A stretch of DNA of 64,000 nucleotides from an uncultured Paracoccaceae bacterium (GTDB lineage Bacteria; Pseudomonadota; Alphaproteobacteria; Rhodobacterales; Rhodobacteraceae): assembly GCA_947503775.1 (NCBI GenBank), contig CANNFE010000006.1:182508-246507 (forward strand), in the 5' to 3' direction. Shown here piece by piece: positions 1-64,000 of the stretch. The position numbers and the translations under genes are program-made. The notes beneath the pieces were generated by a model. That model was not told where the DNA came from. It made no database searches and saw only the letters and a list, made by a program, of their open reading frames with translations. The first letter of the stretch is position 1. Each line of letters opens with the position of its first letter.

Positions 1-1
1 C

Positions 2-217
2 CGGCTTTGGGACATTGCCCAGTCGCTGGAGGTGGACGTGTCGTTCTTTTTCGATGGGCTGGCCACGGCCAGCTGTCCTGACGAGACGGGAGACGCGCCG
101 ACCGATATCCTGATGGACAAAGAAGCGCTGGAGCTGGTGCGGTCGTATTACGCGATCCCCGAAAACCAGAGGCGGCAGCTCTTTGAGCTGGCGCGGGTTT
201 TGGGCCGGGCAGCCTGA
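2..217 (+). CDS. XRE-family transcriptional regulator, C-terminal part (5' truncated by window)
   Basis: Frame open from base 2: RLWDIAQSLEVDVSFFFDGL..., typical C-terminal end of an HTH-XRE protein. Confidence 0.6.
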   Translation, partial: RLWDIAQSLEVDVSFFFDGLATASCPDETGDAPTDILMDKEALELVRSYYAIPENQRRQLFELARVLGRAA

Positions 218-227
218 CGGTCCCTTC

Positions 228-1043
228 ATGACAGATCGCAACCGGCTTGAGGCGCGCGCCGATGCCGCAGAGCTTGTGGCGGTGGCCCATGCGCTGGCGG
301 ATGCGGCGCGGGTTCAGACCCTACGCCACTTTCGGGCGGCGGGGCTGGCGGCAGACAACAAGGAGGCGGCGGGCTTCGATCCCGTGACCGTCGCCGACCG
401 CGCCGCCGAAGATGCGATGCGCGCGATCCTGCGGGAACGGCGTCCCGAGGACGGCATTCTGGGCGAAGAGCGCGGGGCGCAGGCCGGATCGAGCGGTCTG
501 ACCTGGGTTCTGGATCCGATCGACGGCACGCGCGGCTATCTGGCGGGTACGCCGACCTGGGGCGTGCTGATCGCGCTTTCTGACGAGAGCGGGCCGATCT
601 ATGGGCTGATCGATCAGCCTTATATCGGCGAGCGGTTCGAGGGCGGCTCCGGTCAGGCGGTGCTGGCGGGCCCGCATGGCACCGGGCCGATTGCGGTGCG
701 CGCGCCGCGGCCCCTGAGCGAGGCGATCCTCTTCACGACTTTTCCGGAGGTCGGAACGGAGGAGGAGCGGGCTGCCTTCGGGCGCGTTGCGGCGCAGGTT
801 CAGCTGACCCGCTATGGGATGGATTGCTATGCCTATGCGCTTTTGGCGGCGGGGCAGATCGATCTGGTGATCGAGGCGGGGCTGAACGCCTATGACATTC
901 AGGCGCCCATCGCCGTGATCGAAGCGGCGGGGGGCGTTGTTTCCTCCTGGGAGGGCGGCGATGCGTCGGGCGGCGGGCGCGCGATTGCCGCGTCGTGTCC
1001 GCAGATCCTGGAGGCGGCGCGCGATCTGATCGGGCCCGACTGA
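228..1043 (+). CDS. Inositol monophosphatase family protein / histidinol-phosphatase-like
   Basis: DPIDGTRGYLAG metal-binding motif and ILGEERG; ATG at 228. Confidence 0.85.
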   Translation: MTDRNRLEARADAAELVAVAHALADAARVQTLRHFRAAGLAADNKEAAGFDPVTVADRAAEDAMRAILRERRPEDGILGEERGAQAGSSGLTWVLDPIDGTRGYLAGTPTWGVLIALSDESGPIYGLIDQPYIGERFEGGSGQAVLAGPHGTGPIAVRAPRPLSEAILFTTFPEVGTEEERAAFGRVAAQVQLTRYGMDCYAYALLAAGQIDLVIEAGLNAYDIQAPIAVIEAAGGVVSSWEGGDASGGGRAIAASCPQILEAARDLIGPD

Positions 1044-1224
1044 GGCCGGGCGCGGCGGGGGATCGCCGCCGGTTTCCGCCGGATCGGCGGAAAGATGATC
1101 GGTATCCTGTGCATTCTTGATAAAGTTGTGCGCGGCGCCTCATTTTTGATCGTCTTTTGCCACACCAGCGATGAAGTCTCGCGGCTCTGGTCGCGCAAGA
1201 CGTTCAAATTGGGACATAAGATCA

Positions 1225-1722
1225 ATGATCCGTATTTTCTGCATTCTGAGCCTGATGGCTGCCATTTCGTGTACACCGGTCGAGACGGTGGGGCGCGGTG
1301 CGTCGGGCACCGAAGTGACGGTGCTGGACCGGATCCCGGCCGCCTCGCCCGGATCGGCATCCTTTGCGGCGCGGTTTCAGACCTTCCGGTCGGCGCGGGG
1401 ACTGCCTGCCGTGCGCACCGACAGCCGTCTGACGGCCGCGGCCCGCAGGCATGCCGCCGATATGGCGCGCAACGGCTTTTTCGCGCATCGCGGAAGCGAC
1501 GGCACCAAGCCGAGCGACCGAGTGAAAAGAGCCGGGTTCAGCCCGTGCTATACGGCCGAGAACCTCGGGAAGGGATCGTTCAGCGAAGCGCAGATCTTTA
1601 GCGCCTGGGAGAATTCACCGAGCCATCGTCGGCTTATGCAGAACCGCCGTGTGACGCGCTATGGTCTGGCGCAAAACTCGGGGAACTGGGTTCTGGTCAT
1701 GGCGCAGCCGCAGCCCTGCTGA
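1225..1722 (+). CDS. CAP (SCP/PR1)-domain lipoprotein
   Basis: Lipobox-like MIRIFCILSLMAAISC; HAADMARNGFFAH and AENLGKG motifs typical of CAP domain. Confidence 0.8.
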   Translation: MIRIFCILSLMAAISCTPVETVGRGASGTEVTVLDRIPAASPGSASFAARFQTFRSARGLPAVRTDSRLTAAARRHAADMARNGFFAHRGSDGTKPSDRVKRAGFSPCYTAENLGKGSFSEAQIFSAWENSPSHRRLMQNRRVTRYGLAQNSGNWVLVMAQPQPC

Positions 1723-3004
1723 CCCGCCTACCCGCGACCCAGACGTCGCGGATGGCGCGGTCGTCGCCCATCATGAGCGTCGGAAAGAGCGCCTCCCAGA
1801 TGCTCTCGGCCCGATCGGTGCGCTGGGCGATAGCGGGCGTGGAGGCAAGATCGAGGATCGTGAGGTCCGCCTCGTAGCCTGGGGCGAGCGTTCCGATCCG
1901 GTCCTGAAGGTGCAGCGCCCGGGCGCCGCCTGCGGTGGCCAGCCAAAGAAGCTGCGCCGGATGAAGCGCAGTGCCTCGCAATTGCGCGATCTCGTAGGTC
2001 GCGGCCATGGTGCGCAGCATGGAAAAGGACGAGCCGCCGCCGGTATCGGTCGCAAGGCCGACGGGGATGCCGCGCGCCGAGAGACCTGCCAGATCGAAGA
2101 GGCCCGAGCCGATGAAGGTGTTCGAGGTCGGGCAATGGGCGATGGCCGCGCCGGTTTCGGTCAGGCGATCGATTTCTCGCGGCTCAAGGTGGATGGCGTG
2201 GCCATAGATCCCGCGCGCGCCCAAAAGGCCCGCCGCCTCGTAGGTGTCGAGGTAATCGCGGGCTTCGGGGAAGAGGTCCCGGACCCATGCGATCTCGTCG
2301 GTCTGTTCGCTGAGATGGGTTTGCATCAGGCAGGTCGGGTTGGCGGACCAGAGGGCGCCGAGCGCCTCGAGCTGCTCGCGGGTTGAGGTGGGTGAAAAGC
2401 GCGGCGTGATCGCATACTGCGCGCGACCCTTGCCATGCCAGCGCTCGATCAGGGCGAGGCTGTCGTCATGGGCCGATTGCGGCGTGTCCTGCAGGCCCGT
2501 CGGAGCGTTGCGGTCCATGCAGGTCTTGCCCGCGACGATGCGCATGTCGCGGCGGGCGGCCTCGGTAAAGAGAGCCTCGACGCTTTGCGGGTGGATCGTG
2601 CAGTAGCTGGCGAGCGTGGTCGTTCCGTTCTGAAGCGCAAGATCCAGCGTGAGGGCCGCGACGGCGCTGGCATAGGCGGGATCGCCGAACTTTATTTCCT
2701 CGGGGAAGGTATAGGTGTTGAGCCAGTCGATCAGGCGTTTGCCCCAGCTCGCGATAATGCGTGTCTGGGGATAGTGCATGTGGGCATCGACGAAGCCGGG
2801 AGAGATCAGAGCGTCGCCATAATCGGTGATCGTCGCCTGCGGATGCGCATCGCGCAGGTCCTTGGCAGAGCCGATGGCGGCAATCGTGCCGTTCTCGATC
2901 AGGAGCGCGCCGCGCGGATCGTGATGGGCGGCGGCTTCGGGCGGGGCCGCCATGGGCGTGTCCTCGAAGTGGAGGATCTGGCCGAGAAGGAGATGACTGG
3001 ACAT
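1697..3004 (-). CDS. guaD: Guanine deaminase
   Basis: Amidohydrolase motifs PGFVDAHMHYPQ, HCPTSNTFIGSGLF, TDTGGGSSFSMLRT. Confidence 0.9.
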   Translation of the reverse strand: MSSHLLLGQILHFEDTPMAAPPEAAAHHDPRGALLIENGTIAAIGSAKDLRDAHPQATITDYGDALISPGFVDAHMHYPQTRIIASWGKRLIDWLNTYTFPEEIKFGDPAYASAVAALTLDLALQNGTTTLASYCTIHPQSVEALFTEAARRDMRIVAGKTCMDRNAPTGLQDTPQSAHDDSLALIERWHGKGRAQYAITPRFSPTSTREQLEALGALWSANPTCLMQTHLSEQTDEIAWVRDLFPEARDYLDTYEAAGLLGARGIYGHAIHLEPREIDRLTETGAAIAHCPTSNTFIGSGLFDLAGLSARGIPVGLATDTGGGSSFSMLRTMAATYEIAQLRGTALHPAQLLWLATAGGARALHLQDRIGTLAPGYEADLTILDLASTPAIAQRTDRAESIWEALFPTLMMGDDRAIRDVWVAGRRVSRAAAAP

Positions 3005-3106
3005 GGCCGCACCCTAGGTCGGAGTTCAGGCGGGGTAAATCACATGCGGCTTGCCGGGGAGGCGGGTCTGCGTATGGTGCGCCGGGCGGCTTGAAGGAGA
3101 CCTTCG

Positions 3107-4486
3107 ATGACGGATGAGACGATCGAGATCGAGGGTGACGCCGACGGCTATGCCCTAGAGGCGAAAAAGGTTCAGAAGATCCTTTCCGCGGTCGATACCG
3201 GCGATGAGCAGCAGCTGGCGAGCCTGCTTGAGCCGCTGCACCCTGCCGATGTGGCCGACCTTCTTGAGCAGATCGAGGACAAGCCGCGCGCGGAGCTTCT
3301 GGATCTGTGGAAGAGCGGCTTTGACGGCGAGGTTCTGTCGGAGCTCAAGGAGAGCCTGCGCGAGGATGTGATCGATCAGCTCACGCCCGATGCGCTGGCC
3401 TCGGCGGTGCGCGATCTGGAAAGCGACGATGTCGTCGATCTGGTCGAGGATCTGGGCGACGAACAGCAGGAAGCGGTTCTCGATGCGCTCGGGACGATGG
3501 ACCGGCAGGCGGTCGAGACGGCGCTGGCCTGGCCGGAGGAAAGCGCCGGACGCCTGATGCAGGCCGAGACGGTGCGCGCGCCCGAGCATTGGACGGTGGG
3601 CGAGACGATCGACTATCTGCGCGGCGAGGAGGATCTGCCCGATCAGTTCTACCACGTGATCCTGATCGATCCGCGCATGAAACCTGTGGGTTATGTCACG
3701 CTGGGCCGTCTGTTGGGATCGCGCCGGGAGGTTCCGCTTCGCGATCTTGTGGAGGACAGCTTTCGGATCATTCCTGCGGTTCAGGACGAAGGCGAGGTGG
3801 CTTACGCCTTCAATCAGTATCACCTGATTTCCGCGCCGGTCGTGGATGACGATGGCCGTCTGGTGGGGGTCATCACCATCGATGACGCGATGGCGGTCCT
3901 TGATGAGGAGCATGAGGAGGACATTCTGCGTCTGGCCGGTGTGGGCGAGGGGTCGCTGACCGACCGGGTGATCAACACGACGCGCCAGAGGCTGCCCTGG
4001 CTGGCGGTGAATCTCGTGACGGCGATTCTGGCGAGCCTCGTGATCGCGCAATTCGAGATGGCGCTCCAGCAGATCGTGGCTTTGGCGGTGCTGATGCCGA
4101 TCGTCGCCTCGATGGGCGGGAATGCGGGGACGCAATCGCTGACCGTCGCGGTGCGCTCGATCGCGACCAAGGATCTGACCGGATCGAATGTGTGGCGCGT
4201 GATCCGGCGGGAGGTCGGGGTGGGGCTGGTTAACGGTGTGATCTTTGCCGTGATCATGGGCATCGTCGGGGTGATTTGGTTCGGCTCTCCGATGCTGGGC
4301 GTCGTGATCGCGCTTGCCATGGTGATCAACATGGTCGCCGCCGGGCTGGCCGGAACGGTGATCCCGGTGATCCTTGAAAAGCTGAGGGTCGATCCGGCTT
4401 TGGCCTCGGGGGCCTTCGTGACCACGGTGACGGATGTCGTTGGGTTCTTCGCGTTCCTCGGGTTGGCCGTGGTGATGCTGCTGTGA
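3107..4486 (+). CDS. mgtE: Magnesium transporter MgtE
   Basis: MgtE N domain, CBS domains, TM region with MPIVASMGGNAGTQSLTVAVR. Confidence 0.93.
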   Translation: MTDETIEIEGDADGYALEAKKVQKILSAVDTGDEQQLASLLEPLHPADVADLLEQIEDKPRAELLDLWKSGFDGEVLSELKESLREDVIDQLTPDALASAVRDLESDDVVDLVEDLGDEQQEAVLDALGTMDRQAVETALAWPEESAGRLMQAETVRAPEHWTVGETIDYLRGEEDLPDQFYHVILIDPRMKPVGYVTLGRLLGSRREVPLRDLVEDSFRIIPAVQDEGEVAYAFNQYHLISAPVVDDDGRLVGVITIDDAMAVLDEEHEEDILRLAGVGEGSLTDRVINTTRQRLPWLAVNLVTAILASLVIAQFEMALQQIVALAVLMPIVASMGGNAGTQSLTVAVRSIATKDLTGSNVWRVIRREVGVGLVNGVIFAVIMGIVGVIWFGSPMLGVVIALAMVINMVAAGLAGTVIPVILEKLRVDPALASGAFVTTVTDVVGFFAFLGLAVVMLL

Positions 4487-5025
4487 GCAAGGAGGCGATG
4501 CGCAAGGCGGCCTTTGCCCGGCGCAAGGCCGCGCATGAGGCGGCGCCCGTGGGCGCGGCGGGGCGGCTCTCCGAGCTTTTGGCGGGTCATCGGGGCGTTG
4601 CCGTCTCGGGCTATCTGCCGATCCGGACCGAGATTGACCCGGTGCCCGCGATGGCCGAAGCGGTCGCCTGGGGGCCGGTGGGTGTGCCCGTGATCGCAGG
4701 GGAGGCGCAGCCGCTGCAATTCCGCGCATGGTCGCCGGAGGGCGCCTTGGTGGAGGGGCCTTTCGGCGTGCCCGTGCCGCAAGAGGGCGACTGGATGAGG
4801 CCCGAGATCCTGATCGTACCGCTCCTGGCCTTTGACCGGACGGGCGCGCGGCTTGGCTATGGCGGAGGATACTATGACCGGACGCTGGCGGCTTTACGCG
4901 CGGATGGTGCCTGTCTGGCCGTGGGGTTCGCCTATGCGGCGCAGGAGGTGACCGCCGTGCCGACCGAGCCGACGGATGCGCCGCTCGATATGATCATAAC
5001 GGAGCGGGAGGTGATCGTTCCGTGA
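4483..5025 (+). CDS. 5-formyltetrahydrofolate cyclo-ligase
   Basis: LLAFDRTGARLGYGGGYYDRTLA motif; 4-bp overlap with mgtE. Confidence 0.9.
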   Translation: MSKEAMRKAAFARRKAAHEAAPVGAAGRLSELLAGHRGVAVSGYLPIRTEIDPVPAMAEAVAWGPVGVPVIAGEAQPLQFRAWSPEGALVEGPFGVPVPQEGDWMRPEILIVPLLAFDRTGARLGYGGGYYDRTLAALRADGACLAVGFAYAAQEVTAVPTEPTDAPLDMIITEREVIVP

Positions 5026-5113
5026 GCGCGACCCTCGTCCAAAGCGGCGCGGTTGGCGGACGCGCGTCGATCTGGCGCTTGTTTTCGCGGGCGCTGCCGC
5101 CTACGCCCCTCTG

Positions 5114-5926
5114 ATGAGATTGCTTTTCCTCGGAGACGTCATGGGCCGGTCCGGGCGGTCGGCCATCACCGGGCGACTTGCGGCGCTGCGGGAGCGGCTG
5201 CGGGCCGATTTCGTTGTCGTCAACGCAGAGAACGCGACCGGCGGGATGGGACTGAGCGCCGATCACGCCAAGCTGCTGCTGGAGGCGGGCGCCGATTGTC
5301 TGACGCTGGGCGATCATGCCTTCGATCAAAAGGACATGCTGTGTTTCATCGAAAGCGAGCCGCGGATCCTGCGCCCACTGAACTTTTCCAAGGTGGCGCC
5401 CGGGCGGGGCGCGCGCCTTTTCGAGGCGCGGGGCGGGCGCAAGGTTCTGGTGGCGCAGGTTCTGGGGCAGGTTTTCATGAAGCGGGCCTTTGACGATCCG
5501 TTCTCGGCGATCGATGCGGTTTTGCGCACTCATCCTCTGGGCGGGCAGGCGCAGGCGAGTCTGATCGACATGCATTGCGAGGCAACCTCGGAGAAAATGG
5601 CGATGGGGCATTTCTGCGATGGCAAGGCAAGCATGGTGGTTGGCACGCATACGCATGTGCCGACGGCGGATGCGATGATCCTGCCGGGCGGGACGGCCTA
5701 TCAGACGGATGCTGGCATGTGCGGCGACTATCGCTCGGTGATCGGGATGGAGCCGGCAGAGCCTTTGCGGCGGTTCGTCACCGGTATGAGCAAGGGGCGT
5801 TTCACGCCTGCCAATGGGGAGGCGACCTTGTCCGGCCTTCTGGCCGTCACTGACGACCGGACGGGCAAGGCGATCGAGGTTCACATGATCCGCGATGGCG
5901 GAGAATTGTCACCGGCGTCGGTCTGA
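5114..5926 (+). CDS. YmdB-family (TIGR00282-type) metallophosphoesterase
   Basis: MRLLFLGDVMGRSGR, NAENATGGMGL, VGTHTHVPTAD, DAGMCGDY motifs. Confidence 0.9.
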   Translation: MRLLFLGDVMGRSGRSAITGRLAALRERLRADFVVVNAENATGGMGLSADHAKLLLEAGADCLTLGDHAFDQKDMLCFIESEPRILRPLNFSKVAPGRGARLFEARGGRKVLVAQVLGQVFMKRAFDDPFSAIDAVLRTHPLGGQAQASLIDMHCEATSEKMAMGHFCDGKASMVVGTHTHVPTADAMILPGGTAYQTDAGMCGDYRSVIGMEPAEPLRRFVTGMSKGRFTPANGEATLSGLLAVTDDRTGKAIEVHMIRDGGELSPASV

Positions 5927-6003
5927 TGCGGATCTGCGCTGGACCTTGGCCCGACTGCGCGCGATTGTGGCGCGATTTTTCGATGAATGGCTGGTGACCG
6001 ACT

Positions 6004-7785
6004 GTGCTTGATCTTATTGGCCTGCCTCCGGCCGCCGAGCCTTATATCGCGCTTGGCGTTGTCGTCCTGATGTTTCTGCTCTTCCTGCGCGAGGTCTTTC
6101 CAGCGGAGGTGACCGCATTGAGCGGTGTGTCGCTGCTGCTGGTCTTCGGCATCCTGCCTTATGAAGACGCGTTGTCGATGCTGTCCAACCCGGCGCCCTG
6201 GACGATTGCGGCGATGTTCGTCGTCATGGGAGCGCTGGTGCGCACCGGATCGCTCGATGCGTTGACAAAGCTGGCGGACCGGCAGGTCAAGACACGGCCC
6301 AAACTGGCATTGGGCGGATTGCAGGCCTTTGTCGTGTCGTCCTCGGCCATCGTGTCGAATACACCTGTGGTTGTCGTGATGATCCCCATCTTTGTGCAGA
6401 TCGCGCGCACCTTGGGTCGGTCGGCCTCCAAGCTGCTGATCCCGCTGTCTTATGCGGCGATCATGGGCGGCACGCTCACCTTAATCGGCACATCGACGAA
6501 CCTGCTGGTCGACGGGGTTGCGCGTTCAAATGGGCTGGAGGCGTTCACCATCTTTGAGGTCACGCCGCTGGGTCTGATCGTCGTTGCTTGGGGGATGCTT
6601 TATCTTCGGTTCGTTGCGCCTTTTTTGCTACCCGATCGGGATAGCATGGCGAACCTGTTGTCAGACCGGTCAAAGATGCGGTTCTTCACCGAGGCAGTGA
6701 TCCCGCCGGACAGCAATCTGATTGGGCGCGAGGTCACGGGCGTGCAGCTTTTCAAGCGGGACGGGGTCCGTCTTGTCGACGTGGTTCGAGGCGACGCTTC
6801 ATTGCGGCGCAACCTCGAAGGGGTCGAGCTGGCTGTTGGCGACCGTGTGGTTCTGCGTACGGCGATGACAGAGCTTTTGAGCCTGCAAAACGACAAGTCA
6901 TTGCGGCGGGTCGATCAGGTGTCGGCGGTCGAAACCTCAACCGTGGAGGTTCTGATCACGCCTGGTTGCAAGATGGTCGGGCGTAAACTGGGCGATCTGC
7001 GTCTAAGGCGGCGATACGGCGTCTACACGCTGGCGGTCCATCGCCGGAACCAGAATATCGGGCTGCAGCTGGACGAGCTGACGGTCCGGGTGGGCGATAC
7101 GCTTTTGCTGGAAGGGGCGCCCGAAGATATTCAGAGGCTGGCCGCGGATATGGATCTGGTGGATGTCTCGCATCCTTCCGCCAAGGCCTTCCGCCGCACG
7201 CATGCACCATTGGCCATCGTGGCGATCCTCGGCATTGTGGCCTTGGCCGCCCTGGGCGTCGCGCCCATTCTGCTGCTGAGCATCGTGGCGGTGACCTTCG
7301 TTCTGGTGACGCGCTGCATCGACGCCGACGAGGCGTTCTCTTTCATCGATGGGCGGCTTCTGGTCCTGATCTTTGCAATGCTGGGCGTTGGGGCCGCCTT
7401 GCAGGCTTCCGGCGCGGTCGAACTGGTCGTGACTGCGGTTGCGCCGCTTCTGACGGGGTTGCCACCGTTCTTTGTGATCTGGGCAATCTACCTGCTGACA
7501 AGCGTGCTGACCGAGCTTGTATCGAACAACGCCGTCGCCGTTGTCGTCACGCCGATCGCTATCGGGCTGGCGACCGCGCTTGGATACGATCCACGTGCGC
7601 TGGTCGTGGCCGTGATGATGGCGGCTTCCGCAAGTTTCGCGACCCCGATCGGATATCAGACGAACATGCTGGTCTATGGCCCGGGAGGCTACAAGTTCAC
7701 CGATTTCCTGAAGGTCGGCGTGCCGCTGAACCTGAGTGTGGGTATTCTGGCTTCGGCGGCGATCCCGTTCATCTGGCCGCTTTAG
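6004..7785 (+). CDS. SLC13/DASS-family permease with TrkA-C domains
   Basis: GTG start; [24 protein letters not shown] and [13 protein letters not shown] motifs, two RCK_C-like segments. Confidence 0.88.
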
Positions 7786-7861
7786 GCGCCGCGCGGGATT
7801 GCCCTTGGGCGCCGCGCTGGCCTATAGACGGCTCCGCATCCGACACGACGAGGACCAACCG

Positions 7862-8602
7862 ATGGCAGGCCACTCCAAATGGGCGAATATCCAGCACCGC
7901 AAAGGGCGGCAGGACGCCGCGCGCTCGAAGCTCTTTTCGAAGCTGGCCAAGGAGATCACCGTGGCTGCCAAGATGGGCGATCCCGACCCGGACAAGAACC
8001 CGCGCCTGCGCCTTGCGGTAAAGGAAGCCAAGAGCCAGTCGGTCCCAAAGGACGTCATCGATCGGGCCATCAAGAAATCGCAAGGCGGCGATGCCGAGAA
8101 CTACGACGAGATCCGATATGAGGGGTATGGGCCCGGCGGAGTGGCTGTCATCGTCGAGGCGATGACCGACAACCGCAACCGGACTGCGTCGACCGTGCGC
8201 TCCACCTTTTCGAAGAACGGCGGCAATCTGGGAGAGACGGGATCGGTTGGGTTCATGTTCGAGCGCAAGGGGCAGGTGGTTTATCCCGCTGATGTCGGTG
8301 ATGCCGATACCGTCATGATGGCCGCGATCGAGGCCGGGGCGGAGGATGTCGAGAGCTCGGAGGAGGGGCATGTGATCCTCTGCGCCGATACCGATCTGAA
8401 CGATGTCTCCACCGCGCTTGAGGCGGAGCTGGGCGAAAGCGACAGCACCAAGCTGGTCTGGCAGCCGACGACGACGACCGAGCTGGACCTTGAGGGGATG
8501 GAAAAGCTGATGAAGCTGGTCGACGCGCTGGAAGATGACGACGACATCCAGTCCGTGACGACGAATTTCGAAGCCAGCGACGAGGTCATGGCGCAGCTTT
8601 AG
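7862..8602 (+). CDS. YebC/PmpR-family DNA-binding regulatory protein
   Basis: [32 protein letters not shown] signature. Confidence 0.95.
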
Positions 8603-8644
8603 GCCGCGCCGGAACCTTTGCGTCGGGCCGCCTGTTCTTGCGGC

Positions 8645-9304
8645 ATGGACACGCATCGCCCCCAGACCCATGAAGATCGCCCGGCGCTGTTAATCGGGCT
8701 GGGGCTAGCGGGGCTGTTTGGGTCGCTTGCGCTGATCATCGGCACGCTGATCGGGCCGCTTTTTGTACCGAATTACGATTGGATCGCCGATACGATCAGC
8801 GACATGGCCGCAGGCGAAGGCGAGATCGTCATGGATGTGGCGCTGTATCTTTACGCGGCCAGTCTGATTGCCCTATCACTGGGGGCCGCGCATTTGCATC
8901 TGGGACAGTTCGGCTGGAGCGGGGGCATGCTGATCCTTGTCATTCTTGCGCTTGTCGTCACGCTGGTCGGGGTGCGCAACGAGTATGGCGATGGCGACAA
9001 CGAAGGGGTCGTGATCCACATGTATCTCGTCTACGCGATGGGCGTGCTTTATGCCGCCGGGCCCTGGATCATGGCGCAGGGGGCGGGGCGTATCTCGAAG
9101 GGATATCTTTGGGCGTTCCGGATCTCTGCCATTGCCTGGGCTGTTGCCGCACCGATCTTTTTCCTGCTGCCGACCTCGTATGATGGTCTTTGGGAGCGGG
9201 TTCTGGGTCTGATCACGATGGGATGGACCGTGCCTCTTGGCTGGCTTTTGCTACGGCAGGGGCTGGCCCGGGCCGAGGTGGGCGGGTTGCGTCGCCCGGC
9301 CTGA
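8645..9304 (+). CDS. DUF998-like membrane protein
   Basis: Multiple TM segments; NYDWIADTISDMA. Confidence 0.6.
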   Translation: MDTHRPQTHEDRPALLIGLGLAGLFGSLALIIGTLIGPLFVPNYDWIADTISDMAAGEGEIVMDVALYLYAASLIALSLGAAHLHLGQFGWSGGMLILVILALVVTLVGVRNEYGDGDNEGVVIHMYLVYAMGVLYAAGPWIMAQGAGRISKGYLWAFRISAIAWAVAAPIFFLLPTSYDGLWERVLGLITMGWTVPLGWLLLRQGLARAEVGGLRRPA

Positions 9305-9322
9305 CCTGTCACCGGAACAGGT

Positions 9323-10225
9323 ATGGCGCAGATGCAAGCAGATCAGCCCGTTCGAGGCATTTTCTGGATGGCCGTGACCGGGCTTCTTTTCGTCGGGGTC
9401 ACGGCCGTCGTCAAACATCTGGGCGATGCTGTTCCGCCCGCGCAGGCGGCGTTTTTGCGGTATGTTTTGGGGCTCGTCTTTCTTGTTCCGCTGATCGGGC
9501 GCTTGATCCGAGTGCGGCTGAATAGGCGTCAGGTCGGTCTTTTCGCGCTACGCGGGGCAGCCCATACCGGGGCGGTGATCCTATGGTTCTTTGCGATGAC
9601 GCAGATCCCGATCGCCGAGGTGACGGCGATGAATTATCTTTCGCCGGTCTATGTGACGCTTGGCGCGGCCCTGTTTCTGGGCGAGCGTTTGCAGATGCGG
9701 CGGATCCTTGCAGTGATCGTGGCGCTGATCGGCGCGCTGATCATCCTGCGACCCGGAATGCGGGAGATCGAGATGGGGCATATTGCGATGCTGTTCACCG
9801 CCATCCTCTTTGCGGCAGGCTATCTGATTGCAAAGCAGATGTCGTCCCAGATCGAGGCCAGCGTGATCGTCGCGATGCTGTCGATCACGGTGACGATCGG
9901 GTTGGCTCCGTTCGCCTGGGCGGTCTGGGTGCCGGTGGACGGGATCGCCCTGGCGTGGCTCTTTCTGGTGGCCTGCCTTGCCACCGCCGGACATACGACC
10001 ATGACGCTCGCCTTTGCCGCCGCCCCGGTGAGCGTCACGCAGCCGGTGACGTTCCTTCAGCTGATCTGGGCGACCCTTCTGGGCGCCTTCGTCTTTGCCG
10101 AGGCGATGGACCTGTGGGTTCTGATCGGCGGCGGGGTCATCATGGGATCGGTGAGCGTGCTGGCCTGGCGCGAGGCGCTGGCGCGGGGCCGGGCGGCGGC
10201 GGTGGCCGCCCCGCTGCCGCGATGA
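9323..10225 (+). CDS. DMT-family (EamA) transporter
   Basis: Two EamA repeats; FFAMTQIPIAEVTAMNYLSPVYVTLGAALFLGER. Confidence 0.88.
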   Translation: MAQMQADQPVRGIFWMAVTGLLFVGVTAVVKHLGDAVPPAQAAFLRYVLGLVFLVPLIGRLIRVRLNRRQVGLFALRGAAHTGAVILWFFAMTQIPIAEVTAMNYLSPVYVTLGAALFLGERLQMRRILAVIVALIGALIILRPGMREIEMGHIAMLFTAILFAAGYLIAKQMSSQIEASVIVAMLSITVTIGLAPFAWAVWVPVDGIALAWLFLVACLATAGHTTMTLAFAAAPVSVTQPVTFLQLIWATLLGAFVFAEAMDLWVLIGGGVIMGSVSVLAWREALARGRAAAVAAPLPR

Positions 10226-10521
10226 CAAGGCGCTCGGCGCTCGAGGCGCAGTGGCTGACGCTGACGCGAGAGACGCTGCCGGCGGCGGCGACGCGGGATT
10301 GGCCGGTTCGGTTCGATCATTGCTTTCAGCGCATCTTGCTCGATGCGGCCTGCGGGGGCGTCTGGTACGATCATATCGCCAAACGTCCGGCCTATGCGCA
10401 TGCCCCCGATGAGGTTCTGACGGCTGCGATCGCGCTTGGCCGGGCCGTGCTGGCAGGAGAGGCGGATCTGGTGGCGCTGAACCGTCAGAGCCTTGTCTGG
10501 CGCGGCAAGGCGATCCGGTAG
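10222..10521 (+). CDS. Conserved hypothetical protein
   Basis: ATG overlaps stop of upstream gene; 99 aa; convergent 3' overlap with pccR. Confidence 0.65.
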   Translation: MTRRSALEAQWLTLTRETLPAAATRDWPVRFDHCFQRILLDAACGGVWYDHIAKRPAYAHAPDEVLTAAIALGRAVLAGEADLVALNRQSLVWRGKAIR

Positions 10522-11918
10522 GGCAGTACCCCGCGCTGGTTGGGATCGACATCGAGCCGGTGTTCGAGCGGGGGGACGGCGCGCTGGTGGCAGTCGGTGC
10601 GCTCGCAGATCCGGCAGGAGATGCCGATCGGCTCGAACGCGGCGGAGTTGCCCAGATCAAGCCCGTCCGAATAGATCAGATCCGAGGCATGGCGTAGCTC
10701 GCAACCCAGGGCGATGGCATAGCGGCGGATCGGCGCGGTGAAGGCGCCGCCCGGTTTGGAGACATCGCGCGCGATGGACAGATACCGCGTGCCATCCGGC
10801 GTTTCGGCGAGCTGCCGCAGGAAGCGGCCCGGGGTCTCGAAAGCGCGGTGCACGTTCCAAAGCGGGCAGGCGCCGCCGAACCGGGCGAAGTGAAGCTGTG
10901 TCGCTGAGTGGCGTTTGGTGATCGTGCCGGCCTGATCGACGCGCACAAAAAAGAAGGGCACGCCCTTGGCACCCGGTCGCTGCAGGGTCGAGAGGCGGTG
11001 CGCGATCTGCTCGATCGAGGCATCGAAGCGATCGGCGAGCCGTTCCAGATCATGCCGTGTCTCGCGGGCGGCATCGAGAAAGGTGCGGTAGGGCATCATC
11101 GCCGCCCCGGCGAAGTGATTGGCCAGACCGATGCGGGCAATCTCGCGCGCCTCGTGGGTTTGAAAGCGGGCCTGATCGAGCGTGTCCTCCAGCAGGTCCC
11201 GATGGGCGATGAGCGCGATCTGAAGGAGGGTCTGGAAGCGCCGGGTCGCGGGGCTGGAGCGGGACGAGAGGGTCAGAGTGCGGCGGCCGGGATCATAGGC
11301 ACGCAACCCGTCCAGATCCTCAAGCGAGACCGAGATGGCATTCCGGCGCAGGCAGGCGTCGATGGCCGAGGCCAGATCGGGCGCGGTCGCGGCAAAGGTT
11401 TCGGCGGCGCGGTCGATCGTGTCGATGTAGTTGTCGCGGTAGTGAAAGAAGTCGCGGACCTCCTCCCACGGGGAGAGATCGGGGCGGGTTTCCTCGAGCC
11501 CGAGGGTCTGATCGAGGGCGGCGAGGCGATCATGGGTTTGCCGGTAGCTGCCATGAAGCTGGATCAGGCTGCGCACGAGGCTGGGGGCGTTGGCGACGGC
11601 GAGGCGAAGCTCTGCGGTCGATATCGGGGCATCACCGAAGACGGGATCTTTCAGCGCTTCCCTCAGATCGCTGAGATGGCGGGCTTCGTCGCTGCCTTGC
11701 AACTCGTTGACGTCGAACTTGAATTCGCGCGCCAGGGCAAGGAGGACCGTCGCGCTGACCGGGCGATTGTTGTTCTCCATCTGGTTGAGATAGGGGAGCG
11801 AGACGCCCAGACGGTCTGCAAAGACGCGCTGCGTCAGGTCGGCCCTTGTGCGGATCTCGCGCAGTTTGGCGCCCGCATAGTGCTTTTGAACGGCCAATGT
11901 CGGCTCCGGCAATTGCAA
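10485..11918 (-). CDS. pccR: ScfR/RamB-type short-chain acyl-CoA regulator, probable PccR
   Basis: HTH-XRE, ImmA/IrrE-like middle, Cys-rich C-terminus (ISCRICERTDCHQRAVPP); adjacent to pcc genes; probable TTG start. Confidence 0.8.
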   Translation of the reverse strand: MQLPEPTLAVQKHYAGAKLREIRTRADLTQRVFADRLGVSLPYLNQMENNNRPVSATVLLALAREFKFDVNELQGSDEARHLSDLREALKDPVFGDAPISTAELRLAVANAPSLVRSLIQLHGSYRQTHDRLAALDQTLGLEETRPDLSPWEEVRDFFHYRDNYIDTIDRAAETFAATAPDLASAIDACLRRNAISVSLEDLDGLRAYDPGRRTLTLSSRSSPATRRFQTLLQIALIAHRDLLEDTLDQARFQTHEAREIARIGLANHFAGAAMMPYRTFLDAARETRHDLERLADRFDASIEQIAHRLSTLQRPGAKGVPFFFVRVDQAGTITKRHSATQLHFARFGGACPLWNVHRAFETPGRFLRQLAETPDGTRYLSIARDVSKPGGAFTAPIRRYAIALGCELRHASDLIYSDGLDLGNSAAFEPIGISCRICERTDCHQRAVPPLEHRLDVDPNQRGVLPYRIALPRQTRL

Positions 11919-11943
11919 ATTTGCAAAGCCTTAGCTTTGCAAA
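11912..11943. promoter_or_regulatory. Putative ScfR/PccR operator array at the pccR start
   Basis: ATTGCAAA (11912) TTTGCAAA (11920) 8-nt spacer TTTGCAAA (11936); matches the known PccR box TTTGCAAA. Confidence 0.65.
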
Positions 11944-13160
11944 GCGGAGGGATCAAGTCGCCGTTCGCGCCGCAGGACGAAGAGGATGGACAGAAGGCTG
12001 CAAAATGTCGTGCCGAACATGATGGCCTGAAGGGGGATGGTTCCGGCCTCTTCGGTGAGGACGAGCCCGGCCAGCGCAGAGAGCAGGGCGCCGCCGCCGA
12101 CCATCATCGCGCTGCCCAGACCGGAAGCGCCGCCCGCCAGGTGAGGGCGGACCGACAGAAGGCCTGCGGTCGCATTGGGAAGCATCATCCCATTGCCGAG
12201 CCCGAGAAGCGTGCAGAAGCCGAAAAAGAGGCTTGGCGTCGACAGACCGCCGATGGCCAGCAGCAATGAGATACCCAGCCCGATGAGGGTGATGATAGTG
12301 CCCGAAAGGATCATCTGGTTGATGCCGAAGCGCACGGAATAGCGCCCCGACAGATAGTTGCCCGCAGCATATCCGATGGCGGGCGCGCCAAAGGCGAAGC
12401 CGGCCCAGAAGGGCGAGAGGCCGAAGACCGTATCCGCGACGAAGGACGATCCGCCGAGAAAGGCAAAGAACGCGCCCGAACCGAAGGCCGCGCAAAGCGC
12501 GTAGCCCCAGAAGCGGGGGCTGCTGAGCAGTTCGGGGTAGGTGCGGATCTGGTCTGCAAAGCTCATCCCGCCGCCGCGCACCGTTTCGCCAAGATCGCGC
12601 CAGACAAGCCAGAAGACGCCAAGGCCGCAGAGGAGCAGGAAGGTAAAGGCGGCGTGCCAGCCAAAGAGCTCGTCCAGCCCGCCGCCGATCATCGGGCCGA
12701 TCATCGGCACGAGGGCCATGCCCATCGTCACATAACCGATCATCGAGGCCGCCTGATCCTGGGGGACCATGTCGCGCACGACGGCGCGGCCCAGGACCAT
12801 GCCTGTCGCGATGATGCCTTGCACGATGCGGAAGAAGAGAAAGACGCCGACCGTTGGGGCGAACAGCGTGCCGAGCGTGGCAAGACAGAAGATCGCAATC
12901 GAGACGAGAAGAACGGGCCGCCTGCCATAGCGATCGGCGATCGGTCCGATGAAGATCTGCAGAAGGGCCGTTCCCGCCAGATAGCCCGAGACGGAGATCT
13001 GCATGATCGCGTAGCTCGTGTCGAAATACTCCGCCATCGCCTTGAGCGAGGGGAGAAAGACGCTCATCGACAGCGCGCCAAGACCGACCACGAGCACCAA
13101 GGTCACGATGTGAGGCGGTGTGGTCGGGTCGAGAAAGCGGGTTTTCGGGAAATTCGTCAT
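11931..13160 (-). CDS. MFS transporter, Bcr/CflA drug-resistance family
   Basis: 12-TM; IFIGPIADRYGRRPVLL motif; ATG at 13160. Confidence 0.88.
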   Translation of the reverse strand: MTNFPKTRFLDPTTPPHIVTLVLVVGLGALSMSVFLPSLKAMAEYFDTSYAIMQISVSGYLAGTALLQIFIGPIADRYGRRPVLLVSIAIFCLATLGTLFAPTVGVFLFFRIVQGIIATGMVLGRAVVRDMVPQDQAASMIGYVTMGMALVPMIGPMIGGGLDELFGWHAAFTFLLLCGLGVFWLVWRDLGETVRGGGMSFADQIRTYPELLSSPRFWGYALCAAFGSGAFFAFLGGSSFVADTVFGLSPFWAGFAFGAPAIGYAAGNYLSGRYSVRFGINQMILSGTIITLIGLGISLLLAIGGLSTPSLFFGFCTLLGLGNGMMLPNATAGLLSVRPHLAGGASGLGSAMMVGGGALLSALAGLVLTEEAGTIPLQAIMFGTTFCSLLSILFVLRRERRLDPSALQS

Positions 13161-13208
13161 TGAAGGGAGGTAGCGGCGAAAGTCGGGCCTGTCCATGCAT
13201 CGGAGCAC

Positions 13209-13261
13209 TTTGCAGATTTGCAAAGCAGCGCAAGGCGCTTTGCAGTCCTATGCAAATTTGC
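13209..13261. promoter_or_regulatory. Putative PccR operator array upstream of pccB
   Basis: TTTGCAGA-TTTGCAAA (13209-13224), TTTGCAGT (13239), TATGCAAA (13249) and AAATTTGC. Confidence 0.65.
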
Positions 13262-13326
13262 TGGATCGTGCTTTTGCCTCTTGGGTCCTGTTGCTAGGGT
13301 ACTGAGATATCGACGGCGGAGGACCC

Positions 13327-14859
13327 ATGACCACGATCCTTGAAGAATTGGAGGCGCGCCGGGATATCGCGCGGCTAGGGGGCGGTCAGAAGCGGATCGA
13401 TGCCCAGCATGCCAAAGGCAAATTAACGGCCCGTGAACGGATTGATCTTCTTCTCGATGAAGGCTCGTTCGAAGAGTTCGACATGTTCGTGGCGCACCGG
13501 GCGACCGATTTCGGCATGGCCGAGAGCCGCCCTTCGGGCGATGGGGTCGTGACCGGATGGGGGACGATCAACGGCCGGATGGTCTATGTCTTTTCGCAGG
13601 ATTTCACGGTTTTCGGCGGCTCGCTGAGCGAGACCCATGCCGAGAAGATCTGCAAGATCATGGATATGGCCGTTCAGAACGGGGCGCCCGTGATCGGGCT
13701 GAACGATTCAGGCGGCGCGCGCATTCAGGAAGGGGTCGCGAGCCTTGCGGGCTATGCGGAGGTCTTTCAGCGCAATGTCATGGCCTCGGGCGTGGTGCCG
13801 CAGATCTCGGTGATCATGGGCCCCTGTGCGGGCGGGGCGGTCTATTCGCCTGCGATGACGGATTTCATCTTTATGGTGAAGGACACGTCTTACATGTTCG
13901 TGACCGGCCCGGACGTGGTCAAGACCGTCACGAACGAGGTGGTGACGGCCGAAGAGCTGGGCGGAGCGGTGACGCATATGCGCAAAAGTTCGGTCGCGGA
14001 CGGGGCGTTCGAGAACGATATCGAGGCGCTGACCGAAGTGCGTCGGCTCGTCGATTTCCTGCCCTTGTCGAACCGGGAGGCGCCTCCGACGCGGCCGTTC
14101 TTTGACGATCCGGCGCGGGTGGATGACAGCCTCGATACGCTGGTGCCGGACAACGCGAACACGCCCTATGACATGAGAGAGCTGATCCTGAAGATCGCCG
14201 ATGAGGGGGATTTTTACGAGATACAGCAGGAGTTTGCCAAGAACATCCTGACCGGATTTATCCGGATGGAGGGGCAGACCGTCGGCGTTGTCGCGAACCA
14301 GCCGATGGTTCTGGCCGGGTGCCTTGATATCGACAGCAGCCGAAAGGCGGCGCGGTTCGTGCGGTTTTGCGACGCGTTCGAGATCCCGATCCTGACGCTT
14401 GTGGATGTGCCGGGGTTCCTGCCGGGGACGGGCCAGGAATATGGCGGGGTCATCAAGCATGGGGCGAAGCTGCTCTTTGCCTATGGGGAGGCAACGGTTC
14501 CCAAGGTCACGGTGATCACGCGCAAGGCCTATGGCGGAGCCTACGACGTGATGAGCTCAAAGCATTTGCGGGGCGATTTCAACTATGCCTGGCCCACGGC
14601 GGAGATCGCCGTGATGGGAGCGAAGGGCGCTGTGGAGATCCTCTATCGCTCGGAGTTGGCGGATGCCGAGAAGATCGGGGAGCGGACGAAGGATTACGAG
14701 ACCCGGTTCGCAAATCCGTTCGTGGCGGCCGAGAAGGGGTTTATCGACGAGGTGATCCTGCCGCATTCGACGCGGCGGCGGGTCTGCCGGGCCTTTGCCT
14801 CGCTTCGCGGCAAGCAGCTTAAGAACCCGTGGAAGAAGCATGACAATATTCCGCTTTAG
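13327..14859 (+). CDS. pccB: Propionyl-CoA carboxylase beta subunit
   Basis: Carboxyltransferase motifs [55 protein letters not shown]. Confidence 0.96.
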
Positions 14860-14972
14860 ACGCGCTTTGTCTGGCAGCGGCACCAGGGCCGTGTCCGAAC
14901 CGCCTTCGGGTGGAGGGAACCGGCGCGGCGGCCCTTTCGTTTCGCCTGGACCGAAGCGAGCTGGAGCAGCCG

Positions 14973-15233
14973 ATGACCAAGGATCACGGACCGTCCATCA
15001 AGGACGACGAAACCTACGAGAGCCTTCGCGAGAACGGCATGTCCAAGCAGAAAGCCGCGGCGATCGCGAATGCGCAGGCGAACGACAACATGGAGCCGTC
15101 GAAGAAGGGGGGCAAGCAGCCGCCCTACGAGGAGTGGAGCAAGGACGCGCTTTACGATCGGGCGCAGGAACTGGATATCGACGGGCGGTCAGACATGACG
15201 AAAGACGAGCTTATCGAGGCGTTGCGCGGCTAG
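14973..15233 (+). CDS. Small protein with Rho-N/SAP-like C-terminus
   Basis: YEEWSKDALYDRAQELDIDGRSDMTKDELIEALRG. Confidence 0.75.
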   Translation: MTKDHGPSIKDDETYESLRENGMSKQKAAAIANAQANDNMEPSKKGGKQPPYEEWSKDALYDRAQELDIDGRSDMTKDELIEALRG

Positions 15234-15604
15234 CCGTTGGCCTTGCCGCTGCTCTGTCGTCGGCAGCGGTGGCCGAGCAGGCGGTGCTGGATGTGCCGTC
15301 CGGGCAGGAGGTGATGCTTTTTGATCTGGTGCTCGAGCCGGAGACGAAGGTTGCGCGGTTCCGGTTCCTTGCCCCTTCTATCGGGACGGCGGGTCTGAGT
15401 TTCACGGATATGGAGCGGGATTTTCCGCATCTGTGTTCGGTCTATGCGCTGCCTGCGCTTGCCGCGAACGGCTGGAAGGCGGAGAAGGTCGTCATTTCCC
15501 TGTCGGATCGGGAAACCCCGTTCGGAGAGACGGTTCCCGATGCGATCCAGTTCTTCGAGGCCTTTGCGATCGAGGATGCCACATGCCTTTGGGAGCCGTT
15601 CTGA
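15221..15604 (+). CDS. Secreted hypothetical protein (DUF6497-like); start uncertain
   Basis: Signal-like LAVGLAAALSSAAVAEQ then conserved-looking domain; no clear ATG/GTG in frame close by. Confidence 0.5.
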   Translation, partial: VARLAVGLAAALSSAAVAEQAVLDVPSGQEVMLFDLVLEPETKVARFRFLAPSIGTAGLSFTDMERDFPHLCSVYALPALAANGWKAEKVVISLSDRETPFGETVPDAIQFFEAFAIEDATCLWEPF

Positions 15605-15963
15605 TGTTCAAGCATCGCGGCTTTCCCGGGCGCCTTCCGGGAACGGATTTTCAGTTCACGCTTCGCCGCGAGAACAAGGGGGGCGCGACCACGCTTGTCG
15701 CACGAGAGCGGTATGCGGACCGCAAGCCGGCCGACCGCCGGGCGGATGCAGGCTTCATGGCAGCCCTTTGGGCACAGTTCGGAACAGAGCCCTTTGAGCG
15801 AGGCAACCTGGATGCGGGGCGGTTGTCCTGGCTTTTCGGCCGTGAGGTCGTGCCGGCAGAGGATCCGTTCGATCCGGCACGCTACGATTCGCTGCTAAAG
15901 ATCAACGAAGCCCGCGCCCGGATCAGCTTTCCAGAGGCTTTTGATCATGAAGGCGACATCTGA
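15604..15963 (+). CDS. Hypothetical protein
   Basis: ATG overlaps upstream stop (TGATG); 119 aa. Confidence 0.6.
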   Translation: MFKHRGFPGRLPGTDFQFTLRRENKGGATTLVARERYADRKPADRRADAGFMAALWAQFGTEPFERGNLDAGRLSWLFGREVVPAEDPFDPARYDSLLKINEARARISFPEAFDHEGDI

Positions 15964-16324
15964 TGCCACCTTGTATACAAGAGCCCCCAATACAATCTAG
16001 GCGGGAATCAGCCTACTTTAAGAACCGCAAAGATCTATCCTTTGCAATGATCAAGTCGCTGTGCGACGGTTCTAGGGTAGCTGCAGGTTCCAGCAAGCCT
16101 GCATCTGCAAATTGTCAAAACCGTTACCCTTCCCCTAGGAGGCGATTCAACCAGATTAAGGTTGGGTCGCCTCCAATCCTTTGGGCGGTCGGTCGGCAAA
16201 GATCGGCCATTCTTCGCGTGATATCGAATAACAGCCCCCTGGCTCTTCCGTTCTGGCGCGAACGTGCTTTATTCAGCCCAAGTTTGGTTCGCAGTCCATG
16301 CATAGGAGCGCGGGAGGTGGCCAA

Positions 16325-16567
16325 ATGGAAAAAAACAGGAGCAGAGTCATGGTATCCCTTACAAAAGTCGCATTCGCGGGGTTTGCAGCGCTTTCGCTGT
16401 CCGCCTGTGCAGGCAGTGGCATCGGCGATAACGACACCGAGCGCGCGGTCATTGGCGCAGCTGCCGGTGCGGTCGTCGCTGACGCAACGGACAACGATGT
16501 TGCAACCGGCGCAGCCGTTGGCGGTCTTGCCGGCGTCTTCTGCGACGACGCAGGCATCTGCCGCTAA
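16325..16567 (+). CDS. Small Gly-zipper lipoprotein
   Basis: FAALSLSACAGSG lipobox; GAAAGAVVADATDNDVATGAAVGGLAG glycine zipper. Confidence 0.75.
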   Translation: MEKNRSRVMVSLTKVAFAGFAALSLSACAGSGIGDNDTERAVIGAAAGAVVADATDNDVATGAAVGGLAGVFCDDAGICR

Positions 16568-16591
16568 ATCTATCGAAAATCGACAATTGAA

Positions 16592-16622
16592 CCGCTCGGA
16601 CGTCTGCGTCCGGGCGGTTTTT
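16592..16622 (+). terminator. Rho-independent terminator
   Basis: CCGCTCGGACG-TCTG-CGTCCGGGCGG followed by TTTTTC. Confidence 0.85.
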
Positions 16623-16708
16623 CTTTGGCGATTCGTCTGCCGCGCGACTCTCTTTTTGGTTGAGTTGCGCTTTTTTCGTGCGAATGGCACGCCGGTTTGA
16701 GGGGAACC

Positions 16709-18709
16709 ATGTTCAAGAAGATCCTGATTGCGAACCGGGGCGAGATCGCCTGCCGTGTCATCAAGACAGCCAAGAAAATGGGGATCGCCACCGTCGCGAT
16801 CTATTCGGATGCGGACCGGCATGCCCTGCATGTGAAGATGGCCGATGAGGCCGTGCATATCGGACCGGCGCCTGCCAATCAGTCCTATATCGTGATCGAT
16901 AAGGTGATGGAGGCGATCCGGTCCTCGGGCGCCGAGGCGGTCCATCCCGGATATGGGTTTCTGAGCGAGAACAAGGCTTTTGCCGAAGCGCTCGAGGCGG
17001 AAGGGGTGGCCTTTATCGGGCCGCCTGCGGGCGCGATCGAGAAGATGGGCGACAAGATCACCTCGAAGAAGATCGCGGCGGAGGCGGGCGTGTCGACGGT
17101 TCCGGGCCATATGGGGCTGATCGAGGATGCGGAGGAAGCGATCCGGATCTCGGGCGAGATCGGTTATCCGGTAATGCTCAAGGCCAGTGCGGGCGGCGGC
17201 GGCAAGGGGATGCGGATCGCCTGGGACGAAAGCGAAGTGCGCGAAGGCTTTCAGGCCTCCAAGAACGAGGCGGCAGCCAGCTTTGGCGATGACCGGATGT
17301 TTATCGAGAAGTTCGTCACCCAGCCGCGGCATATCGAAATTCAGGTGCTCTCAGACGGGCAGGGCAGGACGCTTTATCTGGGCGAGCGGGAATGTTCGAT
17401 CCAGCGCAGAAACCAGAAGGTGATCGAGGAAGCGCCGTCGCCGTTTCTGGACGAGGCGACGCGCAAGGCAATGGGCGAGCAGGCCTGCGCGCTGGCCGAT
17501 GCAGTGGGCTATCGCAGCGCGGGGACGGTGGAGTTTATCGTCGATGGGGAGAAGAACTTCTATTTCCTGGAGATGAACACCCGGCTGCAGGTCGAGCATC
17601 CGGTGACGGAGCTGATCACGGGCATCGATCTGGTGGAGCAGATGATCCGGGTCGAGGCGGGGGAGACGCTGTCCTTTGGGCAGGACGACGTGACCCTGAA
17701 CGGTTGGGCCATCGAGAGCCGGCTTTATGCAGAAGATCCGTATCGGAACTTCCTGCCGTCGATCGGGCGGCTGGTGCGGTATCGGCCGCCCCAGGAGATC
17801 GCGGAGGAGACGCGCGTCGTGCGCAACGATACCGGCGTCTTCGAGGGCGGCGAGATCTCGATGTATTACGATCCGATGATCGCAAAGCTCTGCACCTGGG
17901 CTCCGACCCGGGCGGAGGCGATCGAGGAGATGCGGATCGCGCTCGATACGTTCGAGCTGGAGGGGATCGGACACAACCTTCCATTTCTCAGCGCGGTGAT
18001 GGATCATCCGCGCTTTGTCAGCGGCGATATCACAACGGCGTTCATCGCCGAGGAATATCCCGACGGCTTCGGCGCCGTCGATCTGCCGGAGAAGGACCTG
18101 AGGCGGATCGCGGCTTCGGCGGCGGCGATGCACCGGGTGGCAGAGATCCGGCGGGCGCGCATTTCGGGCCGGATGAGCAATCACGAGCGCAAGGTGGGCG
18201 CGGACTGGGTGGTGCGGATCGGCGGCCATGTCTGGCCGGTCGTCATCGAGGCGGATCCGAAGGGCGCGACGGTGCGGTTCGAGGACGGTGCGGCGCATCG
18301 TGTGGAAAGCGACTGGAGGCCGGGCGATACGCTGGCGCGGCTCGATGTGGATGGCGCGGCGCTTGTCTTGAAGGTGGAGCGCGTCACGAACGGGTTCCGG
18401 ATCCGGTCGCGCGGGGCGGATCTGAACGTGAAGGTGCTGCATCCGCGTCAGAACGCGATGATGGCGCATATGATCGAAAAGGAAGCGCCCGATACATCCA
18501 AGCTGCTTTTGTGTCCGATGCCCGGACTTGTCGTAAAGATCGACGTGGCCGAGGGCGAGGAGGTTCAGGAAGGGCAGGCGCTGTGTACGGTCGAGGCGAT
18601 GAAGATGGAGAATATCCTGCGCGCCGAACGTCGCGGAACGGTGGCCAAGATCAATGCCGAGCCGGGGGCGAGCCTTGCGGTTGATGATGTGATCATGGAG
18701 TTCGAGTGA
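16709..18709 (+). CDS. pccA: Propionyl-CoA carboxylase alpha subunit (biotin carboxylase/BCCP)
   Basis: MFKKILIANRGEIACRVIKTAKKMGI; KASAGGGGKGMRI; biotinylation motif EAMKMEN. Confidence 0.95.
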   Translation: MFKKILIANRGEIACRVIKTAKKMGIATVAIYSDADRHALHVKMADEAVHIGPAPANQSYIVIDKVMEAIRSSGAEAVHPGYGFLSENKAFAEALEAEGVAFIGPPAGAIEKMGDKITSKKIAAEAGVSTVPGHMGLIEDAEEAIRISGEIGYPVMLKASAGGGGKGMRIAWDESEVREGFQASKNEAAASFGDDRMFIEKFVTQPRHIEIQVLSDGQGRTLYLGERECSIQRRNQKVIEEAPSPFLDEATRKAMGEQACALADAVGYRSAGTVEFIVDGEKNFYFLEMNTRLQVEHPVTELITGIDLVEQMIRVEAGETLSFGQDDVTLNGWAIESRLYAEDPYRNFLPSIGRLVRYRPPQEIAEETRVVRNDTGVFEGGEISMYYDPMIAKLCTWAPTRAEAIEEMRIALDTFELEGIGHNLPFLSAVMDHPRFVSGDITTAFIAEEYPDGFGAVDLPEKDLRRIAASAAAMHRVAEIRRARISGRMSNHERKVGADWVVRIGGHVWPVVIEADPKGATVRFEDGAAHRVESDWRPGDTLARLDVDGAALVLKVERVTNGFRIRSRGADLNVKVLHPRQNAMMAHMIEKEAPDTSKLLLCPMPGLVVKIDVAEGEEVQEGQALCTVEAMKMENILRAERRGTVAKINAEPGASLAVDDVIMEFE

Positions 18710-19482
18710 GCGGTCTGACAGCGATATGGATCTGGTTTCAGGGGGTCGATCCGCGCATTTGGCAGGCGGTGATCGCGGGCCTTTTCGTCGCTGTCGGATG
18801 GATCGTCAATGGTCGGCAGAACCGGCGGCGCAGCAGCCGAATGCGCAAAGAGCGGTTGCGGGATGTGCACCGGGCGCTTTTTGCCGAGATTGGCGCCAAT
18901 CTGCAGACATTGGGCAGCGCCGAGATGCTGCGTGCGCAGTCAGGCCTTGTCGTGCAGCGGATGCGCGACGAGGCCAATCGGGGGCGGTCCTACGTTCCGT
19001 TCGTGGTGCGCGACCGGAAAGATCAGGTCTATGCCTCGATCATCGACGAGATCCATATCCTGCCGCGCACGACAATCGATGCGGTGGTCGCTTATTACGC
19101 GCAGCTTCAGGTGATGGGGGATGTGACCGAAGATCTAAGAGGAAAAACGTTCGCGCAGCTGCCGGTCGAGCGTCAGGTGCGGCTTTACGAGGATCTGACC
19201 GAAATGAAGGTGCAAGCTTTCGCGTTCGGCAATCACGCGCTTCGGATGATCGATATCTACGCTAAGAAGGGCAAGGAGGAGGCGGAGAAGTTTGAGCAGG
19301 AGCTCCGCGAGAAAACCGCAGAGGCAGAAGCAAAAAGACTTGAAGCGCAACGCGTTGCGGCGGTGTCGCGTGACGAATTAGGGACTTCGGAGGAAACGGA
19401 TCGTGCGTCGCAGTCCCCAGTGTTGGGTACTGGGTCCGGTAAGGTTAATACCCCTCAGGACGCGGACCGGTCCGACCCGTGA
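18706..19482 (+). CDS. Hypothetical membrane-anchored protein
   Basis: N-terminal TM then coiled-coil; overlaps pccA stop. Confidence 0.65.
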   Translation: MSGLTAIWIWFQGVDPRIWQAVIAGLFVAVGWIVNGRQNRRRSSRMRKERLRDVHRALFAEIGANLQTLGSAEMLRAQSGLVVQRMRDEANRGRSYVPFVVRDRKDQVYASIIDEIHILPRTTIDAVVAYYAQLQVMGDVTEDLRGKTFAQLPVERQVRLYEDLTEMKVQAFAFGNHALRMIDIYAKKGKEEAEKFEQELREKTAEAEAKRLEAQRVAAVSRDELGTSEETDRASQSPVLGTGSGKVNTPQDADRSDP

Positions 19483-19591
19483 CGGGAATGGGTGTATATG
19501 GCAGATGGACAGGGGCAGGTTGTTGGCGATCTGACATCTTTGGTCCTCCTGATCGAGATATAGGCTGCAACAGGTTAGGATTCAATGAACT

Positions 19592-20089
19592 TTACTGGTT
19601 CAGGGCCCGGCGATCGCGGATTTCCTGCTCGCGCAGGGGCATCTTGTCGATGGAGCGCGACAGCTCCCGCACATCCCAGGGCACCGGTTTGCGCAGTTTC
19701 ACGCCGCCATCCTTTCCCAGCACGACAAGCATGAAGCCGCGGGGGCGCAGCTGCTCGCGCAGGGAGGAGAACGCTTCGGGATCGGTATCGGTCAGAACGA
19801 CGACATCGCGTTCGGCCAGATCTTCCATCCGGGCGGCCAGAAGCTCGATCTGGGTCTGGAAGCGGGGATCGTTCGGGGTGTCGGCGAAGACGACGACCGG
19901 GCGCGCGAGCCACAGAAAATCGTCGAGCGTGACATCGACCGCTTCGAGCATCACGGTCGGGTCGGCCTGCCATTGCTCGACAGGGCCAAGAACGACGGGC
20001 GTTTGGACAGTTTCCTCAGCAACCGCGACGGGTGCTGTGAGGACGGCTGCGGTCACGGCGAGCGCGGCACGGATCGGAAATAAGGTCAT
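19592..20089 (-). CDS. DUF4174-like periplasmic protein
   Basis: Signal peptide; GFMLVVLGKDGGVKLRKPVPWDVRELSRSIDKMPLREQEI. Confidence 0.75.
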   Translation of the reverse strand: MTLFPIRAALAVTAAVLTAPVAVAEETVQTPVVLGPVEQWQADPTVMLEAVDVTLDDFLWLARPVVVFADTPNDPRFQTQIELLAARMEDLAERDVVVLTDTDPEAFSSLREQLRPRGFMLVVLGKDGGVKLRKPVPWDVRELSRSIDKMPLREQEIRDRRALNQ

Positions 20090-20227
20090 GAGGTCTCCTG
20101 TTACCGCAGATATAGTTGGACCGTCTGGATTTGCGAAGGGTCTCTGCATCAGGACACGAGACAGTTATTTGGAATATGATCAGCTGAACGGGGCCAAGGT
20201 GGCCGGATCAGCTCGGAGGGACCGGTA

Positions 20228-22366
20228 ATGGGACGCAAGGATGAGTGGGCCGAGGTCGCGGCCAAGGAACTGAAGAACCGCTCTGTCGAGGATCTGACAT
20301 GGAAGACCCTCGAAGGGATCGATGTGGCTCCGGTCTACGCCGCTGAGGATCTGGAGGGGCTGGATCATCTGGGCTCCATTCCGGGGGAGGCACCCTTCAC
20401 GCGAGGCGTGAAGGCGACGATGTATGCGGGCCGACCCTGGACGATCCGGCAATATGCGGGGTTCTCGACAGCCGAAGAGTCGAATGCCTTCTATCGAAAG
20501 GCGCTGGCCGCCGGGCAGCAGGGCGTGAGTGTCGCTTTCGATCTGGCGACGCATCGCGGCTATGACAGCGATCACGCGCGAGTCGAGGGCGATGTCGGCA
20601 AGGCGGGTGTGGCCATCGATTCCGTGGAGGATATGAAGATCCTCTTTGACGGGATCCCCTTGGGCGAAGTCAGTGTTTCGATGACGATGAACGGGGCGGT
20701 GATCCCGGTTCTGGCCTCCTTCATCGTCGCCGGAGAAGAACAGGGCGTGGACCGTGCGGCCCTGTCGGGGACCATTCAGAACGACATTCTCAAGGAGTTC
20801 ATGGTCCGCAACACCTATGTCTACCCGCCCGAACCCTCGATGCGGATCATCGCGGATATCATCGAATATACCTCGGCCGAGATGCCGAAGTTCAACTCGA
20901 TCTCGATCAGCGGCTATCACATGCAGGAGGCGGGCGCGAACCTGGTTCAGGAGCTGGCCTTCACGCTGGCGGACGGCCGCGAATATGTGCGCACCGCGAT
21001 CGCGCGCGGCATGGATGTCGACAAGTTCGCGGGGCGGTTGTCGTTCTTCTTCGCCATCGGGATGAACTTTTTCATGGAAGCGGCAAAGCTGCGCGCGGCG
21101 CGTTTGCTCTGGTACCGGATCATGGAGGAGTTCGAGCCGAAGAGCCCCCGGTCGATGATGCTGCGGACCCATTGCCAGACGTCGGGGGTGAGCCTGCAGG
21201 AGCAGGATCCCTACAACAACGTCGTGCGCACGGCATTCGAGGCGATGAGCGCGGTTTTGGGGGGAACGCAGTCGCTGCATACGAACTCCTTCGACGAGGC
21301 GATGGCGCTGCCGACGGAGTTCTCCTCGCGCATCGCGCGCAATACGCAGCTGATCCTGCAAGAGGAAACGGGTGTCACCAATGTCGTCGATCCGCTTGCG
21401 GGCTCCTATTACGTCGAGAAGCTGACGGCCGATCTGGCCGAGGCCGCCTGGGCGCTGATAGAGGAGGTCGAGGAGATGGGCGGCATGACCAAGGCTGTCG
21501 CCTCGGGCATGCCGAAGCTGCGCATCGAAGAAACGGCCGCCCGGCGGCAGGCGATGATCGACCGGGGCGACGAGGTAATTGTCGGGGTCAACAAGTACCG
21601 GCTTGAGAAAGAGGACGAGATCGACATCCTCGATATCGACAATGACAAGGTAAGAGAGAGCCAGATCGCCCGGCTAGACCGGATCAAAGCGGAACGTGAT
21701 CAGGCGACTTGCGATGCGGCTCTGCTGGAGCTGGGACGGCGGGCAGCAGAGGGCGGCAACCTGCTGGAGGCGGCGGTCGAGGCGGCGCGGGCGCGGGCGA
21801 CGGTCGGCGAGATTTCGATGGCGATGGAAGGTGTCTTTGGGCGCCACCGGGCGGAGGTGAAGACATTGGCAGGGGTCTACGGGGCCGCCTATGAGGGCGA
21901 TGAGGGTTTTGCCGCGATCCAGACGGCGGTCGAGCAATTCGCCGAGGATGAGGGGCGCAGGCCCCGGATGCTGGTTGTCAAGATGGGCCAGGATGGGCAT
22001 GACCGGGGCGCCAAGGTGATCGCGACCGCCTTTGCCGATATCGGGTTTGACGTGGATGTCGGGCCCCTGTTCCAGACGCCGGAAGAGGCGGCGCAGGATG
22101 CCATCGACAACGATGTGCATGTGATCGGGATCTCGTCGCAGGCCGCCGGTCACAAGACGCTGGCGCCCAAGCTCGTCAAGGCGCTGGACGCGCAGGGGGC
22201 AGGCGATATCCTTGTGATCTGCGGCGGGGTCATTCCGCAGCAGGACTACCGGTTCCTTTATGAGGCGGGGGTGAAGGCGATCTTTGGACCGGGGACGAAT
22301 ATTCCCGAAGCGGCGCAGGATATCCTCAAACTGATCCGCACGGCCCGGCCCGAGGCGGCGGAGTGA
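20228..22366 (+). CDS. Methylmalonyl-CoA mutase
   Basis: [24 protein letters not shown]12-binding [11 protein letters not shown]. Confidence 0.96.
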
Positions 22367-22728
22367 CCTTGATCGAGACAGTCGCCGAGATGGAGCGGCG
22401 GCTTGGGGCCGGAGACTGGCAGGCGGGGGCGGCGTTCTTTACGCCCGATGTCCGCTACCGTGTCGGCGCGCGCCCGCCGGTGATCGGCGTGGATGGCATT
22501 CGCGGCTACATGGAGCATCAGGCGCAAAGCGTGCGCTGGGTCGGCCACACGCTCTGTTGGCAGATCGAAGAGGATGAGACGGCGCTGATCGAGGTGATCT
22601 CGCATTTCGAGCGGGTCGGGGACGGCGCGCGGATCGATCTGCCTTGCACGGATATCTACCGGTTCCGGAACGGGAAGATCCACGACTGGCGCGTCTATGC
22701 GGATCTTGCGGTGATCGAGGCCGGATGA
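22363..22728 (+). CDS. SnoaL/NTF2-like family protein
   Basis: Short NTF2 fold pattern; overlaps mutase stop. Confidence 0.65.
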
Positions 22729-22774
22729 GGTAAAACCTCGACCTTTGCCTGCGGCCAGGGGTAAGAGATGAGCC

Positions 22775-23458
22775 ATGTCGATCTGGAGCCGCATCATCGA
22801 GGTTTTGACCGCTCTGCGGTCGGGAGAGAGCCTGTCCTCGATCTTTGAGCGGCTGAACTCTCCGCCCGAGCAATCGGTGGGGTTCACCATTGCGGTGATC
22901 GGGCTGGGGGCCAAGATGGCCAAGGCCGATGGACGGGTCACACGCGACGAGGTGACGGCCTTTCGGGAGGTGTTCCATATCGCCGCCGAGGACGAGGAAA
23001 ATGCGGGACGGGTCTTTGATCTTGCCCGCAAGGATGTGTCGGGGTTCGAGGATTATGCGCGCCGGATCCACAAGATGTTCCGCGGCGGCAACGAGCAGGC
23101 TTTGGTCGATCTGATCGAGGGGCTTTTTCATATCGCGATGGCCGATGGGGAGTATCATCCCAACGAGGAGTTGTTTCTCGAGCGCGTGGCAGAGATCTTT
23201 GAGATCGAGGCTCGCTGTTTCAATCAGGTGCGCCTGCGTTTTGTCCCGAATGCAGAGCCTGATCCGCGGGACGTTCTGGGGATCGGTCCCGAGGCCACGC
23301 TGGACGAGGCGCGCGATGCCTGGCGGGCCCTTGTGCGCGAGACGCATCCCGATGCGATGATCGCGCGGGGCGTGCCCGAGGAGGCGGTCAAGATCGCCGA
23401 GCGCCGGATGATCGCCGTCAACCGTGCCTGGGAGGCTGTCTCCGAAGGGCGCGCGTGA
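22775..23458 (+). CDS. TerB-like / J-domain protein (DjlA-like)
   Basis: TerB-like KMAKADGRVTRDEV; C-terminal J-like WRALVRETHPDAMIARG. Confidence 0.8.
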   Translation: MSIWSRIIEVLTALRSGESLSSIFERLNSPPEQSVGFTIAVIGLGAKMAKADGRVTRDEVTAFREVFHIAAEDEENAGRVFDLARKDVSGFEDYARRIHKMFRGGNEQALVDLIEGLFHIAMADGEYHPNEELFLERVAEIFEIEARCFNQVRLRFVPNAEPDPRDVLGIGPEATLDEARDAWRALVRETHPDAMIARGVPEEAVKIAERRMIAVNRAWEAVSEGRA

Positions 23459-24504
23459 GGATCGCCACCTATAATGTCGAGTGGTTCTGGACGCTCTTTG
23501 ACGATGACGGTCAGCCCTGGGACGATGACGAACGGGCCGGGCGTTATGGCGTGTCGCGCCGTGCGCAGCTTGAGGCCTTAGGACACGTCTTTCAGGCGCT
23601 CGACGCGGATGCGGTGATGGTCATCGAAGCGCCCGACAGCAGCCGGAAACGGTCGGGCGTGCGCGCGCTCGAGACCTTTGCCGAGCGGTTCGGATTGCGG
23701 GCGCGCAAGGCACTTTTGGGATTTCAGAGCGAAACCAAGCAGGAGATCATCCTGCTCTACGATCCCGATATCGGGGCGGGGCGGCATGATCCGTTGGGCG
23801 AGATGACAGGCAAGCATGGGCGGGGCGGGGCGCCGCGGTTCGATCAGGTGCTGCGCTATGATCTTGATGTCGATGCGGCGCCCGAACAGATGCGGTTTTC
23901 CAAGCCGCCCCTGGAGGTCGCCTTTGAGGTGCGGGGCGGGCCGGTTCTGCGACTGATCGGCGTGCATGCCAAATCCAAGGGCGGACGCAGCGGCGAGACG
24001 GGCGATGCTGCGATGGCGCGAGCCATCGCCAACCGGCGCAAACAGCTCGCGCAATGCATCTGGATCCGGCGGCGTGCCGATCAACATCTGGAGACGGGGG
24101 AGCCCCTGATCATCCTGGGGGATTTCAACGATGGGCCGGGGCTCGACGCCTATGAAAGCCTGTTTGGTCGCTCTGGCGTCGAGATCGTGCTGGGAGAGGG
24201 CGACACGGTTCAGATGGCCGATCCGCATGCGCGGCAGGCGCTCAGCCGGCGGCTCGGCGCGGTCAGGACCACCGCGCGCTTCTGGATCGATGCCGAAAAG
24301 CGGTATCTTCAGGCGCTGCTTGATTACATCATGATCTCGCCCGATCTTGCGGCTTGCGATCCGGTCTGGCGCATCTGGCATCCTTTCGAGGATCCGGCGT
24401 GCTGGAGCGATGACGCGCTGCGCGAGGCGCTTCTGGCAGCCTCCGATCATTTCCCCGTCACGCTCGATCTGGACCTTGGGGGTTGGGGTGAGAGGCAAAG
24501 GTGA
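23455..24504 (+). CDS. Endonuclease/exonuclease/phosphatase family protein
   Basis: MRIATYNVEWF; LIILGDFNDGPG; SDHFPVTLDL. Confidence 0.88.
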   Translation: MRIATYNVEWFWTLFDDDGQPWDDDERAGRYGVSRRAQLEALGHVFQALDADAVMVIEAPDSSRKRSGVRALETFAERFGLRARKALLGFQSETKQEIILLYDPDIGAGRHDPLGEMTGKHGRGGAPRFDQVLRYDLDVDAAPEQMRFSKPPLEVAFEVRGGPVLRLIGVHAKSKGGRSGETGDAAMARAIANRRKQLAQCIWIRRRADQHLETGEPLIILGDFNDGPGLDAYESLFGRSGVEIVLGEGDTVQMADPHARQALSRRLGAVRTTARFWIDAEKRYLQALLDYIMISPDLAACDPVWRIWHPFEDPACWSDDALREALLAASDHFPVTLDLDLGGWGERQR

Positions 24505-24542
24505 CTATATTTCAGGTCATTGGATAGATGCGGTGATCTAAG

Positions 24543-24899
24543 ATGAAACAGTTTCTTGCAGTCGTTCTGGCTTTGGGCCTTACATCTCCGGTGCTTGCAC
24601 AGGAGGTCGAGGAGGAGCGTGGTTTCAGCCTGATGGAGGAAGGGGCCAAGCTGTTCTTCGACGGGTTGCGCCAGGAAATGGCGCCCGCGCTCGAGCAGCT
24701 TGAAGGCCTTGCGGAGGATATGGGACCGCAGCTTCGGCAGCTGATGAACGAGATGGGACCGGCGCTGGCCGATCTGATGGGGCAGATCGACGATATGACG
24801 AATTACGGCCCGCCCGAGATCCTGCCCAACGGCGATATTCTGATCCCCCGAAAACCCGACGCGCCGACGCTCGATCTGGATGGAGAGATCGAGATCTAA
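24543..24899 (+). CDS. Small secreted hypothetical protein
   Basis: Signal peptide MKQFLAVVLALGLTSPVLAQ; acidic. Confidence 0.7.
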   Translation: MKQFLAVVLALGLTSPVLAQEVEEERGFSLMEEGAKLFFDGLRQEMAPALEQLEGLAEDMGPQLRQLMNEMGPALADLMGQIDDMTNYGPPEILPNGDILIPRKPDAPTLDLDGEIEI

Positions 24900-26434
24900 A
24901 GCTGTCTGCGGTATCTGACCTCGGTTTCGGCGCCCAGAATGCTCGCCAGCGACGAGAACCGGGCTTCGGCGACCTCTCCGAAAAGCGGTGCGGCCTCGGT
25001 CGACAGGATCAGGTCCAGCTTTTTCTTCTTGGGATAAAAGCGCAGCTGGCCGATCTGTGCATCGGTCTGCTGCCAAAGCATGGCGCCGAACCGCATGGCC
25101 TTGCCGACGATTTCGGCTTCTGTCTGGGCCTCTTCCGGGATCAGATCGTAGAGATGTTCGAAGCGGGTTCCGATGCGGTTGCTCTTGTAGCGGTGAAAGA
25201 GCGCAAGGCCGAGCCAGATCCGTTCGGAATGTTTGAGCCCGCCCAGATTGGCGCGGGTCGCGAGATCGAAACAGACCTCGTGCCGGTAATCGGGATGGGC
25301 GCGCCAACTGACATCGTGCAGCAGGCAGGCCGCCCGGATCAGCCGCTTCTTGGCAGGAGACGCGCTGTTAAAGAGCGGCTTGATAAAGGAATAGAGCGTC
25401 CGGCCGAAGCCGGGGACACGGGCATCCTTGGCTTCAGCAAAGCGGCAAGCTTCGATCAGGGGATCGCGGCTGCGTAGCTGGGAGGGCATCTCCTCGTAAA
25501 GCATGCCTTCGCGGATCCCGTAGCTTGAGACGGTGATATCCTTGGGTTTGAAGGTGCGCACCAGCTGCTTGAGGACAGGGGCGGCCAGCGGGATCAGCGA
25601 CATGCGGGCCTCGGAGATGCCGCAGCGGCCGCGCAGCTCGTTCAGATCGCTTTCCTCGATCATCTTCGCGGTGTCGCGGATCGCGGTGGCCGTCATGCGG
25701 TATTCATGCAGAACGGTGAGCGGGTAGCCGCGGCGTTCCATATCGATGCGGGCAAAGGCGCGCCATGAGCCGCCGACGAGAAACAGACGCTTGTCGGACG
25801 AGCCCATATTGGCGTGGAGCGTATCGATCTGCTCGCGAATGTGGCGCTTGCGTCCGGCCTTGCCGCCCTTGATGTCGGCGAGACGGAGCGGGCCGAGTTT
25901 CGAGGTCATGCGGCGCCCGACACGGCCTTCATCAAGCTCGGCCAGTTCCATCGAGGAGCCGCCGATATCGCAGACCAGACCGTAGGAGCCGGGCCAGCCC
26001 AGGAGGACGCCCTGCGCGGACAAGCGCGCCTCTTCGGTGCCGTCGATCACCCAGAGCTTGATGCCGGTCTCTGCCTCGATCTCGGCGCGGAATTCGGCGC
26101 CATCCTCTGCCTCGCGCACAGCGGCAGTGGCCACGGCCGTCAGAGGAGAGATGCCCATCCCGTCGGCCAAGGCGCGAAACCGGCGCATGGCTGACAGCGC
26201 GCGCACCCGCCCTTCGGGGTTGAGCCGGCCGGTTTCCGATATATGCGCGCCCAGCGCGCACATGATCTTTTCATTGTAGAAGTATGCGGGGCTTCGCGCC
26301 GCGCCATCGAAAACGACGAGGCGGACAGAGTTCGATCCGACATCGACGACACCGACCCGGGAGAGAGCGCGCGCTTCTGGGCTGTCGAAGAGCGGGCGCC
26401 CGAACGGGCCGAAGTCAGGCGCGGTTTCGTTCAA
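24896..26434 (-). CDS. ppx: Ppx/GppA-family exopolyphosphatase
   Basis: VVDVGSNSVRLVVFDG; CDIGGSSMELAEL; HD-like HDVSWRAHPDYRHE. Confidence 0.9.
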   Translation of the reverse strand: MNETAPDFGPFGRPLFDSPEARALSRVGVVDVGSNSVRLVVFDGAARSPAYFYNEKIMCALGAHISETGRLNPEGRVRALSAMRRFRALADGMGISPLTAVATAAVREAEDGAEFRAEIEAETGIKLWVIDGTEEARLSAQGVLLGWPGSYGLVCDIGGSSMELAELDEGRVGRRMTSKLGPLRLADIKGGKAGRKRHIREQIDTLHANMGSSDKRLFLVGGSWRAFARIDMERRGYPLTVLHEYRMTATAIRDTAKMIEESDLNELRGRCGISEARMSLIPLAAPVLKQLVRTFKPKDITVSSYGIREGMLYEEMPSQLRSRDPLIEACRFAEAKDARVPGFGRTLYSFIKPLFNSASPAKKRLIRAACLLHDVSWRAHPDYRHEVCFDLATRANLGGLKHSERIWLGLALFHRYKSNRIGTRFEHLYDLIPEEAQTEAEIVGKAMRFGAMLWQQTDAQIGQLRFYPKKKKLDLILSTEAAPLFGEVAEARFSSLASILGAETEVRYRRQL

Positions 26435-26436
26435 GG

Positions 26437-28605
26437 TCAGTCCTCGGTATGGGTCAGTTTGGGCACGTCCGACGCCCCGGCAGAGCCGCGACCAGACAGC
26501 GAAGGGTTCTCCATGAAGAACCTGTGGCAGTTGAACGCGAAGCCATCCGCAGGAGTTTCGGCGCGGGTGAACTTTCCATCCGGCCCCATGACCCAGCTTT
26601 GCGCGACATCGGCCAGATTGGCGGCCATGATCTGGCTGACGATCTGGGCTTTGACGGTCGGGTTCGTCGCCTCGACTAGCGTTTCGACGCGGCGGTTGAG
26701 GTTACGGCCCATCCAGTCGGCAGAGCTGATATAGACGCGGGCATTCTTGTGCGGCAGCCCATGGCCCGCGCCAAAGCAGACGATGCGGCTGTGTTCCAGA
26801 AAGCGGCCGACCACGGATTTGACGCGGATGTTCTCGCTCAGCCCCTTGATCCCCGGACGCAGGCCGCAGATGCCGCGCACGACAAGGCTGATCTTTACGC
26901 CCGCCTGAGAGGCGGCATAAAGCGCATCGATCACATCCGCCTCGATCACGGAGTTCATCTTGGCCCAGATCATTGCAGGCTTGCCATCGGCGGCGAAGCC
27001 TGCCTCTTCCTCGATCCGCTTGAGCAGGGTCTTCTTGAGCTCGCGGGGCGAGATCGAGATATTCTCGAGCTCTTCGGGGGCGGCATAGCCCGAGAGATAG
27101 TTGAAGACCTTGCCCGCATCGCGGCCCAGCGCCGGATCGGTCGTAAAGAGCGAGAGGTCGGTATAGATGCGCGCCGTGAGCGGATGATAGTTGCCGGTCC
27201 CGAAATGGCTGTAGGTCACAAGCCGGTCACCCTCCCGACGGACCACGGTGCTCATCTTGGCGTGGGTCTTGTAGTTCAGGAAACCGTAGACCACGTGCGC
27301 GCCCGCGCGTTCCAGCCTGCGGGACTGACGGATATTGGCGGCCTCGTCGAAGCGGGCCTTCAGCTCGACCAGGGCGGTGACGGATTTGCCGTCTTCGGCC
27401 GCTTCGCAAAGCGCCTCGACGATGGGAGACTGCTTGGACGTGCGGTAGAGCGTCTGCTTGATCGCGACGACATCGGGATCGCGGGCGGCCTGTTGCAGGA
27501 AGCGGACCACCATGTCGAAGGTTTCGTAGGGGTGATGCAGCAGCATGTCCTTTTGGCGGATCGCCGCGAACATGTCGCCGTCATGGTCCTGCACCCGTTC
27601 TGGTATGCGGGGAGTGAAAGAGGGCCAGAGCAGATCGGGTCGTTCATCTAGGACAAGCTCGGACAGGTCCGTGGCACCGATCATGCCGTCGACCTCGACC
27701 ACCTCGTCTTCGGTGACGTGCAGCTCTTCCATGATCAGAGCCTTGAGCGCGTCCGGGGCGCCGACGGAGATCTTCATGCGGACGACGTCGCCGCGGCGGC
27801 GGCGTTTGAGGGCAACCTCGAATTCGCGAACGAGATCTTCGGCTTCCTCCTCGAGTTCCAGATCGCTGTCGCGCAGGATGCGGAACATGCAGTGGCCCTT
27901 GATCTTGTGCCCGGGAAAGAGCCGGTCGATATGCAATAAAAGCAGGTCCTCGAGCCTCAGAAACCGCAAGCTCTCGGTCTGCGGCAGCCGGATGAAGCGG
28001 TCGATCTGCTGCGGGATGGGAAGAAGCGCGCGCAGCGGCTGGTCGTCCTTGCGGCGCTTAAGCTCGAGCGCAAGCGTGAACCCTTCGTTCGGCAGGAACG
28101 GGAAGGGATGCGCGGGATCGATCGCCAGAGGGGACAGGACGGGGAAGACCTGATTGAGGAAGTATTCGGAGAGAACCTCTTTATCCTCGTCCGTCAGATC
28201 ATCCGGGGCGCAGATGGCGATGCCTTGCGTTTCCATCTCTTCGGCGAGGGTTTCGAAGACGGTCTGCTGCCGGGCCATGAGCTGGCGGGCATCGCGGTCG
28301 ATGAGGATGAGTTGTTCGGCGGGGCTAAGACCATCTGCCGCGGGGGTGGTGTTTCCCGAAAGTTTCAGCTCGCGCAGGCCGGCGACGCGGACGGTGTAGA
28401 ACTCGTCAAGATTGGCGGCAGAGATCGAGAGGAACCGCAGCCGTTCGAGAAGCGGCACGCGGGGGTTTTCGGCTTCTTCCAGAACGCGCCAGTTGAAGCC
28501 GAGCCATGACAGCTCCCGATTGAAAAAGCGTGACGGGCCTGCGAGATCTGCATCGAGCGGGGTCGGGGCGGGGAAGTCCGCCTTGAGAAAATCAGCTTGG
28601 GTCAT
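26437..28605 (-). CDS. ppk1: Polyphosphate kinase 1
   Basis: [61 protein letters not shown]. Confidence 0.95.
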
Positions 28606-28660
28606 GCAGGTGTTCTGGCGTGTTGGCGTGACAAGGTGGTGACAGATTTCCTGATCGATA

Positions 28661-29338
28661 TCATGCTTCTGGCGCGCCGTCCTCAAGAAGCGCGCGCGCG
28701 AAAGGCCAGGTGATCTCCCGGCTTTGGGCGAGGGCCTCTTGATCGATAAGGCTGACGATTTGCTGGGCGGCTGCGAAAGAGCGTTCGATACGGGCCGCCA
28801 GACGTTCGATCACCTGGGGGGGAGGATTGAGCTGGCGGTCCTGGAAGAGCTTGGTGAGAAGGGCGCGCAAAAGCGCGTCATCGGGATCCTCAATCCGGAC
28901 CGGCGTGACCGATTTCATCCGGCTGGCCAGATCGGGCAGATCGACGGGCCATGTGCTGGGCGGGGTTCGGGCAATCAAGAGAAGCCTTCCCGCGCCATTG
29001 GCCAGATGGTTGTAAAGATGGAAAAGGTGCTGTTCGGCGGCCGGGTCAAGGCTTCGGCCCAGATCGTCGAGGATGATCATGTCCGCCTCCGGCAGGGCGT
29101 CGATATCGACCTTCAGATCGGCGGCCGAAAGCATCAGGGCGCTCTCCCGCGCGGCAATGACCTGCGCGAGATGGCTTTTGCCGGAGCCCGCAGGTCCGAT
29201 CAGGGCCAGCCGCCCGTCGGGCCAGCTTGCCGGATCCATGACCGCGCGGTGGGCGATCTCGTTGGCGGCGGATACGAAATAGTCGCTTGCCTGACGGGCG
29301 CTGCGGTCGGGCAAGGGGAAGCTTAGCTGGTGGGACAT
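28661..29338 (-). CDS. DnaA-related Hda-like ATPase
   Basis: [43 protein letters not shown]. Confidence 0.85.
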
Positions 29339-29341
29339 GGC

Positions 29342-30502
29342 TCAGGTCGTTTCGCCGGGGGCCTGAGCCTCGCCTTCGGGCTGGGGATCGACCGGTGCCG
29401 GTTCGGGGACGCGGTCGGGCGGCGAGAAGCCCCAATAGAGCTTGCTTGATTTATAGCGGTCGATAGCGAAGCGGGCGACGACGCCGATCATCGCGGCGAC
29501 AGGCACCGCGACGAGCAGGCCGACAAAGCCAAAGAGCGCACCAAAGACCGAGAGGGCGAAGATGAGCCAAACCGGGTGCAGACCGACGCTGCTGCCGACC
29601 AGGTTGGGCGTCAGGATATTGCCCTCGACGAACTGGCCGGACTGGAAGATCGCCCAGACGGCGACGATCCACCACCATTCTCCCCAGAATTGAAAAAGCG
29701 CGACACCGATGGCGAGCACGCCGCCGACGATTGCGCCGACGTAAGGAATGAAGCTGATAAAGCCGGCCAGAAGGCCGATCAGGACACCGAAATTGAGACC
29801 GACAAGGGCGAGGGCGATGGCATAGTAGACGCCCAAGATGACGCAGACGAGGCCCTGCCCGCGCAGGAACCCGGCGAGCGTCTTGTCGATATCGGCGAAG
29901 ATCTGGCGGATCGTGGGCGCATGATCGCGGGGCAGAAGCTCGTCGATGCGGGCGACCATCCGGTCCCAGTCGAGCAGCAGATAAAAGGTGATGAAGGGCA
30001 CCAGAACGAAGAGAACGAGGATGTTCACGAAACCGCCCGCCGCGCCGGCCAGACCGTTGAGAAGCTGGCCCGCGCGGCTTTGGATCGCCTCGCCGATCTG
30101 CTGAAAATATTCCGCCGCGGCGCCATCGGGAGCCAGGAAATCGGCGAACCGGCCGTTTTCGCCGAAAAATGCGGGATAGCTGGCGGCAAGCCGTCCTTGG
30201 GGGTCGTCGAGGAAATTCCGGATCGCGCCGACCGCGCGGGGGATCTGATCGAGAAGAAGCGGCACCACCGCGAGGATCAGGATCGTGAAGATCAGAACGA
30301 CGCCGATGGTGATGACGACCACCGATCCGACACGGCTGAGGCCCAGACGTTCGAGCCGGTCGGCAATCGGATCGAGCAGGTAGGCAATCGCTCCGCCCAG
30401 AACGAAGGGCAGGATCACATCGCCCAGCAGATAAAGCGTGATCAGAAAGATCACCGCAGCGATGCCCCAGTATCGGGCTTGATGGCTGACAGGTAGGGCC
30501 AT
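29342..30502 (-). CDS. AI-2E family transporter (PerM-like)
   Basis: PFVLGGAIAYLLDPIADRLERLG; GLLAGFISFIPYVGAIVGG. Confidence 0.9.
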   Translation of the reverse strand: MALPVSHQARYWGIAAVIFLITLYLLGDVILPFVLGGAIAYLLDPIADRLERLGLSRVGSVVVITIGVVLIFTILILAVVPLLLDQIPRAVGAIRNFLDDPQGRLAASYPAFFGENGRFADFLAPDGAAAEYFQQIGEAIQSRAGQLLNGLAGAAGGFVNILVLFVLVPFITFYLLLDWDRMVARIDELLPRDHAPTIRQIFADIDKTLAGFLRGQGLVCVILGVYYAIALALVGLNFGVLIGLLAGFISFIPYVGAIVGGVLAIGVALFQFWGEWWWIVAVWAIFQSGQFVEGNILTPNLVGSSVGLHPVWLIFALSVFGALFGFVGLLVAVPVAAMIGVVARFAIDRYKSSKLYWGFSPPDRVPEPAPVDPQPEGEAQAPGETT

Positions 30503-30665
30503 GAGTGTCCTTCTCTGACGTTCTTAAAGACATTGCCCATGATCGGGTTCTATTCAAGGACCGGCAGGCGCTTTCTTGTTTTGCGCCTTTGCGGGCGATG
30601 CGGCTTGCCCGGGCGATCCGCCGCCGCTAAAGCCGAACGGCACCCGATGTGAGGAAGCCCTGACG

Positions 30666-32006
30666 ATGCGTTTGAGCCGCTATTTTCTGCCCGTTCTCAA
30701 GGAAACACCTGCCGATGCGCAAATCGCCTCGCACCGGCTGATGCTCCGGGCGGGGATGATCCGCCAGCAGGCGGCGGGGATCTATTCGTGGCTGCCCTTG
30801 GGGTTCAAGGTGCTCAAGCGGATCGAGCAGATCGTGCATGAAGAGCAGCAGCGCGCGGGCCATATTCCGGTCCTGATGCCGACGATCCAGCCTGCCGATC
30901 TGTGGCAGGAGAGCGGCCGCTACAATGCCTACGGCCCCGAGATGCTGCGGGTCCGGGATCGGCATGATCGCGATATGCTGTTCGGGCCCACGAACGAGGA
31001 GATGATCACGGATATCTTCCGCGGCTCGGTGGCCAGCTACAAGGATCTGCCGCTGACGCTTTACCATATCCAGTGGAAATTCCGCGACGAGATGCGCCCG
31101 CGCTTCGGCGTCATGCGGGGCCGCGAGTTCTACATGAAGGACGGCTACAACTTCGATCTTGATGAGGCTGCGGCGCATCACGCCTATAACCGGCATCTGG
31201 TCAGCTATCTGCGGACCTATGAGCGGATGGGCCTTCAGGCGATCCCGATGAAGGCCGAAGGTGGTCCGATCGGCGGCGATTACACGCATGAATTCCTTGT
31301 TCTGGCCGATACCGGCGAAAGCGGCGTGTTCTACGATGCGCGGATTGAGGATATCCGCCTTGGATCGCGCGAGATCGACTACGATAGCGTCGATCAGTGC
31401 CGCGGCGTGCTGGATGAATTCACCGAGCTTTATGCCCGCACAGATGACACCCACAACGCTGCGGATTTCGAAGAGGCCGTGCCCGAGGCGCATCGCCGCG
31501 AGGCGCGCGGGATCGAGGTCGGTCAGATCTTCTATTTCGGCACTAAGTATTCCGAGCCGATGGGCGCCACCGTGCAAGGGCCGGACGGCAAACCGGTGCC
31601 GGTTCATATGGGCTCTCACGGGATCGGGGTGTCGCGTCTGGTCGGGGCGATCATCGAGGCCTCCCATGACGACAAGGGGATCATCTGGCCCGAAGGCGTC
31701 ACGCCGTTCCATTGCGGGATCGTCAATCTCAAGCAAGGCGATGCCGAGGCCGATGCGGCCTGCGAAAGCCTCTATGCCGGGCTCACGGCACTGGGGCTCG
31801 AGCCGCTTTACGACGACCGCGACGAGCGGGCCGGGGGCAAGTTCGCGACGATGGATCTGATCGGCTTGCCGTGGCGGATCACCGTCGGTCCGCGAGGCCT
31901 CAAGAACGGGGTGGTCGAGCTGACTTCTCGCCGGACCGGCGAGAGCGAGGAGATGCCGCCCGAGCAGGCGCTCGAGCGGATCGGGTCGATTTACTCCAAC
32001 GTGTAA
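30666..32006 (+). CDS. proS: Prolyl-tRNA synthetase
   Basis: [56 protein letters not shown]. Confidence 0.95.
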
Positions 32007-32024
32007 AGCCGGATCTGTGCCGCC

Positions 32025-33701
32025 TCAGGCGGCCAGACCCAGCTTGTAGACATGGATCTCGAAGGTCGGATGCGCGTCGGCTCCGACCACGTTCGGTGCC
32101 GCGTGGCGATAGATCGAGCGCCAGTAGGGCTGAATGACGACGCCCTCCTCAAGCAGGATCGTCTGGATCTCGGCCATGATCTCGCGGCGGGTATCGGCAT
32201 CCGAGATGGCCATCGCCTCGTTCAGCTTGGCGTCGAAGTCGGGATTGGAGAACCCGCTTTCGTTCCAGGCTTCGCCGGATCTGTAGGCCAGCGCCAGAAC
32301 CTGCACTCCCAGCGGTCGCTGTGCCCAGTCGGTGGTCGAGAACGGGTATTTCGTCCAGTCGTTCCAGAAGGTTGCCCCCGGAAGGATCGTTCGCGTCACG
32401 TTGATCCCGGCATCGCGAAGTTGAGCGGCGACGCTGTCTGACGTGTCGCGCCGCCAATTGTCGTCGATAGAGATCAGCTCATGCTCGAAATCGGCCATGC
32501 CAGCCTCTTCCATGAGAGCGAGCGCCTGAGCGGGATCGTAAGGCAGCCGCTCGACATCGGCATATTCAGGATGGATCGGGCAGACATGGAAGTTGTTGGC
32601 GACCTCGCCCAGACCCGCATACCCCAATTCGAGACAGATCGAGTTGTCGACCGCCATGGCGAGCGCCCGGCGCACGCGGGGGTCGGCATAAGGGGTCTGC
32701 CCGCCCACTTCGGCTGTCTGGTTGGTCCGGATGCAAAGGGTGTTTGCGGTCACGGCTTCGGATCTGGTCCATTCGATCGTGTCCATCAGCTCTACGAATT
32801 CGCCGAGGCTCTCGTAGACCATATCGACCTCGCCCGCATCGGCAGCGGCGAAATGGGCGGCCTGATCGGTGCCCAGATCGACGAAGCGGATCTCGTCGAG
32901 AAAGGCGCCGCCATAGCCTTCGGTGCGGGCGCCCCACCAGTCGTGATCGGTGTTCTTGAGCAGGACCGCCTCGATGCCGACAGTATACTCGCCGGGCAGG
33001 TAGGGTCCGGTTCCGACGGGATTAGCGAGCGGATCGTCGCCGGAGAAACTTTGCGGGACGATGGCGGCCGGGTAGTCCGAGAAACCGGCAATCAAGGTGA
33101 TGTCGGCCGTGCCCGGGCGCAGAATGAGCGTCGTTGGATCGACAACCTCAATGGCCCCGTCGAGGAGGGTTCCGGTCTCGCTGTCGATCAGCGACGCCAT
33201 GCGCGAGGCCATGGAATTGCCCTCGACCGCCATGTCGCACCAGCGGGTGATATTGAAGGCGACGTCCTCGGCGGTGAAGTCGCTCCCGTCGTTCCAGGTC
33301 ACGCCAGGGCGGACGTTCAGCGTGTACTCGGTGGCATCGTCATTCACCTCCCAGCTTTCGAGGAGCATACCGCGAATGGTACCATCGCGCTGATACTCAA
33401 CGAGATATTCAAGCCAGCCGCGCGTGTAATTCGACATCTGAGGCCAGTCATAGGTGCGCGGATCCTTGAGGGCGCGAACATCCTGCTGGATGCGCAGCGT
33501 CCCGCCGTTCTGGGCGTGTGCCTCTGCACGGGCTGGGCTTTGCAAGCCAAGAAGGCCATAGGCGGCGGTCGAGGTCAGGCCAAGCGCGGTCGCGCGGGTC
33601 AGAAACTCGCGGCGCGACAGATGCCCCTCCTTGTGTTCGGAGGCAAAAAGCTTAGCGGCGGGGTGGGAAAGCGGGCGGCGCGTCATCGGGATCTCCGTCA
33701 T
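32025..33701 (-). CDS. ABC transporter substrate-binding protein (peptide/opine-type)
   Basis: Tat-like [28 protein letters not shown]_bac_5 pattern. Confidence 0.88.
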
Positions 33702-33858
33702 GACGTGAATTGACGCCTCACCGTTGAAGCGCCTCGCCACAAAGATGATAGCGGAGGTTTGATCCTCGGCAACGCGGCGGCAGGCCGCTCTGTCGCTTGA
33801 CGCCGCGAGGCCAAGGGCGCACGGTCCGCGCAACAAAAAGACCAAGCAGAGCATCTTT

Positions 33859-35137
33859 ATGTCAGGCAGTCCTCCTCCTTTTTCGCGATTCGAATGGATG
33901 ATCGCGTGGCGATACATTCGCGCCCGCCGCGCCGAAGGGGGCGTGTCGACCATGACGTGGATCAGCCTGATCGGGATCACGCTGGCGGTCTTTGCCCTGA
34001 TCGCGGTGCTGGCCGTAAGATCCGGATTTCGTTCGGAATTCGTCGGAACGATCCTTGGTGCGAACGCCCATGTGAGCGTCTACAATATCCCCGTGGTCGA
34101 TGCCGCCGGGGCGCTGGACCGGACCATTTCCGACTACGAGGCGCGGGCCGGGCAACTGACCGAGGTGCCGGGCGTGATCCGGGCCGCCCCGGTCGTCAAA
34201 GGCGAGGTGATGGCCAATCACTTGCAGGAAAGCACCTTTGTTCAGGTCTTCGGGATGACTGGAGAGGATTTGAGCGACATCCCCCGGATCGTCGATCCGA
34301 TTACCTCGCGCGGCGATCTGGACCGATATGACGAAGGTGTCGCAATCGGAAGCGGGATTGCCGCCGAACTCGGCCTGCGGCTGGGCGACCGGATCGAGCT
34401 GGTGTCGAATACCGGGCCGATCACACCGATGGGCCGGGGGCTGAGGCGGAACTTTTACGAGGTCGTCTTCATCTTCAGTGCGGGCCGGTACGATATCGAT
34501 CGCACCCGGGTCTACATGCCCCTTGCCGCGGCGCAGAGCATGTTCAACCGCGAAGGACGGGTCGACGAGATCGAGGTGATGGTCGAGGCGCCCGAGGAGA
34601 TCGATACGCTGCGTCCGTCCCTGATGGAAGCGCTTGGCCCCCAGGGGCAGATCTTTACCTGGCGCGAGGCCTATTCGTCCTTCCTTCGGGCGCTGGCGGT
34701 CGAAGACAACGTGATGTTCGTGATCCTGTCGATCCTCGTTCTGATCGCGTCGATGAACATCATTTCGGGGCTGATCATGCTGGTCAAGAACAAGGGGCGC
34801 GATATCGGGATCCTGCGGACCATGGGATTGACACAAGGCTCTGTCTTGAGGGTCTTTTTCCTTTGCGGGGCCAGTATCGGAACGATCGGGACGGTCTGCG
34901 GCGTGATCCTGGGATGCCTGTTCGCGATCTATATCGATCCGATCTTCTCGGCGGTGAACTACATCGCGGGGGGTGGGGTCTGGGATCCGTCGATCCGCGG
35001 CATCTACAACCTGCCGGCAGAGCTGCATCTGGAGGATGTGTTGTCGGCGGTGGCGCTGTCGCTGGGGCTGAGCTGGACGATCACCTATTTCCCGGCACGT
35101 CGGGCGGCGCGCATGAACCCGGTCGAGGCGCTTCGGT

Positions 35138-35145
<8 letters not shown>
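33859..35145 (+). CDS. Lipoprotein-releasing ABC transporter permease LolC/LolE
   Basis: [43 protein letters not shown] end. Confidence 0.93.
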
Positions 35146-35815
<670 letters not shown>

Positions 35816-35883
35816 CGCGGCAGGCCAGCGGCCGGTTTCGGGAGCGCCGCCAAATGGCCTTTGCGAGAGCCGTCATCCGCCGG

Positions 35884-36612
35884 TCAGCCGGACGGGGACC
35901 TGATTTCGACGGTTTCCGGTTCAGCCGGCATATCGCCCTCGATCATCGGCGGCTCGTCCCATCCGGCCTGGTGATGCGCACTGTGCCAGAACATCCATTC
36001 ATGCCAGCTTGACCGGGCAAACGCCGCGTGCATGGCCGGGCGGAGGGTTTGATCCGCGCTCTCGCCGAGCCGGTCGGTGAGGTCGAGCATCGCCTGCACT
36101 GAGGTCTCGAAGTCCTCGCTGGCATAGGTTTCGATCCAGGCGCGATAGGGGTGGTCTGCCGCGGCGGTTGCGTGAATGAATTGCCCGACGCGGTGATAGA
36201 TCCAGAAACACGGCAACAAAGCCGCGACCGCGACGGGGAAGGGATCGACAGCGGCCGATCGGATCAGGAACGACACATAGTGATCGCAGGCGCGAGAGGG
36301 CGGCGTTGCGGCAAAGGTCTCGGGCGAGATGCCGAAGCGTGCCATGTAGTCGCCGTGCAACTGCCGTTCGACCGCGATCGCGCCGTTCGCCGATCCGGCC
36401 AGTTGCGCGATGTCAGGAGAGTGCGGCGCGCGGGATGCCGTCATGGCAAGCGCGCGGGCGAACCCTTCGAGGTAGTGCGCATCCTGAACGATATAGCCTT
36501 GAAACGTCGCCTCCGGCAGGGTGCCCGCCGCCAGTTCCGCATTGAACGGCATCGTCAGGATTGCCTTCTGCAGCGGGGCTGTCCGAGCCCAAGTCTCTTC
36601 GGTAAAGCTCAT
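35884..36612 (-). CDS. tenA: TenA family aminopyrimidine hydrolase/thiaminase II
   Basis: FQGYIVQDAHYLEGFARALA; last gene of thi cluster. Confidence 0.9.
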   Translation of the reverse strand: MSFTEETWARTAPLQKAILTMPFNAELAAGTLPEATFQGYIVQDAHYLEGFARALAMTASRAPHSPDIAQLAGSANGAIAVERQLHGDYMARFGISPETFAATPPSRACDHYVSFLIRSAAVDPFPVAVAALLPCFWIYHRVGQFIHATAAADHPYRAWIETYASEDFETSVQAMLDLTDRLGESADQTLRPAMHAAFARSSWHEWMFWHSAHHQAGWDEPPMIEGDMPAEPETVEIRSPSG

Positions 36613-37415
36613 GAGGGATCCTTTGGGTGATGGTCATGGAAATGATGGATGGGGCCGTGGCCGCCCCCGACCGTCAGGTGGTCCGCAGCCGCAATGGCGC
36701 CGGCGACGAACGCCTTGGCCCGGCGGGCGGCGACCGGCGGCGCGTCGCCCGCGCCGACCCGCGCGGCGAGCGCCGAGGACAGCGAACAGCCTGTGCCATG
36801 CGTGTTGCGCGTCTCGATGCGGGGCGCGGTCAGTTCGGTGACGCCCTCGGGCTCGATCAGAAGATCGGTGGCCGGACCCGCAAGATGTCCGCCTTTGATC
36901 AGGATGGCGCCGCAGCCGGCCTCGAGCAGCTTTGCGCCCTGATCGCGCATGGCTGAGATGTCGGCAGCCTCTGCGACGCCGAGCAGATCCGCGGCTTCGG
37001 GCAGGTTCGGTGTCAGGATCGCGGCGCGGGGCAAGAGGCGTGTGCGCAACGCCTCGACAGCCTCTGGCGCCAGCAGCCGGTCGCCCCCCTTGGCCACCAT
37101 GACCGGGTCTAGGATCACAGGCGCCTCCAGCCCGTCCAGCGCCTCGGCAACAGCATCAATGGTTGCGGCATTGCCCAACATCCCGATCTTGATCGCATCG
37201 ATGCGGATATCCGCGCGGATGGCCGCGATCTGGGCGAGGACCATCCGGGGCTCGACCATCTGCACCGCGCTGACGCCGCGCGTATTCTGGGCCGTCAATG
37301 CGGTGAGCGCTGCCATCGCATAGCCGCCATTGGCCGAGATCGCCTTGATATCGGCCTGAATACCGGCGCCGCCCGAGGGATCAGAGCCGGCGATTGAGAG
37401 GATGTTGGGGATCAT
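36609..37415 (-). CDS. thiD: Hydroxymethylpyrimidine/phosphomethylpyrimidine kinase
   Basis: MIPNILSIAGSDPSGGAGIQADIKAISANGGYAMAA; DPVMVAKGG; HGTGCSLSSALAA. Confidence 0.95.
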   Translation of the reverse strand: MIPNILSIAGSDPSGGAGIQADIKAISANGGYAMAALTALTAQNTRGVSAVQMVEPRMVLAQIAAIRADIRIDAIKIGMLGNAATIDAVAEALDGLEAPVILDPVMVAKGGDRLLAPEAVEALRTRLLPRAAILTPNLPEAADLLGVAEAADISAMRDQGAKLLEAGCGAILIKGGHLAGPATDLLIEPEGVTELTAPRIETRNTHGTGCSLSSALAARVGAGDAPPVAARRAKAFVAGAIAAADHLTVGGGHGPIHHFHDHHPKDPS

Positions 37416-38026
37416 GCATGGCTCCATTCGGTAAGCAGAATGCGGGCGGCGGCTTTGGGATCGGCGGCCCGCGAGATGGCTGAGACGACGGCGAGCCCGG
37501 CGCAGCCCGCCGCTTTCAGGGCAGCCGTGTCGGAGGCCGAGAGCCCGCCGATCGCAAGACAGGGCAGGCCCGCGGCGCGGACGATCCGGGCGAGGCCGCC
37601 AAGCCCGAGGGGGGGCGCATGATCGGCTTTGGAGGCGGTCTTTCGGACAGGGCCCACGCCCAGATAGTCGATGCAATCGGGCGGGATGGCGGCAAGCTGG
37701 TCTTCGGCCTCGACCGAGAGGCCAAGCACGGCCTCGGGTCCGATGCGGGCGCGGGCCGCGCGCGGATCGCCATCGGACTGGCCGATATGGAGGCCATGGG
37801 CGCCGACAGCCCGCGCAACCTCGATGCGGTCGTTGACGATGAGTCGTGCGCCAAAGGGGGCGATCCGGGCCGCGACCGTGCGGGCCAACGCCGCGAAGGA
37901 CCGGTCGTCCAGCGTCTTGTGGCGCAGCTGGATCCACCCCGCACCGCCGCGCGCGGCCCGTTCGGCCTGCTCGGGGACGGGCAGCGGTGCGTCCGCATCC
38001 GTAATGAAACACAGAGGCGGGATCAT
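37412..38026 (-). CDS. thiE: Thiamine phosphate synthase
   Basis: WIQLRHK; LIVNDRIEVARAVGAHGLHIGQSD. Confidence 0.93.
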   Translation of the reverse strand: MIPPLCFITDADAPLPVPEQAERAARGGAGWIQLRHKTLDDRSFAALARTVAARIAPFGARLIVNDRIEVARAVGAHGLHIGQSDGDPRAARARIGPEAVLGLSVEAEDQLAAIPPDCIDYLGVGPVRKTASKADHAPPLGLGGLARIVRAAGLPCLAIGGLSASDTAALKAAGCAGLAVVSAISRAADPKAAARILLTEWSHA

Positions 38027-38811
38027 GCCGCTTCGATCCGGGCCATGGCGTCGATGTCCGGCCCGCGCAAGCTGTGCAACGCGTCGAGAAAGGCGACCTG
38101 AAAGCTGCCCGGCCCATCCGCTTGGCGGGCGGCAACCTCGCCTGCCACGCCGTAATAGGCCAGCGCGGCGACGGTGCCTTCAAAGGCGGGCGCAGCTGCA
38201 GCGAAGGCGCCGACCACGCCCGTGAGCGCGCAGCCCAGAGCGGTCACGCACGGCATCATCGGATCGCCGTTCGAAAGGCGAGCCGACCGCCTGCCATCTG
38301 TGACGAAGTCCACCGGGCCGGTCACGGCAACAACCGCGCCCGACCGGCGCGCCAGATCAAGCGCGCCCTCTTCGGCTACGGCCACCGCGTCGGTCGCATC
38401 CGCGCCCCGGCCCTGCGCGGCGGCGCCTGAGAGGGCCAGGATCTCGGATGCGTTGGCACGGATGATCGTCGGGGACAGATCCAGCAGCCGCGCACCGACC
38501 GTTCGGCGAAGCGCCGTGGCGCCCAGCGCCACGGGATCGAGCACCCAGGGACGGCCACGCTGTCCTGCCGTGCTGGCCGCCAGAACCATGCAGTCGGCCC
38601 ATTCGGTATCGAGCGTGCCGATATTGATCGTCACCGCCGAGGCCAGACCGGCAAACTCCTCCACCTCCTCGCGCGCATGGACCATGGCAGGAGAGGCCCC
38701 TGCAGCGAGCATGACATTGGCCATCACGTTCATTGCGACGAAATTGGTGATGTTCTGCACCAGCGGGGTCGCAGCGCGCATGGCATCCAAGTGCCGGGAG
38801 GGTTGGATCAT
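38023..38811 (-). CDS. thiM: Hydroxyethylthiazole kinase
   Basis: PLVQNITNFVAMNVMANVMLAAGASPAM; VLDPVALGAT. Confidence 0.94.
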   Translation of the reverse strand: MIQPSRHLDAMRAATPLVQNITNFVAMNVMANVMLAAGASPAMVHAREEVEEFAGLASAVTINIGTLDTEWADCMVLAASTAGQRGRPWVLDPVALGATALRRTVGARLLDLSPTIIRANASEILALSGAAAQGRGADATDAVAVAEEGALDLARRSGAVVAVTGPVDFVTDGRRSARLSNGDPMMPCVTALGCALTGVVGAFAAAAPAFEGTVAALAYYGVAGEVAARQADGPGSFQVAFLDALHSLRGPDIDAMARIEAA

Positions 38812-38867
38812 GTGTGGTCCTCCATCTTTGAACGGAGGACGCGGGACGGCATGGATCACGCCGATCG

Positions 38868-38962
38868 TCGCGCAACTTCCTCCGCCGGTATGAGCCGGGT
38901 CAGGTTCCAAGGGTACGTCTCAACCCGGCCGATGCCGGATGCCCCTGTTGCACCTTCCAACG
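38868..38962 (-). promoter_or_regulatory. TPP riboswitch (THI element) upstream of thiM
   Basis: Minus strand ...GGGTTGAGACGTACCCTTGGAACCTGACCCGGCTCATACCGGCGGAGGAAG: near-consensus THI core. Confidence 0.93.
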
Positions 38963-39269
38963 TCGACGGGTTCAGGCGGAATGTCAACGCGGCGAACGGC
39001 CCGATGCGGAGCGCGCGGAGGAGGCGCCTTCACGAGCCTCCGGACGAAAAACGGCTACCATAAGGGGGGGGCGCATCTCAGGAGGCTTGGCCATCTTCAT
39101 AGAAGACAGTCGGCCGGTCCTGAGCCGAGGGCGTTGCCGAACTCTATCCGCCCCGCAGCATCCAAGCCGTTATCTCTTCGCCCGTCAGCCCGTGGATTCG
39201 CTTGCTGATGACCCTGATTTATCCGCTCGATCGCCGTCGGTCGACGCGCATCTGATGGGATGAAATCTC

Positions 39270-39344
<75 letters not shown>

Positions 39345-39427
39345 ATCGGTGCGGGGACCTACCTCCAATAGATCAACCGCGCAAGCCCTGACTGGACGCT
39401 TTTTGGCCCGCTTGATAGGGACCTTTC

Positions 39428-39595
39428 ATGAGCCAGAAGAGTTCGTCAAATAAAGCGTCCGCCAGCCAAGAGCCGGCCAAGGCGACTGAAACGGACCGTG
39501 AGGCGCGGCTGAAGGCTGCTCTCAAGGCCAATCTTGCGCGCCGGAAGGCCCAAAAGCGTGCAAGAGGCGATGGGCAAGAGCAGGACGAAGGATAA
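39428..39595 (+). CDS. Small basic hypothetical protein (55 aa)
   Basis: Read directly: MSQKSSSNKASASQEPAKATETDREARLKAALKANLARRKAQKRARGDGQEQDEG*, just upstream of murA. Confidence 0.65.
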   Translation: MSQKSSSNKASASQEPAKATETDREARLKAALKANLARRKAQKRARGDGQEQDEG

Positions 39596-39601
39596 ACAGA
39601 C

Positions 39602-40867
39602 ATGGATTCGATACTGGTACGCGGCGGCAAGAGCCTGTCGGGGCAAATTCCGATCGCAGGGGCCAAGAATGCCTGTCTGACGCTGATGCCGGCGACGCTG
39701 CTCAGCGAGGAGCCCCTGACGCTGACCAATGCGCCGCGTCTGAGCGATATCAAGACGATGTCGACACTGCTGGAATCGCTCGGGGCCGAAGTGACGTCTA
39801 TGCAGGACGGTAAGGTTCTGGCGATGTCCTCGCACGATATCACGAGCACGCGCGCCGAATACGACATCGTTCGGAAGATGCGCGCCTCTATTCTGGTTCT
39901 GGGGCCGTTATTGGCCCGGTTTGGCGAGGCCACCGTCTCTTTGCCGGGGGGATGCGCGATTGGCGCGCGTCCTGTGGATTTGCATCTGTCTGGGCTTGAA
40001 GCCTTGGGCGCGACGCTGGATCTCGAGGACGGCTATGTTCACGCCAAGGCGGCGGGCGGGCTGAAAGGAGGGCGCGTGCAGCTTGCCTTTGCCAGCGTCG
40101 GCGCGACCGAGAATATCCTGATGGCCGCGACCCTGGCCAAGGGAACGTCGGTCATCGAGAACGCCGCGCGCGAGCCGGAAATCGTCGATCTGGCCCGATG
40201 CCTTCGCGCGATGGGGGCCCAGATCGACGGCGAGGGAAGCTCGACGATCACCGTGCAGGGGGTCGACCGGCTTCATGGGGCGACCCACCAGGTCGTCACG
40301 GACCGGATCGAGCTTGGAACCTACATGCTGGCGCCCGCCTTTGCGGGCGGGGAAGTCGAATGCCTGGGCGGGCGGATCGAGCTGGTCGAAGCCTTCGTCG
40401 ACAAGATCCGCGCCGCCGGGCTCGAGGTGACCGAGACGGAGCACGGTCTCAAAGTTGCACGCGCCAACGGACGCGTCCGCGCCGTCGATGTCACGACCGA
40501 GCCGTTTCCTGGCTTTCCGACGGACCTTCAGGCGCAGATGATGGCGATGCTTTGCCTTGCCGAGGGGACCAGCACGCTGGAAGAGAAGATCTTCGAGAAC
40601 CGGTTCATGCATGCGCCCGAGCTTCAGCGGATGGGAGCCAAGATCGATGTGCGCGGAGGCACGGCCAAGGTCACGGGGGTCGACAACCTGCGCGGCGCGC
40701 CGGTCATGGCGACGGATCTCAGGGCATCGGTGTCGCTGATCCTCGCCGGTCTCGCGGCAGAGGGGGAAACCCGCGTGAACCGGGTCTATCATCTGGATCG
40801 CGGATACGAGAATGTAGAGCGCAAGCTGGGGGCCCTGGGGGCGGATATCGAACGGATCAGTGAATGA
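39602..40867 (+). CDS. murA: UDP-N-acetylglucosamine 1-carboxyvinyltransferase
   Basis: [34 protein letters not shown]. Confidence 0.96.
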
Positions 40868-41337
40868 CGGATGCGAGTTTTGCCGACGGTGCCGAAAAAC
40901 CGCTTAGGCTTGTGGCGCGGGACAGCGGGGATCTGGAAGTCATCTCCTCGCTTTTGCAGGACGCCGTCTTTCCAGCCGAGGAAATGCTCTGGAAGGCGTC
41001 CGAGCGGCGTTTTGCCATCCTTCTCAATCGGTTCCGCTGGGAAGATAAACCGGCTGCCGAACGGCGCGGCCGCGATTTTGAGCGGGTGCAGGCCGTTCTT
41101 GCATTCGAGGATGTGACCGGCGTCGCCTCCCAAGGTGTGGTGAGAGATGCCGATACGATCCTGTCGCTTTTGACGATCGAGTTCGAGCCGGGCGCGGATG
41201 GGACAGGCGCGGTTCTCCTGACATTGGCCGGGGACGGTGCGATCCGGATCGAGGTCGAGGCGCTTGAAGTGCTGCTGCGCGACGTGACGCGGCCTTATCG
41301 CGCGCCCTCCCGGAAGGCGCCGGAGCATGACGTTTGA
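40864..41337 (+). CDS. DUF2948 family protein
   Basis: [27 protein letters not shown]; overlaps murA stop. Confidence 0.8.
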
Positions 41338-41836
41338 GATCCGGACGCTCGGGCCGGAGGATCTTGCGGACTGGCGCTCGATCCGGCTGGAGGCGCTCGA
41401 GACTGTTCCCGAAGCCTTTCTGACGACCTACGCGGAAGAGCGGGCGCGGACGGATGAAGACGTTGCCGACTTTCTGACCGCTGGCACCATCCGCGGCGCG
41501 TTTGCCAAGGCTGAATTGGCGGCGGTCGTCGCCTTCATCCCGCACAAACGGACGGCTTGCCGTCACAGGGCCGAGATCGGTGCTTTCTACGCCAGGCCCG
41601 ACCATCGCAGGGCAGCTGTCTCGCGGGTCTTGTTCGACTGCGTCATTCAAGAGGCGAGAGAACGTGATTTTCTTCAGCTCGAGCTTTATGTCGCCGAAGA
41701 CAACACGCGCGCGATCCGGTTCTACGAACGCTACGGTTTCAAGTGGCAAGGTCGCGTGCCCCGCGCCGTCAGGCTAGGGGATCGGTGGCAGGACGATCAT
41801 TTCTATGTGCTGACGCTGACGCAAGGCGCGCCTTGA
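41327..41836 (+). CDS. GNAT N-acetyltransferase
   Basis: GNAT motif (LELYVAEDNTRAIRFYERYGFKWQG). Confidence 0.85.
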   Translation: MTFEIRTLGPEDLADWRSIRLEALETVPEAFLTTYAEERARTDEDVADFLTAGTIRGAFAKAELAAVVAFIPHKRTACRHRAEIGAFYARPDHRRAAVSRVLFDCVIQEARERDFLQLELYVAEDNTRAIRFYERYGFKWQGRVPRAVRLGDRWQDDHFYVLTLTQGAP

Positions 41837-41867
41837 GCCGCCGATGGCGCGCGGGTAAGAGCGGATC

Positions 41868-43169
41868 ATGCCTCAGTTTCTTTACGCCGACGCCCCTGAC
41901 TTCGAGACTGCCTTTACCGGGCTGCTGACCGCCAAGCGCGAGGACAGCCCCGATGTCGATGATGCTGTCGCGGCGATCATCGCCGATGTGCGCGCGCGCG
42001 GTGACGCGGCTGTGATCGAGCTGACCTTGAAATTCGATCGGCTCGATCTGACCTCCGCAACGCTCGCCTTCACGCCGGCCGAGATCGACGCCGAAGTGGC
42101 CAAGGTCGGCAAAGAGGATCGCGCGGCGCTTGATCTGGCCGCAGAGCGGATCGAGGCCTATCACGGACGGCAGATGCCCCCAAACGAAAGCTGGGTGGAT
42201 GACACGGGCGCGCGGCTGGGTTGGCGATGGGGCGCTGTGGATGCGGCTGGCCTCTATGTGCCGGGGGGGCTGGCGAGCTATCCCTCGAGCGTCTTGATGA
42301 ATGCGATCCCGGCGCGGGTCGCTGGCGTTGCGCGCGTTGCAATGTGCTGCCCGACGCCCGATGGCGCGGTCAATCCGCTGGTTCTGGCGGCGGCGCGGAT
42401 CTCGGGGGTCGAGACGGTGTACCGGATGGGCGGCGCGCAGGCGATTGCAGCGCTGGCCTATGGCACCCAGACCGTCCGGGCGGTCGATAAGATCACCGGG
42501 CCGGGCAACGCCTATGTGGCTGCGGCCAAGCGGCGTGTCTTCGGCAAGGTCGGGATCGACATGATTGCCGGGCCGTCCGAAGTGCTGGTGATTGCCGATG
42601 AGACCGCCGATGCGGACTGGATCGCGCTCGATCTGTTGAGCCAGGCCGAACATGACGAGAGCGCGCAATCGATCCTGATCACGACCGACGCAGCCTTGGG
42701 GAAGGCCGTGGGCGCCGCGGTGGATCGGCATCTGAAGACCCTGCAGCGCAGGGCGATTGCGGGGGCCAGTTGGCGCGATTTCGGGGCGATCATCGTCGTG
42801 CGCGATCTTGAGGAGGCGGCCCGGCTCTCGGACCGGATCGCGCCGGAGCATCTTGAGCTCTGCGTCGAGGATCCCGATGCGCTCGCCGAGCGGATCACCC
42901 ATGCGGGCGCGATCTTCATCGGATCGTGGACGCCCGAAGCCGTCGGGGATTATGTCGGCGGTCCAAACCATGTCTTGCCCACCGCGCGATCGGCGCGCTT
43001 TTCCAGCGGTCTGTCCGTGCTCGATTTCCTCAAGCGAACGACATTGGCGCGAATGACGCCGGAAAGCCTTGGCGCCATCGGACCGGCGGCGGAGAGACTG
43101 GCGCAGTCCGAAAGCCTGGAGGCCCACGGGCTGAGCGTGCGCGCGCGGCTCGACAGGGTGAACCGATGA
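41868..43169 (+). CDS. hisD: Histidinol dehydrogenase
   Basis: GLYVPGGLASYPSSVLMNAIPARVAGV; DMIAGPSEVLVIAD; GPNHVLPTARSARFSSGLSV. Confidence 0.96.
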   Translation: MPQFLYADAPDFETAFTGLLTAKREDSPDVDDAVAAIIADVRARGDAAVIELTLKFDRLDLTSATLAFTPAEIDAEVAKVGKEDRAALDLAAERIEAYHGRQMPPNESWVDDTGARLGWRWGAVDAAGLYVPGGLASYPSSVLMNAIPARVAGVARVAMCCPTPDGAVNPLVLAAARISGVETVYRMGGAQAIAALAYGTQTVRAVDKITGPGNAYVAAAKRRVFGKVGIDMIAGPSEVLVIADETADADWIALDLLSQAEHDESAQSILITTDAALGKAVGAAVDRHLKTLQRRAIAGASWRDFGAIIVVRDLEEAARLSDRIAPEHLELCVEDPDALAERITHAGAIFIGSWTPEAVGDYVGGPNHVLPTARSARFSSGLSVLDFLKRTTLARMTPESLGAIGPAAERLAQSESLEAHGLSVRARLDRVNR

Positions 43170-43645
43170 GCCGGCTTGTCGATATCGCGCTCGATGACAA
43201 GGCGCTGCCGCCGCCGACGCCCGAGATCGAGCAGGAGCGGCAGGTCGCGATCTTCGATCTGCTGGAAAACAACAGTTTTGCCCTGATCGGGCGGGACGGC
43301 AGAGAGGTGCATCCGGGGCCTTACCGGATGGGACTTGCAATCCGCGATCAGCGCCTGGTCTTTGATCTTTCCGATGAAGGCGGAGCTCCGGCGGGTGCCT
43401 TTCACCTGTCGCTGGGCCCGTTCCGGCAGGTGGTGAAGGACTATTTCCAGATCTGCGAGAGTTACTTCGAGGCGGTCAAGACGCTGCCGCCCAGCCAGAT
43501 CGAAACCATCGATATGGCCAGGCGCGGGATCCACAATGAAGGCGCGCGCATCCTTCAGGAGCGGCTGGAAGGGAAAGCCAAGGTCGATGAGGATACGGCG
43601 CGGCGGCTTTTTACCCTGATCTGCGTCCTGCACTTCGGGGGCTGA
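43166..43645 (+). CDS. UPF0262 family protein
   Basis: EQERQVAIFDLLENNSFALIG; RRGIHNEGARILQERLEGK. Confidence 0.9.
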   Translation: MSRLVDIALDDKALPPPTPEIEQERQVAIFDLLENNSFALIGRDGREVHPGPYRMGLAIRDQRLVFDLSDEGGAPAGAFHLSLGPFRQVVKDYFQICESYFEAVKTLPPSQIETIDMARRGIHNEGARILQERLEGKAKVDEDTARRLFTLICVLHFGG

Positions 43646-43647
43646 GG

Positions 43648-44103
43648 GTGAAACGGCAGCTTCCCCAATCGGTCCTTTTCTGCTGCGATCACAATTCCAT
43701 CCGCTCGCCCATGGCCGAAGGCATCATGAAAAAGCTCTATGGCACGAGCTGTTACATCCAGTCGGCAGGGGTCTTCAACGATATGGAGATCGATGGATTT
43801 GCCGTCGCGGTCTGCGAGGAGATTGGGGTCGAGCTGTCGCGCCATCGCTCGCGCAGCTTCGACGAAATGGAGCAGTGGGGCGATGATCTCAGCTCGTTCG
43901 ACACGGTCATCGCGCTATCCCCCGCCAGCCAGCGTCGGGCGCTGGATCTGACGCGCAGCCATCACGTCGAGGTCGAATACTGGCCGATCCTCGATCCGTC
44001 GGGTCTCGGCGACCGGCGGGAAGACAAGCTAAGAAGCTATCGGCAAAGCCGCGACCAGATCCTGAAACGGCTTGAGGATCGCTGGATAAAGCCCGAGAGC
44101 TAA
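43648..44103 (+). CDS. Low-molecular-weight protein tyrosine phosphatase-like protein
   Basis: VLFCCDHNSIRSPMAEGIMK P-loop-like motif; GTG start. Confidence 0.85.
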   Translation: MKRQLPQSVLFCCDHNSIRSPMAEGIMKKLYGTSCYIQSAGVFNDMEIDGFAVAVCEEIGVELSRHRSRSFDEMEQWGDDLSSFDTVIALSPASQRRALDLTRSHHVEVEYWPILDPSGLGDRREDKLRSYRQSRDQILKRLEDRWIKPES

Positions 44104-44106
44104 ATG

Positions 44107-44137
44107 AAAAAGGGCCGCTCCGAAGAGCGACCCTTTG
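44107..44137 (-). terminator. Rho-independent terminator of the PRC-barrel gene
   Basis: Minus strand AAAGGGTCGCTC-TTCG-GAGCGGCCCTTTTT. Confidence 0.75.
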
Positions 44138-44153
44138 ACAGAGTTTAGATCAC

Positions 44154-45611
44154 TTACTGACCTTCGTAGCTTGGCTGCGATTCAAGCTCTTCGCGGCTCG
44201 CATCGACATAGACGCGCAGGTCGCCGCCGTCTTCGTTGCGCAGGAAGGCCATCTGGCCTGCCTCAACCGCTACGGGCTTTTCGCCGAGGCCCAGGAAGCC
44301 GCCGACATCGACGATCGCGCGGTCAAGATCACCGGCATTGCTCAGAACAAGCTCGCCGATTTCACCGATATTTTCGTCATTGATGTCAAAGACCGAGGCG
44401 CCGGTCAGCGTGCTGACTTCGATCTCGGTCGCGGGGATGGTCTGATAGCCCTCACGCTCGATGGTCGGACCTTCGGCGACCATTTCGGTCTCTTCGGTCT
44501 GCATCGTAGTTGTGTCGGCTTCGGCCGTCTCAGCGTCGCCTTCGGTGATCAGCTGACCGGCTTCTGCCGTTTCTGTCTGGCCGTCCGTCATCAGCGGCGC
44601 TGCGTCGGTTTCGGTCGCATTGGCCTGCTGCATTTCGGCTTCGCTGCTGTCGCCTTCGCCGAAGTCGCGCATGGTGACGATGATGTCGCCTTGTTGCTCG
44701 AAATTGACGGTCGGCTCACCGGTAGAGCTGAACTGGACGTTCGGTTCAGCGGCCTCGAAGGTGACGCTTGGCTCGGCGCGGGTGATCTGCACGTTGCCCT
44801 GACCTTCGGTCTCGGTCTCTTCGTAGATCACGGTCGGATCGCTCGTGGCCATGTTGATCTGTGCGTTGGTTGTCGCACGCGGCTCGCGCACCTCACCTGC
44901 GGCATAGGTCTCGCCAGACGCGCCATCCTGCACCTGAATACCCTGGCTGCCTTCGGCGTTATTAGCGGTGCGCAGTTCAAGGTTCACGGTCGGCGGTGCC
45001 TGATTGACGGTGATCTGCGGCTCGGCCTGACGGATCTCGACCTCAGGACGGGCGGAGGCCACGTTCACACCGGGCTCGGGCATCGTAATGATGATCTCGG
45101 GCGCGGCCTGCGTGATGGTGATCGTCGGCTGCGGCATCTCGACATTGATCTCGGGCGCCTGCTGGCGGACGAGGATCTCAGCCCCTTGCTCTTCGACCGT
45201 GACGGCGGGCTCGGCGGAGGAGATCACAACTTCGGTGTCGCCCTGCTCGATATCGACCTGTGGAGCGTCCTGCTCGAGAAAGACCATCCCCTCGACGACG
45301 CGCTCGTCCTCAAGCGTGACGGTCAGCTGATCGGTCTCTGCGAGGCGGGCCGCATCCGTGTCCATCGTTTCGGTCTGGGCTTCCGCTTCGACGAGAGCCG
45401 TCACTTCGACCAGCACGACTTCGCAATCGGCGGCGACGTCGGACTGGGCGATACGCAGCACGTCATCGGGCGTGCGTTCGCTATTCTCGGGGAACCCGTT
45501 TTCGGCGATCTGCATGAGATCCTGGCAAACCTGCTCCTGCTGAGCAAAGGCAGGCACTGCCGCCATCGGAACGGTCAGCGCGGTTGAGAGAAGGAGGCGA
45601 CGAAGTGTCAT
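44154..45611 (-). CDS. Secreted PRC-barrel protein with long proline-punctuated repeats
   Basis: Signal peptide; APEINVEMPQPTITITQAAPEIIITMPEPGVNV repeats; C-terminal PRC-barrel (ASVFDINDENIGEIGELVL). Confidence 0.8.
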   Translation of the reverse strand: MTLRRLLLSTALTVPMAAVPAFAQQEQVCQDLMQIAENGFPENSERTPDDVLRIAQSDVAADCEVVLVEVTALVEAEAQTETMDTDAARLAETDQLTVTLEDERVVEGMVFLEQDAPQVDIEQGDTEVVISSAEPAVTVEEQGAEILVRQQAPEINVEMPQPTITITQAAPEIIITMPEPGVNVASARPEVEIRQAEPQITVNQAPPTVNLELRTANNAEGSQGIQVQDGASGETYAAGEVREPRATTNAQINMATSDPTVIYEETETEGQGNVQITRAEPSVTFEAAEPNVQFSSTGEPTVNFEQQGDIIVTMRDFGEGDSSEAEMQQANATETDAAPLMTDGQTETAEAGQLITEGDAETAEADTTTMQTEETEMVAEGPTIEREGYQTIPATEIEVSTLTGASVFDINDENIGEIGELVLSNAGDLDRAIVDVGGFLGLGEKPVAVEAGQMAFLRNEDGGDLRVYVDASREELESQPSYEGQ

Positions 45612-45734
45612 AGCATATCCTTTTGTTGAAAGGTGATGCCCGCAAACAGATCTACGACGTCAAACGTTCCGACATAATTTTAACATATTTTGCGATCCCC
45701 GCCGATAGCGGGTCAACGCGCGGCGCTTGTTCCC

Positions 45735-46448
45735 TCAGCTTTGGGCAACGGCAATATCGACGCCGTCGATCTGGCTGCGATCTTCGCGATAGGCCGATGC
45801 CGCCTCGACCAGCGCTGCAAAGATCCGGCGTTGCCGGCGTGCGTAAAATAGGTGTTCGGGATGCCATTGAACGCCCAGCATGAACGGATCGCGGATCCGC
45901 TCGATCCCTTGGATCATGCCGCCCTCGTCGCGGGCGGCGACCCGAAGGCCGCGACCGAGCGTGTTGACGGCTTGCGAATGCAGCGCGTTCACCTTCATCG
46001 GAGCGGGTCCGACAAGTCCCGCGAGCCGGGTTCCATCTTCGACAGTGACCGTCTTGCGGGGCAGGACGGTCTTGTACTTGCGCGACCCGAAGGTCTTGTA
46101 GGCGTCCTGATCCAGATCGCCGCCCAGGACCACATTGAGCATCTGACTGCCCCGGCAGATCCCCAGAAGGGGCGTATTGGACGTCCAGGCATGTTCGATG
46201 ATCTGCTTTTCGAGGGCATCGCGTGCTGGATCGAGCCGCGCAGAGGTCACGAGTTCTGAACCGTAGAGATCCGGTGAGATATCATCTCCTCCGCCCACGA
46301 TCACGCCATCGACGGCATCCACGTCGATCTCGCGATCCGATTGCCAACGAACGGCGCGGCCTCCGGCAAGCCAGACATTGAAAGCGACAAGCGGAAAGAT
46401 ACGCCAGCCGGATCGCTGGGACACGGTCACGCCGATGATGGGTTTCAT
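45735..46448 (-). CDS. Class I glutamine amidotransferase (gamma-glutamyl-GABA hydrolase/PuuD-like)
   Basis: LLGICRGSQMLNVVLGGDLDQD; VQWHPEHL. Confidence 0.9.
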   Translation of the reverse strand: MKPIIGVTVSQRSGWRIFPLVAFNVWLAGGRAVRWQSDREIDVDAVDGVIVGGGDDISPDLYGSELVTSARLDPARDALEKQIIEHAWTSNTPLLGICRGSQMLNVVLGGDLDQDAYKTFGSRKYKTVLPRKTVTVEDGTRLAGLVGPAPMKVNALHSQAVNTLGRGLRVAARDEGGMIQGIERIRDPFMLGVQWHPEHLFYARRQRRIFAALVEAASAYREDRSQIDGVDIAVAQS

Positions 46449-47428
46449 GCAACCTCCTCAAGATCGTCCAGGGTTCCCGCTTCTTCCAGGCGCGCCAGAA
46501 CGCGGTCCGGCCAATCCGTTCGAAGCGTTGTCCAATGCGCCCGGTGGTCCTGCCAATCCTCGCGTATCAGCTCCAGCAGGTCGATATCCGCAGCGATCCG
46601 CTCGATCAGAACCCAACGGTTCCATTCCAGCGCAAGCGTCCAGTTCGCCTCGTCGATGCGGCTATCTGGAAGACGGTAGTGATAGGCAGGGCGGGCGCTG
46701 ACCTTTTCGTCACGCGACAGGCCCGCACGGGTCCGGTCTGGATTGATATGGGCGAAGACCGGCAGCATATCCAGCGCCCGGTTTCGCGTCGGATTATGCT
46801 CCAGATAAAGGTCGATCAGCTCATCCATCTGAAATCTGTCCTGCTCGGCGAGGGTATCGATGAAACGGCGCGGATAGGGATCGATGAAGGGCACGATCCT
46901 GCGCGAGGGATCGATCCAGTTTTGCGCGCGGATGACATCGTCGCAAAGGGCGAACGCCGTCAGCACAGGAAGGATATCTGAGGTGTCCGCTCCCGTCGTC
47001 TCGACATTGAGATGAACACCCCATCCCAGCAGGAAGCCGTTTCGGCTTCCGATTGCACCGGCTTCGCGAAGGGCCGCCCGGCATGTATCGAGGCGCGGCA
47101 GATCATCCAGCGACAGCGGCTCTGTCACAATCTCGACCGGTACGATCTTGCGCGCCATATCCAGAAGGGATCCAAGGAGCGCCGTATCAGCCTTGCCGCG
47201 CCACGCCGTGTCCAGATAGATCTTGATCTGCCCCAGCTCCGTCCCGGTCAGCTTCAGCGCCACAGTGCTTGTCCGCTCTGTCTTGCCGCCAAGCTGATCG
47301 ATCAGAACCTCCGCGACCTCGTCTTCGGTCAGCCCGCCCATCTCAATTTCGATCCCGACCTTGCGGCCCGTGCCGACCGGCAGGTCCAGAAAGCGCTCCG
47401 AGGGCAAAATGAGAGGGGCATCTGTCAT
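46445..47428 (-). CDS. Amidoligase (COOH-NH2 ligase) family protein
   Basis: VGIEIEMGGL start and GWGVHLNVET; 4-bp overlap with the GATase. Confidence 0.8.
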   Translation of the reverse strand: MTDAPLILPSERFLDLPVGTGRKVGIEIEMGGLTEDEVAEVLIDQLGGKTERTSTVALKLTGTELGQIKIYLDTAWRGKADTALLGSLLDMARKIVPVEIVTEPLSLDDLPRLDTCRAALREAGAIGSRNGFLLGWGVHLNVETTGADTSDILPVLTAFALCDDVIRAQNWIDPSRRIVPFIDPYPRRFIDTLAEQDRFQMDELIDLYLEHNPTRNRALDMLPVFAHINPDRTRAGLSRDEKVSARPAYHYRLPDSRIDEANWTLALEWNRWVLIERIAADIDLLELIREDWQDHRAHWTTLRTDWPDRVLARLEEAGTLDDLEEVA

Positions 47429-47574
47429 CGTCCGGGGCAACGCATGGCGCCCTGATCGGGTTGCATTGCAACATGCGCAAAGACGCCTTGAGTTTTCCCT
47501 TGAAAACCGAAGGCGCGCGGCGCATTTAGTGCCGCGTCCCGCATCGTCAGGCGGGATGTTGACAAGGAGAGACC

Positions 47575-47793
47575 ATGGCCAAGGAAGAACTGCTCGAATT
47601 TCCAGGCGTCGTAAAGGAACTCCTGCCGAATGCGACGTTCAGGGTCGAGCTGGAAAACGGCCATGAGATCATCGCACATACGGCAGGCAAGATGCGCAAG
47701 AACCGCATCCGAGTTCTCGCAGGCGACAAGGTTCAAGTCGAGATGACCCCTTACGATCTGACCAAGGGTCGGATCAACTATCGCTTCAAATAA
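47575..47793 (+). CDS. infA: Translation initiation factor IF-1
   Basis: [62 protein letters not shown]. Confidence 0.97.
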
Positions 47794-47797
47794 GCCT

Positions 47798-48361
47798 GTG
47801 CGGCTTGTTTTAGGGTCCGGCTCGCCGCGGCGGCTGGAGCTTTTGGCGCAGATCGGTGTCGTCCCTGACGCCGTGCGCCCACCGGATATCGACGAAACAC
47901 CTAACGCGGCCGAACTGCCGCGTCCTTATTGTGACCGCATGGCTCTGGAAAAGGTGCGCGCCGTCCAAGCGGGCGCGGACGAGGTCGTGCTCTGCGCTGA
48001 TACGACCGTCGCCCTGGGGCGCCGGATCTTCGGCAAACCCGCCGACGCGGCAGAGGCCGCGGAGTTTCTGGTCAAACTGATGGGGCGGCGCCACGATGTG
48101 ATCACAGCCGTCGCTGTTCGCTCGGCCGAGCGGATCTGGCAGAAAAGCGTCGTGACCGCCGTCAAGATGAAACGCCTCTCGGACACCGAATTGAACGGCT
48201 ATCTCGAGAGCGGCGATTGGCAAGGCAAGGCGGGGGGATATGCCATTCAGGGACCGGCAGGGGCCTTCATTCCCTGGATCAACGGATCGTTCACCGGAGT
48301 GGTGGGGCTGCCGCTCGCGGAAACCGCGAACCTGCTGCGCGCGGCCGGAGTGATCCGGTGA
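47798..48361 (+). CDS. Maf-family nucleoside triphosphate pyrophosphatase
   Basis: [21 protein letters not shown] start. Confidence 0.93.
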
Positions 48362-49383
48362 AAGGACGCGTCATCGTTCTGGATCATCTGGCGGGCCGCG
48401 AAGCGGCCGCGATGATGGTCGATGGCAGGCTCGATGATCTTCTGATCGACAGCCCCGACGATCCTCGACCCGGTGCGATCTACCGCGCGATTGCGGACCG
48501 GCCGCTGAAAGGGCAGGGCGGCATGATGGTGCGCTTGCCGGATGGAACGGGGTTCCTGCGGCAGGCCAAGGGTCTTGCGCCCGGTCAGCCGCTGCTCGTT
48601 CAGGTGACCGGCTACAGCGAGCCGGGCAAAGCGGTTCCCGTCACAACCCGGCTGATCTTCAAAAGCCGCTTCGCCATCGTCACTCCAGGCGCCGAGGGCA
48701 TCAATGTGAGCCGCCAGATCCGCGACGAGGACGCGCGCGTGCGTCTGCTGGAGATCGCCCATGACACGTTCGAAGGGCCGGGCGGGCTGATCCTGCGATC
48801 TGCCGCAACGGAGGCGGGCGAAGAGGATCTGATCGAGGATATCCAAGCCATGGCCGATCTGGCTGCGGCCGTTCTGGCAGATGCCGGCGGTGCGGACCCC
48901 GAGGCGCTGACCGAAGGGGACGGTCCCCATGCGCTTGCCTGGCGGGATTGGACCGCGCCCGCCCAGATCGTGACAGAGCCGAACGGATTTCACGATCACG
49001 GCGTTCTTGATGCATTGGACACGCTGCGGCACGCGTATGTTGCGCTTGATGGCGGCCACATGTTCATCGAGCCGACCCGCGCGCTTGTCGCCGTGGACGT
49101 GAATACGGGTTCCGACGGCTCGCCCGCCGCCGGTCTCAAGGCCAATCTGGCCGCCGCGCGCTCCTTGCCGCATGCGCTGCGCCTTCGCGGTCTTGGCGGG
49201 CAGATCACCGTTGATTTTGCGCCCATGAGCAAGGCCCAGCGGCGCCAAGTGGAAAGCGCCCTGCGCGCCTCCCTTCGATCTGATCCGATCGAAACCGCAC
49301 TGGTCGGCTGGACGCCGCTTGGGCATTATGAGCTGCAAAGAAAGCGTGAGCGACGCCCGCTCGATCTGCCGGAGATAGTCTGA
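48358..49383 (+). CDS. Ribonuclease E/G-family protein
   Basis: [52 protein letters not shown] start overlapping maf stop. Confidence 0.88.
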
Positions 49384-49568
49384 TGGCCTGTCCGATCTGC
49401 GAAAAAGCACCGTCTGCCGAGTACCGCCCGTTCTGTTCACGCCGCTGCGCGGACCTTGATCTGGGGCGCTGGATGACAGGAGCTTACCGCGTCCCCTCGG
49501 CTGAGCCGCCCGACGAAGAAGAGATCGAAAAAGCGCTTTGGGAAGACACGGATCGCAAGACCCACTAA
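49383..49568 (+). CDS. yacG: DNA gyrase inhibitor YacG
   Basis: CPICEKAPSAEYRPFCSRRCADLDLGRWMTGAYRVP zinc motif. Confidence 0.93.
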   Translation: MACPICEKAPSAEYRPFCSRRCADLDLGRWMTGAYRVPSAEPPDEEEIEKALWEDTDRKTH

Positions 49569-49676
49569 ATGCGCTGGACACCCTCGCGCACCTCTTCTAG
49601 AAGGCGCAGACCCTGGAGGAAAAGGACCCTTTGACCTTTTCGCTCCGCGAGCGGCCAGACGGCCTCTCGCCCCGGC

Positions 49677-49751
49677 GCCCGGGTAGCTCAGGGGTAGAGC
49701 AGTGGATTGAAAATCCTCGTGTCGGTGGTTCGATTCCGCCCCCGGGCACCA
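49677..49751 (+). tRNA. tRNA-Phe (GAA)
   Basis: GCCCGGGTAGCTCAGGGGTAGAGCAGTGGATTGAAAATCCTCGTGTCGGTGGTTCGATTCCGCCCCCGGGCACCA; CCA encoded. Confidence 0.95.
49733..49751 (+). repeat. att core copy 1 (3' end of tRNA-Phe)
   Basis: ATTCCGCCCCCGGGCACCA. Confidence 0.92.
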
Positions 49752-49841
49752 TTCATTTCTTCCGTCCTTTGTTTTCAATGGCTTAGGCGGCGATTTTGTC
49801 CCACCGTTTGCCACCACGTCGAAAAGTGGGACACTTTTGTC

Positions 49842-50891
49842 CTACTTACGTTCCGCCGTCATGCGCTTCAGGGCGCTTTCGGCGCGGGTCTTTTGACTGG
49901 CGGCGCGGGTGTATCTGGTGACTTCTTTCGAGGTCCGGTGCCCGGTGATGGCCATGATCTCGAATTCGGTGCAGCCCTGTTCCGCCAGTCGTGCGGCGGC
50001 TGCCTTGCGCAGCCCATGGACGGAACACTGGGGCAGGCCCGCTTCATCACACCACTTGCGGAAGCGATTGCCGAAACCGTTCGACGTGAAAGGCCGCTTG
50101 AAAGCCGTCACCATGAAGGTCAGGTCCCCGGTCGGGCTGGCGTCGATGATCCGCTGAAGATCGGGGATGATCGGGATTTCTTGGCGGACGGGTGAGCGGT
50201 TCCGGTTCTTGTGCTGCGTGAAGATCAGCCACCCATCGCGAACATGCTGTTTCCCAAGCTGCACCAGATCGGAACGGCGCTGCCCCGTGTAGAGCGCAAG
50301 GGCGAGCGCCAGCCGTGCCATGCTACCCACCGGATGCGTCTCTTCGTATTTCTCGATTTCGGCCAAGGTCCAGGAATGGAATCCATCGGCGTTCTTCGGG
50401 CTCAAGTATTCGATTTCCGTGGCCGGATTCCGGTCGTGCAGATCATAGCGGACGGCGAATTTGTAAAGTTGGCGAAGCGCCTTCACCATTCCGTTAGCAG
50501 CTTCGGGGCGGTCCATCATTTCGTCACGTCGCGCTCGGATGTGCTTTGGCTGTAGCAGGGCGAAGGGCTTGTCGCCGTCGTTCTTGTGCTGACAAAAGCG
50601 GTCCAGGATGCCCCGGCGAACCCTTTGTGTGCGCGGGTCCAATTCACAGAACATGGCCGATTTGTAGTATTCGGCGCAAAGGAAACGCACCGATCCGGGG
50701 ACCAGTTGCCCCACCGTGGGCGCGGACTTGGCCTTTGATTCGCCCGCGCAGGCTACTTTGAAGGCCGCCAGAAATTCCGGCGAACCGATAGGGCTGGGAA
50801 GTCTGATTTTCTTGCCATGTCGCCGGAAATACAGACGAACATTGCCGTGGCGGTCCACGTCTTCGACAACGTATTTCAAGCGTATTTTCAT
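49842..50891 (-). CDS. Tyrosine-type site-specific integrase
   Basis: ALYTGQRRSDLVQL, CSVHGLRKAAAARLAEQG, ITGHRTSKEVTRYTRAA: R-HxxR-H-Y all present. Confidence 0.93.
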   Translation of the reverse strand: MKIRLKYVVEDVDRHGNVRLYFRRHGKKIRLPSPIGSPEFLAAFKVACAGESKAKSAPTVGQLVPGSVRFLCAEYYKSAMFCELDPRTQRVRRGILDRFCQHKNDGDKPFALLQPKHIRARRDEMMDRPEAANGMVKALRQLYKFAVRYDLHDRNPATEIEYLSPKNADGFHSWTLAEIEKYEETHPVGSMARLALALALYTGQRRSDLVQLGKQHVRDGWLIFTQHKNRNRSPVRQEIPIIPDLQRIIDASPTGDLTFMVTAFKRPFTSNGFGNRFRKWCDEAGLPQCSVHGLRKAAAARLAEQGCTEFEIMAITGHRTSKEVTRYTRAASQKTRAESALKRMTAERK

Positions 50892-50908
50892 GGAATCCCC
50901 GGTCATTT

Positions 50909-51163
50909 TCAATCGTCCCAGGGATTGTCGTCTATCTCGCCGTCACTCGGCAAGGCTTCGAAAAATTGATCCAGTGCGCGAACGTCCCAGACTTTCCGCC
51001 CGTCGATCCGCTTAGGCTTGGGCATACGTCCATCCGAAACCATTTCGTCGAATTTGGTAGGGCCGACTCCGACATAGCCCGCCGCCAGGACACGCGACAG
51101 GCCCCGCCGCGTGGGCGGAAGGACTGCCGGTGTCTGGCCTTGGGTATGTTCAACGCGGCTCAC
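50909..51163 (-). CDS. AlpA/excisionase-like HTH protein
   Basis: VGPTKFDEMVSDGRMPKPKRIDGRKVWDVRALDQFFEAL; GTG start likely. Confidence 0.75.
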   Translation of the reverse strand: MSRVEHTQGQTPAVLPPTRRGLSRVLAAGYVGVGPTKFDEMVSDGRMPKPKRIDGRKVWDVRALDQFFEALPSDGEIDDNPWDD

Positions 51164-51173
51164 TGGTCCCCGC

Positions 51174-51503
51174 TTAGAACGCGCCGTTGAGGCGGACGCG
51201 GACGCTGCCAGACGGGTTGCCCGCGTCGGACACGGCCACGCCGATCTTCGTGTTGCCGGAAGCCGTGGTCGTGACCAGCCCGTCGCTGGACCGCCAGTAG
51301 ATCGGCGCGCCAACGTCGATTGCGTCGGCGGCTACCTTGGGCAGATCAAAAACGCCCGTGGTCGAGATTGTCAGGGCTTCCCCGGTCAGGGCGTCGGTCG
51401 ACGCAATGCCGAAGAGTGAGCCCACCTTGACGGCTTCGCCGCTGGTCACGGTTGTCGGGGCGGGAATGGTCACGTTGTCGCCGATATGGACGAAGTTTCG
51501 CAT
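51174..51503 (-). CDS. DUF2190-like phage capsid protein
   Basis: MRNFVHIGDNVTIPAPTTVTSGEAVKVGSLFGIA... Confidence 0.85.
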   Translation of the reverse strand: MRNFVHIGDNVTIPAPTTVTSGEAVKVGSLFGIASTDALTGEALTISTTGVFDLPKVAADAIDVGAPIYWRSSDGLVTTTASGNTKIGVAVSDAGNPSGSVRVRLNGAF

Positions 51504-51504
51504 G

Positions 51505-51735
51505 TCAGAGTCCTTTCGAGGTTCTGAAGGTGATGGTGTGCGGGGGCTTTCGTGCCCCCGCGACTTGGGCTTCGAGGTCCGCCACATACCGCTGAAGATC
51601 GGCGCGGCTGACGGGCCGGTATTCGATCTTTTCGCCGTTCTGGTCCGTGACGGAGACGGCTTGCGTCCCCGTCAGAAGCTGGTGAAGCGCCTCTTGGGCC
51701 TCTTCCAGCCGCTCTTGTGTGGTCAGGACGGCCAT
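51505..51735 (-). CDS. gpW-like head-tail joining protein
   Basis: LEEAQEALHQLLTGTQAVSVTDQNGEKIEYRPVSRADLQRYVADLEAQ. Confidence 0.88.
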   Translation of the reverse strand: MAVLTTQERLEEAQEALHQLLTGTQAVSVTDQNGEKIEYRPVSRADLQRYVADLEAQVAGARKPPHTITFRTSKGL

Positions 51736-51738
51736 GGG

Positions 51739-53514
51739 TCAGACCGCCGGAATCTGGTGCGCGCCGCGCCAGTCCAGCCAGCCCGCGCCGAAGTCCAGAA
51801 AAGCGCGATACTTCATGCCCAGGGTGTCCCAGGCTTCCGTCCGCTGAATCTGGACGCCCTGGGCGGACGACAGGTAGGCGTATTGCATCGCCGCCAGCCG
51901 CGCCGGGTCCGCGAAGACATACCACGTCCCCACCGGAAGCCGGGGCTCCACCAGAAGCGTGAGCTTGCCGCCGAAGGGATTCACGTCGCCCGTGGTGGAG
52001 GGCTGGATCGACGCCAGCACACGTTCGGCTTCGGTTTCCAGATCGGCCCCCACCAGCACATAGCGGGGCGCGGCGGCGATGATCGTCTTGCCGTCCAGGC
52101 CCTTGCGGGTCCGCATGGCAAGGCGCGCTTCGGTCAGGGCGTCCACGTCCGGGGCGCTTGCCGTGCCGATGTTGTCGCGGCTGGCGTCGAAGACCGCCGT
52201 GCCGTCTGACAGATCGGGGTTGCCGGTCAGAAGGTCCACAAGGATGTCAGCTTCCGTCTGGGCGGCTGCTTCGCCCAGGGCGGCGGTCATGTCCCCCAAA
52301 AGCCCCAGATCATCGTCGATCATCAGCTTGCGGGATACGGTCACGCCGCGCGCGAAGGTCTTCAGACGCATGGTTTCGCCATTTTCCGCGCGGCTGGTGT
52401 GGGTGATCTCACCGGACTCGGCCAGTTCCTCCAGACGGCCCATTTCACCCAGGCGAATGGACGTGGAATCCTTGAAGTTCGGAAGCGTCCGCTGGCGACA
52501 GAGCGCCTTCAGGGGCGACTCGGCGGCGCGGTAGGTGTCCAGCGCGACCTTGCCCATGGCGTTGCTCACGGTCAGGGGGAAGTCGCTGGTGGTGTGTTCC
52601 CCGGCCCGCGTGAACACTTCGTCGGCGGACATGCCGCGCGTGGACACGCCGGAACGGGTCAGAGCGTCGACAGCCATGTCCCGAAGAGACAGGTTCAGGA
52701 AGGGCCGCACATCGTCGGCGGGGTCGCCGCCCGCGCCCATGCGGAACGCCAAAGCGTCGGACTGGCGGCGGGTGATCGTCGCCGGGTCGTCGTTTGCCGG
52801 GGCATGGGACCGGATGATCGGGGCCGCACGGCGTCGGTCCTGCACGGCGTCGAAGATTTCCGCCTTTGCGCGCGTGATGTCCGCGCCCGCGTCGATCAGG
52901 TCGTCCGCCACCTGGGCGTCCAGATTGGCAGAGCGGACCAGCGCGCGAATATCGGTGCGCCGGGTCTGTTCCGCCGCTTCAGGCGAAACGGTTTCGGTTT
53001 CGAGAATATCGTCAGGCATGGGGGACTCCTCTTTGTGCCGCAGACGGGCGGACGGGTCCGCCGGGTTCGAGGTCAGGGTGACTTCGGTGATGGTCCAGGC
53101 GGTGGGGCTCTTCACCCGCCCCGCTGGGGTCTGTTTTTCGGTCCATCCGGCGACGCGGTATCCGATGGACACCCCCGTCACCGTCCCGTCCGCGATCCGC
53201 TGCACAACGGGGGCAGCATCTTCGGCGGACGTGATCTCCAGAACGGCGATGACCGCTTCGCCTTCGGAAGCGATGGACCGAACCCGCCCAAGCTGGTCGC
53301 GAACCGACGCGGTTCGATGTGAGTCGAGAACGGGCAAGCCTTGCGACGCGGACAGGTCCAGCGTGTCCGCCGTCAGGATTTCGAGGAACGGGCCGCGCGC
53401 GTCGCGGCGGCGCACGGGGGACGGCGTGGCGATGACCGCCGAAACCGTTCGCGTGTCTGCGTCCCAGGTGTTTGGGCGCGTCGGTGCGGCGCGTGTGAGG
53501 GTGTCAGTCGTCAT
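51739..53514 (-). CDS. Prohead protease / major capsid protein fusion
   Basis: N-terminal HK97-type protease segment (LPVLDSHRTASVRDQLGRV, DGTVTGVSIGYRV, ITEVTLTSNPADP) in one ORF with a Mu/HK97-like MCP. Confidence 0.88.
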   Translation of the reverse strand: MTTDTLTRAAPTRPNTWDADTRTVSAVIATPSPVRRRDARGPFLEILTADTLDLSASQGLPVLDSHRTASVRDQLGRVRSIASEGEAVIAVLEITSAEDAAPVVQRIADGTVTGVSIGYRVAGWTEKQTPAGRVKSPTAWTITEVTLTSNPADPSARLRHKEESPMPDDILETETVSPEAAEQTRRTDIRALVRSANLDAQVADDLIDAGADITRAKAEIFDAVQDRRRAAPIIRSHAPANDDPATITRRQSDALAFRMGAGGDPADDVRPFLNLSLRDMAVDALTRSGVSTRGMSADEVFTRAGEHTTSDFPLTVSNAMGKVALDTYRAAESPLKALCRQRTLPNFKDSTSIRLGEMGRLEELAESGEITHTSRAENGETMRLKTFARGVTVSRKLMIDDDLGLLGDMTAALGEAAAQTEADILVDLLTGNPDLSDGTAVFDASRDNIGTASAPDVDALTEARLAMRTRKGLDGKTIIAAAPRYVLVGADLETEAERVLASIQPSTTGDVNPFGGKLTLLVEPRLPVGTWYVFADPARLAAMQYAYLSSAQGVQIQRTEAWDTLGMKYRAFLDFGAGWLDWRGAHQIPAV

Positions 53515-54892
53515 CGCCGGACTCCGCTTCGTTCGGGGACCCGAAGGCCAGGCCAAGGTCGGCTTCGCGCGCACGGTCGGCGGCGATTTCCGCGTCCAGA
53601 TCGTCTGCGTTCCAGCCCAGTTCGTTCACGGCGCGGGTGCGGCTGGTCAGCCCCAGGGCCAGCGCCTCTTTGACCGCTGCCAAGTCCTTCTGGGGGTCGA
53701 CTTGCATCGGGCGGGGCATGATCCACTCGGCGGCAAGATCGGGGGTCAGGTCGAGACGCCCAGACAGGACTTCAGACACCAGCCAACGCCGCCAGATGGG
53801 GCGCAGGAATTGCGGAACCAGTGTTCCGTATTGGGCTTGCTCTACCCGCGCCCGGAAGGGCAGCAGGCCCGCCCGAAGGCTGGAATAGTTCGCGTTGGTC
53901 AGGTCCCCGGACAGAAGGTGTTCGGGCAGTCCCAGAGCCGCCGCCAGGGCTTGCAGGTTCATCCGCAGGAAGGCGGGCGAGTCCTTGGCAGCATCCGGGG
54001 CCGAAAACTTCACGTCGACGCCAGCGGGCAGCACCTTCAGGGTGCCGGGTTCCAGGCCGGTGTCCATGATCCCGCCCGTCTGGTCCCCGTCGAAGGGGAT
54101 TGAGCCCGTGGCGTTCATGTCGGTCAGGAAACCTGCGAACATGGCGCTGGTCTTCGCCCCCACCAGAAGGGCGTCCATAAGCTGGTCCAGTTCGGACGCC
54201 GACAGGACCGCCGGGGCCAGCCATGACAGTCCGCGCACCTGCCCCGCGCCTAGGGGGCGCATGATGTGCAGCACGTCGGCGGCGTCGAAGCGGATCGACG
54301 GCGCGTAGTCGGTAAAGGTGGCATGGGGTCGGTGGGGCAGAATCCAGTAGGCGACACGGCGTCCCTGGGCGTCAAACTCTACACCCGACACGATCAGCCG
54401 CCCGCCGCCCAGTTCCACGGTCTTCGCTTCGTCCAGTTGTTCTGGGGAAACGGTCTGAAGGGTGATCCCGTCCGCGTCGTCATGGATCAAGACCAGAGCT
54501 TCGCCGTCGACGATCAGGTGACGGGCAATGTCGCGCTGAAGGCCCCAGAAGTCTGTCCGTCCCGCCGCGTCGGCGTCATCCGCCCACGACTCGAAAGACC
54601 GGCTGGCGGCGCGTCGAGTGTCGGCGTCATCGGCGCGGGGCATGGGGCGGATACCTGCCCCCACCAGAGCCGCCGCCCAGTTGTCGACGCCGTTCGATAG
54701 CCAAGGATTGTTATTCGCCAGATAGCGCGCGCGGGAACGTGTGAGCGTGGCCCCCGCCGACACTTCCGGGTTGATCGGGCCAAAGGTGCCCATGCCCCCA
54801 CCACGCCGCCCACCCGCCGCCGCGTCGATCATGCGACGGGCAACGGGGGCGCTGGTCCGAAACAGTTTCGGAAGGCGAAGACGCAGGGCCAT
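53504..54892 (-). CDS. Phage portal protein (lambda gpB family)
   Basis: RSRARYLANNNPWLSNGVDNWAAALVGAGIRP; DVLHIMRPLGAGQVRGLSWLAPAV. Confidence 0.92.
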   Translation of the reverse strand: MALRLRLPKLFRTSAPVARRMIDAAAGGRRGGGMGTFGPINPEVSAGATLTRSRARYLANNNPWLSNGVDNWAAALVGAGIRPMPRADDADTRRAASRSFESWADDADAAGRTDFWGLQRDIARHLIVDGEALVLIHDDADGITLQTVSPEQLDEAKTVELGGGRLIVSGVEFDAQGRRVAYWILPHRPHATFTDYAPSIRFDAADVLHIMRPLGAGQVRGLSWLAPAVLSASELDQLMDALLVGAKTSAMFAGFLTDMNATGSIPFDGDQTGGIMDTGLEPGTLKVLPAGVDVKFSAPDAAKDSPAFLRMNLQALAAALGLPEHLLSGDLTNANYSSLRAGLLPFRARVEQAQYGTLVPQFLRPIWRRWLVSEVLSGRLDLTPDLAAEWIMPRPMQVDPQKDLAAVKEALALGLTSRTRAVNELGWNADDLDAEIAADRAREADLGLAFGSPNEAESGDDD

Positions 54893-54894
54893 GG

Positions 54895-55488
54895 TCAGTT
54901 CATGCCCTTGGTGTCGTCAGGGTGTGGACCGATGATCGCCGGAAACCACTGCCAAATGGGGATGGTGATTGTGCCGCCAAGTTCCATGGCAGGGTTCCGC
55001 TCCACATCGAAGCGTTCGGGGTCGTAAAGATTCGCGAGAAACTGACGGTTTCCATCCGCATCAGTGAAAACGTCGAGTTGGAACGTCCAATAAGCGCGGT
55101 CCTTTCCGCTTTTGTAGTAGTAAACAATCGCGGTGGTAACGGGGTGGGCGGCGGTGGGGAATTCTGGATTGCCGTCGAATGCGTAGCATCGCAGCGACGC
55201 AACCCGGAGCGTCTCACGATCCGCCACGCCGAATTGCGTGAGGGTCCGAAGGACTTTCGCCACGATCACGTCGGAAGGGGCGAAGAGATTGTGAGCCGTT
55301 CGCCCGCTGCCCTTCTTATCCCGAACGTGAAGCAAGCCCTGCGATACGAAGTTCCGCACCTGCGCCATCGCAGTCTTGACGGCAGCCTCGGTGTTGTAGG
55401 GTCGGGTGATAAGTTCGGCGACTTGGGACACGCTATAGCGCCCCCCAGGTTCGTCGTGCATGAAGAGCGGTTCAGCGGCGTCGGTCAT
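54895..55488 (-). CDS. HTH-containing hypothetical protein (putative regulator)
   Basis: RYSVSQVAELITRPYNTEAAVKTAMAQVRNFVSQGLLHVRDKKGSGRTAHNLFAPSDVIVAKVL resembles a winged/MerR-like HTH. Confidence 0.65.
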   Translation of the reverse strand: MTDAAEPLFMHDEPGGRYSVSQVAELITRPYNTEAAVKTAMAQVRNFVSQGLLHVRDKKGSGRTAHNLFAPSDVIVAKVLRTLTQFGVADRETLRVASLRCYAFDGNPEFPTAAHPVTTAIVYYYKSGKDRAYWTFQLDVFTDADGNRQFLANLYDPERFDVERNPAMELGGTITIPIWQWFPAIIGPHPDDTKGMN

Positions 55489-55643
55489 TTGCAAATCTCC
55501 AAATTCGTTGGCGTGATCTGCTATATACTCTAGACAATGTCGAGAGTCGAGTCCATATTGAAGATGCGCGGTGTGATGTCCGCGCGTCCATCTCGGTAGA
55601 CGCTGGGGGCGGCGCAAGTCGCCCCCAGCAAGTTGGAAACCCC

Positions 55644-55856
55644 ATGCACAGAAGCGACTATGAGAGGGCGAAGGCCCGCGTTTACTACAAAGCCCGCCGT
55701 CGCGGCCTGTTCTTTCGAACGCGCCCAAATCCCAAAAATGGGGTGCCTAGATACCGCATGATCCGTGAAGACGGCTTCGAAGTATGGTGGGCCGATCACA
55801 TCGGCGACGCGGAAGCCTATCTGGACAAGTCCCCGCCTAAGGGGTGGACCGACTAA
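55644..55856 (+). CDS. Small hypothetical protein, only plus-strand gene in the element
   Basis: 70 aa basic ORF MHRSDYERAKARVYYKARRRGLFFRTRPNPKNG... Confidence 0.55.
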   Translation: MHRSDYERAKARVYYKARRRGLFFRTRPNPKNGVPRYRMIREDGFEVWWADHIGDAEAYLDKSPPKGWTD

Positions 55857-56041
55857 AATACAGGGCGCATTGGCCCAGGATTCCCATGGTTCTTCAGGTC
55901 TTCAGCCTTGTGGACCACGATCTTCCCGCCAGCGCCGGGAATCTGGCAGTGGATTCCCTTTTCGTCGATCTTCACGATCACAAGCGCCTTAGGCTCGTTA
56001 CCGAAAGTCACTTGGTCCCCGATTTTCAATTCTTGGCCCAT
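55853..56041 (-). CDS. Small hypothetical protein
   Basis: MGQELKIGDQVTFGNEPKALVIVKIDEKGIHCQIPGAGGKIVVHKAEDL...; SH3-like beta pattern. Confidence 0.6.
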   Translation of the reverse strand: MGQELKIGDQVTFGNEPKALVIVKIDEKGIHCQIPGAGGKIVVHKAEDLKNHGNPGPMRPVF

Positions 56042-56043
56042 GC

Positions 56044-56601
56044 TCAATCCCTTCCTGAAATGAAACCAATTCGGGAACGCCCCTGCGCTTCATCCAATTC
56101 AAGTGAAAAGGCTTCACGGGCGTCTAGGTAAATCGCCTCGCAAATTTCAGACATGACGCCTACCGCGCTTTCGCCGATATGAATTTGCTGTTCACGGTTG
56201 CCGATAGTAAGCCGAACGCCTCCACCGGAAGGGTGAAATTCCAAAACTGTGCGAACCCAGGTCGCGCCACGGTCAGACGTATTCCCGATTTCTGTGCAGA
56301 CGCCCATCCGAATAGGATCAAGATAGATCGTGCCCCGCCCGTGACTGTCGAAGGCTTCACCACGGTAGCAGCCGCGCGGTTCAAAATTTCCATCCGGGGG
56401 GACCGCGTTCGCAGCCGTCTTTGGACCACCCAGATATGATATGTATTCCTTGACGATCTGCGGGCCTATGTCTTTCACCTTCCGATAGAAAACCATGGTT
56501 TCTTTCCCGTAATTGTTCGTCAGGTCCTGAAGTTCTTCGTATCTGCTTTTCGTCATTGCCACCCTCAAATGTTTCGAAAACGCTGTCAGCGATTCATCCA
56601 A
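56044..56601 (-). CDS. Hypothetical protein
   Basis: 185 aa ORF, overlaps 3' end of terminase large gene; alternative ATG at 56556. Confidence 0.6.
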   Translation of the reverse strand: MDESLTAFSKHLRVAMTKSRYEELQDLTNNYGKETMVFYRKVKDIGPQIVKEYISYLGGPKTAANAVPPDGNFEPRGCYRGEAFDSHGRGTIYLDPIRMGVCTEIGNTSDRGATWVRTVLEFHPSGGGVRLTIGNREQQIHIGESAVGVMSEICEAIYLDAREAFSLELDEAQGRSRIGFISGRD

Positions 56602-58355
56602 GCTGACCTTACCACGGGTGGATTCTTTTGGGGCGCGGCTTTTGTCGAGACTTCCGCTTCCCGCCGTTCCAGATCGACGCCCACCAGCGGGCGCACGGCG
56701 AGCGCGTAGACCATGCAGTCGAGGGACTCGGCCCGTCGCCCCGTGATCCGTTCCCAGACGCGCACGGGCGCACCGCGCTTGTAGCGGACCAGCCGCCGTT
56801 CGCTGGCGAGTTCTTCGAAAAACCGATCTTCCAGGCTATCGCTGAAGCGGACGGTGCGGCCCCGCGACAGGTGCGACGCTAGAGTGGCCTTCAGTCCGTC
56901 GACGCCCAAGATGAAGAGGCGGCTGCCCTTCGTTTCGGACGCCTTGATCGACGGACGCGCGCCGCCCGCGCCCTTGATTGCGACCACGCGACGGGCGAAG
57001 CGCGGACGACAGAAAGACAGAACCGAATCCATGGTCTCACCGTCGCCCGCGTCGATTGCCACGGCGTCGAGGTGCAAGGTCCCGCCGCCGGGGTGCGGCC
57101 ATTGCCCGCGCAAGTAGTCGTCCAGTTCCGCCCAGGTGTGATCTTCATGGGGGCTGCCCCAGATAACGTGTTGCGCCAAGACGAAGTAATCGGTCTTGCC
57201 GTGCCCCAAGATCACGATTTCTAAGCGGTCCCGCTGCACGTCGACACCCGCAGTCAGGACCAGCACGTCCGGGGGCAGCGCGTCCAGCCCGAACCGTTCA
57301 CGGCGCGCGGCCAGGGCGGCTTCGTCGATCTCTTCGGCGGCCTCACGCCAGCCTTCCGCCAAGATCGTGTTCACAAAGGTCTGAAGCTGGTCCGGGTGCC
57401 CCTTGGCTGCCAGAAACTCCGCCGCCAGCTTGCCCCAGGACGCATTCGCCAGCGTCGACACCAGGGCGTTGAGCCGGAAGCCCGCATGGCCTTCGACTTC
57501 GGGCCGCATCGCGCGCCACGCTCCGTTGTCGACCATGCCCGCCTTGTGCCGCTCTTCGATCAGTTCTTCGCAATGCGGGCAGCGGAAGGCGGCGGCCTGG
57601 GGTTGGTCGGGCTGCCATTCGATATGCCGCCATTGGATTTCAGTCATGGCCCCACATTCCGGGCATGGGACTTCGAACACGCGCTGGTCGGACTGGGCGT
57701 AGGACCGCAACACGTTCGAAGTGTCCATGAGCGTCGGAGTCGATCCCAGGATGATCTTGCGGTTGGCGAAGGACAGGGTGCGGCGTTCGGCCAAGGTGAT
57801 CGGGCTTCCTTCGGCGGACGGTTCCATGGCGTCGGCTTCGTCGATAAGCAGAATTCGGACGTTGTGTCGCCGCAGGTTGCGCGGGCTCTTGGCAGCGACG
57901 ATCTTCAGCGATCCGCCGGGGAAGCGTCGCGACAGAAGCGTAGACCGCCCGGACTCGTCGGCGTCGCCGGATATGAGCCCGCGCAGGGTGGGCGTAGCGT
58001 CGAAGATCGGTTCCAGGTCGGACACCACATAGTCGCGCGCGTCGGCTTCAGTTGGCAGAAGGGCGAGGATCGGCGACGGCTCATTCGCGACATAGGACGC
58101 AAGCGCGCCGGTCAGTAGCGTGGTGAACCCGACGCGAACGGGCTTCACCAGCGTCACGCGCTCCACCAGCGGGTCGCTGATAGCGTCCGCGATGCCCCGT
58201 TGATACGGCCAGAGGGTTACGCGCCCAGGTAGGGCAGACACGCCTTCAGGCAGTCGCATTTCGGCTTCCATCCATGCGGCCAGCGACATGCGCGGCGGCG
58301 GCTTCAGCGCGGCCAGGGCGCGCCCACGGGCTGCGGTCAGGGTGTCAGTCGTCAC
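56586..58355 (-). CDS. Terminase large subunit (lambda GpA family)
   Basis: MSLAAWMEAEMRLPEGVSALPG; RNLRRHNVRILLIDEADAM; zinc-binding CPECG...CPHC; nuclease VLTAGVDVQRDRLEI; GTG start. Confidence 0.94.
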   Translation of the reverse strand: MTTDTLTAARGRALAALKPPPRMSLAAWMEAEMRLPEGVSALPGRVTLWPYQRGIADAISDPLVERVTLVKPVRVGFTTLLTGALASYVANEPSPILALLPTEADARDYVVSDLEPIFDATPTLRGLISGDADESGRSTLLSRRFPGGSLKIVAAKSPRNLRRHNVRILLIDEADAMEPSAEGSPITLAERRTLSFANRKIILGSTPTLMDTSNVLRSYAQSDQRVFEVPCPECGAMTEIQWRHIEWQPDQPQAAAFRCPHCEELIEERHKAGMVDNGAWRAMRPEVEGHAGFRLNALVSTLANASWGKLAAEFLAAKGHPDQLQTFVNTILAEGWREAAEEIDEAALAARRERFGLDALPPDVLVLTAGVDVQRDRLEIVILGHGKTDYFVLAQHVIWGSPHEDHTWAELDDYLRGQWPHPGGGTLHLDAVAIDAGDGETMDSVLSFCRPRFARRVVAIKGAGGARPSIKASETKGSRLFILGVDGLKATLASHLSRGRTVRFSDSLEDRFFEELASERRLVRYKRGAPVRVWERITGRRAESLDCMVYALAVRPLVGVDLERREAEVSTKAAPQKNPPVVRSAWMNR

Positions 58356-58848
58356 GGCTGGCCTCCTCCAATGCGTCGCGGACTTCGCGGTCGATCATTT
58401 GCACGTCATGGGCGGTCAGGTGCCCAAGTCGCTGTTGAACGCGGGCCGGGATTGCCAGCATAGCGGCGCGTACGTCGCGCAGGACATGCGCCCACGCGGA
58501 TTCGACTTCGGCGACAGGGACCAGCGCGGCGCGGGTCTTGGCGTTCGCCAGTTCGATCTTCTCCGCATTGGCGCGGGCCAACCGCAGCTTTTCGGCGTTC
58601 AAGTCCGGGTCGGTCGATTGCCGCCCCCGCTGCCCGACGCGCAGGTGTTCGACATAGGCGCGGACGGCGGCTTGCAGATCGAAGCGCCCGTCCGTCCTGG
58701 GGATGACGCCTTGACGGGCCAGCGCGTGAATCCGAGCCGTGGACAGGTTCAGCCATTCCGACAATTCGGCGGCGGTCACGGTGTCGCCCAGGTGGGGTTC
58801 CACGCCGCCACCAAGGATGGCTTCGATTTCCGGGTCATAGGCGGTCAT
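58345..58848 (-). CDS. Terminase small subunit (Nu1-like)
   Basis: HTH VTAAELSEWLNLSTARIHALARQGVI and LRLARANAEKIELANAKTRAALVPVAEVESAW. Confidence 0.88.
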   Translation of the reverse strand: MTAYDPEIEAILGGGVEPHLGDTVTAAELSEWLNLSTARIHALARQGVIPRTDGRFDLQAAVRAYVEHLRVGQRGRQSTDPDLNAEKLRLARANAEKIELANAKTRAALVPVAEVESAWAHVLRDVRAAMLAIPARVQQRLGHLTAHDVQMIDREVRDALEEASRDD

Positions 58849-58869
58849 GCCGTTCCCCCAATTCAAGGA

Positions 58870-58933
58870 TTTCTAGAAATTCCAGAGTTTCTGGAACGCT
58901 GAAGTTGGATTCCCGATTCCAGAATTTCTGGAA
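58870..58933. repeat. Hyphenated palindromes in the primase-terS intergenic region
   Basis: TTTCTAGAAA (58870); TTCCAGA-GTT-TCTGGAA (58880-58896); TTCCAGA-ATT-TCTGGAA (58917-58933). Confidence 0.85.
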
Positions 58934-59117
58934 AGCGTGAAGAACCGGGGCTCCGCGCCCCCCGCAACGCGCCACGCCCAGGAAGGACCCTTGGGACAGG
59001 TGGGACAGGTCTTCCGGTTCCGTCCCTAGTGGGGTCTTCTGTGTGTTGTTCGCGCGCGCGTAGGCGATAAACCGGACGACATGTCCCACATGTCTCACTT
59101 CTTGGGATTCCAGTGGC

Positions 59118-61418
59118 TTAGAGGATTTCAAAGTCATCGGTGAAGTCCTCCATTGCTACGCGAATGCCCAGATAACCGCGCCCCCGGATGCCGTATCTGT
59201 TTTTGATCGCCTCAAACCCTCGCTGCGAAAGCGTCTCTGGAAAACTCCGGGCCTTCGTTCCGGGGTGTTCCCCGTTCTCGAAAGCGTAGGTGCTCCACGA
59301 GTCCCAGAGGTTCGCCGTCGTGTCAGCGTCGTGCTTTCCAGTCGTGCAGCATTCCTCAATCCACTGGGCGAAGATGTCCTGTTCCGCGAAGTAGGCGTCT
59401 GTTGCCCGCTGGGCGACTTCAGGTCTGACCAGCCCGTGAGCCTGCCAGTCCAGACACCCTTCGATCATCCAAGACAGAATACCCGGCCATTCCGCCTTTA
59501 GCTTCGCGGGCAGATCGGTGTCCTTCGACTTCGGGGGATGGTCGAAGGGTAGGATGATGAAGCGCCGCTTCACGGCTTCGTCCACGCTGGTCAGGGTCGG
59601 CGCGTTATTCCCGACGATCACCAGCTTCATTTGGGGTGTGAATTCGAAGCTGTTCTGGCGCATGAAGCGCGCCGTGATCTTGTCGCCGCCCGTGAGCGCC
59701 TTGATACGGTTCTCTGCCCACGCCCGTCCCTTTTCGGTTTCAGACGCCCAGGCCAGTCGTGCGCCGTCCAGACGGGCAATCTCTTCGGGGTGCGCGTCAT
59801 GCTTCGCCGCCGTCAGAGTCGAGGTCGCCACGTTGATCGCGTATTCGCCCAGGATGTCGGCCATGGTATTGATCGCCGTCGACTTGCCGGAACCGCCGGG
59901 GCCGTAGACGAAGACCAGCGCGTGTTCCTTCGTCATGCCGGTCAGGGAATAGCCGCCCCACATGCGAAGGAAGCGGACGGCTTCAGCATCACCGCCCAGA
60001 GCTTCGTCCAGGAAGGCCAGCCACCGGGGGCAGTCTCGCGCCGGGTCGAACCGATCCAGGGGCACCGGCGCGGCGGCGGTCAGACGAGACACATGGTCCG
60101 CCGGGTTGCCGGGGCGAAGGGTGCCAGTGCATAGATCGACGGTGCCCGTGGGCGTCCCCAGAAGCCACGGGTCGCGGTTCCAGTCCGCCGCCGTGGCCAC
60201 GAATTCCCGAACCGTCCGCGCGCCCCGTTCGATGGCTTCCCAAACGTTGACCTTGCGAAGCGCTTTGGCCGCCGGATCGTCTTCGGCCATGTCCGTTGCC
60301 AGCTTGCGGGCGTAGTGGTGGGCCAGCTTCGTTTCCTCACGCCGCCAGGAATTCCCGTCGAACCGGAACCAGCTTCCCGCCGCATGGTCGAACCGCAATT
60401 CATCCTTGTGCGCCGCTGTGAAGGCCCGGATCACGCCGTCTTCGTCCAGGTCGAAGTCCATGTCGCCGGTCGCGAGTGTCCCGCCCAGGATGGCTTCAAT
60501 GTCGTCATCATAGACCGTCTGGGTGTCGTCCAGATTGTCGAACAGGTCGATGATTTCCGCGCCTTCCCCGGTGATCCGCGCATGGGCGTTCTGAAGCGTT
60601 CGATCCTGTTGCCGGGTGCCCGCGCGGTGCCACCACGCGCCCGCGTCACCGTCATCCTGGGCGATTTCATCGCGGGCTTCCTCTTCGCCCAAGCCTTCGC
60701 GGAATCGGTCGCAAAGGAATTTGAAGCCGACTCCAGAACCCGACTCGTCGCCGCCCTTCGGACTGGTTTTTCCGGCCTGCCGCTTGAAGGCGGGGCCATG
60801 GTCGCGGACCAGCCATTCCAGATCGGCGCGCTTCACGGGCCTGATGGTCGACACGTCGCCAAGCTGGTCTTCGGTGACCGTGAAATACCGCCCGCCCAGG
60901 AACAGGGCGATTTCGGTGTGACCGCCCAGGGAGAATTCAGCGCCACCCTTTGGCGTCACCAGTCCCGCGTCCCGCAAGGCGGCCATGTCCGACTCTCGAC
61001 AAAAGAACAGGACATGCAGTCCCGTGCCGCTGGGGGACCGTTCGGCGTAGCTGGCGAAGCGGTCGACCACGGCGGACGCCCAGGGGGCCAGCTTGTCACC
61101 ATCCAGGCAGCCGTCTAGATCAACGCCACAGAGCCGCCAGCCGCGCGTCTGGGGCACGGGGGCGAACATGACGCCCAAGCCTGAAGCCCGTGCCCTGGGA
61201 AGCCCTTGGGCGCGCTTGTGCGCGGCTTTCCGGCTGCCCCAGGTGTCAGGGCTATCGGACTTTGCCGCGCGCCCCGTGGACGGGTTTACGGGCAGCTTCC
61301 GCCCGTCGCCGTTCTCCCGCCACGCCACCCAGATCGGGGCGTCCTTCAGATCGCCCAGGGTGAAGGTGGGCTTGCCACGGGGCTTTGATTTGTGGTATTC
61401 AGATACCGCGCTCTTCAT
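59118..61418 (-). CDS. Phage/plasmid primase-helicase (primpol-like N-terminus, D5/SF3 helicase)
   Basis: Prim-pol-like CGVDLDGCL, SPSGTGLHVLFF; Walker A VYGPGGSGKSTAINTMADILG; D5-type NNAPTLTSVDEAVKRRFIILPFDHPP. Confidence 0.92.
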   Translation of the reverse strand: MKSAVSEYHKSKPRGKPTFTLGDLKDAPIWVAWRENGDGRKLPVNPSTGRAAKSDSPDTWGSRKAAHKRAQGLPRARASGLGVMFAPVPQTRGWRLCGVDLDGCLDGDKLAPWASAVVDRFASYAERSPSGTGLHVLFFCRESDMAALRDAGLVTPKGGAEFSLGGHTEIALFLGGRYFTVTEDQLGDVSTIRPVKRADLEWLVRDHGPAFKRQAGKTSPKGGDESGSGVGFKFLCDRFREGLGEEEARDEIAQDDGDAGAWWHRAGTRQQDRTLQNAHARITGEGAEIIDLFDNLDDTQTVYDDDIEAILGGTLATGDMDFDLDEDGVIRAFTAAHKDELRFDHAAGSWFRFDGNSWRREETKLAHHYARKLATDMAEDDPAAKALRKVNVWEAIERGARTVREFVATAADWNRDPWLLGTPTGTVDLCTGTLRPGNPADHVSRLTAAAPVPLDRFDPARDCPRWLAFLDEALGGDAEAVRFLRMWGGYSLTGMTKEHALVFVYGPGGSGKSTAINTMADILGEYAINVATSTLTAAKHDAHPEEIARLDGARLAWASETEKGRAWAENRIKALTGGDKITARFMRQNSFEFTPQMKLVIVGNNAPTLTSVDEAVKRRFIILPFDHPPKSKDTDLPAKLKAEWPGILSWMIEGCLDWQAHGLVRPEVAQRATDAYFAEQDIFAQWIEECCTTGKHDADTTANLWDSWSTYAFENGEHPGTKARSFPETLSQRGFEAIKNRYGIRGRGYLGIRVAMEDFTDDFEIL

Positions 61419-61651
61419 GTGCTCTCTCCGGTGTATGTGAAGACGTTTCGGTCAATGCCAGATCGCCCGCCGTCCAGGTCATCACCCTGGGCGGCGGCTT
61501 TCGTTCAGGCTGGGGATATGTGGTGATGGTCCATTGCTGACGGACAAGCGGGCGTTTTCGGTGGGACACTTTTCCCGAAAAACCCTGAAAAACCATGGAA
61601 CTTTCGAGTGTCCCACTTTGCGCTAACTAGCTGATTTTTGGCGGTTTCTGC

Positions 61652-61670
61652 ATTCCGCCCCCGGGCACCA
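61652..61670 (+). repeat. att core copy 2
   Basis: ATTCCGCCCCCGGGCACCA, identical to 49733-49751. Confidence 0.92.
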
Positions 61671-61743
61671 CTTAACAATGCGATATGTCTGTATTTTCTG
61701 CTCATGGCTGATCCTCGTTTCGGTCAGGTTTGACGCTTTTCCG

Positions 61744-62814
61744 CTAAGGTTTGACACTTTTGGCCTGCCTTCGGTTCTCTTCTTCCAGTGCGGCCATGGT
61801 CTCGCGGTTCTTGTCCGCAAGGTTCGCGGACCGGGAATAGTGCCGCGCCATGGAGGGTGTTTTCTGTCCCAGAAGGTCCGCGATGCGGCGTTCATCGAGG
61901 CCTGCTTCGCGTAAAGTCGTGGCGACAGTGTGCCGCAAGCCCTTGAGGGTCAGGCCTTTTTCGATAAGGCCTTCATTCTCAAGGGCGGTTTTGAAGCGGT
62001 GCCAAACGGTAGAGAAGCCGTTGTAAGTCCACGCCTCGCCGCGTGAATTGGAGAGCACGGTCTCAGCCCCATGGTCTGGCATACGGTTAAGTGCGGCTTG
62101 AAGTGTCGGACTAACCGGAATCGCGACCTCTTCGCCGGTCTTGCCGCGCGCAGCCCAGATCGTTCCATCATCGAACTGATCTTTCCGCAGTCGCAAAGCA
62201 TCGGATGTATCGAGGCCGGTGTTCATCATCAAAGCAAGGGCGACGCGCACGTGAGGCTTGGCCTTGTCCAAGACGGTGTCTCGCTCCTCGATGGTCCAGG
62301 GGCGGTTGGCATATATGCGGTCGCGCGGGCGGCGTTTGGGAATGACATCCTTTGCGAAGTTAGCTGAGATGAGCCCCTTCGGGATGTTGTAGCGAAACAC
62401 TTCGCTCATAAGCGTGCGCACCATGTTCGCCCGTCGCCAGCCGATCTTCTTCGCTGCCTTGTCGTGAATGCCCGCGATCAGCGGAGTGTCGATCAAGTGG
62501 ATAGGCGTGTCGGGGATCGGCTCAAGGAAATCTGCACACTTTCGGTAATCACGTCGCGTGGCTTCGGCCAAGTTTTGGAAGTGCTCGGTCTCAAAGTAAG
62601 ATTGGATAAACCCGCCAAGCGTTCCGGCCTTCGGAGCTTTGCTCCGCTGTGCCTCAGCGATGGCGCGGATCGCTTCGCATTCGGCAAAAAACTCTGCGGA
62701 ACCGATGGGCGCGCGGGCAAGGTTAACCTTGTGGCCGGTCTCGCGGTGATAGCATCGCTGCTTGCCGTGCCGGTCCTTGAAAGTCTTGAACCCTTTGACC
62801 CGCACCTGCGTCAT
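61744..62814 (-). CDS. Tyrosine-type integrase, divergent from the first
   Basis: C-terminal LTLKGLRHTVATTLREAGLDERRIADLLGQKTPSMARHYSR; GLDTSDALRLR in place of the usual GLRxSE. Confidence 0.88.
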   Translation of the reverse strand: MTQVRVKGFKTFKDRHGKQRCYHRETGHKVNLARAPIGSAEFFAECEAIRAIAEAQRSKAPKAGTLGGFIQSYFETEHFQNLAEATRRDYRKCADFLEPIPDTPIHLIDTPLIAGIHDKAAKKIGWRRANMVRTLMSEVFRYNIPKGLISANFAKDVIPKRRPRDRIYANRPWTIEERDTVLDKAKPHVRVALALMMNTGLDTSDALRLRKDQFDDGTIWAARGKTGEEVAIPVSPTLQAALNRMPDHGAETVLSNSRGEAWTYNGFSTVWHRFKTALENEGLIEKGLTLKGLRHTVATTLREAGLDERRIADLLGQKTPSMARHYSRSANLADKNRETMAALEEENRRQAKSVKP

Positions 62815-63050
62815 CAAAGGCGGTCTAGAATGGTTTCGCGGGTGTCGGTCACGGAACCTGACTTCACATCATCAATCCAGAGGTCGAGGTCCCGGCGATC
62901 CCAAAGACGTGCACCTCGTATCAACTCCACCGGGCGTACTGGGCAAGCGGCCTTAAAATGCTTGACTGGCAAACCGGCATAACTCGCGGCTTCGGACTGT
63001 TTCAGCATGCGCTTATCCACCACGTTAATATTGAGATTTGTCGTCGCCAT
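62814..63050 (-). CDS. Excisionase/AlpA-like HTH protein
   Basis: KRMLKQSEAASYAGLPVKHFKAACPVRPVELIRGARLWDRRDLDLWIDDV. Confidence 0.75.
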   Translation of the reverse strand: MATTNLNINVVDKRMLKQSEAASYAGLPVKHFKAACPVRPVELIRGARLWDRRDLDLWIDDVKSGSVTDTRETILDRL

Positions 63051-63273
63051 GGCCTGACACCCCCATCAATTCGCGGCCGAACCCTCGGCCCCTTTTGACC
63101 TTGGTCGCGTTCTTCTGAAACCGCTCCCAACCGCTCATCGTTAGCATCTTGGTCTTCGATGATATCTCCACGAACTCCAGCTTCCCGGTATTCATGAGTG
63201 CGCGAATTTGCGCAGGGCTTAGTCCGACAATCTCGCTGAGTTGTTTGGGAGAGAGAAGACGTTCCTGGGGCAA
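63025..63273 (-). CDS. Small HTH protein; start uncertain (TTG)
   Basis: LLSPKQLSEIVGLSPAQIRALMNTGKLEFVEI. Confidence 0.6.
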   Translation of the reverse strand: MPQERLLSPKQLSEIVGLSPAQIRALMNTGKLEFVEISSKTKMLTMSGWERFQKNATKVKRGRGFGRELMGVSGHGDDKSQY

Positions 63274-63410
63274 TTTCAGCCTCTACTGCTGGATATGAAT
63301 GGAACCGCTTGTTCCGCACCTTTTGACATGCTCAGATAGAAATAAGGCAGGAATAATGTCATTTTGTGCAGTTTTGCTCGTTATGACGGTTGCGTCAGTG
63401 GGAACCTCGC

Positions 63411-63833
63411 ATGCCGCAGGACAATAGGTCAGTTTTCGCTTCTATGGGCGCGCGCCTCGCTATTGCGCGCAACGAAGTCGGCTTGACGCAAACGGCAATG
63501 GCGGAGGCGATTGGCGTCTCACATCGCGCTTATCACAGCTACGAAAAGGGCCAACGAGGCCTTCCTGTGGAGGCGCTTGTGGCGATGGCAGACCGGTTTG
63601 AGGTGGATGCCGCGTGGATATTGCTCGGGACGCAGACTGTCCGTGCATCTCATGACTTTGAAGCCTTGAAACGGATTGAGACCTCGCTTGATCAGCACCT
63701 CAACGAAGAAAACATCAAAATCAAAAGTGAGAAGCGCGGGGCCATCGTCGCGCGTTGGTATCAGTCCCACCTCGAGGGGCGGGAGGTCAGAGATGATGAC
63801 GTTCACACATGGATCGAACTGGTAAGGGATTAA
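63411..63833 (+). CDS. XRE/CI-like repressor
   Basis: ARLAIARNEVGLTQTAMAEAIGVSHRAYHSYEKGQRGLPVEAL; divergent from the int/xis genes. Confidence 0.85.
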   Translation: MPQDNRSVFASMGARLAIARNEVGLTQTAMAEAIGVSHRAYHSYEKGQRGLPVEALVAMADRFEVDAAWILLGTQTVRASHDFEALKRIETSLDQHLNEENIKIKSEKRGAIVARWYQSHLEGREVRDDDVHTWIELVRD

Positions 63834-63837
63834 GCCG

Positions 63838-64000
63838 ATGCAAAAGCCAAGCGACAACTGGAAGAAACTTCGGGGCGCAACACTGGAGCGCGCACGCCGC
63901 AACGCAATCGAGCCGCTGCAATCTGAACCGCGCCGGGTTTGCCGGAGGCTCCAACTCCTGAGTAGGATGGAGCATCATGACAAAGACGACGAACAAGTAT
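63838..64000 (+). CDS. Small hypothetical protein, 3' truncated by window
   Basis: Read directly: MQKPSDNWKKLRGATLERARRNAIEPLQSEPRR... Confidence 0.5.
   Translation, partial: MQKPSDNWKKLRGATLERARRNAIEPLQSEPRRVCRRLQLLSRMEHHDKDDEQV

Follow-up and report, generated by a model that had tools for sequence, protein, structure and literature searches.

The window analysed here is a 64,000-nt stretch of a contig from an uncultured Paracoccaceae bacterium, in which a tRNA-Phe (GAA) gene (49677–49751, plus strand; ARAGORN) is the integration target of an element of about 11.9 kb. The 3′ end of the tRNA gene forms attL; its 19-nt core, ATTCCGCCCCCGGGCACCA, lies at 49733–49751 and is repeated exactly at 61652–61670 (attR), both copies being on the plus strand and 11,919 bp apart from start to start. 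No third copy was found in the genome, even with one mismatch allowed. An earlier note on this DNA had described an element of this size with perfect att ends in tRNA-Phe. A second integrative element starts directly to the right of the attR copy, and the adjoining DNA there is not that of the host.

The features described below lie on the minus strand unless stated otherwise. At the tRNA end, a tyrosine integrase (int, 49842–50912; PF00589, 2e-16; phrog_1) adjoins an 84-aa AlpA/excisionase-like HTH protein with a GTG start assigned from the sequence (50909–51163), which has matches in PHROGs (phrog_25900, 4e-14; phrog_66) and none in Pfam. At the other end are a primase/helicase with D5_N and DUF5906 domains (59118–61418; PF08706, 3e-22; phrog_6088, 7e-109) and, upstream of it, a putative small ORF, orf0 (61399–61596), with relatives in L053, L051, and L059. 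The head and packaging genes comprise a Nu1-like terS (58345–58848, 167 aa from ATG; phrog_57, 5e-31), a GpA-type terL with ATPase and nuclease domains (56586–58355; PF05876, 4e-85; PF20454, 2e-83), a lambda-type portal (53504–54892; PF05136, 5e-82), a fusion of an S78 protease with the major capsid protein (MCP) (51739–53514, 591 aa from ATG; PF04586; PF25209, 6.6e-46; phrog_4523, 1.7e-150), a gpW head–tail adaptor (51505–51735; PF02831, 1.5e-14; phrog_75), and a DUF2190 capsid cement/decoration protein (51174–51503, 109 aa from an internal ATG; PF09956, 2e-29; phrog_122). The open frame of the fusion extends to 53574. Its MCP matches PF25209 (Phage_capsid_4), PF10124, and PF04586 in Pfam, but not PF05065, and had no match among solved structures by sequence. 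gpW is the only head–tail connector recognised, and no gpFII-like stopper gene is recognisable in the element. Pfam and PHROGs thus confirm the integration, regulatory, replication, and complete head/packaging genes that the note had read from the sequence, the AlpA-like gene by PHROGs alone.

From its sequence, the interval between the primase and terS genes (58835–59137) looks like a non-coding control region. A 100-aa frame there, orfD (58835–59137), was rejected as a gene, since alignment resolves this stretch into non-coding iterons and a cosN-like block. It holds an ori-like pair of oppositely oriented clusters of 9–10-nt iterons (58992–59097, with arms at 58992–59019 and 59070–59097), a cosN candidate, CGGGGGGCGCGGAGCCCCGG (58945–58964), and, between the latter and terS, palindromic repeats of the TTCCAGAAATTCTGGAA type (58861–58936), which may be TerS-binding (cosB-like) sites. 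The cosN-like motif resembles the lambda end sequence and was present in 19 of 41 family representatives as compared to 16 of 2050 shuffles; where found, it is always upstream of terS and on the same strand. Inverted iteron clusters occurred in 17 of 40 representatives, but in none of 400 shuffles and none of 10 tailed phages. Among the more distant half of the family members, neither signature was detected. As in the cos region of phage lambda, a cosN-like CGGGG...CG stands shortly upstream of a Nu1-like terS, which is followed by a GpA-type terL. However, the distance from cosN to terS is about 90 nt in the element and 190 in lambda, and the candidate of the element is preceded by the ori-like iteron block and the primase gene.

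The gap between terL and portal is a variable cargo slot across the family. Directly upstream of the portal, the element carries a satellite-specific wHTH regulator (54895–55488; AF2 model with pLDDT 84.7 and pTM 0.83), whose predicted fold resembles the MerR-type regulator CvkR (Foldseek 7xn2, E 5e-4). Positional counterparts precede the portal in most relatives and are missing at that place in tailed relatives, and the regulator probably gates the head operon. The slot further contains orfP, a small gene on the plus strand (55644–55856) that is 66–84% conserved in close relatives; orfB, a small accessory ORF (55853–56047) conserved in two close relatives; and orfA, an accessory cargo protein (56044–56601) that is rare (3 of 397 genomes) and gave a low-confidence structure model (pLDDT 59.5). 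These three had no Pfam or PHROGs assignment.

The note had claimed that tail and lysis genes are lacking. Searches with Pfam and PHROGs agree with this, as the unassigned ORFs of the element matched no tail or lysis family, nor was any found in 80 unassigned ORFs from 16 elements of the family. PADLOC returned weak scattered matches for these 80 ORFs, and no defence system is claimed. The unassigned orfA, orfB, and orfP could instead speak for a small but complete virus, or a podovirus-like phage, whose own tail has diverged beyond recognition. Such a virus is highly improbable, since these ORFs lie in the variable gap and are not common to the family, the conserved set after the capsid consists of gpW, cement, AlpA, and int only, and the search for a lysis gene found none. 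An element that has its own head but no tail genes therefore probably borrows the tails of other phages for its spread.

The same synteny at a constant size, for which the note had proposed a search in Rhodobacteraceae, was found. More than 50 loci share the gene order, and about 30 of the relatives are att-bounded, tail-less elements of 9.9–12.8 kb in nine tRNA types. The family order is primase, terS, terL, cargo/regulator, portal, protease/MCP, gpW, cement, AlpA, and int at a tRNA, and our element fits it, as well as the att-bounded size of 10–13 kb. Relatives differ in tRNA target and in integrase module, with several of each. The family is concentrated in Rhodobacteraceae, where at least 43 of 397 genomes contain a near-full-length relative of the MCP. 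In the MCP tree, all tail-less capsids are on one side of a branch and all 14 tailed-phage capsids on the other (SH-aLRT 97). No phage record exceeded 31% identity to the MCP, and no close relatives were found among phage records at the DNA level.

These observations bear on whether the element is a cryptic prophage, left over when a lambda-like siphophage lost its tail and lysis genes by deletion. In Rhodobacteraceae, the length distribution of prophages is bimodal and has a 10–15 kb peak attributed to decay (PMC8224337), and truncated hybrids do exist, L107 being one. Nevertheless, this reading is largely refuted and exceedingly improbable, because the ORFs are intact and the att ends exact, order and size are kept in the att-bounded elements, the capsid clade stands apart from all tailed rows, the regulator and iterons are satellite-only, and phage records lack a closer MCP. 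The note had argued against random decay from the intact ORFs and exact ends, and had named a deletion product of full-length prophages with no conserved tail-less family as the alternative; family conservation and the capsid split speak against that alternative and support its argument. A tailed comparison is with RcDormio-type Rhodobacter siphophages and related prophages, which share the logic of a terS–terL(GpA)–portal–protease/MCP fusion–cement module, have gpW, and carry an MCP about 29% identical to that of the element. In contrast, these phages measure about 41 kb and carry complete sets of tail and lysis genes, their gpW lies before the portal, their head module has no regulator or int, and their capsids form a separate clade. 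RcDormio tail proteins had no match in ordinary satellite loci; their matches were confined to the hybrid L107, which shares its place with L030, to L141, which is tailed, and to L121 (one weak 66-aa match).

We conclude that the element belongs, in intact form, to a widespread and hitherto unlisted family that makes its own head and has no tail genes. Among published satellites, capsid-forming PICIs (cf-PICIs) are defined by their own TerS, TerL, portal, head protease, MCP, and head–tail connector, with no tail genes (PMC10690885), and Pfam and PHROGs place all six in our element. Like cf-PICIs such as EcCIEDL933, it is integrative and combines int, an AlpA-type gene, and a primase with its own TerS/TerL, portal, protease, capsid, and adaptor; its size is also similar to the cf-PICI average of 14 kb (PMC10803314). 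By analogy, the element would work like a capsid-forming PICI. However, its capsid is PF25209 fused to an S78 protease, whereas 900 published cf-PICI capsids belong to PF05065, the HK97 phage capsid family (PMC13230959), and it has a GpA/Nu1 terminase and a lambda-type portal. No ORF of the element matched an HNH endonuclease family, a feature of the cf-PICI packaging module, and no Stl-like master repressor was found in it; the terL–portal gap holds the CvkR/MerR-like regulator, whose role is putative. The hosts listed for cf-PICIs in PMC10803314 are mainly enterobacteria, Pasteurella, and Firmicutes, and the alphaproteobacterial hosts are absent from that list. Because its capsid is PF25209 and not PF05065 and the HNH gene is lacking, we regard the element as a distinct lineage of capsid-forming satellite and not a cf-PICI member, set apart by Pfam capsid family and gene content. 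The cf-PICI likeness drawn in the note therefore stands for the logic of the gene set, but not for the PF05065 capsid and HNH gene, while its hint of a distinct lineage is upheld. Classical PICIs and SaPIs differ in having no capsid genes and redirecting helper capsids, as compared to the complete capsid set here. The Streptomyces satellites MulchRoom and MiniFlayer also have their own packaging and capsid genes, but they lack a primase, have direct terminal repeats and virulent helpers, and are unrelated in sequence (PMC10690885).

An RcDormio-like tailed prophage on C1 of the same genome is a possible tail source in the same cell. Its gpW has no significant similarity to that of the element, so it is a helper candidate only. 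A second GTA_TIM gene, at C1:477 kb and outside this prophage, suggests a gene transfer agent (GTA) in this genome. GTA clusters are common in Rhodobacteraceae, and with this gene they would favour reading the element as a GTA-like device or domesticated particle in which host DNA is packaged. Such a reading is almost certainly wrong, as the element has its own integrase, AlpA-like gene, primase, ori-like iterons, and cosN-like site, and its relatives use several tRNA targets and integrase modules; these features point to a self-moving element with site-specific packaging. The same gene and the concentration of the family in Rhodobacteraceae would also fit capsids that dock onto the tails of host GTA clusters, instead of or besides helper-phage tails. 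We consider this docking very unlikely, since GTA heads use a portal and adaptor set different from that of the element. There is also a slim chance that the family is a separate old radiation that arose apart from the cf-PICI capsid clades published so far, with late genes under CvkR-like repression and, in Rhodobacterales, tails possibly taken from host-encoded GTAs as well as from phages. If true, GTA tails would free the family from the need for a co-infecting helper.

Taken together, the element is very likely an intact, integrative, capsid-forming phage satellite that excises, replicates, packages its DNA, and borrows tails. The observed part of this scheme includes the gene content, the boundaries, the absence of tail genes, the conserved family, the separate capsid clade, and the conserved cosN-like and ori-like sequences, while we infer that the element is excised and regulated as outlined below, that its DNA is cut at cos and held in a small capsid, and that it transfers with the tail of a helper. 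The integrase would insert the element into the tRNA-Phe gene at its 3′ end. Once repression is relieved by a helper phage or some other inducer, int and the AlpA-like protein would excise the element. The primase–helicase may replicate the element, starting at the iteron origin that adjoins the primase gene, after which TerS/TerL would cut its own cosN and fill a small capsid built from its own portal, protease–MCP, cement, and gpW. Another phage would supply the tail and lysis functions, by which the particle would be completed and released.

The presence of an unrelated head module in at least 43 of the 397 Rhodobacteraceae genomes implies that the capsid-forming, tail-borrowing lifestyle evolved independently, and many marine and freshwater bacteria may harbour elements that follow it. 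Part of the 10–15 kb “prophage” peak put down to decay in Rhodobacteraceae (PMC8224337) may be intact satellites. The family offers testable sites (cosN, ori, and the regulator), as well as a cargo slot for accessory genes.

The element occupies positions 49733-61670, and its main genes, all on the minus strand, are ordered primase/helicase, terS and terL (terminase subunits), accessory ORFs, regulator, portal, MCP (an S78 protease-major capsid protein fusion), gpW, cement (DUF2190), AlpA-like gene and integrase. Five starts were corrected by reading the sequence: MCP (53514), terS (58848), cement (51503), AlpA-like (51163) and regulator (55488). The tRNA-Phe gene (49677-49751) ends in the 19-mer ATTCCGCCCCCGGGCACCA, a second copy of which lies at 61652-61670; a search allowing up to one mismatch found no third copy in the 3.9 Mb assembly. 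Directly right of attR is a second tyrosine integrase (61744-62817), accompanied by a cI-like regulator (63390-63833) and two small HTH-type ORFs. Window positions 61744-64000 are thus a second, tandem element at tRNA-Phe. The end of the contig (246507) cuts it off, and no far end was found.

Scans with the MCP gathered 17 genome loci as well as 30 viral contigs. Of 397 genomes of the host's family, at least 43 have a near-full-length MCP relative by our count. The gene order primase-terS-terL-(variable)-portal-MCP-gpW-cement-AlpA-int-tRNA recurs. A search beyond the capsid gene for the distal copy of the tRNA 3' end delimited about 30 different elements, 9.9 to 12.8 kb long, some of them by short repeats of 13-16 nt, at tRNA genes for Ser, Phe, Cys, Met, Pro, Tyr, Glu, Arg and Gln. 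The conserved tail-less family of about 12 kb with shared synteny that the earlier note left to be sought thus exists, and we reject a prophage remnant, since these elements share one gene order within that size range. A 2021 survey interpreted a 10-15 kb peak of Rhodobacteraceae prophages as decay (PMC8224337). Copies of the family are present in IMG/VR, so the sequences themselves are already catalogued as viral contigs.

Family searches among the element's ORFs returned no tail, holin or endolysin families, and for 80 unassigned ORFs from 16 elements the listed Pfam matches and the best 25 of 32 matching PHROGs families include none for tails or lysis, in agreement with the absence of such genes noticed earlier. 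A distant clade adjoining tRNA-Met is missing the integrase after the cement gene, and no recognisable tail genes follow there either.

Two relatives, L036 and L059, have near-identical capsids and different integrases and tRNAs, from which we conclude that integrase modules were swapped. In L041 and L043 (about 10.3 kb), a replication-initiator (O-like) gene replaces the primase/helicase, which is a replication module swap. In an Acuticoccus (Amorphaceae) relative, 94% of int and 91% of TerL are shared, suggesting that elements move between orders. Rhodovastum atsumiense "plasmid RHOAph" (NZ_OW485609.1, 10,690 bp) carries a protease-capsid fusion, a DUF3987 primase-like gene, ParA and a toxin-antitoxin pair, with terminase and portal absent from its listed genes; it is possibly a satellite plasmid with its own capsid gene.

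Among 50,697 phage records, the closest MCP is at most 31% identical, the best matches reach about 36% for TerL and about 41% for the portal, and no record matches the element at the DNA level. In an MCP tree (n=72; an unrooted quick search with some long branches), all tail-less elements fall on one side of a branch (SH-aLRT 97) and all 14 of the tailed phages and prophages on the opposite side, which argues against relatives being full-length prophages. One locus (L107, G102:C1:2973500-2993499), a truncated satellite portal-capsid joined to truncated tail genes like those of RcDormio, a tailed Rhodobacter siphophage, looks like the outcome of recombination between a satellite and a tailed prophage.

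The earlier description as cf-PICI-like (capsid-forming PICI) holds for the predicted mode of working but not for class membership, because the capsid belongs to PF25209 instead of the PF05065 of cf-PICIs (PMC13230959) and the HNH gene, a cf-PICI feature (PMC10690885), is missing. The cf-PICI host list in PMC10803314 contains no Alphaproteobacteria; an alphaproteobacterial cf-PICI is possible outside that list, for example in primary papers or supplements.

The primase-terS gap is conserved yet does not look protein-coding. It contains an inverted pair of clusters of 9-10 nt repeats (58992-59019 and 59070-59097), whose unit varies among elements while the layout is constant. In 17 of 40 satellites the arms agree at 18 or more of 20 positions, compared with 0/400 dinucleotide shuffles and 0/10 tailed relatives. 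In a few rows (L039, L086), repeats flanking the cosN candidate belong to the best pair instead. This layout is a candidate replication origin for the neighbouring primase. The candidate cosN, CGGGGGGCGCGGAGCCCCGG (58945-58964), is similar to lambda's joined ends (...TTACG + GGGCGGCGACCTCGCGGG), which likewise lie upstream of a Nu1-like terS. Upstream of terS, 19 of 41 representatives carry the pattern CGGGGN(1-3)CG[CT]NGA[CG]C on the coding strand, against 16 of 2050 shuffles; this shuffle count serves as a guide rather than a strict test because the pattern was picked after the sequences were seen. The pattern is mostly missing from the distant half of the family. Palindromes that separate the candidate cosN from terS (58861-58936) are possible TerS sites.

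Directly upstream of the portal, nearly every satellite has a gene of 160-215 aa with low sequence similarity, a position occupied in tailed relatives by the terL end or gpW. The predicted model of the window regulator, which is a confident one (pLDDT 84.7, pTM 0.83), best matches CvkR in the PDB (E 5e-4, probability 1.00, TM 0.59 by target length), a MerR-type transcriptional regulator, and counterparts in some relatives have Pfam hits to MerR models. From its position, the regulator may control the head operon. The interval from terL to the regulator holds element-specific genes, often on the opposite strand, for example a SEC-C protein in L059 and a transposase in L053. In a plasmid-borne Paracoccus copy (L135, NZ_CP102356.1 39687-65474), the terL-portal interval holds a cytosine methyltransferase, an HNH endonuclease and another methyltransferase, an indication that restriction-modification genes can occupy this slot. 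The window's cargo, orfA, orfB and orfP, has no assigned function; orfA occurs in 3 of 397 genomes.

Most likely, helper entry or induction would trigger excision by the integrase and AlpA-like protein, the primase would replicate the element, TerS/TerL would package it at the candidate cosN into its own head, and gpW would offer that head to the tail of another phage, which would also lyse the cell. Because neither a lysis gene nor a recognisable stopper is present in the element, these functions probably come from the helper. In the same genome (G000), a tailed prophage on contig 1 matches RcDormio over head and tail and contains one GTA_TIM gene (C1:144521-145417), and a second (C1:477501-478391) probably marks a gene transfer agent cluster; this prophage and the putative cluster are possible tail sources for the element.
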